Source: Irineochytrium annulatum (Eukaryota; Chytridiomycota; Chytridiomycetes; Chytridiales; Chytridiaceae). From it: 44,758 bases of DNA. The notes under the pieces were generated by a model that was given only the letters and a program-made list of their open reading frames with translations, did not search any database and was not told the DNA's origin. Both the position numbers and the translations under genes were made by a program. The stretch spans positions 1 through 44,758 of the forward strand of contig JADGJL010000093.1 of the NCBI GenBank assembly GCA_027600665.1. Direction: 5' to 3'. This document shows positions 1 through 44,758 of this stretch, piece after piece (the first letter of the stretch is position 1; every line of letters begins with the position of its first letter).

Positions 1-2452
1 TGGTGATACAGGGCGGCGTCGGGAGAGGCGGAGATGGAGCGGGCGTAATGTGCGGGCATTACTTGCGGGGGTGGGCCCTGCATGTCCGCCTGCGAGAAGC
101 CGCGGGTCATCGCAAGCTGCGAGCGACGTTGGTTCGTATTGGGGAGAACCGAGGACGATCCTGGCGGCAGCGGTTGGGGCTGAGGGGACGGCGGCATCTG
201 TTGGTGCGGCTGGTAAATATTTTGAGGGATCGATCGAGATCTTTGCATGTTCGGAGCCTGCTGGTAGGAGTACGTCGAGTCGATCGAAGGGCGGGAGGCG
301 AGGGAGGCAACGGACGGTTGGTACTGCGAGCCTGCGTAGGCCGAGTCGACCAATTCGTCGCCGGCGCCGCGGAATTGGCCGTTGTTATTGTACGCAAGCC
401 CGGAGAAGACTGGTGAATCGACGGACGGCTTGCGGCGTTGAACGCGATCAAGCTCCACCTGACGCTCCAACCTCTCCTTCCACAGGCGCACCTGCTCCTG
501 ATTCCGGCACTTGAGCGAGAAGCTCTCCATGTCCGTCACATCCTTCCAAAACACCTTAATCCCAAACACTCCAATCTCCGGCTCGGACGTATCCTGCACG
601 GCGGTGATGGAATTGATGTAGATGTTCCCCTTCAAGCTGTAAACGACGGCATCCTTGTCGGCGCCGGCCTTCTTCGACTTCTTCTTTGCCTTATCGACGG
701 CTTTGCAGCAGAGCAAGATCTTTTCGAACAGATATAACATGTACTCGCGCTCAACCTCGTTTGACGACATCGGGAACTGGTCCGCGAGAAGGAGCTCGCC
801 AAAGTCCGCCGGGTTAAGACCCTAGTAGGAGCCTGTTAAACTTCGCGGCCAAAATTTCGTCTCTTGAACGCGACATACCTTCCAATCCTCCACCTTCTCA
901 GATAGCTGGTTCTTCGTATTCCGATTCTCCTCCACTCTCTTCTGCTCATTTACCCTCTCCGTAACCCTTTTGATAGAGTCTAACCCCGCCTTCAGCTCGT
1001 CCATGAACGGGTAGTCCGTGTCCTTTGACAGCTTTATCAGCTCCTGCAGCAGCAAGGGGTACTTGCAAACCCTCTGGACGGGCTTAATCAGGTACGACTG
1101 GAGCATGTGGGGCGGGATCAGGTTCGAGAGCCGCATAAGCCGCTCCTTCTCGTCGTTGGCGAACGTAGTAGCGAACTGATAGTTGGCGCAAATGTCGTTG
1201 TACACCTTGAAGTTCTCTTCCTATAATTCACCGTTATCACACTGCGCTCGCTGTACAAAACTTCTCACGTTCAAAACGAAGAGGCTCCCAATCCGCTGCT
1301 CGTTCTGAGGCAACGAGAGGCATCTCTCCATCCCAATCAGGAACCGCCTCTGGAAATCCAACAGCTCGTCCAGATTCGCAAAGAGGTTGTGCGCGCCATC
1401 CCTGCTCATGACGTTCTGATGCAAAAGCTCCTTCTCGTAGTTCTGCAGCTGCTCAAGGTCGTGGATGTACTTCCGCTCCGTGTCGAGAAGCTCATTGATA
1501 AGGCGAGACCGGTTGTCCTTCATGCCCTCTGTCTTATCCTGGCTTGGGATGACGAAGGGAAGGGGTCGGCGAGGTGGCAGGAGACCGGAGGCATCGATGC
1601 GACCCACAATCATGTTAATGATTTTCATAACCTGCAAGTTGATAGAGGCGAGGTTAACAAACCGCTCGCGTCGTAAAGGGCAATCACACAAACCTTCACG
1701 AAGTCGTTCGTGTCGTCCTTGTACACATCTGAGATGGAGAACATCTGCTTCTTGTCGATGCCCAGGTCGTTCTGGCACGCCAGGATGAAGTGATAGACGT
1801 TGTCCTTGCACACGTTCGTGTACTTTGGCGGACGGATGGTGGAAACGTCCGACACATTCAGCGGCTGCCGTGGGTTCAGCTGGTTGTAAAGCATGCACAA
1901 GGGTGCCCCGAGCCTGAAGCAGCCCCACAGGATGGCGATGGGGTCGATAGGTGCGGGCGGGTCCGCCTGGTACATTTCCACGCCGTCCGGGAAGAGGTAG
2001 AACTCGAACAGCGGGAATCCGTAGAGCGTCTCAATCATGTCGATGCACTGCTGGAAGATTGACTTGACCGGCTTTGCGGCTGAAGGGTTAGCGTTCGTCG
2101 GCATCCCGACCTCCATGCTGGCGTTCGGCAGCGGCGGTGCTGGCTCCGCCTTCGGAGTCGGCAGGCTAAAGGCGTCCATCGAGGGCCTCCGCATGATGTT
2201 CAGCCCGAGGCCATTCTCCCCAGTCCCGAAACCGAGGGTGGGCCTCCGCCCCAAGTTCGGCGACGGCCCGCCCGGCGTGGAAGGCTGCTGCAGATTGTTA
2301 AATTGGAGGTCCAGCGGGCCTGAGATGCCCATGTCGCCTCCGCCGTACGAAGACGGCGGGCCGTAACGGGACGTGCCCCGATTGGTGTTGATGGCGGGGC
2401 TCTGCGGTGGCAGGCCGCCGGCCGGGATGCCGCCCATCATGTAGTGATCCAT
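1..2452 (-). CDS. CDC24: Cdc24-type Rho guanine nucleotide exchange factor (3' end cut by window edge)
   Basis: Exchange factor that loads Cdc42 with GTP to set up polarised growth at the cell cortex. Four exons are visible, joined over introns at 1632-1693 (62 nt), 1221-1268 (48 nt) and 822-878 (57 nt), all phase 0, giving about 761 residues before the window ends. The order is: a disordered Pro/Gly-rich N-terminus; a Cdc24-type calponin-like domain from about residue 129 (core LFEFYLF, then YHFILACQNDLGI and ISDVYKDDTNDFVK); a DH domain (ERKYIHDLEQL, later LIKPVQRVCKYPLLLQEL, the signature helix); a PH domain (YMLYLFEKILLCCK to VRLWKERLERQV); and a Ser/Gln/Pro-rich linker. The C-terminal PB1 domain that binds Bem1 in other fungi would lie beyond base 1. 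First intron: AAG/gtttgt was chosen because it gives FVK-VMKIINMIV, matching the family. The next gene on this strand ends about 650 nt upstream. Confidence 0.93.
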
Positions 2453-3104
2453 TGCGGGTCAGGTCCGGGGGATCCTTCGGGCGATACTCTCGGGGACGAC
2501 TGACGGCGACGAGGCCCGGCGGGGAGGACGATCGGAGGACGGCGTGAGGTTACTGGAGCAGGCCAAATTAAGAACAGAAACGGAAGAACTCCTTCTGGAA
2601 CCGCTAACCTAAAGAGCCGTACTGACCGCATGCGCTGACGGACGACCACTGCAACGGCGCGGTCCTTCTTGACGAGGCGGAAGGCCCAGCGGCCGTAAAC
2701 ATTTCTTTGTCCGTCACATAGGCGTCGCCGGCTGAACGACAGGGCCTCCCCTAGGAATGTCGGGCTCGCAAGCATTTAATATTTCCATATTAATTAATAG
2801 CAGACAGAAGGAAGTCGTGTGCCGACGTTGAGGAAAGTGAAGGGACGATGGGCTGAGGGTTGGCTTCCTAAAGCTGTTTTTTCTGCTCCACCATCTGTGA
2901 GCGCTCTTTACATCGCTGTCTTTACAAACGGTGTTCACTGCAGCTGCGTGATGGATAACTGGAGAAGGAGTCGTGTGCATGTGTGCTTTTATAATGCTTT
3001 GAATTTGGATGAACTCAAATAACTAGCTGTTATATCTTCCTTTGATAGTTGAAATTGCGCGCATACTCTTGTTGTAGCAGCAAATGAATGCCAACACAAA
3101 TTAT
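2453..3104. other. Intergenic, no gene seen
   Basis: Stretch between the CDC24 start codon and the stop codon of the upstream PPR gene, both on the minus strand. It should hold the PPR 3' UTR and the CDC24 promoter and leader. Short open frames on both strands lack domain patterns or consistent splice partners. The part from about 2770 to 3100 is visibly more AT-rich than the coding DNA. Confidence 0.5.
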
Positions 3105-5900
3105 CTACCGTCCTGCTTCGAATTGGTATGTCTTTACGGAGTCAACGACAATTATACGCCTCTCAAAGAGCCTTGCTATCGCCGCGATGACGTGATGGCT
3201 ACCAGCGTCCAGCGCTCCAGACTTTGTTAATGTCACCGCGATACCGTCCGAGTTCTCCAACGCGTAAACTATCGCCAGTATCTCGCTCCGTTCAAAAACG
3301 GTTAAATCAGAACCATTGCCGACGGTGTCCCTATCATCGATAACCTCGGCCTCCCTCATGTCCATCTCGAGTCGGGCAGCGGAGGCGCGACAGGCCATTT
3401 GCCCTGGGTCACGGTCTGTGAAGCTGAAGCTGCTACCGCCGATGAAGAGCGTGGTGACGTCCCTCGTTACTATGTCGTTTGCTTCGGCTTCGGTTTCTTG
3501 AGCGCGGTTGACGACATTGGATACTCGGACGTCCTCGGTCGCAACCGTCTCGATTGCTGATTTCACGTCCTCAGCAGCAAAGGGCGGCGCGCCATCAGCG
3601 CGGTAGGTCCTCCTCATGTAGGCCGCGCCAGCCTTGCTCGATGAAACGGGCGCATTCCGGTTTGGTTTGCTGCTCGCCTTTACTGCCACGTCACGCAGCA
3701 TGACTTCGACCGCGCCGACGACCGAGCTTGCCATCTGCGACTTCAAATCTGACCCTTCTAACGTTTTCTCCGCTTCGCCGCTACCGTCGCGATTCCCAGC
3801 CTCCAACTCTCCCAGCATAGCCGACGCAACGTCTGCCAACTGCGGCCCGGTGATGTTCCTTCTCCTGTTTAGCTCGCGCAGCCTCTCACGAGCAATGTTT
3901 GCAGCTCCTCGATCATCCACAAGCTCGCACTGCGCTTTGAGGGCCTCAACCGCCGCGTTTGAGACAAAAGAAATCCGCCTCAAGTACGAAGTCGCCTCCT
4001 TGACATGCCCGAGCCGGATAAGCATGCGTGCGAACCGGTCCATGAGAGTATCGTTCTGCTCAATATTGTAGTCGGGCTTCATGCGCGCGATCAACTGACG
4101 GGCAGACGCCACGTTCTCCTCGTTATCGAACCCGTTAAGCAGCGCCAGTATAAGGCTAACAGTCGACTTCACGCCAAAAGCCGGCATCGCCTTCACAATC
4201 TCCGCGGCGTCATCCGTCATGCCGTTTTCAATGTAAGTCGCCATCATGGCCGTCATTATCTTGGAATTCCCCCTCGCGGCGGGGCAAGCATCATACACTG
4301 CGCGTGCCTCTATCGGCCTGCCACAACGTCCGTACAAGCGGATGAAGCCACAGACCACGTATGCTTCCTCCAACGCACCTATTGATTCCGCCTTCCGTCG
4401 CAGCTCCTCGCCAAATTCGCGGTCCCTTTCAGACGCGCAAACGGGTAAAAGCCCCGCGATTAAACGATGGTGTATGGCTGCGGGGGCGTTTTCGCTGACC
4501 CACTTCAGGCCCTCCTTAGCTTTGCAGAAATTGTCCGTCCTCGCAAGGGTGAGTATTATGCCCGCAAACACGCTTGCATCGGTGTTCGCTGGTACATCTC
4601 CTCGAAGCATGGCCTCCAGGAGATAGTTCGCGAGCTCGGGGTTTGCGCTCTTTATGGCCGTATGTGAGAGCGCACCGAGCGTACTATAAGAGGCTTTCAG
4701 ACCCTCTTGGACCATATACCGCCAAAAGACAACCCCCGCTTCGGCCTCCTTGGTGTGCCGATTGCTCATGGTGATCATGAAACGGATGTGGCTCTCGTTG
4801 AGCGCGAGGCCAAGAGATATTAGGCTCCCGAACAGGTCAATGGCGCGCGGCAGCTCGCACGTCCCGAGCAGACCTTGAGCGGAGATCTCGTTCGTAGCCT
4901 TCTCTGCATACCTGTTAACGATTCGATAGCCCTCATACGATATGATTGCTTCGAGGCCGGTAACCGATGGCCACTGATTGATGTCGAGGTAAGATCGCGC
5001 GCCGTATTACTTTGAGGCAAGCAGCGAAATCAACAACAACCTCACCTTGCTCACTGGCTCTTTGATCAAATCTTTCCTCGCCCCAGGATGTGAAAGTACT
5101 TTATCAACCAGCTCTGATAGAATGGCTGTTGACACTTCACTTCCCGCTGTGGCTTCGGCCGTACGCTCTTCATTGCCGTTGACGATCTTGGAAGGTAGAC
5201 TGTCAGTCGTCTCGCTCGGTGGCGTAACATCCTCAGGAGCCGCGCTCGTGGTCAACATCGGCTCCGTCGTTGCTTCGATCGTCGTCCTAGCCATCACCGT
5301 ACGGCTAACTAGCGTTCTCTCGGAGTCCCCCAGCTTCTGCTTTTTCAAATCTTTCGCAAATTTAGCCGCCTCCTTTGCCATCCCATTTCGTTTGTAAACA
5401 GCCACCATCGCCGCCGATATCTCAGCCCGTCCCGGGGCTGGCAGCGCATCGTGCACGGCTCGCGCCTCCCCGAATTTCCCACATCGTCCGTAAAGGCTGA
5501 TGAGAGCCGTGGCCACGTGCGCGTTCTGCAGCTCGCCCATCAACTCGGCCTTGAGGCGGAGCTCGTCCCCAAACTCCAAATTCTTCTCCGCCGCACACAC
5601 CGCCACAAGTCCGCATATCAGACGGGCGTCAAGCGCCGCACCGGGGGCGTGGTCGTTGATCGAATGGAGGGCCGCTCTCGCCTTCGAAAGGTGACCGGAC
5701 CTCGCAAGGGCGAGGATCAGGGCCGCCAGGATGGACGCGCGGGTGTTAGTCGCAACCTTTTCTTTCTGCAGGTGCTTCAGCAGATACGTTGCGAGCTCGG
5801 AGTTGCGACTTTTGATGAGCACCCGAGAGAGTGTTATGATTCCGCTGCCACGGGCCGCCTTAGCCTTCAACCGCGCGATCGTCTCAGCCGAAATCGCCAT
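3105..5900 (-). CDS. Plant-type PLS PPR protein with E motifs and a degenerate DYW-like C-terminal domain
   Basis: Probable organellar RNA-binding protein. Two long frames join across an intron at 4974-5045 (72 nt, GTGAGG...AATCAG, phase 0) into about 907 residues. Start 5900 (MAISAETIARLKAKAARGSG) is basic and presequence-like; an in-frame ATG at 5942 would add 14 residues. PPR block 1 is at residues about 15-200, then a Thr/Ser/Glu-rich linker, then PPR block 2 at about 350-560. Repeats follow the plant P-L-S pattern: S motifs ALISLYGRCGKFGEARAV and FIRLYGRCGRPIEARAVYDA, an L2-like ARQLIARMKPDYNIEQ, an S2-like FARMLIRLGHVKEATSYL, and an E1-like AAVEALKAQCELV. After a linker of about 110 residues, residues about 790-907 match a DYW domain (FIGGSSFSFTDRDP, RSEILAIVYAL, AGSHH, ERRIIVVDSV), but the HxE histidine is Arg, the CxxC is AxxH, and the protein ends at FEAGR without the final Cys/DYW tail. 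Seen: the motif order. Inferred: organelle targeting and loss of deamination. Confidence 0.85.
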
Positions 5901-5942
5901 TTCCGCATATCCTCTCGTCCCATTGAGGCAGATTCGGCACAC

Positions 5943-6188
5943 AGCCCGGGGAAGGCGACGTTCGGGAATATAAAGGCGCTGTAACGGAGACTTTGTATAT
6001 CAGACCTTGTTTCCACTAGCATGCCCTCGGGCCCTGGCGACTCCTCACCTCGCCAACCGGCATGTTGAGAAGCCGGAATATCTTCCCACTATCCCCGAGG
6101 AGGCCACCGCCCAGCAGGCGAGCGCCGCCCAGTCCGCGGCCGCCCATGATGAACACCATTAAATGGGAGGAGGTGGCGTTTGACCGTG
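5943..6188. promoter_or_regulatory. Shared divergent promoter region of the PPR gene and the cyclophilin
   Basis: Head-to-head spacer of about 250-290 nt between minus-strand PPR and plus-strand cyclophilin. TATAAA on the plus strand at 5969-5974 also reads TTTATATT on the minus strand. Initiation about 30 nt from it on the minus strand would fall near 5940, favouring the PPR start at 5900 over 5942. On the plus strand it would allow a longer cyclophilin leader with ATGs at 6020 and 6062. The frame from 6062 (MLRSRNIFPLSPRRPPPSRR) is basic and presequence-like, but I see no clean splice joining it to the cyclophilin. Confidence 0.4.
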
Positions 6189-6992
6189 ATGACCAGCCAC
6201 CCGCGCGCACATCTCTCCTTCCGGTTCGCGTCGACGGACGCCGCGATCGATGCCGAGGAGGTCGCCTACGACCGGTGCCGGGCGTTGATCAGAGCCCAGG
6301 GGCCGGCGCTGGGGATCGATCAGGCCACGGCGCCCGAGGATCTCGACGAGGTCCAGGTCGAGCTCGTCCAGAGCGCGGCCTCAGGTCCCGAGGACAGTGT
6401 AAGCCTCAAGCGGCCACTCTAAGCGGAATACTGACAATGACAATGTCAACAGGTTCTCCGATTCCAGCCGCCGCCGCCACGCCCTCCGTCCCGCGTCGTC
6501 ATCGAGCTCGACGCGGCCGGTTGCCCCAAGGCCTCGGACAACTTCCTCCGCCTCTGCGTCGGTGACACCGACTCTCGAACTAGCCGCGGAAAGAAGCTCC
6601 ATTTTAAGGGATGTCCGCTGCACCGCGGCGTGCGGAACTTCATGGTTCAGACGGGGGACGTGACGCGACACGACGGCAGCGGTGGGGAGAGCGTGCATGC
6701 CGGCGGGAAGTTCAACGACGAGAAGGCGGGGTTAAAGGTCAAGCCGGGTAAGGGCAGTGTTTGCATGGCGAACTCGGGGAAAAACTCGAACACGAGCCAA
6801 TTTTTTATCGTGCTCGGGGACCCAGCGAAGGAGACCCGGGTGAAGGACCTCGAAGGAAAGCATGTGGTATTTGCAAAAGTGGTAGAGGGCTTGGAGGTGC
6901 TGGAGAGGCTGAATGCCGCGACGAGGGAAAAGGGGAATAGGGACGAGACCTTGACGGAGGTGGTGCTGATCGAGGACTGCGGTGTTATTTAG
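6189..6992 (+). CDS. Divergent cyclophilin-type peptidyl-prolyl isomerase
   Basis: Cyclophilin-fold protein; the family catalyses cis-trans isomerisation of prolyl bonds. Two exons, 6189-6398 and 6453-6992 (intron 54 nt, GTAAGC...CAACAG), give 249 residues. Residues 1-70 are an unrecognised N-terminal extension; a Pro-rich bridge leads into the cyclophilin domain (VVIELDAAGCPKASDNFLRL). Active-site elements are visible: HRGVRNFMVQTGD (catalytic Arg plus the Phe and Gln), GSVCMANSGKNSNTSQFFI, and KHVVFAKVVEGLEVLERL. The Trp of the usual WLDGKH is replaced (DLEGKH); in cyclophilin A that Trp contributes to cyclosporin binding. An insertion after the first helix (GDTDSRTSRGKKLHFKG) resembles that of larger cyclophilins. 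The start at 6189 is the first ATG in frame, but a further 5' exon cannot be excluded. It is convergent with RRP12. Confidence 0.82.
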
Positions 6993-7649
6993 CAAAAATG
7001 GCTTTGGTCGCTTGTGTTATGGATATTGTTGCCTCTATCCGGTACTTGATACATGGCTGGCGAGCTCAGGAAGCAAAGGGCGAGACGTGGTCGACTCGCC
7101 TAACAGGTTGCCTTGCGTTAAGCACATTCGAGGACAGGGACCACCTTTGCGGGGTGGACGACGCCGCCATCGACGTGGTAGCACTCCGTTGGCGCCAAGG
7201 ACGACGACGGCGATAGAAGCCCAATGGTCGAACCGAGAAAAGTGAGAATAAAAAGTTCTGGGTTTGAAGTTTCGAGTGAAAACACACGGTCAAGAAAGCC
7301 ATCATCCATGCACGAACGCCTACTCCGATAAGAAATACTTGAGCGTAGTACCTACCCCCCAAAAAAAGGGCGTGTTGTTTTTTACTTTTTCATTTTAAAG
7401 TGAGCGGCCCGAAATGAAAATACGATCTTGGATGGCTGCTGTTGTTTAGGTAAGAACAGGCGCGTTGAGGCGTCGCGTCGGCTAGTAATTTAAGCTGTCA
7501 GGAACTCTTCACGACTGGTGACGCGATAGTTATGGAACTATATACTCCTCTTTTTGCTGTGCTAGAACAACAGCACTCGTCTTAACTTAAAAGCTAACAA
7601 AAAAAACCACAGCTTTTTGCCCAACAAATAGCAGTCTCATCTGCTTCTA
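6993..7649. other. Convergent intergenic region, no gene seen
   Basis: Holds the 3' ends of the cyclophilin (plus) and RRP12 (minus). Several A/T homopolymer runs (for example near 7361-7395 and 7590-7606) are compatible with 3' processing signals on both strands. Open frames here are short and overlap without domain content. Confidence 0.45.
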
Positions 7650-10600
7650 CTACTTATGTTTCTTGTTCCCTTTCGACGTCCCGCGCCGTTCGTGACCGTT
7701 CGCAAGGTTTGCCCCTGCCTTCCCCCCTTTGCGGGACTTCCCATCCCCGCCTGTCCGTGCAGCCTTCACCATCTCAACCAAACCCGAGTTGAGCTGGGTC
7801 GACTTGTTCTTGTTACCGACAATCTTTCCGGACAGCGGAATATAGGCGAAGGGATCCGCCTGCCCAGCCTTCTTGACGTCGCCCTTGGCTCGCTATACCA
7901 AAGTCGAGTAAGATATTTATACGTTTCTTAGCCTGCTGACGACGACATACCTTCGCCTTGTACTGCTTCCCCAGCATCTTATCTCTAGCGGCTTGCTGGG
8001 CTGCTAAATCGGCTGCCGACACCTTCTTCTTCGACCCAAACCGCGTCCACGACGACTTGGCGGGCTCGGCGCCGTCACCACCCACAGCCTCGTCCTCCTT
8101 CTTCCGCTTGTTGACAAACTTGATCCGCCCATCCGGCAGTCGCTTGAAAGCCCCCTCGCCCTTTATCGACTCGAGGTACAAGTCCTCGACACCCTCCATC
8201 GCGTCCTTCATCGTCTCCTCGCCAGCACCATCGCCGTCCTCGGCGCCTTCTTCTGCGATCACCATACGCCCGTCCTCGTCCGTCGTGAAATCGGCCTTCC
8301 TCTTCCCCGAGATCTCGTTGGCCTTCCGCTTCCCGGCCTTCGACGATGTCGTGATTCGGGACACAACTTGCGAGTCGAGGAAATCCACCACGTCGACGCC
8401 CTCACGAATGACGGTGCGCTGAATCGCCTTGTTGTTCTGCAGGCGCAAAGTAGGTTAAGCAAAAGCAAAAACGACGCCAATGTATGTCGATTCACCTTCC
8501 CCCTCGTAACCGCCGGCTTGAATTGCTCCGGGATATAATGATCGTCTCCCTCGCCCTCCTCGCTGTCCTCTAGCTCGCTCTCGCTTCCGTGCATGGCATC
8601 CTCAAACTCCCTCTGCCTGCTCTGCATCTGCCGCTTCTGCTTCAGCGCGGACGTCGCGGGGTCGTCATCCTCGTCCTGACTATCGCCTGCCGCCTCCTGC
8701 CGTTCGGCCGCCCTTTTTCTCCGGAGACGCTCTTTCCGCTTCCGTATGTTGCTAATTAGCTTCTGGTCCGACTCGGGAACAAAGCCTTCGATGGCCTCAA
8801 TTGAGAAACGGCGGATGAGGCGCTCAAGGATGTGGCGGACCTTTACTTTGAAGTGGGACCGATGGTCGCGAGAATGCGAGAGGATTGACGTAACCTACGA
8901 TGTGTTAATCAGTATATTGTCCGTAAAAAAAGCGCACTTCTTACAATGCTCTCCAGCTCGTCCTCGAGGTAAGGTTGGGGCAAAGCAACAGCTGCCACCT
9001 TAATGAAACCGAGAGCCGCTTTAACGACCTCGCGGTTCGGTTGCGCCATGAACTCGAGGACAGTCGAGATCAACTGCTTCAGGAAATCTTCTGAGAGTGA
9101 ATCTGGGAATATGCCATGTTAAAGGCGTCGCCATCTTCATTCTTAACCGAGACCAACCTTGAAACTCGAAGATAAGCCTAGCTAAGCTTGCAATGGAAGC
9201 GCTCTGCATATGCGCCGACTCTCCAGCCATCCCAGCAACAACCATAATTATATACTCCTTGATGCTAGCCCGCCTGTCGGACTCCACCCCATCCATCGCG
9301 TCGCTCGTCCCCTCCTCCCGCGCCCTCCTAATGCCCGCTCCCAGCATCCTCCTCCCCATCCCAACAAGGCACTCATACGCCGCACCCCTAGCCTTCTCGG
9401 ACGCCTCCTTCGTCGCCAACATGACCTCGGACAGCGCCACCGGCACAAACTCTATCAGTGCCGATTCCCCCTCCTCTCCTTCCGGCGCGCGCTCCACTGC
9501 GCGTCGGATCAGCGCAATGCGGGACCGCTTGACACCGGACGTCGCGAGCATCATAACCTCGGGGTCGACCAGGCGGGACATGAGGTCATCAAGGGGGATC
9601 TGCGAGGAGGGTAGGCAGTCGAGGAGGAGGTTGAGGGACTTATATGTCTTCTTTTGAAGCGTTGCGTCCGCGTCCCGGAGTTGGCCCGTGAGGACGCGGT
9701 AGAGGACATGCAGGGGTGAGTCGTCGGGGAGCGGGGTATCATCGTCCGCGTCGCGATCTTTGACGTCCGGGAGTATTGGCATGATGATGGTGATGAGGTC
9801 CAGGACGGCGTACATCCTCAACTTCACGAGCGAAATCTTCTCGGAATCCTCGCCGTCGTCCACCTCTTGACCGGAAGACTGGCTCTGCAGTAGGTTCTTG
9901 ACAAGCCCGTAAAAGTAGCTCGTAACCGAGGGGCCATCAGCAATCGTCAAAAAGGCGCGGATGCAGCCCTCGTAGACAGCGCCGCCACCAGGTCCGTGAA
10001 GTCGCTGCAGTACCGCGGCCTTATCGGTGTTTCCGGAGTCCAGAATGGCGGGGTCCACGGTAGTGTAGGCATTGCAGAGGGTGTTGAGGAACTTATTCGC
10101 GTTTTGGCGGAGCTTCGACACACCGAAGCTGGCCGCGTCCACATGCGGAGCGAACAGTGGGTCCGCCGGATCGAGCGATGCAATTTTCTGGTAGCCCTCA
10201 ATCAAAGCTTGCAAACCCGAGCAGATGAGCGGCTTAATGTTTGGCTCGCCCGGCTCCGCGTCATGCCTCTCAGAGAGGATTTTCCCAAGCCGCGGCGCCA
10301 ACACGTCGAAGCACTCGGGGAGATCAGCAGGCACAGTGGCACAGAGTGCAGGGAACAGCGAGAAGACCTGGTGGGCGAGCGTTTCGAATAGCTTCGCCGG
10401 GTGACCCTGCCCCTTCGACTTCAGTTCCACGGCCCGAGCGTTGAGGCGCTTCCATAATGGCAGAAGCTCCTCCGTGAAATAGGTCAAGTTTGAGGGGCCG
10501 AACGGGGATTCGGACGGGACCGCGGGTCGCGTGAGGGCCTGGCCGAATACCGCAAGGAGGTAAGGACGCCGCGTCTCGCCTTCGTCCGCATCAAAAATGT

Positions 10601-12504
10601 TTAACGGGGCGATCATGGTGAAGCGGTCGAAGCCGATAGACAGAGCCGCAGCCTCCATCGCAGACTCCAGTTGCGGTTTAAACGGGTACTCCTCGGCGTA
10701 CGTCTTTGAGTCTCTGATCGACATGATGGTCTGAAGAATCTCCTGGACAAGAGCCGGGCCATCTGCGCCGAGCCTCTGCGCAAAAGAATGTCTTAGACAC
10801 AACGGCGCAAACCAAAACACTCCACAAACCTCCAAAGCCGCCTCACAGACCGTCAGCACGACCCCCCAAGAATCCCTGTGCAATACGTCCACCAACGTTT
10901 TCGGCAACGCTGCCATCATCTCCCGCACTGGGTCCGTCTTCGACCGGCTTGCGAGCGCCCTCTGAACCATATCCTCCGTGATGCACGACCTCACAAGCCC
11001 CGCAAACAGCTCCCCCGCCCTCTCGACCACCGCCCGCTTCTCGGCCCCAATCATTGCCGTAAAGCTCGAGACCCAAAACGCTCGGAGGAGCTCCGGGTAC
11101 ACCTCCGTCGCGTACCTATCCACCTGAACGCCAGCGGCCATCACCGTCGCCACCCCGTCGGACTCCCCCACCGTCTCTATAAGGTGCGCGAGGCACGCGA
11201 ACCCACGCCCGACGAGCTCGAGCCACGCCGGCCCGAGCGTGACGTCGTTCTGATAAGGCCGGATGTCGAGCAGCTTCCGAAGGACGCCGTCGACAAGCGC
11301 AATGTCGAGGTGCGAAAAGCACGTGGAGTTCGCCGCGACGGATGAGGATGGAGTGCCGAAGAGCGAGTCGAGGACCTGGAAGACCCATTGTGTCAGCACG
11401 GTGTTGCCTGTCCCCGATGACTTGACGGGGAGCTTCAGGAGCGCCTCGCAGAGAGCCGAGAGGCGGGAGCGGGTTTTGTCCTGGCCGCCTTGCACGGCGA
11501 GGACGGGGAGGAGCCCCTTAAGGAAGACGAGGACGTGAAGGACCTGGTTTTCCTTGGCGCGCTTGTCGGCGTCCTTGAGTTGGGCGGAGGAGAAGTCGGC
11601 GATGTGGGAGGTGCAAAAGTCGATGATGGAGATGGTGGCGGGATGGTGGGCAGAGGGGGGAGGAGGCCGGGAGAGAAGCCGCTTTAACGCGTCGTGCGCG
11701 CGCCGCCGCACCTGCACATCAATTAGTCAACGCTACGCCAACAAGAATTTGAAGTATAAACACACCTTAGGCCGCTCATCGATTGCGAATATCATTAGGA
11801 CGACAAAGAGGGAGCGCAGCTCTGACGCTTTCCCCACGGGTCCACTGGTGAACGCCGCCAACCAGGACGCGTGATCCTGTGCCGCAAGAAGTGATTCAAT
11901 GCATGAGATCGCATCCCGGATGATCGCTCCGGCGGTTTGGTAGGACTGAAGGGTCGAGCTGAGTGTAGACGCGATGGCCGAGAATTTAAAGCGAAGAATG
12001 TTGGATGGTATTCTAGAAGCAAGAGATACAGGTCAGCACAGCATTCACCACGTTCGCCTGGGGCGTACCTGACGAAAACAAGGGAGAGCAGGTGAGTGAC
12101 GGCCGTGACGACCTCCTCCTGGTCGCCACCCGCCAACTGCGCTTGCTCCAGGAACGTCATTAGCGCGCCAAAGTAAGCCAAGGGCGAGAGCTGCTCCTTC
12201 TGATCTTTAATCGTGTCCTCGACCGCAGCCAACAGCATAGCCGTCTTCTTCTGGCTGGCGATTCCGGAGTTCGACTGCGACCGGACCTGTGAATATAAGA
12301 ATGTGTATTAGTCGTCCACCGAGTTGCCACCCAGAGCCTTCATTCCACCGCAGGGTCACGCCTGACGTTCCCCAAGCTTCCACAGCGCTCTTTCTTAGAA
12401 AGGTTCGCCAACGTCCCGCGAACCCGACGCCAGCAGCGCAGACCGACGCTCACCTTCGCGAAGAGGTCGAATCCGGCGTCCTGATCCTGCATCGACACGT
12501 CCAT
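7650..12504 (-). CDS. RRP12: RRP12-like ribosome biogenesis HEAT-repeat protein
   Basis: Rrp12 is a HEAT-repeat factor that works with karyopherins in pre-40S maturation and export of both subunits from the nucleus. Nine exons with introns at 12287-12453, 12013-12068, 11712-11765, 10776-10829, 9103-9157, 8895-8944, 8437-8495 and 7893-7950 give about 1433 residues, slightly longer than the yeast protein. The N-terminus fits the family (SQKKTAMLLAAVEDTIKDQ, SPLAYFGALMTFLEQ), helical repeats run through the large exons, and the C-terminal region is acidic then basic (DHYIPEQFKPAV; AKGDVKKAGQADPFAYIPL). It ends in a Lys-rich nucleolar-like tail (SKGNKKHK). The 54-nt intron at 10776-10829 is a multiple of three without a stop, so retention would add 18 residues. 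The gene is head to head with RSM10; its start codon lies 103 nt from that gene's. Confidence 0.92.
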
Positions 12505-12607
12505 AGCGGCGACGATGGCGGTCTCACGAGGTGGACAGAGTTCAGTCGAAATTGTCAAAGTAAAAAAAAGCTGACTGGAAAGCAGTGGTCAAAATCGTTA
12601 TTCTCGC
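12505..12607. promoter_or_regulatory. Bidirectional promoter between RRP12 and RSM10
   Basis: Only 103 nt separate the two start codons. The spacer has a run of eight A's (about 12560-12567) and an inverted pair CTGACTGG...GCAG nearby, but no TATA box. The arrangement suggests co-expression of a nuclear ribosome-assembly factor and a mitochondrial ribosomal protein. That is inference from spacing only. Confidence 0.5.
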
Positions 12608-13644
12608 ATGTCGCAGATCATCAGGTCAGCCGCGATGGCTACTCTGGCGCTGAGGACGTCGGGAACGGCCGCCTCAGTGTTTGGACGGTCCGTTCTTTGC
12701 AGGTCTTACGCGTGAGTAACACTCTTGGGCGGTCCTTTGGCTGGGATACTTACTTCCGACCATTAGGTCGAGGTCGACGGAAGCCCCGATAACCGCCGGG
12801 AGCCCGCCGTCGGGTCCTCTAAACGACGCGACATTTCACAGTGAGTTCTCTTTTGGGCCCTTTCTCGGCCTCACCTAACCTCATTCCCCCTCTCCCCAAA
12901 AAAAAAGTCCCCGGCGGCCACCTTAACATCCCGCGCCTACCCGTCCCCCCTCTCTCCGTCCAACCACGCCTAGTGGCCTCCATCGAACTCCGCGGCCACA
13001 TGTCCGACCACCTCGACCTCGTCTCCTACTTCATCCGCCACGCCGCCCACTCCTTTTCGATCGCGACCTCCGAGGCCACCGTCCACCTCCCCACCAGGCT
13101 CGAGCGGTGGCACGTCACGCGCGGGCCCTTTGTTCACGACAAGTCCAAGGAGGTGTTTGAGCGACGGACCCACAGGCGCGGGGTGCAGATTTTCGACGCG
13201 GGGCCCGAGGAGGTTGCGAGGCTGGAGGCCCACGTGAATGTGAACCTGCCGGCGGGCGTGGAGATGAGGGTGCAGCGATATGACTGGGTTGGGGAGGCCG
13301 GCGCGCTTGACCTGGAGGCGCTCGAGAAGGAGCTGGAGGCCGTCGTCAAGGTCGAGGAGGAGGAGTTTCAGAGGAGACTGAGCGCGACGCTGGGGCCGGC
13401 CGCTGCGAAGGAGCTGGGTGGTGAGGCTGCCGCGGAGGGCGGAGAGGACGGCGAGAAGGACGGCAAGCAGCAGCCTCCAGCACCGAAGGCTAACGCCAGG
13501 AAGCTGCTGTTTGCTGAGCAGGTCAAGTTGAAGATGGAGGCGTTCATAAAGGCCAACAGCGAGCCGGCTGGTGCTAAGAACGCGGCGAAAGGAAAGGGCG
13601 GGAAGGATGGGGGAAAACCTAAAGATGGAAAAGGAAAGAAGTAA
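12608..13644 (+). CDS. RSM10: Mitochondrial small-subunit ribosomal protein uS10m
   Basis: Component of the mitochondrial 37S subunit, in the head near the decoding region. Three exons (12608-12711, 12767-12840, 12908-13644; introns 55 and 67 nt) encode 304 residues. The first exon gives a basic, hydroxylated presequence (MSQIIRSAAMATLALRTSG). The uS10 core follows: VASIELRGHMSDHLDLVSYF, then VHLPTRLERWHVTRGPFVHD, then SKEVFERRTHRRGVQIFDA, the last two being hallmarks of S10m. After the core, about 130 residues form a Glu/Lys-rich helical and low-complexity tail ending KPKDGKGKK, longer than the bare S10 fold. The second acceptor sits after an A tract (CCCCAAAAAAAAAG), which is unusual for a polypyrimidine tract but keeps the frame. 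Confidence 0.9.
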
Positions 13645-14481
13645 CAAACAGATAATTAGTGGAGCATTGGCAGGGCGTTAAGCGGACTAGTTAGAATTTT
13701 ATAATCCGTTGTTGCAACACGCAACGCGAAGAAAGAAAAGGAACTACTATTTGTGTACAGGTTCGAAGCAGCATCGCGAACTCTCGGGCTCTCCTAAATG
13801 GAGAAGGTCGAACTGGAGGATTCACTAATCAAATGTAAAGGACACCGCCCCCCCAAAGCGTAATAACTGTTGAGGAAGGCGATGAATTGGACGAAGGGCA
13901 TGTGCAGGATGCCGCATAGGACGAAGTAGTAGCAGAGCGTCACGGTGTCGGTCGCCCAGTAGAGGTTCGGGACCGTGCGGGCCGCGGTGCGAGGGGACCA
14001 CGTGTTGCACGTTGACTGCGAATTAAAGGAGCGCGCGGACGATGCAAGATGCCGCGACGATGCGCTGATGTTATAAATGCCGGGAGAGAACGGGGCGTGC
14101 AGCTACGCGCTCTAAATGTCATCCTCTCCTTTGCTCTAAAAGGTATAAAGAAGAGAACCCGGTCGTCAAATATGCATTGCTAAATGTGAGGGGTTACTGT
14201 GAGTTGTCCGTAACGTTTTCGATTCAACAAAGCTTTTAGCAAGCTTTGCAACAAACGCCGAGAAAGCAAAAGATCGCGTTGGCGTCACGCGGGAGTTCTA
14301 CAAATGAATAACCAGAATGTGCCTTGAACTGGCAACGGAGGCGGTCTGCGTCCAGGAGTCTGCGGACTTTCTTCTCACCAACAGTTCGAACGACTCTCCC
14401 TACCCTGGATCGTGATCTTCTCCATATATCTTTGCGTCGGCAGATCAGCGGAATTGACAATTTCGACTTCGCGATCTCAAT
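13645..14481. other. Intergenic between RSM10 and PPWD1 with a small unassigned membrane frame
   Basis: Apart from the minus-strand frame at about 13797-14029 listed separately, no gene is apparent. The last 60 nt before the PPWD1 start are the likely leader, with pyrimidine-rich stretches. Confidence 0.4.
13797..14029 (-). CDS. Possible small membrane protein exon, unrecognised
   Basis: On the minus strand an acceptor-like site (CTTTAATTCGCAG) near 14017 opens a frame that reads through one strongly hydrophobic segment (VTLCYYFVLCGILHMPFVQF, then IAFL) to a stop near 13797, about 70 residues. Base composition of the segment resembles the neighbouring genes. No convincing upstream exon with ATG was found; an ATG frame at 14122 (MTFRARSCTPRSLPAFITSA) is Arg-rich and presequence-like but does not join cleanly. 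I do not recognise the family. It could be the last exon of a small organellar or ER membrane protein, or a chance frame. Confidence 0.25.
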
Positions 14482-17400
14482 ATGGCCCGAACGAAGAAGC
14501 AGCTCAAGGCAAAAAAGGACAAGGCGGCCGCGGAGAAGGCCGGGAAGGTCGGGAAGGCAGAGGAGGTCGAGAACGAGGAGGTGGAGAACGACGCGGGCGG
14601 CGACGACGCGGCGCCCGAGGAACCGCCGAAGGACTCTCGGGGGAAGCGCAGCGCCGAGGAGTCCGGCGACGAGCAGGCCAGCCCGAGGAAGAAGGCGCGG
14701 GAGGATCCGGAGCCGGAGCCGAAGAAAGTCGAGGAGGAGGAGGACGATGACGCGGATCAGGGCCCAATGCCCCCTCCGGCCGCTCCTGGTTTGGATTGTG
14801 GATCTATTGAACCAACGCGGCTGACCAAGTAACTCCAGAAGCGGACGACGATGACGACGTGGGGCCGATGCCTGCGCCGGCGCCGAAAAAGAAGCGACAG
14901 CGAGGTTTGCTTGCCCTTCTTTTGTCAGGTAACTGATTTACCCTCCCCGCCAGTCCTCCCGCACGAGCACCTCTACCTCCAGAACCTCCCCTCCTGCGAC
15001 ATGTACGAGCAGTCCCTCATGCACCGCGACGTCATCAACTTTGTCGAGGTCGCGGCTCGGACCGACTTCCTTATCACGACCTCGGTGGACGGGCACGTCA
15101 AGTTCTGGAAAAAGTCAGAGAGGGGCATCGAGTTCGTGAAGCACTACCGCGCGCACCTGGGGCCCATCGTTGCCGTCGCGACGAGCCACGATGGGACCAT
15201 GTTCGCGACGGCAGGCGCTGATAAGGCGTTGAAGGTGTTTGATGTCGTGAATTTCGGTACGTGGTTGGATTTTCAACGAATCATGCTGGAGTCGTGACTG
15301 GGAGGGTGGGAAAAGCCGTCTTATCTTCGACCGCGGGCTTCCAATTGGCTGAGCAATTCTTTTGCGAGCGCGAAGCGCGAAGCTAAGCTACGTGTCGCAA
15401 GCCCCACCCCGACCCTTCGCGCGCAGCGCGCATCCTCTTCCTTTGCCTCTTACGCACTCGACCGCGCAGATATGATCAATATGTTCAAACTGAAATACCT
15501 GCCGAACGCCATCTGCTGGTGTTTCAAGCGGGGCGACGCGATGGCGCTTCTCGCCTGGTATGGTTATTTTTCGTGAATCTCTTCCTTCGTTTTTTAGCTT
15601 TTTTAAAAAGTCCCTCCCACCCAACCCATCTCCAGCTCCGACCTAGAGTCTCCCAAAATCCACTTCTACGATGGCCGCGACAACAGCAAAACCGAGAACG
15701 GCCTGAACCCGGACGAGCCCTTCGCGACGGCGGCCGAGATCCACTCCGCTCCGGTCCACATCATGCGATACCACGCCCTTGCGGAGACGATCGTCAGCGT
15801 CGACACGGGTGGGATGATGGAGTATTGGACGCCGGATTGGGAGGGAGGGTTCCCGCAGCCGGAGAGGCCCAAGATCAAGTGGTCGTTCAAGTCGGAGACC
15901 GATCTTTACGAGTTCAAAAAGGTCTTTTCTTCCTTGTGAATGATCGTGTAGGGACTTCACAAGCTGACTGTAAGCTTTCAATTTAGTCAAAAACGGTCCC
16001 GACGTCCCTGAACCTATCCCCCGACCTCTCCAAATTTGTTACTTTCGGCTTCGACGACCGGCAGGTCCGGGTCTTCAACTTCTACACGGGGAAGCTGCTG
16101 CGGAAGTACGATGAGAGCTTGACGGTGATGACCGAGATGCAGCAGGCAGGCACGGCGGCGCATCGGTTGGATGACATGGACTTTGGTCGTCGGCTGGCCC
16201 AGGAACGGGAGATTGAGAAGATCAAAGGCGGGCAGGCGGCTACGGCGAATGCGGGTAGGACTAGAAGCGACTGGGACGTTTATCTTCATGCTAAAACGCT
16301 ATAATGCAGTGTTCGACGAGTCCGGCCACTTCATCATCTTCCCGACGCTTCTTGGCATCAAGATTGTCAACATCGAGACGAATAAGGTGTCGCGGTTATT
16401 GGGGCGGATGGAGAACCATCGGTTCATGAACATCGCGTTATATCAAGGAGCGCCGAGAAAGAAGGCCGTGTTAACTCATGTATGTGTCCCCCCGATTTTT
16501 TTTTTGGTAGATGTCGTCCTCATCTCGTCATCCAGGCCATGGCAGCGTCCGAGAATGTGACGCTCAAGGAAGCCGAAACGACGGACCCGACGTTATTCTG
16601 CACGGCCTTCAAGCGGAATCGGTTCTTCATCTTTTCGAAACGTGATCCGGACGGGTGAGTTAAAAGAACTTTCCCCCCCTTTTTTTCCTTCCACACATAA
16701 ACCCCGTCTTAATACGGGTCTATACCCCGCTTTCCTTCCGCTTTCCTTAGCGAGGACAACGCGTCCGCCGGCCAGTCCCGCGACATATTCAACGAGAAGC
16801 CCTCGCGCGAGGAGCAAACCGTCGCCACGATCTCGAACTCGAACCTAAAGGCCGCCCTGGGGTCCCAGTGCATCATCCACACCTCCTTCGGTGACATCCA
16901 CCTCCGCCTGTTCCCCGAACACGCGCCTAAGGCCGTCGAGAATTTCGTCGGGCTGGCGAAGAAGGGTTATTACGACAATGTGATCTTTCACCGAGTCATT
17001 TCGGGGTTCATGATCCAGACGGGGGATCCGTTGGGCGATGGAACGGGCGGGGAGAGTCTGTGGGGGAATGACTTTGAGGATGAGTTTTCAAAGTGAGTTT
17101 TTTTTTTTTTCTTTTTCAAGCCTGTGTTGTGTGGTACTTCTTTTCTTTTCTTTTTTAAATCTTTTTGGCTGAGTTCTTTGGTGTGTGCTGATGCGGTGTC
17201 TTTATTCCAGAACCATCAAGCATGATCGGCCGTATACTCTCTCCATGGCGAACTGCGGGCCGAATACGAACGCTAGCCAGTTCTTCATCACGACGGTGCC
17301 AACAGTAAGTTCCGCCGACTCGTTCACTCTCTTGTTACCTTTGTAAAAGGGAAAAGGAATTTAATACCTGTTTATTTTTTCTCAGCCGTGGCTCGACAAC

Positions 17401-17526
17401 AAGCATACGGTTTTTGGGAGGGTGACGGGCGGGATGGACGTCGTGCACCTGATCGAGAAGGTTAGGGTGGACAAAAACGAGAAGCCGATAGACTCGGTCA
17501 GCATTTTGGGCGTGGAGGTGCGCTGA
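14482..17526 (+). CDS. PPWD1: PPWD1-type protein: WD40 propeller plus C-terminal cyclophilin
   Basis: Spliceosome-associated peptidyl-prolyl isomerase with an N-terminal WD40 propeller. Eleven exons: 14482-14788, 14839-14904, 14954-15256, 15470-15557, 15636-15921, 15987-16254, 16310-16479, 16536-16654, 16751-17092, 17211-17304 and 17386-17526, giving 727 residues with all phases consistent. It begins with a Lys/Glu-rich nuclear-type region ([20 protein letters not shown]), then [20 protein letters not shown] and [13 protein letters not shown], typical of PPWD1. Other family landmarks are [53 protein letters not shown] and a complete cyclophilin domain ([65 protein letters not shown]) with all catalytic positions. 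Intron 3 (213 nt) is the longest and holds inverted repeats. It is convergent with the F-box/ankyrin gene. Confidence 0.95.
15368..15422 (+). repeat. Inverted repeat inside PPWD1 intron 3
   Basis: GCGCGAAG occurs twice, nearly in tandem (15368-15375 and 15375-15382), and its reverse complement CTTCGCGC lies at 15415-15422. The transcript could fold into a stem of 8 bp with alternative pairings just upstream of the acceptor at 15469. A CGCGCAGCGCGC palindrome follows directly. Effect on splicing is unknown. Confidence 0.5.
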
Positions 17527-17727
17527 TAAAGAGGTTGTTGTCGCGGCCGGGGATTGATCAGGGATCAATTTGTATAGTACTAATATAGTTGGGCTCTCGA
17601 CGAGCCGTTTCTTGGGACGACTGGTCAGCAATGAGATTAGAAATAGGACAAACCAGAGCCTTTTTATTCCTGGTTGGAGGGAGACCTCTTGTCTGGCCAA
17701 CCTGAACCTAAACTTCACCCCCGTGTT

Positions 17728-18231
17728 GTCAGTCGTTTGGCCTGGCACGTCGGTGCGGACGTGCACGTCGGGGACCGAGTGCTGCACGACGGAGAGAACG
17801 TTTATCGCGACGGGGTTAATGTCCCCTGGCGGCTCCACTCGATGCACCCGGTGGGCTTCGCGGGCTCCAACGTGCTGGTGTGCTTTTTCACCGGGCGTTT
17901 ACTGATGAAAGGTAAACCTTTGACTTCTGTGGTTTCTGGTGGTCGTGTTGCACCATAGCTTGATAATACCCTTGCTAATACCCGCTAATACCCGCCGATG
18001 TGCTCTCGCCATCCACGACCCCGTCCACGAATTGCAGCATCCTTTGAGAAGGCCAGGGCCATTGCACTGGCCGCGCGTCATACAACGTCTGCGTCGACGA
18101 CAGCAAGTTGCTGCCTAACCAGTCCTTTTCTTCAGATTAATCGTGAACTGTCAATAGTCCCAGCTACTACGCCAAACGGGCTCACGATTATATCGTTGGG
18201 AGTCGCCATTTTCGCGCGGATCCATCGTTGA
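17728..18231 (+). CDS. Orphan coding-like exon pair, unrecognised
   Basis: An acceptor-like TTGTCAG at about 17728 opens a frame with strongly biased third positions (RLAWHVGADVHVGDRVLHD, then VNVPWRLHSMHPVGFAGSN and LVCFFTGRLLMK) up to a good donor (AAAG/gtaaac, about 17911). Joined to an acceptor at about 18036 (ACGAATTGCAG) the frame continues as ASFEKARAIALAARHTTSAS and stops at 18231, overlapping the antisense 3' end of the F-box/ankyrin gene. No start codon or 5' exon is evident between here and PPWD1. It may be a relic, an unannotated 3' exon or chance. The family is not recognised. Confidence 0.22.
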
Positions 18232-20871
18232 GCTCTGCCGCCCTCTTGCCGCCCAGCCTCCTCAACACCTCTACCCTCCGGCCTCTGTCCGGTAGGTAAC
18301 CTCCGCCCCCCTCAATCACGAGATCCAACGCCGTCTTCCCGTTCGCATCGACCGCATTCACGTCGCATCCATACGTCTCCACGAGCAGCTGTATGACCTC
18401 CGGCGCCCCACACTCCGTTACCTTCTTCAACCCGACCGCGTCGGCTCCTATCCTCGACATCTCCACCTCCTGCTTCCCACCGAAAAGGTCCCTGAGCTCC
18501 CCCTCCGGCAGCTGGACCCGCTTGAGGAGCATCCCATTTTTGTGTCGCACCTTGACGCCTCGCTTTTGGAGGAGCTCGAGCAGCAAGGCCTCTGACTCCC
18601 GCCCGGGGACGCGGATGGTCCGCTCGCCCAAAGCGGCCTCGAACGCGCCCGTCACGACCCGGTAGCGCGAGAGACCCTCGGGGTCGTACGGGATTACCTC
18701 GGTACCGTAGCCCTTTCCGACGAACACGTGGAAATTCCTCGGATGCACATCGCGCGGCACGGTTGGGGACGGTATGCCCTCGACGGGGCCACTACGGCCG
18801 ACGCTGGCGAGGTGAAGGGCCGTCTGACCAAGGGGAGTGACGGCAGTGAGATCAGCGCCGCAGCCGTGGAGGAGCTCAACAGCACGGTAGCGGCATAGGG
18901 CGGCAGCCGAGTGGATGGGTGCGAAACCAGCGAAGCAAGCGGCAAACTGGAGGTGGCCGTGGTCAAAGGAGGCGTCCGGCAGAATGGGCATGTCGACCAT
19001 GTGTGGGGCCGCGAGAAAGGAGGCTGCCATCAGCTCATCGCGGATAATAGCGAGGTGAAAGGCTGTCAACTTGATCTTGGGCACCGCAAACCCCTTCGCG
19101 CCGGGCAGGCCGCAGGACGCTAGATGCTTGAGGGTCCGTAGTGGTGCCTGGTCCCGAGTAATCATGGCGGCCAAAACAGCGTGTCCCACCACCGTCCATC
19201 CGTTACCGTCGGCCTTCTGCAAGAGTTTCGAGCCAGCGGGGAGTGCCGCCACGATAAGGTCCCAGATATCCGACGTGCGGAGGCAGGCCACGATGAGGGC
19301 TTTAAGCTTGTGCTCCTCCCCGCCGGTCTCCCCGAATAGCACTTCCAGCATTTTTGCCACTGCCTTAGAGGGGCCTAGCCACTCGCACGCAACCTCAAGT
19401 GGCGTTTTGCCGGCAGCGTTCGCGTCCCAGACAGAGATTGTCCCTTTCAGAATGGATATCAGAGCCTCGAGGGAACGCGGGCAGCATGTTTTGACGGCGA
19501 CCATCAAAATGTTGTCCCTTTCCTCCCCGTACTTGCTGTCAAACTTCGCGCCAGCCTGGAGGAGCATTTGAATCACCGCTGGCATCTCGCGCACCACGGC
19601 TAGGTGAAGCAGAGTGTCGCCGCCGCCGTCCTCTAATTCCAGATCCCCGCCGCGCGCAACGTAGTGGTCGATCGCCTCGATCTTCCCCATCCTAACGGCG
19701 CCCATGACGTCGCTAATGTCCCGCACGGAGCCATCGTCAAACTTCAACAGCTGGTCCTCCTGATTCTCCTCTTCGCCAAAAACTTTGTCATCCAAGCCGT
19801 CATAGGCAATCCCCTCCGCATTAATCGGCCCGTGCGGCGTCGGTTCCGCGTCGGCCCGCACGTCGCCGACCCACTCTTCGTCGGCCTGGTACATGTCGAG
19901 GATTTGCGCGGCCTGCGAGGAAATAACCTCCAAGTTCTTCGCGCCATTGTGACCGTTGCACTCACGGTAGTAGTCTCGCCATCTGATCAAGTTTTTGTCG
20001 GGCAGGTGTGGGCAGTGTGGGGCCCGCCAGACGCCGTCGGGGAAGAGAGCAACCCAGCTCCTATCAGCGCAGCGTTGACGCCAAAGCGTGCTTTCACGAG
20101 AAAGCACAACAGTGTAGGCCACGCGGCATGTCGTCTCGAACCTTAGCAGGGATGATGCGTTGACGTACAAAAGGATTGCGATGACGAGCTCGATTGGCAG
20201 GGCGGACAGAGTACCGATTGTCCCGTCCTTCGACGCTAAAGTTAGGGTCCTCCTTGCGTTTGGTGCATACGATGTCACGGGCTAGCGGGATGGTTTCAAC
20301 ATATGCAATGCAGAAGGAATATCAACGATATAGTAGGACTCACGTAAACTCGCGGGTAATTCTTGATTGTTCTCACGCCATCGCCAGCATAAAGAGCGGA
20401 CGACCGTGCTTTAAGTCTTTTAAATAACTTCCTGTCCAGCTCCAAGTACTCCGCCATCGCTGGCGGCAGCTCCTCTCCACCCTCCAAGATTCTTAGCTTG
20501 GGCAACTCAACATCCACCCCCTCTATAAGCCTCAACGGCGGCAACACCAACGCGTGTGCGCCCATCTCGATGTCCCCGTATCCGAACCTCTTCGCCAAGT
20601 CAATCCGGATGTTCGTCTCTGCGACACCAGTCCGTTCACCACGCCCAAACCCATTCGCCAAGTCAACCAGCCCAATCTGATTCTTCCAGTGGTTCCTCTT
20701 GGCCACACTAGTCCGTTCGACGAGCCAGCGCGCGAGGCGCCTCCATCCGATGATCCCGCGGCGCGCCATCGCACGCGCCACGACGACAAGGCAGGCCGTA
20801 TGCGCAAGCACTCCGCGAGGTACGGAACTGAGAGTGTGGCCGCAATCGTAGACGCTCGAATCGAAACACAT
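18188..20871 (-). CDS. F-box and ankyrin-repeat protein
   Basis: Likely substrate adaptor of an SCF ubiquitin ligase: the F-box would bind Skp1 and the ankyrin repeats a target. Exons 20344-20871 and 18188-20281 (intron 20282-20343, 62 nt, phase 0) give 873 residues. The first 176 residues are an unrecognised N-terminal region starting MCFDSSVYDCGHTLSS. The F-box is at about 195-245 (LSALPIELVIAILLYVNASS, then ESTLWRQRC). Ankyrin-type repeats follow from about 390: GDTLLHLAVVREMPAVIQML, GKTPLEVACEWLG, a diverged middle, FAPIHSAAALCRYRAVELLH, GQTALHLASVG and NGKTALDLVIEGG. Translation could also begin in exon 2, which is open from near the acceptor but lacks an early ATG, so the two-exon model is preferred. 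Target unknown. Confidence 0.75.
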
Positions 20872-22230
20872 GATCTGCCCTGAGTCCGTGAAGAGAACCA
20901 GGCCATGGGTTGAGAGGCCCTCGGTCTCAAGCGGAATTACTTACCGCAAAAGTCAAAAACATCTCCACCCTTCAACAAAACCCGCCGCCTCCAGAAGCTT
21001 ATCGAGTAAGCAGCCCATACCTTGAACATCTCCCCTGCAGAATTCTTCCGACAACGAGAGATTCCCGTCGAGCAAATCGTGCACCTCGACCCGTGTCGAG
21101 CAACCGCAGAAGGTGCAGCAAACTAATGGAGAAGTTCATGCTCCGTCTTTGCAATTGCACCTTACCTTCGGCCCCCCAATCGTTGGGATGGGATTCATGC
21201 TGTTCAAGCAGTGAGTTCCTTTGCCCGAATCTCCCACCACTGAAATCGGGCCAGCCCTAACTACCAACCGATAGGTCATCGCTGCCGTTGCAGTCGGTGC
21301 TGTCCAGCCACCAGCCGGAGGCGGGGACTTCGCCTGGATCGAAGCCGTCAAGGTCGCCCATTCTCGTCCGGACCCCGATGTGCGAACTTGGAATTGACGG
21401 ACTTGTGACTTACTCAAACAGTCTCGATCCACAGGACCTGCCTTGAGGGCAACCATGTGCACCTCCTCCTGTATGATTACCCCGCTGTTCTCTCTCAACC
21501 CCACAATCCTCGTTAATTTTCGACCTTGCAATCTCTTTGAACCCCAACAGAAACTACAACCCAAGTTCGAGGCGAACTCTTGTTCTGCAACGTGCCCTGG
21601 TGTCAAGCTCAGCATGTTCTGCCGCGCCGCGTCCATCTCCTGCGAGCACATCCGCCTGTGCGCCGACACTCACGTTCCGCGATCCTAACCTCCGCCGTTT
21701 TCCAGTTATGCGAATTTCTTGCACAAAAAAATTATGCACTTTCGGTACATCCCGCGCCGCTGTAAAAATAGAACGTTGTAGATAATCGCTGCTTTAGAAC
21801 TTTTAGAGGAACGCGGAGAAGAACTCTCCGGGTCAAGAAGCTGATCGCAGCATCATTTCTCTTTATTCTTGGGCCACGGGCGATCAAGTTTTCTAATTAT
21901 AATGCTTTTTTACCTTTGGCATAATCTTGCCAGATGATCTCTGGCTTACCGCAAAAAGGAAAAAATTAAAAAGGATAAAAAAAAAATATAAAAAGGAAGG
22001 AAGGAAAATATTAACGCAATGTGTTCCGTAGTACGTCTAGCAGCCCCACTTTATTTATTTTATACTTCCGGCGTCTTTAAAGATTAGCGTCCGCGCCTCC
22101 TATGTTGACGGAATTAGCTTCCAGCTCGCCATGTAAATTTGACAGTTCAACATCAACAAAATCCTCACCCTTCGGCGCGCACCCTCCGCAGTCAACCTCC
22201 TGACCTCCCTTCGACCGGCTCGCACTCGCC
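20872..22230. other. Intergenic with a fragment related to the downstream secreted protein
   Basis: About 1.36 kb between the start of the F-box/ankyrin gene and the start of the secreted Cys-rich gene. Besides the exon-like fragment at 21551-21688, the part from about 20950 to 21450 has intron-like signals (GTGAGTTCC...CCGATAG at 21211-21273) and overlapping open frames, none convincing. From 21890 to 22020 it becomes A-rich and likely contains the promoter of the plus-strand gene. Confidence 0.4.
21551..21688 (+). pseudogene. Exon-sized paralogue or relic of the secreted Cys-rich gene
   Basis: Directly after an acceptor (GAACCCCAACAG) the sequence matches the start of the last exon of the gene at 22231-24064: FEAN, then a CNVP-like stretch in another frame, then FCRAASISCEHIRLCAD, against FQAN, CNVP and FCCAQSVSCEHARTCAAD. 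Compared with that exon there is a one-base loss followed about 20 bases later by a one-base gain, so a few codons read differently (SCSATCP) while the rest is back in frame to a stop at 21688. Upstream exons are not recognisable and the Ser/Pro tail is absent. It may be a decayed duplicate or the tail of a short diverged paralogue. Confidence 0.55.
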
Positions 22231-24064
22231 ATGCACAGTATCACCGTCCTCCTTGCCACGGCCATGGCAGCCGGCGTCGGCGTAGGCGCCATCCCCGTCG
22301 TTGCGCCGGAAGCCATGCAGAGGAGGGATTCGATCACTTCCGGGGCGGTGGACGTTTCTGTCGCAGACGGGACCCCGTCCCCTACGCCTTTGGTCCCCGG
22401 AGTTTCACCCTCGCCCTCCGACGTCAGTATTGACGGGGCTCCGTCCTCTACGCCCTTCGTCCCAGGACTTTCACCTTCGGGATCCAATGTCGCGTCTCCG
22501 TCTATGACGTCTGCTGATGGGCCTGCGTCCGCCACGCCTTCGGTTTCGGGAACTTGCGGCATCTTCCTGGTCGGCTTTGGCCAGTGCACCTCCCTAACGT
22601 CATACGAGATCTGCACTCCCACAGGCAAGTTGCCCCTTTCTAACGCCACCCGATGTTGTTGTACTAACTCTTTCTTTAACAGGCATGGTTCCCGAGACCT
22701 GCGGCGTGGGATCCCAGTGCTTCGTTTCCATCGTCGGGACCCCCCACTGTGAGCCGATGATGTCCGCGTCCGGCGGACCGTCGGTGCGAACGGCCGGATT
22801 CGGGTCGAGCCTCCCAGTGGGCCCCAACGGCCCTCCGGCCACAAGTGCAAACGCGACATTGGCGGACGGTTCGCCCAACTACTCGGGCTTGGTAAGTGTC
22901 CATGCTTCGCTTAGGGTAGTGTTGACACATTCAATTTTGCGACATAATAGATCTACCCCTGCATCGGCGTCCCGGCCAACTGGAGGATATGCTCGCCGGA
23001 CTTCGCCCAAAGGTGAGTTCATTGCCTTTTATGTACATGGTAGCAGCTGACAATAATGACTATTATTAGCATTATGTGTGATGGGACCGGCAGTAAGTCC
23101 TTTTCCACTCCCTTTTTCTTTTTTTATCTTTGGATGCGTTTAAAAGTTTCAAAAACTAAACAAACCTCGCACTTCAACAGACATGATTGAAGGTAGCGCC
23201 GAGGTCTGCTACAACTCGGCCTGCTGCCCCGGTACTGGACACTGCTTGCACCACGACCAGGGGACTTTCGGACAGGAGTGCCCTAACCCTTGCATGATGC
23301 CGAAACTCCCCGGGGAGCAGCACAAGCCCGTCCCCGACGGCACGTTCGTCTGCGACCAGACGCAAGGCCACTACGGGTACTACTGCTTGGACGGGTTCCC
23401 CGGTAGGACTTTATTCGCTCATCTTTCTCCACGCGTTCCCCGCCCATCAATCTTACATACTTAAATTCATACAGACTACAGCGCCCAATTCCAGGCCAAC
23501 CTCCTCTTCTGCAACGTCCCCGGCGTTAGCCACGGGACGTTCTGCTGCGCCCAATCCGTCTCCTGCGAGCACGCCCGGACCTGCGCCGCCGACATCGCTT
23601 CGGGTCTTCCTCAGCACTTTGGCCCCACCCACGGTTTCGGGAACGGGCCAGGTGTCATGCCGACGAACCCGTCGCCCAGCTTCTCGCTGCCGCTGGATGG
23701 GTTCACGGGCTTCCCGACGGGCTTCCCGTCCCCGACCGATTTCCCGACGGACAGCCCCTCGTCACCGTCCGAGTTCCCGACGGACTCCCCCTTCCCGAGC
23801 GAGTTCCCGACGAGCTCTCCGTTCCCGAGCGAGTTCCCCACAGGCTCTCCGTTCCCGAGCGAGTTCCCGACGGACGGCCCGTCGTCACCTACCGAGTTCC
23901 CGACGGACTCGCCGTCGGCGGATTCCCCGACGCCATCGTCGCCGGTCGAGGAGAGCCCGTCGCCATCCTTCCCCTTCGACACGATGCCTTCGTTCATGCC
24001 GTCAGACTCGCCGGTGGAATCGCCGAGCTTTCCGTCGGATCCCTCTGAGACCCCTAGCCCTTAA
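22231..24064 (+). CDS. Secreted cysteine-rich protein with Ser/Pro repeat tail
   Basis: Probable extracellular or wall-associated protein; no family recognised. Six exons (22231-22624, 22683-22891, 22951-23012, 23070-23092, 23181-23402, 23475-24064) give 499 residues with consistent phases. A signal peptide is clear (MHSITVLLATAMAAGVGVGA). A Ser/Pro/Thr spacer precedes a Cys-rich core of about 200 residues (CGIFLVGFGQC, CYNSACCPGTGHCLHHDQG, CPNPCMMPKLPG, YYCLDGFP, TFCCAQSVSCEHARTC), consistent with many disulphides. The C-terminal 150 residues are a mucin-like tail with FPTDSPFPSE-type repeats, a likely O-glycosylation region; no C-terminal membrane anchor is visible. Oddities: intron 1 (22625-22682) has a GC donor (ACAG/GCAAGT) with a TACTAAC branch site, and exon 4 is only 23 nt. 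A related exon lies about 0.7 kb upstream of the start. Confidence 0.8.
23741..23917 (+). repeat. Tandem 30/33-bp coding repeat (FPTDSPFPSE)
   Basis: Six units in the last exon of the secreted protein: 33, 30, 30, 30, 33 bp and a partial last unit, each beginning TTCCCGACGG or a one-base variant. They encode FPTDSPSSPSE, FPTDSPFPSE, FPTSSPFPSE, FPTGSPFPSE, FPTDGPSSPTE and FPTDSPS. High similarity at the DNA level suggests recent expansion by slippage or unequal exchange. Confidence 0.9.
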
Positions 24065-25852
24065 ACAGTGAGGCAGGGTGGCGCTTGTCACTTTGATTGT
24101 TATAGGGTCACAGACATGACTCTGTTTCCTTTTGGCAACCGTCCTTGTTTATCTCGGTTTCACCTCCCTTTATATCACAAATTTTGACTTGATTGCTTTT
24201 TCGGTTGGGGGTGAGAAGCGAGCGCGCTTTACTTTCTCTTTTTTCTTTTTCAGATCATAGACATTCGACTGTTGTCCCCTCGCATTTTCGCTTCCGGTTC
24301 AGTCTCTAGGTTCCCAGTGTATCGCGTTAATAAAATCGCAATTGTGGGTTCTCGCTTTTGATAGACGGCAACTATTCATCTGTCCTGCAAACTCCTGATC
24401 TCGTCGAAAGAGCTCGCGCGGGGACCAGGGCACGTAGCCGCACCTGCGCTCCCTTCGCTCCTGGCTCACTTGACCGTCAACAAAATCTCCAGGCGTTTGA
24501 AATTTGATAAATGCAGCTTTATTACCATTACATGCCAACGCTGATAAATGATTGGAGAGGAAAACTCAATCCCGAGAGATTGGCAAGATTTCTCCGTTGT
24601 TTTTTTTCTGTGAAGCGATATAACACAAAGCTGCTGAAATTCCCTACACTGCAATTTCAAAAGTTATTTTTGCATCTCTTTTTATTATTAAAAAAAAAGC
24701 TTCCAGATAAGGTGGGTGGAGTTCCATCCTGGATCATATGCAGCGGCCAACCCGCCGACGGAAATTTAACCCCCGTTTCGCTTGGAACAGAAAAGGACCC
24801 CAAAACTCCGTCACTTTTTTCGCTTTTCGCTTGCACCACGCTGCCCTTCCAACCGACTGGGTTCAGCGTTGGCGGCGGGAAGCATCGCCAGCTTGATGAG
24901 CACAACCCGGAAGGCTGTGCGCCGTCCCCCGTCCTGTCCTCCACGACGGGGGTCGGTCGAGGGCCGGCGTCCACGACAGCTTCTGTTGGATGCCGAACGC
25001 GTCTGGGTTGGTCTGGGTTCTCCGATCTCTCCGATCACTGCTTCTCCCCCTTGTCTTCACCACCCTCCACAGCTTCATCTATAACCCTTCTTCCCATCTT
25101 CTCCCTCCCCGGACCTCGCTTAAACCACGGCGATGTCGTCCTCGTCTGTATATTCCCTCCCGTTTTCTTTTCATTAAAATGCTAGACGAGCAAGGTTCTT
25201 ACCTCTCCAGGGTCGACAGTCAGCTTCGCATTATTCCACTGCCGGCGAATTTTTTTACTTTTAGTTGGACGGTCTTCATGACTCTTCCTTTCACTTTGCT
25301 TGTCAGCACCCTCCAGCGCGACCAACTCATCGACTGGAGTGCTGCTAAGCTGTCCAAGGCAACGTTTGCGAGGCTCGCTGGCGTTGTCCGTGGAGCTTAG
25401 CAGCAATCCATTCATGTTTGCTCGCACGAATAGTTACTCTGCTCCCTTCCCGCGTACTTGACATGCACGGAGTTTGCGGAACGAAATTGAGTTATATTGC
25501 TCCTTTATCTTTAACTTACCTGCTTGAAAGAAATATATAGTTGTTCACTTCATTATCCTTTTATGTCCCCAATGTAAGCGGTTTATCTCAACAACAGGTG
25601 AAGTCCTCCCTAGTGGTTAGCATTATCGGTGCTTTTACTCGCGTGTTTGGTGGGCTAATGCCCTTTCTGCTCCTTCGTTTTTCCGGTCGCAAGCTTTGTT
25701 TTAAAAGCAACGGCAAGGAGTGCAAACTTACTTACTTCATGCTTTTTGAGCTTCTCAAAAACAGCTGCAAGTTTATAGTCAGGGGATGGTTCTGATGTAG
25801 GCTCTATTCGCGCGCCAGCTCATATGCATTTAAAAAAGTAGCATGCACCCTG
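24065..25852. other. Gene-poor, T-rich intergenic region
   Basis: Nearly 1.8 kb between the secreted protein (plus) and the F-box/LRR gene (minus), two genes that converge here. Only small frames are present. One ATG-started frame at 25179-25400 (73 codons, MLDEQGSYLSRVDSQLRIIP) has a possible membrane segment (FTFSWTVFMTLPFTLLV); another open stretch at 25541-25795 lacks an ATG. Neither shows a known domain. Composition is clearly more AT-rich than the flanking coding DNA. Confidence 0.4.
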
Positions 25853-27391
25853 TTATCTCATCACCCTAAGAGCCACTCCGGGCCTTTCCGTCCGCACTCG
25901 TGCTCTCAGCGACTCATCCGCGTCCCCCCAGCACGCCTTCACCTCCATAAGACGTAGCTCCGGAAACGCCGACCGCAGGACAGCTCCAACCGTCGCCTGC
26001 AACATGTTGCCACCAAACTCGCAGCCTTTGAAAATGTTGCCGCCGAACGAACAGTCGCGAAAACTAAGGACCTCCAGGCGTCCAAAGGACGTCACGTCAA
26101 AGTTAACGAAGAGCCGCTCCAGCGTCAAAGATCTCAGCCTCCCCGTCACACCCGCGTCCAGCTGCGGGACGGCCGTCGTCGGCTTCTGACCATCGATCCC
26201 TCGCACGGCAAGCTCCCTCAGCCTCGGCATCCCCCTCCCAAGACACTGTGACAAATACGGCCCCACGTACGCCGCGACGAAGCTCACGTCCAGCACCTCG
26301 AGGCCGTCCAGCCCGCACCGCTCCAGCTCACCCAACAGCAGCGGGCCGACGACATTGCGCGAGTGCACCACGAGCGCGCGAAGGGTCATCCGCTGCGACC
26401 GGACGAGCTCGACGAGCGTCTGCCGCGCCTTGGACACCGAGAAGGTCGCCGGCGTCCATCCGCGGATCGAGAGCGTCGACAGCCTCAGCGGGACCACGGA
26501 AGCCACGAGCGGCTCCAGCGTGCCCCGCCCGCGGTCGAGGTGGAGGTGTCGCAGCGTGGAGGCGCTGGAGTCCACGATGGCTTGGAGGACGGCGGTGGAG
26601 CTGGCGTCGGCGCATGCGAGCGTCAGGGAGACGAGGTTGGCGTGATCGCGGATGATCGGGGTGAGTGACGCGCCTTGGTGCGCCGTCGAAGGGCCGGACC
26701 ATTTCAGGCGGAGGGATGCCACGCCCGTGAGATCCTTGAGCGCTAGGCGCTGGCTCTCGTTTGAAATTCGGGACGTGATCTGCAGGGGCCCGTGGGGCGC
26801 TGTGCCGATGGCGGATATGATGGCATCCTGTCGTGGGCTCGCGGAGCAGGACTGGAGGGAGGAAAACAGGGAGCCGTAGTTGATCTCGAAGGAGTCGAGC
26901 CGGGTTAGGCCGGAGATCAGGGCGACGGCGGCCCTGTCGTCGTCGAGGAAGTAGTCGAAGTTGATGTGCCTGAGCGAGCGCGCGTACAGCTGGGCCCTCC
27001 ATCGCCACGGCACATCAGGGCAGTTCATCTGAGCGTTCTCAGGCACGTCAGCATGCTCCAGGGCGATCCGCAAAAGGATCCGCGCCAAAGTCTGTTCTCG
27101 AGAGAACGGGTCGCGGGAGACGGGCGGGCCCCGCCACGGATCGTCGGCGGCCGACGGTATCCCCGCTGTCAGGTTCAGGATGTGTTCGAACGGATCGCGC
27201 CAGAGCACGGGGACGGTGGCCGCGAAGATCGAGCGGGAGACCAGCAGCGCGTTGTTGATGGTGTTGACGGTGGTGACGTCCCCGTCGAGATGCCCGAGAA
27301 TAGTGATCCACAGCTCGATCGGTAGCTCGATTGGGGGCTTTGCGGGCTCCCGGACTGCGACGACGTTGGGCGCGTTGTCAGCATGCTGCAT
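25853..27391 (-). CDS. F-box/leucine-rich-repeat-like protein
   Basis: Intronless frame of 512 residues. An F-box-like segment lies near the N-terminus (PIELPIELWITILGHLDGD, then ALLVSRSIFAATVPVLWRDP), the arrangement typical of fungal F-box proteins that feed an SCF ubiquitin ligase. The rest is rich in short leucine patterns spaced like LRRs (LVSLTLACADAS, LRHLHLDRG, LSTLSIRGW, LEVLDVSFV, LRELAVRGID, LRSLTLERLF, LEVLSFRDCSF). The repeat FKGCEFGGN / FRDCSFGGN near the end is a short internal echo. Fungi carry many fast-evolving copies of this class, so the substrate cannot be told. Start chosen at the only ATG before the F-box. Confidence 0.78.
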   Translation of the reverse strand: MQHADNAPNVVAVREPAKPPIELPIELWITILGHLDGDVTTVNTINNALLVSRSIFAATVPVLWRDPFEHILNLTAGIPSAADDPWRGPPVSRDPFSREQTLARILLRIALEHADVPENAQMNCPDVPWRWRAQLYARSLRHINFDYFLDDDRAAVALISGLTRLDSFEINYGSLFSSLQSCSASPRQDAIISAIGTAPHGPLQITSRISNESQRLALKDLTGVASLRLKWSGPSTAHQGASLTPIIRDHANLVSLTLACADASSTAVLQAIVDSSASTLRHLHLDRGRGTLEPLVASVVPLRLSTLSIRGWTPATFSVSKARQTLVELVRSQRMTLRALVVHSRNVVGPLLLGELERCGLDGLEVLDVSFVAAYVGPYLSQCLGRGMPRLRELAVRGIDGQKPTTAVPQLDAGVTGRLRSLTLERLFVNFDVTSFGRLEVLSFRDCSFGGNIFKGCEFGGNMLQATVGAVLRSAFPELRLMEVKACWGDADESLRARVRTERPGVALRVMR

Positions 27392-27661
27392 GAGATGTTC
27401 TTCGATTTGACATTACAAGTGGTAAAATAGATATTAAGATGTCATGGATGCAGTTCCAGCTACTAACCACCGCTGCTTCACCTCAACGGTCGTCCAAACT
27501 CACTCCACTATGCTATTAATACTCCGCCCGCACACTCCGCTCCTCGCTACAATTACAAAACCCATCGTCATGGCAACGTCGTCTGCAATTAACATCGCCC
27601 ACTTCTCCATCCGTAATTTACATACAACACCCCTCCCTCCCCGGCAGCAGCACAGCATCAA

Positions 27662-29053
27662 TCAGTTCACCGAATAAACGTTCAGCGACTTGTCGTCCGA
27701 GACCGACGCCAGCTTGGTCCCGTCGTCGTTGTAGGCCACGCCCCAGACCTGGTCCGTGTGCTCGTCGAACGTGTGGAGGCACTGCCGCTGGTTCGCGTCC
27801 CAGACTTTCACCTTCTTGTCCGATGATCTGAGTGCGAAAGTTCATCATTAAGGGAAAGGAATGAGATGCGAAAGACAAATAAGAATACATACCCCGAAGC
27901 AAAGTGATTCGTGTCTGGGCTCCAGGCGACAGAGAGGACCCATGAGGTGTGACCCGCGAGCGTCGCGAGGCAGCTGGCGTGGTGTCTGAATAAGACGATT
28001 GTTAGCCAGCCGCGCGAAACCGTAAAATTTGAAGCACTTACACGTCGTAGATGTTTATCCGCTTGTCATCTGATGCCGTGACGACGGTAGAAGAGTCGGG
28101 CGAGAATGTGATGGAGCGGACGGCCTGGGAGTGGCCTGAGTCGGGGTATATTAGAACACCACCGAATTAAAATAACGCGAGCGACATACCAGGGAGAGAA
28201 TGCAGGAGCTTGCCGGTTGGGACGTCAAAGATGTGGATGGACCCATTCTCCGCGCCGCTCGCGAGATACATGCCGTTGCTGCTCTTGAGGCAAGTAAGAC
28301 ATAAAACACAAACGAACCCATCCAGATATGAAAGCGTGATATACGTACATAAGCCACTGACATCACGAACTTGCCCCTCGTGTCCAACGGCTTCTCCTTC
28401 TCCCCCGTCTCGACGGACCAGATGTTGACGTGCCCACTATGCGACCCCGCGGCGATCAAGCGGCCGTCGGGAGAGAAGGCGGCCGTCCAGGCCTCAACTA
28501 CAGTAAACAAAGCATAAGACGTGTCAAAAATGAAGACGCCCCACCGGCCGTCCAACCGGCCAGAAGCAGAACTGACCTGGTCCGCCGTCGATGGTCCGCA
28601 CCAGATTATGCGACATGACGTCCCATATCCGAATCTGGCTGTCCAGGGACGTCGAGACCGCATCTGTCGACAGACACCCGTCGTCGTCAGCGAGAATATC
28701 AAGATTGTCTGCGCATGAGTTTTACAACGTACATTGACCCGTCGGACTGATATCGATCGATACGACACCAAGCTGATGCCCCTCCAGAGTCTGCACGGGC
28801 GCGAGCGAATCACCGTGCCTATTTTGACACCATCGTCAGGCTCTCAGTCCCGCTTTTGTCCCCCAATTTGCTTCGGAAACGCACCAGATCTTCACCATCT
28901 CATCGACGGACCCGGTCACGATCTTGTCGCGCTTCGTCCACGCCACGGCCCAAATGCCGTCCTCGTGGGCTAAAGGAGGCCGTAAGCGCTGTGGTCGAGC
29001 TATCAGGGAGACTCACCATCGACCACCGACTTGATCTTCTGAAAGCCGCCCAT
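27662..29053 (-). CDS. SKI8: SKI8/WDR61 WD40 protein
   Basis: WD40 protein of the cytoplasmic Ski complex that feeds mRNA to the exosome; the animal orthologue also sits in the Paf1 complex. Nine exons joined over introns of 47-79 nt (28970-29016, 28819-28884, 28664-28738, 28498-28576, 28284-28348, 28136-28189, 27986-28041, 27828-27892) give 294 residues, about the size of WDR61. Conserved stretches run in order: [126 protein letters not shown] and [20 protein letters not shown]. Seven blades are accounted for. It contains the most introns per kb in the window. Confidence 0.95.
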
Positions 29054-29876
29054 GGGATGTTGAGGGATTTGACGACCGCTTCTCAAGGATCAAGCCACCC
29101 TGATTGAAGAGACTTTCCACCCACGTTATTCGCAGACAGATTGGAGCACCTGCAATCAGAGGGTCGGTTTGGTCTCCCAACCTGGACTGCGGTCAAGTCT
29201 TAAACCCTCGAATTTTATCATGCTACCGATGATAACGAGGTGGCCTTGGTCGGTTTGGACTTGCGAGCTGGGCCGCTCTTCGAGGACTCTCATTGAGACA
29301 TCGGATGGAGTTGGCGTTAGCGTCACTTTGGAGCGGACCACCCGCCGTGGTCTGACCTGCACCCTTCTCCTCTTGTTCTTTCCTTGATACGATTTATTTT
29401 ATTAATTATGAATCTCCGATGCGGTAAAAGCACACCCAAAAGAATAAAATTTCAACGAATGATGGTTGCGTCCGCCATTGTTTATCGCCCCATTTCGATT
29501 GCTATAGTTCGGGGTTCTGCGCGCCAGCTTCTCAGCCGCGTACCCCCTGATATTTTTGTCTGACCAAGTATTTTGATCTCTGTTCATTGTACTTCTGAGA
29601 AATAAAGAAATGACTATTTCAAAAAAAAAAAAAAAAAAAAGATGGGCCGGCGACTAGGAACGAGGCGATGCTCGGCCCGCTGGTCAGGAAGTCACAGAGT
29701 TGAAAACATGCCCAGGTTTGAAGTGAAAGACATTGACAAGCCACCGATGCCATGTCCGGCAACCTTGTCGGCCCCCCCTCAGCTGACAAGCATATTCGGC
29801 AACGGGCTTTCTGCCAGACAGGTATTAATACCATGCGAGCTACGAGCTACGAGCTAGAAAGCCGTCGACCCCCAAC
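29054..29876. other. Intergenic, divergent, with a retroposon-like A tract
   Basis: Spacer between the start of SKI8 (minus) and the coiled-coil gene (plus). Holds both promoters and the A20 tract described separately. A minus-strand frame of 68 codons at 29156-29362 has no recognisable features. A short near-duplicate GAGCTAC occurs twice just before the plus-strand start (29839-29852). Confidence 0.45.
29601..29640 (+). mobile_element. Poly(A) tract with upstream AATAAA, candidate retroposed 3' end
   Basis: AATAAA at 29601-29606 is followed 14 nt later by twenty uninterrupted A's (29621-29640) and then GC-rich sequence. A polyadenylation signal at this spacing before a pure A tract is the signature of a reverse-transcribed mRNA or SINE-like insertion. 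The 200 nt upstream show no recognisable gene, tRNA-type promoter box or target-site duplication by eye, so the element's 5' limit is unknown. It could also be a simple A-homopolymer by chance. Confidence 0.35.
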
Positions 29877-31237
29877 ATGACCGTGCTCGCCGTCACCGAA
29901 GCCTCGCAGGAGCAATACCTCGCGCTCGCGGCCGCCATCCGCGCCATCGTTGAGGACCCGGGGAGGGCCGCGCGCGAGGCTGAGGCCGAAGCCATCAAGG
30001 CCGAAATCAAGAGCTGCGAATCGAAGGGGAGGGTGCATCGGGATGCCAAGGAGACTGAGGTGGCGAAGCTGGCCGCGTTGAAGAAGGTATGCCTTAGTGG
30101 ATTATCATTTTGTTTCTTTCATCGATAAAACATCGATGTTCTCGCGAAGCGTTATGAGTTAATCTCGAGATGAAAAACGGATGGTTGTCCGGGGTGTTTA
30201 TTGACTGATTGCACTTCAATAGAGCGTCATGGCCAACTTCGTCTCCGGAAACCAGATGGCCGACTGCAAGCACATCATCGCCCGCGAGGCCGACCTCGAG
30301 TCCGCCAGCGTGAAGCGCGTCACCCGCCTTAAGCACGACCTCGATGTCCTCCTGGCGCCCGAGACCCGGCTCCTGACCCTCCGCACCGACCTCGCCCGAC
30401 ACCTCGCCTCCGCGTTCCTCGACGACAAGGCCGACTACGGCCTCATCCTGCGCATCAGGGACGCCTCTGCCCGACGCGCAGAGATCAGGCGCGCCTTACC
30501 TGGACGGATGCAGGCGAGCGAGCATCTGAAGGAGGCCCTCAAGAGAACAGAGGGGTTGATCGCGTTGCTGGACAAGGAGATAGAGACCGATAAGCTTGCG
30601 CATGGTGGTAAAGGCCGGACGATGGTCGTCGGACAGGGCGAATTCGTCTTCACGGCCTCGGTGGAGAAGGTCGATCAGCAAATAAAGGACGCGTTGAAGG
30701 CCGACCGGTCGATCCCTCAGCCGAAGCTCGCGTGAGTTTTCTTTTGCGTGGATTCTATCCCCTCCTTTTCGCCTGACAATGCGTCCTCTCCCTCTTCCTC
30801 CCAGCACGGTGCCACAGGTCGACGAAAACGTGAAAGGCGCCGCCCGCGAGCGCGCGGCCCGCGATCGCGCCCTCCTCCGGCTCCACGACCGGGCCTCCAT
30901 CATCCGCTCATGCCTGAACCACGTCGAGTCGCACGCGGCCGAGGAGTCCGCCGAGCTGGACCGGCTCGAGGAGGAACAGGCGAAGGCCGTCGCGGAGATG
31001 CAGGCGAGGAGGGTCGCCGTGTTTGAGGAAGCCATCAAGGCCAGGGGTGGCGTTGGCGCCGGCATCGGGTGGCAGGCGCTAGTGGCGCATGTGACGGGCG
31101 ACACGGATGATCGCTTCACGGACGAGGGCGAGAGTGATGGATTCGCCGTGAGCGAGGCTTCGTCGGCCGTCCCCGCGCCGACACGTCGGAGGTGGGGCCT
31201 GATGGGTTCGAGCATGGCTCTCGCGTTGTCGGGGTAA
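29877..31237 (+). CDS. Coiled-coil protein, unrecognised
   Basis: Three exons (29877-30086, 30223-30731, 30805-31237; introns 136 and 73 nt) give 383 residues with consistent phases. The protein is almost wholly charged and helical: Ala/Glu/Lys-rich N-terminus (AREAEAEAIKAEIKSCES), then LESASVKRVTRLKHDLDVLL, LKEALKRTEGLIALLDKEIE, VEKVDQQIKDALKADRS and AEESAELDRLEEEQAKAVAE. It ends in an acidic patch and a short hydrophobic tail (WGLMGSSMALALSG). No known domain is seen. It might be a structural or tethering protein; the function cannot be assigned from sequence alone. It is divergent from SKI8 across about 820 nt. Confidence 0.7.
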
Positions 31238-31943
31238 TATGTTGTTCTGACATTTGGTGACTGACTTCCATGTTGTCCTTCATTGTAATATATATGGATG
31301 GGCCCGAGTTATCCTTTGGCTTGACATCTACTATAATTTCCATTTTGCGTTTGTTGGCCCTTCCCCGTCACTTGATACTTTTTTTTTTTTTTTTATTTTT
31401 CCGAATGTACCCTCTTTTTCCCCAAGACGAATGGCCAAGAATCAGGCATCTTTCCAGCAAATTTCCTTCACCGTTCCTTCTTGGGTTCTGGACACTCAAT
31501 TGGGAAACTAGGACGATGTGGCAGTGGTGTTTATCTGTAGCTTCCACTCGGTATTCCCGACTTATTGCTTGATGCTTATACGACACGTCCATGTTAACAC
31601 ATTTTATTTTCCGCAAAGGCCAGATCTCTTTATAACTTGTGAGAAAAAGAGGTTGTTTTACGATGATGACAAGCGTCGCGCATGCAAGCGTGTGTGTAGC
31701 CCGAGCACGCATTTTGTCATGAGGCATTTGGTAGTATCACCTATGCTGAAGACATACTGCCAGTGATATACGTGACAAATCGGGGGACTGATAAAGAGAA
31801 AAAGTGGAGACACTGCTCCCTCCCCAGCTCCATATCGTATTCGCAAGATAAAACAAAAAAAAACCAAAAAAATGAAATAAAACAAAAAAAAAAAAACCTA
31901 GAAGAAACCGCCGCGCGGGATTCACTCGACGCCTCCAAATCGC
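31238..31943. other. Convergent intergenic region, no gene seen
   Basis: AT-rich spacer between the 3' ends of the coiled-coil gene (plus) and the Mug70-like gene (minus). It includes a long T tract at about 31379-31394 and A-rich runs near 31855-31897, compatible with 3' processing signals for both strands. The small frames here have no domain content. Confidence 0.5.
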
Positions 31944-34662
31944 CTACCGAAACGCCCTCCCCAACAAAAACGCACAAACGATCGCCACCCCCGTCCCAAC
32001 CAAAATGGGCGCAACAAGCCCTTCCAAATCTCTTTTCCTCCCACCACTGCCTCCCCCGGCCCCGCGTTCGTTATCACCACCATAATTTACATCCGCCCTC
32101 CAGCTCCCCGCATCGCTCTCACTCGGCGGCCCACCAGCGCCGGTCTGAAAACTGACGACGCTGCTCCCGCCAAGGAACCTGCCAAGCCCGACGGCCACGA
32201 CCTGAGCGTCGAGGCACAGCATGACCCTCCGCCACCCGACGGCCCTCGCCATCGCCACGGCCTCCTCCAAATCCGCGTCCGACGCCAAATGGACGACGTC
32301 CCCCTCGTCGTCGAGGTAGCTCAGCGCGACGGGTTGGGAAGGATTGGACGGCAGCCGCGGATGATCGGATCCGAGCTTCAGGAGCACGGCCCGCGTCAAG
32401 GTGGACAGGATGGGTGGGCAGACGATGCGGTGGATCTTGCCCGTGTCGAGGTCCTTGAGCTTGAATGTGAAGCTCCCGTCCGCGGGCGCGGCGCCGGCGC
32501 CGCCGCGTTGTGGCGAGCCGCCGGCGGCCGCACCGCCGCGGGAGAGGAGGATCGGCGGGCGGGAGGGCGATGGTTGGGTCGGTGAAACTTGGTCCGACGG
32601 GCCTGCGACACGGGATGCCGAGTCGTCAGGTAGAACGGTGGAGTCGTCGGGCACGGATTCGTTCGATGGGGACGGGGAAGTGATATTCCGGAGGCCGCCG
32701 CCAAAATCGGAGACCGCGCGGCCGACGCCGCGACCGCCAAAGTTAGAAGACTTGCGACGGTGTGGGCCGCCGTGCGCCGAGCGGCCGGATTGGGACCCGC
32801 CCGCACGGCTAGACGAGCCCACGCCTCTGTCCCCACCGCCGACCTCGTCATCCGAGTCGTTCGGGTTCGAGTTAAGCTGCGAGCTCGCGTCCCAAAACCT
32901 GTCCCAAACCGCTCCCGGGTTCCCTCCACCGAGTCCAGCACCTCCTTCCGCGGCCGCCACGTTCCCCAACTGCTCAAGGGTCGTGTACGTGAGCTTGAGC
33001 ACGTCTACAAGTCCCTCCACAACGCCCGTGTTGTCGACGACCGGCAGGTGCAGGTACCGCCCTGCATGCATCTTCCTCAGCGCGTCGATCACCGGCGTCT
33101 CGGGCGTGACGCAGTCCGGGTGCGGCGTCATTACGCGGTGCACGAGAGTCGTGGTCGGATCCAGCCCCGCGGCGAGAACGCGCAGCACCAGGTCCTTCGA
33201 CGTGAAGATCCCCGACAGATCCCCGAGCCCGTCCCCAGTGGCCCCGGCCTCCGAGTCAAAGACGAGCGCCGCCGTCTCCCTTCCCGCACGCATCCGCCTC
33301 GCGGCCTCGAACACCGTATCGTTGAGCCCTACGACGGGCGGCGTACCTGACTGAGCCTGAAGGAGACTAGAGAGATCGGGAAAGCCGAGGTTTTCCTTCA
33401 AGAGGGCGGCGTATTTCCCCTGGCTGCCAACGCTTTGGGCAGACTGGGCGTTCGAGACGGTCTCGAGGCGGTGGTGGGTTTGTTCGTAGACGCGGTCAAG
33501 CTTTTCGAGGGCGTCGTAGAGGCATTTGGTGATGTCGAGGACGGCCACAACGCCGCCGTCGTTTCCTGGGTCGTCCGGGTCGTCATTGTCCTCGATGACG
33601 GGTAGGTGTCGGAAATGACCCGCCACCATCTTGTTTAATTTGAAGCATTAGCGTTGATTAAAAGAAAGTGCGAAACAATACAAAAATTTACGTTACCTTA
33701 TTTAGAGCGTCACTTGCGCTCCCAGTTGTCACCACACTGACCGGGTTATGCGTCATAACGGTCGACACGAGGGTCGTCTTCGGATCCAAGCCCTCTGCTA
33801 CCACCCTGAACGCCATATCCTTGTCCGTCAGTATGCCCGAAAGATGACCCTCCTTATCCACAATAAGGACCGCGTCGACCCTCTTTGCCGCCATATGCGC
33901 AGCGGCCTCCACTACTCTTGCATCCTCATGCAGCGCCACGGCGGGAGTTGGATGCATGGCGGCAACAGTGCCCCTCTTCGGCTTATGGTGCTGTCGCTTA
34001 TGAGCAGCTGGGCTCATCCTCCCAGCCATCGGCCCTCCGCCTCCTTCTCCAGCGCCGGTGCTCTCCCAGGACGCAGACATCACGCTCCTGCTTCCTCCAT
34101 GCGGCATGTGTCCGCCACCGCCTCCATATGCAGACCCAACTTGACTCCCTCCATACGCATGCGGCGGTCCGACCTGGCTTCCTCCGCCATAACCGCGCTC
34201 CGATCCGACCTGCGAACCCCTAGTCGACGATCGCCTCTTCTTTGCGAGCTCCATCTCCACATTCCTCCTGATCTCGCTGGCGCTCGCACTCTGCGCCGAG
34301 GAGACCTGGGACCTCCCGTCCGTACCCCCGAACCCAACCTGCTGAGGCTGATAATACGACGTCGGGCTCGCCATGCCACCTCCGATCGGTGAGAGCGGCT
34401 GGGACTGCTGCTTCGACGAGGAGACCCGCCGGTTCGATGAGCCCGCGGGGGGGAGCTGGTGCGATGCGGCCGACACGGAGGAGGAGGAGGAGCCTATCGA
34501 GTCGTCGGAGAGTTGCCTGCGGACGGTTCGCAAGGGCATCGGGGACGGCGGGGAGCTGGCGCCGCCGTCCCTCGCACGGTATGCTTGCGAGGACGTCGTC
34601 GAGTCCGCGCGGCGATGGGACGGCTGGGATGACGTCGCGTAGGTCGGGTTCGGAGGATCCAT
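31944..34662 (-). CDS. Mug70-like protein: four CBS motifs, PB1 domain, C-terminal membrane anchor
   Basis: Fungal CBS/PB1 protein of the Schizosaccharomyces Mug70 type; CBS pairs commonly sense adenosine ligands, and PB1 mediates protein pairing. Two exons (33697-34662 and 31944-33629; intron 33630-33696, 67 nt, phase 0) give 883 residues. Residues 1-230 are Ser/Gly-rich and disordered. CBS pair 1 runs from about 235 (GTVAAMHPTPAVALHEDA, GILTDKDMAFRVVAEGLD, VMTHNPVSVV) across the intron to FRHLPVIED. CBS pair 2 is in exon 2 (GIFTSKDLVLRVLAAGLDP, VMTPHPDCVTPETP, YLHLPVVDN). Then comes a long disordered stretch, a PB1 domain (FTFKLKDLDTGKIHRIVC to LSYLDDEGDVVHLASDADL) and a single C-terminal membrane helix (GLVAPILVGTGVAIVCAFLL). 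Start taken at MDPPNPTY; an upstream in-frame ATG at 34944 would add a Pro/Arg-rich leader. Confidence 0.88.
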
Positions 34663-35063
34663 TAGGACGGACTTCGCGATCGCTGCTGGGGACCGTTGCC
34701 GATGGGAATCGAGCTGTCGGCGGTGATGAGGGCCTGAAATTGTTGCTACACGGCCAGCAGCCCCACCAAGCTGACGCCCCGATGCGCGTTTAGGATGCGG
34801 CAGGGGCCGACTGCAGAGTTGCGGACGTCGCAATGGTCCACTATGAAGATGTCGGCGACGCGTCGGTGGCGTCGGTGGCGTCGGGTACGTGGGCTTACCG
34901 TCACACCTCACCTGACCTCGGCAAGCCGGTAATATTCCATACATCAGCCAATAACGAACGTTAAATTAGTGTCGCCTGCTGCCCTGCGGACTACTTCAGT
35001 ATTTATTCTCTTCTCTCACAACTGCACTGTTTCCCACACGTCCGCCGCCACCGGTAAAAAGGC
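34663..35063. other. Intergenic between AK8 and the Mug70-like gene
   Basis: Promoter and leader of the Mug70-like gene. GTCGGTGGC occurs in near tandem at about 34862-34883. The minus-strand frame stays open from 34944, so an N-terminal extension of the Mug70-like protein cannot be ruled out. Nothing else recognised. Confidence 0.4.
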
Positions 35064-37029
35064 TCAAAGTGACAGCGGCGTGTAAACCGGGACCGGGTGC
35101 AGCAGCGCGTCCTCAATAAGCTCAAATACCCGCCCCACACGCGGGTTGTTCCCGAACCCATCCCCCTCCCCGATCCCATCGGCTTCGATCTCCTGCATGA
35201 TTCCCTCCGTCTCCTTAGGAGGTAAGTTAAGGGTCAGGCTGGCGGTGGAGGTCCGCCCCTTCCTCTTGTAGCCGTAGAACCGCTCAAGATCCTCGTGGAG
35301 GCACGTGTATTGCATCAGACGCGCAGCGACTGCAGCGTCGCCGTCCTCAGGACGACGAGACCACTTTTTCGGGTCGTTGCGCGTGAGGCCCTCGGGGAGG
35401 TTTTCGAGGTTGAGGACACGGCCCGTGGTCGGGTCGTAGCGGCGGCGGGAGAGACGCATCCGACAGATGTCCTCAGGTGCGCGAAGCCATATCAAACTAA
35501 TTCAAGTAAGCAAATGTATCATGCGTTGAATTTGTTTTTTAACGTCTGGAGTCAGAAAAAATATTTACCGGTTAGGAATAATATCATTTGCCTTCAGCTC
35601 TTCCGCCTGTGGAATAGTAAACGGGAAGCCGTCGAGAATCCAGCCCTTGTTTACACAATCACTCCGCTTCAATCGATGAATAATGAGCTCGGTCATCAAG
35701 TTGTGTGGAACCGCGTCCGGTTTATCAATGTACGGCTTAAGCTGGGGTGCCCATAAAGAGTCGGCCGACATCTCCTCAAGGACCACCTTTCTTGGAGAAA
35801 CTACATAAATTTTTAGCCTTGACTATGCTTGATTTAATGCTTGGTAACACCGACCATGCACGAAGCCATACTTCTTCTCCACCAACGCCGCAAGGGTCGA
35901 TTTCCCGCTCCCCGGCAATCCCGCAATCAAGATTCTGAACTGCCTCGGCGCATGCGTCCTCTTCCTCGTCCCGATATAAACCATAACCTCCCTCAGCACC
36001 TGCTCCTCATGTCCAACAATCCCTTCATCATATGCGAACCTCCTAAGGGTCTTGGTGAAGCTCTTTGTCACGCCGTGGAGGTTCCTCCGGTACTGGATCA
36101 GCCTCGTACGGATGGCCGGCAGGGTGTGCGAGGTTTTCTGAATCAGGCGGGACTCGACGGCCGCCGAGCGCGGCGGGGGGTTGAAGACGAGGTGATACAT
36201 GGTTTTGGTGACGGGGTCGAGGCGGAGGCCGATCGTGCGGCGGATAATTACGTCGTCCGGCACCTCCAGCAGCACTAGCCATTGCAGAACCCAAACACCC
36301 CGGATCAGCGGACGCTCGCAAGTGAAGTAGCCTTTATTAGAACTTACCGAAGTGAGAAGGAAAGAGACCCTTCATCTGCATGGCGATGGCTTGCTCCCTC
36401 GTTCTCGGAAAGCCCTCTAGCACATAACCCTTGCTCACAACATCAGGCTCCTGCAGCCTCTGCATCACAAGACTGAGCATGATCTGATCCGGTACAAGTG
36501 AACCTCGCTCCATGAACGGTTTCGCCTGGACGCCCATGGATGTCTGGCGCTCGATCGCGGCCTGCAGAAGGTCGCCCGTGGAGATGTAGATGGCATCATG
36601 GGCTACGGCCACCTTTTCACACTATTGACAAAGGGGCAACAAAAGTCAGCATGAATGTTCTGTTTGCGGATTGACATACGATCTCGGCGGTTCCGGATGA
36701 TGGCGGGCCGCAGATGACGATCGCCGGAACTGTCGGAGAATAGCAACATAAATTGGAACCCTCGCAGTTAAAGCTCGATGGCACTCACCGACGGGCTGTT
36801 GGAGGTGGTCGATCATCCACTGGAGGGGGTCCGTTGGCCGCTCGATCAACAGGCGCGCCAGGATGCGCTCGAACATGTCGAACAGCTCGTGCTGATCGGC
36901 GTAGCTGCCGAAGGACGCTACCCGATCGCCGTCAAGGATGTAGTCCGCCATCCTGCAGGTAACAGCGCAGTGACGGCGGCGATTAGCGGCCTCAGCTTTC
37001 AAGGCGTCAAAGTTCGGCGGAGTCGCCAA
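35064..37029 (-). CDS. AK8: Adenylate kinase 8 (two adenylate kinase domains)
   Basis: Axoneme-associated nucleotide kinase with two AK domains. Six exons (36789-37029, 36680-36729, 36348-36621, 35855-36274, 35569-35800, 35064-35496; introns 54-73 nt) give 549 residues. The N-terminus matches AK8 (HELFDMFERILARLLIERPT, then DPLQWMIDHLQ), a docking-type helix pair. Domain 1: VPAIVICGPPSSGTAEICEK, GYVLEGFPRTREQA, IGLRLDPVTKTMYHLVFNPP. Domain 2: ILIAGLPGSGKSTLAALVEK, KGWILDGFPFTIPQAEEL, RMRLSRRRYDPTTGRVLNLE. The domain 1 P-loop reads GPPSSGTA, so the lysine that holds the phosphates is Thr; domain 2 is intact. MADYILDG, about 26 residues in, is an alternative start. AK8 follows the flagellum across eukaryotes, which is the best evidence that this fungus makes zoospores. 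Confidence 0.92.
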
Positions 37030-37238
37030 TGTTAATTTTTGACTTCGTTCTTCGAGTGCTTCCGAGTTTACCTCGTTTATAGAGAAAATAGAAGAGAAAA
37101 AAAAAGAAAAAGAAAAAACAATGAGTCTGAGTATTATATATTCACATTAGAGCTCGCTGGAGCTAGTCAAACGTAAACATAACCGTGAAAGGCTAAACCA
37201 AAGAAAGGAGACAAGACGATCACATCGAGCCATCATTC

Positions 37239-39627
37239 TCAATCATCCCCGTAATCTTCGTCTTCCACAATCTCCTCCGTCTCCTCGATGACCTCATCAA
37301 TGTACTCCTCTACCTCCTTCCCAATAACGCTCTTTTTATCCTCTTCAAGATCGAACCCGACAATCTCGACCCTGAGCGGCGCCTCCTTCGCCCAGTCGTC
37401 CGCGCACCTCTTCCTGTAGCCAACCCATTCCTGCCACATCTTGAGCCGCTGATCGTACAGATCCTTCCGGCCCTCTCCGGCCGCCTTCTCGTCCTCCTTG
37501 TCGAAGACCTTCGAATACGTTTTCAGGTCCTTAAGGATTTGCTTCTGCTCCGCCTCCGACAGCGGCGACGGCGGCCTAGGCCTCCACAAAATCTGCTTCA
37601 GCATTGGCACGGGCTGCCTCGTCAACTGCGTGCCGTCCATGGCCCACAACATGAAGCCCGGGTCCGTCTGCACCTTCCACCACGACACGGAGCTGAGCAC
37701 GTACCGACCCGTTGGATCCCATTCCACATCCGTGCACATGTAGTGCTCACCCTGTCCCATCGTGTAGCCTTCGTGAACGTCCCAGAACTCGAGGTCACCT
37801 TGGAAGGCGCGGATACCAGCGAGGATCGCAACGCGGCCGCGCGGGGACCACACGACGCTGTTGCAGCCCTTGCGGTCGACCGTGCGAATCAACTTTACGC
37901 CGACAGGGGGAGCGACGTTCAGCATGGTCGAAGAGGTGGCGGCCTTCTTTGCGACGGGGACGGGGGCGAGATTCATCGACTGCATCTGGTAGAAATGGAC
38001 GTAGATCTTCGCGCCACCGTCGGTGGAGATGACAGCGAAGTAGTCGCCTAGGGGCTCCCAGAACACATTTGTCACGGACTCGCCGACAGGAAGCTCGGCC
38101 ACGTCCACGGGGATGCCCTTCTCCTTCATGCGAAGGATTTCGAAGTTGGTAACGAACGACTTCTTCGTCTTTGCCCTTTCGACGCGCACGAGTAGATATT
38201 GACCGGCGGACTGCCAGTGAAGACTTGCCTTTAAGCGGAGAACATGTAAGATAGTTGAAGAACGCAAGGTATGGTAAACAGCGTACGTACCGATATTACG
38301 CTGACCATATTCTTCGTCCTCACAATCTCGCGCGACGGAATGCTCATCACTGTCACCCTCGCTGGAATGTTTCCCTCCTCAACCTCCGGAGTCCAGTAAC
38401 TGATGTAATTGTCCGACGGCGACCAGTCGAACGACCGCACGTTGTCGACCTTTATAGACTTCTTGTCGATCAAACCCATGCCTGGCGTCTCGTACACTTG
38501 GATCATGTTTGTAGCCATGCGCGCGAAATACTTCGAGTCGTGCGACCATTTAAAGATAGGCCAGTCGATCTTAATGCTGGTGCCGGGGACCGATTTCGCC
38601 TCAGCCGTCCTCATCGTATTCGGGTCGACAGGGAAAGAACGGAGCTGACGGCCGGATTGGATGTCCCAGAAAATCGCATGCTAGTGGCATATGTATGAGT
38701 GTCCAGCTCCCACACAAAGCCAAATATAGCTGTATAGGCTTACATGGGTGTCTCCGTTCGCGACAACAAAGCCTTCGTTGCTCCAAGAAACCAGCATCTT
38801 CTCATCCGGACTGTAATCAATGAGCTTCACGTTGGGATGCGCGAAGCGGACGATCTTTTCGAAGCCGGGACCACCCCACAACACCACACCTTGCTTGTGG
38901 AAAGTCGTCAGGTATGTGCCTTTTGGCGACCAGGTAACATACATGTCAGACCAGTTCTGGAGCAATCGTTAGAGACGTGCGCAACACAAGATACTTAAAA
39001 GCAACAAAAAAAGGCACTCACGGGACGCTGGTAGACAAGATCCGGCTTCTCCGACTTGTTGTTCCAGTACACCGACACGTCGTCGCCCTTCATGATAACC
39101 AACTGGTCCCTGGCGCGCTCATCCAGCAGCCACGAGCGCGCATGCGGCTTCTCCTTGAACGGTTCGATCACGGGCGGCTCATACACATCCGGCACATTGG
39201 CATACGCCTCAATGTCGTCGAACTTGTTAACCTTTAGGTTATGGGCAGCGTCGAGCCTGTGTCCATCCCCAACTTTCACGGCCATGTTCGCCTGCTCGGC
39301 AGTCTCGAACTCCATGAAGATGTAGCCCTTCGACTTGCCATCGTCGCCCATGGGCATATTGGTCTCCTTGATGGGGCCAATGTTCTTGAATATCTTCTTG
39401 ATGACCGCGATCAGCTTCTCCTTCTTGGAGGTGTCGACGATCGGCGCGTTGTCGACGACGATGACGGAGTCGAAGCCGGTCGGCTCCGGCACGCGAAAGC
39501 GGTCATAGATGTCGCTGAAGTCGATCTCATCCTCGTCGTCGGGGAGTTCGGGTCGGGTCATGTTTGTGAAAAAAAAAGGGTTGCTTCCGCGGCTGCCAAA
39601 CCCCATATTTACTGTGGGCCTTGACAT
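37239..39627 (-). CDS. PRT1: Eukaryotic translation initiation factor 3 subunit b
   Basis: Scaffold subunit of eIF3, which binds the 40S subunit and recruits other initiation factors. Four exons (39022-39627, 38744-38956, 38291-38680, 37239-38228; introns 65, 63 and 62 nt) give 732 residues. An inner start at 39561 (MTRPELPDDEDEIDFSDIYD) fits homologue N-termini better and would give 710. An RRM comes first (SVIVVDNAPIVDTSKKEKL, KGYIFMEFETAEQANMAV), then the WD40-like propeller with the eIF2A-type half: YVTWSPKGTYLTTFHKQGV, WPIFKWSHDSKYFARM, SFDWSPSDNYISYWTPE, VWSPRGRVAILAGI, and TDVEWDPTGRYVLSSVSWWK. The C-terminal helical part (MWQEWVGYRKRC) and acidic tail (EETEEIVEDEDYGDD) are typical. 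It lies only about 140 nt downstream of the SLC25 gene on the same strand. Confidence 0.95.
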
Positions 39628-39767
39628 GTTATCTTTACTGTTTCTTGGTGACGAAGGGATTATACGATTAAAAAAGGGTGTATGCTTAAGTATCTAAGAA
39701 TCAGCGAAAAGTGGGAGAGCTGATCGGTTGAAAGGAATGGAGGTCGGCGACTCCGGAAGGCGGGAGA

Positions 39768-41113
39768 TCATGACATTGCCCGTATGGAAAGCTCATAAAT
39801 AGTGAAAGTTGCCGCTGACATAGAACCCGTTAGACGGTTTTGTAGATCAGAACAGAATTGATAATAACGCTCACCTGCAGCTGGTATTGTCCGTGTAATC
39901 GTCGTTAAGAAACCCCTGAACCACCCTTTAAGCCCCGACTCCATTAAAATCTCTTTTAGCGTCGGAATAACCTGCGTCGTCCTCGTCCCAGGAGCCGCCT
40001 GTTGGATCCTCGACTTCGCTACGTCGAGCGGATAGCAGCACGTCCAGTACATGATACCACCAAAGGCGCCGGCAATCATTAACCGTGATACCGGGACGGG
40101 CGTGTTCGGGTCTGGAGACGCAGGTGTCAAGACACGCTTCGCATACTCAAAGCCGCCGTAGAATCCAGCGTAGGCCTAGCGTTCGAGGAACACCCCAAAA
40201 TGCCCCAATCGTCAGTTTTTATCAACGAACATGACTTCCTCCGGCACACTCACAGGTATTTCCCGCACCACCGTCGACCAAGTCCCGTGGAACAAACCTC
40301 TGACCACGCCGTGCTCCCGTATGAGCCCCCTCCCGACATCCAATGGACCCTTGTACACGTGTTGACGCCCCATCTCCAGCGGGTCAAGCGAGTATTGCGC
40401 TTGGAGGCGGATCTTCACCAGCTCGATAGGTGCGGCGACAAAGGAGTTCACGACGCCAGCTAACGCGCCCGCCGCCGCAAGTTGCCGGATCGCGAGCGGC
40501 CGATCCGCCTGCTTTGGATCCCGAAGTACCTCTTTGAACCACCCGTACGCAGAGAAAAGGATCGCGTTGATGAAGCCCATTCCTGTCCATAAATCATTAG
40601 CCCTCCTTCGATCGCACGCGATTCGGTTACCAATGAGAGGAGATGCCATCCCCTTGTACAATCCAAGAACCCCCTCATTCCTGACTGTCTGCATCACACA
40701 ATCAAAAGGTCCTGCCAGAGAACGTTAGCACACGGAAGGTCCCAACGGCTCTCAGTCGTAGAGCCTCGATCACGATGGATCACGCACCTTTGAACCGGGA
40801 GCTGCCGTCTAGCTGGAGTCGGACCTTCACAGTGTCGAGCGGGTGCCCTACCGCAACCTATTCCCAATCCGAGTTAACATCTGAGAGCGCTTGATCGACC
40901 TTGGCCGGCCGTACGAGCCGCTCTCACCTGAGCCATGCCCCCGAGGGACCCTGCAACGAAGTCCTGCAAACGGCAAACGTCAGCACCTTGCCTCCCACGC
41001 GAGCCTTGCGACCTCGCCGGCGAGTCCGCAGCGCTTCTGTCCATCAGGCGGCTCACCTTCCATCCGGGCACGGGCACGGCCACGATCTTGGCCGTCGCTC
41101 GCGCTTCAGGCAT
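39768..41113 (-). CDS. Mitochondrial carrier (SLC25), carnitine/ornithine/amino-acid type
   Basis: Inner-membrane solute exchanger. Seven exons (41057-41113, 40928-40963, 40788-40857, 40631-40711, 40254-40582, 39875-40175, 39768-39814) give 306 residues, the usual size. All three carrier signatures are present: GHPLDTVKVRLQ, APIELVKIRLQAQ and CYPLDVAKSRIQQ, each followed by a matrix helix pattern (GVLGLYKGMASPLIG, GVVRGLFHGTWSTVVREIPA, LKGWFRGFLTTITRTIPAAA). The REIPAYAGFYGGFE stretch and MASPLIGMGFINAILF recall the Crc1/Ort1/SLC25A15-A20-A29 branch, but the substrate cannot be fixed by eye. The last intron (39815-39874, 60 nt) keeps frame without a stop, so retention is possible; the spliced form gives the proper AAATFTIYEL end. 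The start (MPEARATAKIVAVP) is 65 nt from that of URK1 on the other strand. Confidence 0.9.
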
Positions 41114-41178
41114 CGGCAGGTGCTCAGTGAGCACTTTGTTCGAAAATCACGTCTCTGTGAGTTCCGACGTGCCAGTGG
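41114..41178. promoter_or_regulatory. 65-nt bidirectional promoter between the SLC25 gene and URK1
   Basis: Two symmetrical elements are visible. GTGCTCA-G-TGAGCAC at 41120-41134 is a perfect 7-bp palindrome with a one-base centre. CACGTC (about 41147) and GACGTG (about 41166) form an inverted pair, each half a CACGTG/ACGT-type site used by bZIP or bHLH regulators. There is no TATA box. Leaders must be very short or overlap the opposite gene. Confidence 0.5.
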
Positions 41179-42475
41179 ATGACTCCGTTATCGCCGTCGT
41201 CCCCAAGCTCGACGCGAATCACGACGTTCTTCAACAAGGTTTTCAAGTCCAAGGGAAGCCCGCGCTCGAGTTCCTCCGACAGACAGCCGAGCTTCGAAGG
41301 ATCGCCGAGGGGTTCGATTTCATGTGAGTCGTGATTAGCTTCCGGCTTCTCGCCCCCCGCGATTTCTCACTCGCCACCCTCCCTACTCCCGCGCGCGGAA
41401 AACCAACAGTTGACTTCAAGAAGCAGGACATCGAGATCAAGAAGCAGGACAGCCAACGCGGAAACGGGATGGATCAGCTCTCGTCCCAGTTCGGGTCGCG
41501 GGTGCGACTGAATGACGAGGATGAGCCCTACAGTGCGCCGTTCGTCATCGGCGTCGCCGGCGGCGGGGCCAGCGGGAAGACCACGGTGTGCCAGATGATT
41601 GTAGGCAAGCTCGCGGAGGCCAAGCGAGGTATTTTAGTCGCTGCTTAGGTGTGCCTCCCGTCTGATATTTTCCAATGTAAGTGTTCATCGTCAAGATGGA
41701 GGATTTCTATAAGCCGCTGTCTCCGGAGAATCTTGAGCTTGCGCGTAAGGGTGCATACAACTTCGATCACCCGAATTCGGTCGATTTTGATCTCTTGGAG
41801 ACCGCCATCACCACGATTGTCGCGGGTCGCTCTTTTGAGCTGCCGGCTTGGGACTTTGCGACGCACACGAGGAAGCAATCTGGCCTCTTCATCCACCGGC
41901 CCGACATCGTATTCTTTGAAGGGACACTGATTTTGTAGGTGAAGCGTGATTTACTTTTGTCGGGCCAACCGTCTTACTGTTTCAATGGAATGAACACTCT
42001 GTTGTTGCAGGTACAAGAAGAAGATCCGAGAGATGTTCAATCTCAGGGCCTTTGTCGATGTTGACAGCGACCTGAGGTTGTCGAAGCAGGTCGTCCGCGA
42101 CACGGAGGAACGTTACCGGAAAAAGATTGAGGACGTTCTCAATGAGTATCTGAATCATGTAAAGCCTTCGTTCGAGGAGTTCATTCTTCCGGTAGGTTCA
42201 CAATTACTGTGTGAAAAACCTTCGTTTGCTATCATGACCTCGTACTTACACCGCCGTCTACGAAGACGAAGAAGTTCGGCGACGTTATCATCCCCCGTGG
42301 CCAAGACAACACGGTTGCGATTGAGCTCTTGGCAAAGCACATCACCGACATCATCAAGGAACGGTCCGACGAACGGTCGTCCCACCCGAAGCCGTTGGGG
42401 TCAGTCGTCGGGAACACCTCGAGTTTGGAGATGCTGGACCGTCGCTCGTTGAAGAGCGTGGAGATTTTGTCCTAA
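41179..42475 (+). CDS. URK1: Uridine kinase
   Basis: Phosphorylates uridine and cytidine to UMP/CMP in pyrimidine salvage, in the cytosol. Five exons (41179-41323, 41410-41628, 41682-41934, 42011-42191, 42266-42475; introns 86, 53, 76 and 74 nt) give 335 residues. A Ser/Pro-rich N-terminal extension of about 75 residues (MTPLSPSSPSSTRITTFFNK) precedes the kinase. P-loop: VIGVAGGGASGKTT. Nucleoside-binding strand: VKMEDFYKPLSPENLE and YNFDHPNSVDFDLL. Further: PAWDFATHTRKQSG, IVFFEGTLILYKKKIREMF, FVDVDSDLRLSKQVVRDTEE (lid) and KPSFEEFILPTKKFGDVII, PRGQDNTVAIELL. No uracil phosphoribosyltransferase domain is fused at the C-terminus. Start 41179 was chosen because only its frame joins the kinase exon across the first intron; a longer overlapping frame from 40935 does not. 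Confidence 0.93.
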
Positions 42476-42998
42476 TGTGAACGAGCCCCAAGCTATTTAG
42501 CTAGGCACCGACCATTGGTTCGTTGTGAAATGCCTTGACTTTTTCCCTTATTCTCGACATGTTATATCCGATTTGGGACGGGAGTCTAACTTTAATAGAC
42601 TGTTGATTTTTGACTGTTTCTCGTGCGTTGCCATGAAATCTTGCACAATCCTTATTACCCCCAACATTTCTCGTGCGTTGCCATGAAATCTTGCACAATT
42701 CTTACTACGCCCAACCCCGTTCCGCCCATTTTGCTGGAAGTGGTGGCCGGGGACTATATCCCGCTGGACAGCAGCGTGTTGCCCACCGAGAACGTCCTCC
42801 GAGCTCTAGTTAGGTTTTGCATGCCGATGCAGAGCCGCCATGCAGCGGCGAGACTTGAACTTTATGGTCACTTTTATCAATGCTTGCGGGCGTCATCCTG
42901 CCTTTCGAAGGTGTAGGCAAGTTCGGTCCCTTTAGAATAATACATCACGACTACCAGAAGTGCCACCTACATCAGTTCCGTCCATCCTGGTCCGAGAA
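42476..42998. other. Intergenic with a 50-bp tandem duplication
   Basis: Spacer between the end of URK1 and the start of the right-edge gene, both plus strand. Apart from the duplication at 42617-42716 no gene or RNA gene is seen. The last 100 nt are the probable promoter and leader of the next gene. Confidence 0.5.
42617..42716 (+). repeat. Two-copy tandem repeat, 50-bp period
   Basis: TTTCTCGTGCGTTGCCATGA begins at 42617 and again at 42667, and the match continues through AATCTTGCACAAT and on to CCCCCAAC/CGCCCAAC, with only a few substitutions in the second half. It lies about 140 nt past the URK1 stop and about 280 nt before the next start, so it may duplicate a 3'-UTR element of URK1 or a promoter element of the next gene. 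Confidence 0.85.
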
Positions 42999-44758
42999 AT
43001 GGACGACGTCACAACCTCCCCGCTTAGATCTGGGAGCCCTATCGGCGACGTCGCGGCCGCCGACGAGGTGATTGGTGCTGGCCTAGGCCCCGCCATTGCT
43101 GACCCTCCCTGTGTGCAGGATCCCGACGGCTATTCCTTTGATGACTTCGAGGATGACTTTGAGGACGAGGGGGCCCTGCCCGTCCGGTCCGCAGCAAATC
43201 CGACCATCAGCATCGTCCCCTCGTCGGCCTCGCCACCGGTCTCGGAGCGATCGGAAGTGGAGGAGGACGATCTGGGGCCTCTCAGGAATGATCTGACATT
43301 TGCCGAGCTCGAGGCGGATTTCGGGTCGGCGTCGGCCTCTCTTCTGGAGGCTGACAGGCACCAGGATGAGATGACGGACCCGGGACTGCCGTCCGTATCG
43401 GAGGTTGAAGTCGCTTCGATGCCACCGAGGTTGCCAACTCCGCCGCCGACGGTGACGGTCCCGCCGTTAACATCCGACGCAACTGTCCTCGCCCGCATCC
43501 CCGTCACACCGTCCGTTGTTGGACCGGCATCTCCGTCGGCTGCGAAGCTGGTTTTGGGATCGCCAATGCCGTCACGGTTGACCGTTAACATAGCAATCGG
43601 GAACGAATCCCCGCCAGACCTGAAGATGTTGAGCGATCTGGACTCGAGCTCGCTGTCGGTTGCTGGACCCGCGATGTTGGAGGGAAAGGAGGGGGATGTG
43701 GCTACGGGTGATGGGGTGAAGGACATAGTCCCGGCGATCGCGGCTTCGACAGTGCCGCAAAGGTCGGCGACCCCGCCGCAGGTCGCGGTCCCGCCAACAG
43801 GGAACGAAACGACCACCGGGGCTACGGGCGGGCCGACACCGCCGCCGGAAGAGCACGCAGTTGACCCACCTACTCCATCATCGCACCTTTCCCCTCCACG
43901 CACATACAACCACGACACCGACTCAGACCTGTCCTTCTCCATACATGACTCCTCCGGCCTACCCTCACCTGTCAAGGCCGAAATGAACCGCCCCTCAACC
44001 CCCTCCGACGACGACGACGGCCCGCCACCACCACGCGTCTCGTTCTCGCAGCAGAACTCGTATATGTCTTTTAACGACTTCCTCGTCACCGAGGGCAGCC
44101 AAGAGTCTTTGCCAACCTTCACACCGCCGTCGCTACCCGGGAAGAAAAAGGCCGCCAAAACCACGCGGTCGCCGAGCGTGTCACCGACGAGACGGCAGTC
44201 GATCGCCGCCGCGCCGCTGCCAGCGTCTAGGAACCGAACCACGACACCCGCGTCAAAGTCAGGCATCCCGCGCATCTCGACGCTCGCGAGGCCGACGGCC
44301 GCATCGTCGCAGCGCAGTGCCGCCGCCGTGCAGCCTTCGAAACCGACCGCCGCCGACGCTCGGAGGAAGAAGGAGGCGCTGAGCAGGGTCAACTCGCGGC
44401 GGATGGTCGCCCCGACGAAGGAGCGCTCCGCGTCGCGGTCGCCGAAACGCGGTAGCGCCGGTGGGGCGATCGCGGCGGCCGTTGAGAGCCTCGACGGACC
44501 GCTGCGTGTGCCTCAAGTCGTTAGGACACGCGTTGAGGAGCACGAGGCCGTGTTCGAGGCGGCGAGGATCGTGACGGATGTGCGTTTGCCGGTTCGAGAC
44601 CGAGCTGCGGACGAGGAGGCGGCGAGGGCAATCGCGGCTCTTGGGGAGCAAAGGGAGGAGGTAGAAGCGCTGCGGGCGAGGCTGAAGGCTGTTGAGGTGG
44701 ATCGAGATCGGGTGTTGGAGGATATGGCGTTCTTGGAGAGGATGAGGGAGCAAGGTGG
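42999..44758 (+). CDS. Long disordered protein entering a coiled coil (3' end cut by window edge)
   Basis: Open to the right edge with no stop. Exon 1 is 42999-43067 (MDDVTTSPLRSGSPIGDVAA); a 51-nt segment at 43068-43118 (gtgatt...gtgcag) looks like an intron but is also open in frame, so it may be read through. The following frame gives about 546 residues: an acidic start (YSFDDFEDDFEDEG), long Pro/Ser/Thr-rich disorder (TPPPTVTVPPLTS, GPTPPPEEHAVDPP), a basic Ser/Arg zone (SPSVSPTRRQS, SASRSPKRGSAGG), then a coiled coil from about 44600 (RAADEEAARAIAALGEQREE). An acidic start, disorder and then a coiled coil are seen in many cytoskeletal and ciliary scaffolds, but no family is recognised. 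A ciliary role would only be a guess. Confidence 0.7.
   Translation, partial: MDDVTTSPLRSGSPIGDVAAADEVIGAGLGPAIADPPCVQDPDGYSFDDFEDDFEDEGALPVRSAANPTISIVPSSASPPVSERSEVEEDDLGPLRNDLTFAELEADFGSASASLLEADRHQDEMTDPGLPSVSEVEVASMPPRLPTPPPTVTVPPLTSDATVLARIPVTPSVVGPASPSAAKLVLGSPMPSRLTVNIAIGNESPPDLKMLSDLDSSSLSVAGPAMLEGKEGDVATGDGVKDIVPAIAASTVPQRSATPPQVAVPPTGNETTTGATGGPTPPPEEHAVDPPTPSSHLSPPRTYNHDTDSDLSFSIHDSSGLPSPVKAEMNRPSTPSDDDDGPPPPRVSFSQQNSYMSFNDFLVTEGSQESLPTFTPPSLPGKKKAAKTTRSPSVSPTRRQSIAAAPLPASRNRTTTPASKSGIPRISTLARPTAASSQRSAAAVQPSKPTAADARRKKEALSRVNSRRMVAPTKERSASRSPKRGSAGGAIAAAVESLDGPLRVPQVVRTRVEEHEAVFEAARIVTDVRLPVRDRAADEEAARAIAALGEQREEVEALRARLKAVEVDRDRVLEDMAFLERMREQG

Follow-up and report, generated by a model that had tools for sequence, protein, structure and literature searches.

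The locus at positions 3105-5900 of a chytrid contig raises the question of whether a fungus carries, and still uses, an RNA editing factor of the land-plant type. The original prediction, made from the letters alone, had read this stretch as a PLS-E-DYW pentatricopeptide (PPR) protein with the motif order that defines plant organellar C-to-U editing factors. The stretch lies in the Irineochytrium annulatum (Chytridiomycota, Chytridiales) assembly, which comprises 26.9 Mb in 1082 contigs, and the window analysed here is the whole of contig C1009, 44,758 bases.

HK101_011719 is a two-exon gene on a fungal contig

The minus strand of positions 3105-5900 holds a two-exon gene with a 72-nt intron, which corresponds to the deposited 907 aa protein HK101_011719, labelled 'hypothetical protein'. 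Its parts are as follows.

5046-5900, minus strand: exon 1 of HK101_011719, residues 1-285, containing a linker and one copy of the duplicated PPR segment
4974-5045, minus strand: intron of 72 nt, GTGAGG...ATCAATCAG, GT..AG, including an in-frame TAA
3105-4973, minus strand: exon 2 of HK101_011719, residues 286-907, with the stop codon TAG at 3105-3107

The two open stretches lie in the same frame and are parted by a single TAA, so that the intron takes out this one in-frame stop and there is no frame change between them. The join across a 72-nt intron had thus been placed as in the deposited protein, and what falls away is its description as a join of two frames. As splice candidates we took GT-AG pairs 40-200 nt apart that span the TAA; the chosen intron gave the longest spliced product of the pairs tried, and all other GT-AG pairs, among the best 40 listed, led to a shorter one. 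The translation spliced from 5900-5046 and 4973-3105 is identical to the deposited 907 aa in every letter. Moreover, the junction is independently backed by an intronless paralogue, HK101_007585, which is colinear with HK101_011719 across it and reads ...PVEKW... where HK101_011719 reads ...PVSK/W... (the slash marking the junction). The gene is real.

Contamination, which was to be judged by the flanking genes, is unlikely for this contig. HK101_011719 is flanked by Cdc24 on one side and cyclophilin on the other, and further along the 44.8-kb contig lie RRP12, eIF2A, a mitochondrial carrier and a CBS-PB1 protein; frames of the window matched Pfam in 6 of 7 cases in one set and in 3 of 3 in another. 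Since these eukaryotic genes share the contig and the gene itself has a GT-AG intron, it is not an obvious contaminant. The evidence on contamination is thinner for contig 419, the contig of the paralogue, on which Pfam matches three of the seven tested frames: an F-box frame above the cut-off and two LRR frames under it.

The PPR tract scores as PLS and not as P-type

In the PDB, exon 2 was matched best by 9kfx, a synthetic plant PPR-DYW protein (E=1e-28), with designed P-type proteins at 3e-4 or worse, and a PLS match was found also in exon 1, at residues 92-199 (35.5 bits). Compared directly, HK101_011719 reached 79.7 bits with the PLS model versus 21.7 bits with the P-type model, a lead of 58.0 bits for PLS. 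PLS was likewise ahead of P-type for HK101_007585, by 32.6 bits, and in the PDB search this paralogue gave 120 bits with 9kfx (E=9e-34) and 69 bits with the best P-type design.

As a control, frames around the PPR matches of the genome were scored with both 9kfx and a P-type consensus. Of 71 PPR_2 matches the control loci covered 30; they came from 9 of the 22 contigs that, C419 apart, had such matches, and supplied 32 frames of at least 200 aa, 14 of which gave a score besides the frame of the paralogue. With a 12-repeat consensus 13 of these 14 favoured P-type, by 4 to 125 bits, and with a 9-repeat consensus all 14 did so. The odd frame (L008 frame 0) had no P-type score under the 12-repeat consensus, whereas under the 9-repeat one P-type reached 56.8 bits versus 30.7; in the closest one (L008 frame 1) P-type led by 1.7 bits (9-repeat) or 4.0 bits (12-repeat).

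The repeats nearest to the C-terminal region could be laid out on the plant-type structure.

3957-4574, minus strand: P-L-S-P-L2-S2 run, residues 419-624, its motif borders drawn manually from the alignment with 9kfx

A colinear phmmer alignment placed exon-2 residues 174-372 on 9kfx 245-442 (41.5 bits), nearly gapless through L2, S2 and E1. As judged by these scores the PPR tract of HK101_011719 is of the land-plant PLS type, and the plant P-L-S pattern of the original prediction stands.

A possible E1-like motif follows the repeats, with E2 and the PG box undetected

Behind the S2 repeat we distinguished three regions.

3858-3956, minus strand: E1-like motif, residues 625-657, placed by colinearity with 9kfx
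3393-3857, minus strand: would-be E2/PG box region, residues 658-812, with no significant match
3300-3392, minus strand: possible gating-domain helix, residues 813-843

Taken by itself, the E1 motif of HK101_011719 was not significant, as 712 of 10,000 shuffles scored as high. Joined to its neighbours it stood out from shuffles, S2+E1 giving 8.3 bits (1/10,000 shuffles as high, P-type frames reaching 7.8) and L2S2E1 14.3 bits (0/10,000 shuffles, P-type frames up to 17.4). In HK101_007585 the E1 motif alone gave 8.3 bits, a score attained by 1 of 10,000 shuffles, where the best P-type frame reached 3.1; its S2+E1 was clearly present at 24.1 bits. The Pfam E_motif profile PF20431 matched neither protein up to E=10, a range in which the filters drop most matches above 0.1, and gave 90.5 bits with a plant control. 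Because E1 alone is not significant and the E_motif profile misses, the PLS-E1 reading is drawn from colinearity and the paralogue and has no curated E profile behind it. The predicted order of L2, S2 and E1 thus agrees with 9kfx by colinearity, but it is borne out neither by E_motif nor by E1 alone, and the L2S2E1 score lies below that of the best P-type frames.

Further towards the C-terminus, E2 gave -0.2 bits in HK101_011719 (2817/5000 shuffles as high) and the PG box was absent from every alignment of the protein. Residues 780-845 gave 4.0 bits with a gating-domain query, a score attained by 7 of 5000 shuffles, and the helix alone was aligned; a gating-domain helix may be present, with weak support.

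The C-terminus carries a degenerate DYW core

3111-3299, minus strand: degenerate DYW deaminase-like core, residues 844-906, covering PF14432 positions 22-85 of 93 (21-86 in the genome scan)

Against a cut-off of 24, Pfam PF14432 gave 24.2 bits with exon 2 alone and 23.5 bits, just under, with the full protein. When the whole genome was scanned in six frames with this profile, the sole match was the tail of HK101_011719, at 29.1 bits; among 14 control genomes one had a weak match, below the cut-off. With a three-sequence plant DYW profile the last 150 residues scored 20.5 bits and the best of 20,000 shuffles 9.8, by which a chance match was ruled out, and a longer 9kfx query aligned residues 813-905 at 10.3 bits (0/5000 shuffles as high). 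Against single solved chains the tail reached no significance, with 7o4e at E=0.08 and 7w86 at E=0.31 beside a reductase of no relation at 0.18, and the database's own Pfam listing for the protein has no DYW entry. From these profile scores the C-terminus of HK101_011719 is judged homologous to DYW, so that the DYW-like domain that had been predicted is upheld at the Pfam cut-off and above all shuffles, with pairwise PDB comparison non-significant. Identity of the core to three plant-type DYW sequences is 16, 18 and 17 of 60 positions, and that of the PPR-E1 stretch 49/197.

The canonical form of an editing factor, in contrast, is not what the active site displays. For OTP86, the published report (PMC7611903) gives H892, C920 and C923 as the holders of the catalytic zinc, with E894 catalytically important, and H924, H947, C954 and C956 as the ligands of the structural zinc (Zn2); it describes mutants in the catalytic signature as without editing, and any change of a Zn2 ligand as abolishing it. 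On the 7o4e alignment, from which we built the ligand map, residues R847, E849, K869, D874, S877, H878 and Y901 of HK101_011719 correspond to OTP86 positions 892, 894, 915, 920, 923, 924 and 947. Six of the seven zinc ligands are lost, H892, C920, C923, H947, C954 and C956 being replaced or absent, and E894, K915 and the Zn2 ligand H924 are retained. The catalytic site HxE(x)nCxxC is absent, with RxE and DxxS in its place and all three catalytic ligands replaced. The protein ends one residue past the equivalent of G952, before C954 and C956, and has no CxCxDYW. A missing 3' exon or a frameshift hiding this ending was also considered and rejected, as no CxC or DxW occurs in any of the three frames over 808 nt downstream.

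With the catalytic and three of the four Zn2 ligands lost, deamination by the known mechanism is very unlikely, and since nearly all zinc-binding residues are gone, HK101_011719 probably binds RNA without editing it. The lost zinc sites also put it outside the canonical editing-factor family, against the original prediction. Plant-invariant positions are kept in 1 of 5 cases at the zinc ligands and in 10 of 25 elsewhere, which is no significant difference (Fisher p=0.63).

A second PLS gene and an internal duplication

A genome search with HK101_011719 found one further clear match, on contig C419:17543-18847 (L004:1285-2862; E=8e-19). It corresponds to the deposited HK101_007585 of 459 aa, a second PLS gene with a supported E1 and without DYW, which shares 102 identities over 404 codons (25%) with HK101_011719. 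An in-frame upstream ATG would extend the N-terminus of HK101_007585.

HK101_011719 itself contains an internal duplication.

5352-5831, minus strand: internal duplicate, copy 1, residues 24-183
4191-4670, minus strand: internal duplicate, copy 2, residues 387-546

The copies are identical at 80 of 161 aligned positions (E=5e-45). The NG86 dN/dS between them is 0.23, with a bootstrap range of 0.07-0.38 and a dS of 1.7, near saturation; this run took copy 2 as residues 387-547 and used 159 aligned codons, all of the PPR part and not of the DYW tail. The ratio of 0.23 argues that purifying selection has acted on the PPR part after the duplication. Third-position GC is 0.56 in the DYW region and 0.67-0.68 in the rest of the gene, with intergenic GC at 0.51-0.52; lying closer to the intergenic value, the DYW figure is a hint of relaxed constraint. 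Measured against plants, the DYW core has diverged no further than the PPR-E1 stretch, which argues against a long free decay. The first reading of the locus had been silent on this 160-residue duplication and on the second PLS gene, as it had been on the loss of zinc ligands and the missing CxCxDYW.

Mitochondrial signals

The first 40 residues of HK101_011719 contain 7 K/R and 2 D/E. At the N-termini no clear targeting helix was seen, amphipathicity being no better than in shuffles. The N-terminus is thus not diagnostic, and a mitochondrial location of HK101_011719 is suggested by its family. Among four profiles for genes of fungal mtDNA, cytochrome b and the nad2/4/5-type profile had no match in the assembly, and COX1 and COX3 matched contig C325 only. 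This contig (L007, L041; at least 161.8 kb) reads as bacterial by its reading frames and has a terminal-oxidase operon; in a fungal assembly it is either contamination or an associate.

A probable non-editing RNA binder and the alternative explanations

We consider it probable that HK101_011719 is a plant-like PLS PPR protein with a truncated, nearly zinc-ligand-free pseudo-deaminase, a binder of RNA that does not edit, and a non-editing mitochondrial RNA-binding protein is the most likely function on the present analysis. The lineage would once have had a PLS-DYW editing factor, which duplicated; one duplicate would have lost its DYW domain and the other retained a dead DYW fold. Both PLS proteins may now be sequence-specific binders of mitochondrial RNA, with a role in its stability, processing or splicing like those of the plant PLS proteins CRR2 and OTP70, and the DYW remnant would be at most a structural or contact module. 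Against the pseudo-deaminase reading we count the kept E894, K915 and H924, a DYW score at the Pfam cut-off with non-significant pairwise PDB comparisons, a dS near saturation, the lower GC3 of the DYW region, the retention test at p=0.63 and the want of a clear targeting helix.

The gene could instead be a decaying relic of a lost C-to-U editing system, its PLS part also going and with no present function. The lost zinc ligands, the truncated C-terminus and a GC3 that is lower in DYW than elsewhere in the gene would fit this, as would the protein searches, which returned proteins of its own species, one Vitis and two plant-like proteins (two of the searches scoring the best 8000 candidates). 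However, 907 codons remain open with one intron, dN/dS between the internal copies is 0.23, and the DYW core has not diverged from plants more than the PPR part, which together make a relic rather unlikely. It is improbable that the gene encodes a P-type PPR protein of the ordinary fungal kind whose tail resembles DYW by chance. In favour of this reading, PF14432 scores of 24.2 and 23.5 bits straddle the cut-off of 24 and one of 14 control genomes has a weak match below it, single solved DYW chains are not matched significantly, E_motif misses both PLS proteins, and L2S2E1 and S2E1 alone hardly set HK101_011719 apart from P-type frames. Against it, PLS is ahead by 58 bits, unlike in the other scored frames, and the DYW match sits exactly C-terminal after the S2-E1 stretch and above 20,000 shuffles.

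An active editing factor with a non-canonical active site or a trans helper protein is more improbable still. E894, K915 and H924 are kept, split PPR/DYW systems are described for plants (PMC10226603), and I. annulatum has a PLS partner without DYW; yet all three catalytic zinc ligands are replaced, catalytic and Zn2-ligand mutants are inactive in the OTP86 work cited above (PMC7611903), and the genome scan contains no second DYW domain. Least credible of all is an origin of the locus in plant or protist DNA, through contamination or misassembly, for which the bacterial-reading contig C325 of the same assembly might speak. Against it, Cdc24 and cyclophilin adjoin the gene, RRP12, eIF2A and others share its 44.8-kb contig, a second, diverged PLS gene lies on contig 419 with 3 of 7 neighbouring frames matching Pfam, and no close plant relative was found among the best 8000 candidates scored.

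Within the preferred reading of a non-editing RNA binder, we put forward more tentatively, and with some doubt, that the chytrid keeps the PLS pair under selection after the loss of editing and that the zinc-free DYW is re-used as an RNA- or protein-contact module; HK101_011719 would then perhaps pair with the DYW-less HK101_007585 on mitochondrial RNA.

Relation to known PPR-DYW systems

Outside land plants, PMC4202320 lists PPR-DYW proteins in Heterolobosea, Amoebozoa, rotifers, Malawimonas and Laccaria bicolor, and treats a charophyte record as of doubtful origin. In 2025 they were reported from paradinids, Agaricales and Piloderma, with the H, the E and two C consistently common, the Laccaria bicolor protein having been recorded before (PMC11946409). 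A fungal PPR-DYW protein is therefore not without precedent, where the original prediction had named no characterised fungal example of this form.

HK101_011719 resembles the plant PLS-DYW factors (OTP86 7o4e, DYW1 7w86, 9kfx) in its P-L-S repeats, a putative L2-S2-E1 order by colinearity and a C-terminal DYW core; unlike them, it has lost six zinc ligands and is without the DYW triplet, its E2/PG box is undetected, its gating helix weakly seen and the E_motif profile without a match. With the fungal and paradinid proteins (Laccaria, other Agaricales, Piloderma) it shares a PPR tract joined to DYW homology in a fungus, but these keep His28, Glu30, Cys56 and Cys59, where HK101_011719, from a chytrid, has R, E, D and S, a comparison made with their published description; they have a two-residue deletion at alignment positions 43-44, and the loop of HK101_011719 is short by one residue in our own alignments (PMC11946409).

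Plant PLS proteins with non-editing roles are known (PMC10226603), CRR2 stabilising RNA and OTP70 aiding splicing; RNA binding by HK101_011719 would be comparable, in a different organism and organelle. One DYW-less PLS protein and one with a DYW-like domain per genome also recalls the DYW1/CRR4 and DYW2/E+ pairs (PMC10226603, PMC7611903), but in contrast to those pairs the only DYW found in I. annulatum is without catalytic ligands.

Three protein searches, two of which scored the best 8000 candidates and would miss relatives without common 5-residue words, returned two I. annulatum proteins, one Vitis protein and two plant-like proteins; no relative from another chytrid was among these matches. 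In open-licence literature (CC0, CC BY, CC BY-SA) we found no case of a chytrid PPR-DYW or of a zinc-less DYW; the single paper in which DYW and Chytridiomycota occurred together, PMC11878562, uses DYW for the initials of an author. Horizontal acquisition of a PLS-DYW gene by the chytrid lineage is plausible by analogy with the published cases.

HK101_011719 extends plant-type PLS PPR proteins to a chytrid fungus. If the more tentative reading of a selected PLS pair with a re-used DYW holds, Chytridiomycota would gain their first described PLS-class system, and DYW without deamination would have a case in nature. HK101_011719 also offers a natural test of a non-deaminating DYW fold, of decay after editing loss versus re-use as a binding module. 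With its two PLS genes, the one lacking DYW and the other bearing a dead DYW, the species may represent the last phase of an editing system that was imported.

Other reading frames

Elsewhere in the window, the minus strand at 31944-34965 has two adjacent frames that seem to belong to a single CBS-PB1 protein split by an intron; the first has CBS and PB1, and the second was judged CBS-like by eye. A Ser/Pro-rich frame on the plus strand at 23465-24064, with FPTxSPFPSE-like units repeated (by eye), is perhaps a cell-wall or secreted protein. F-box/LRR-like frames lie in the window at 18188-20281 and 25853-27412 (both minus, the latter by eye; several below the Pfam cut-off) and at other loci at L038:1317-2888 (minus) and L039:945-2534 and 3628-5112 (plus), and these frames, found on both PLS contigs, perhaps belong to an expanded family in I. 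annulatum.
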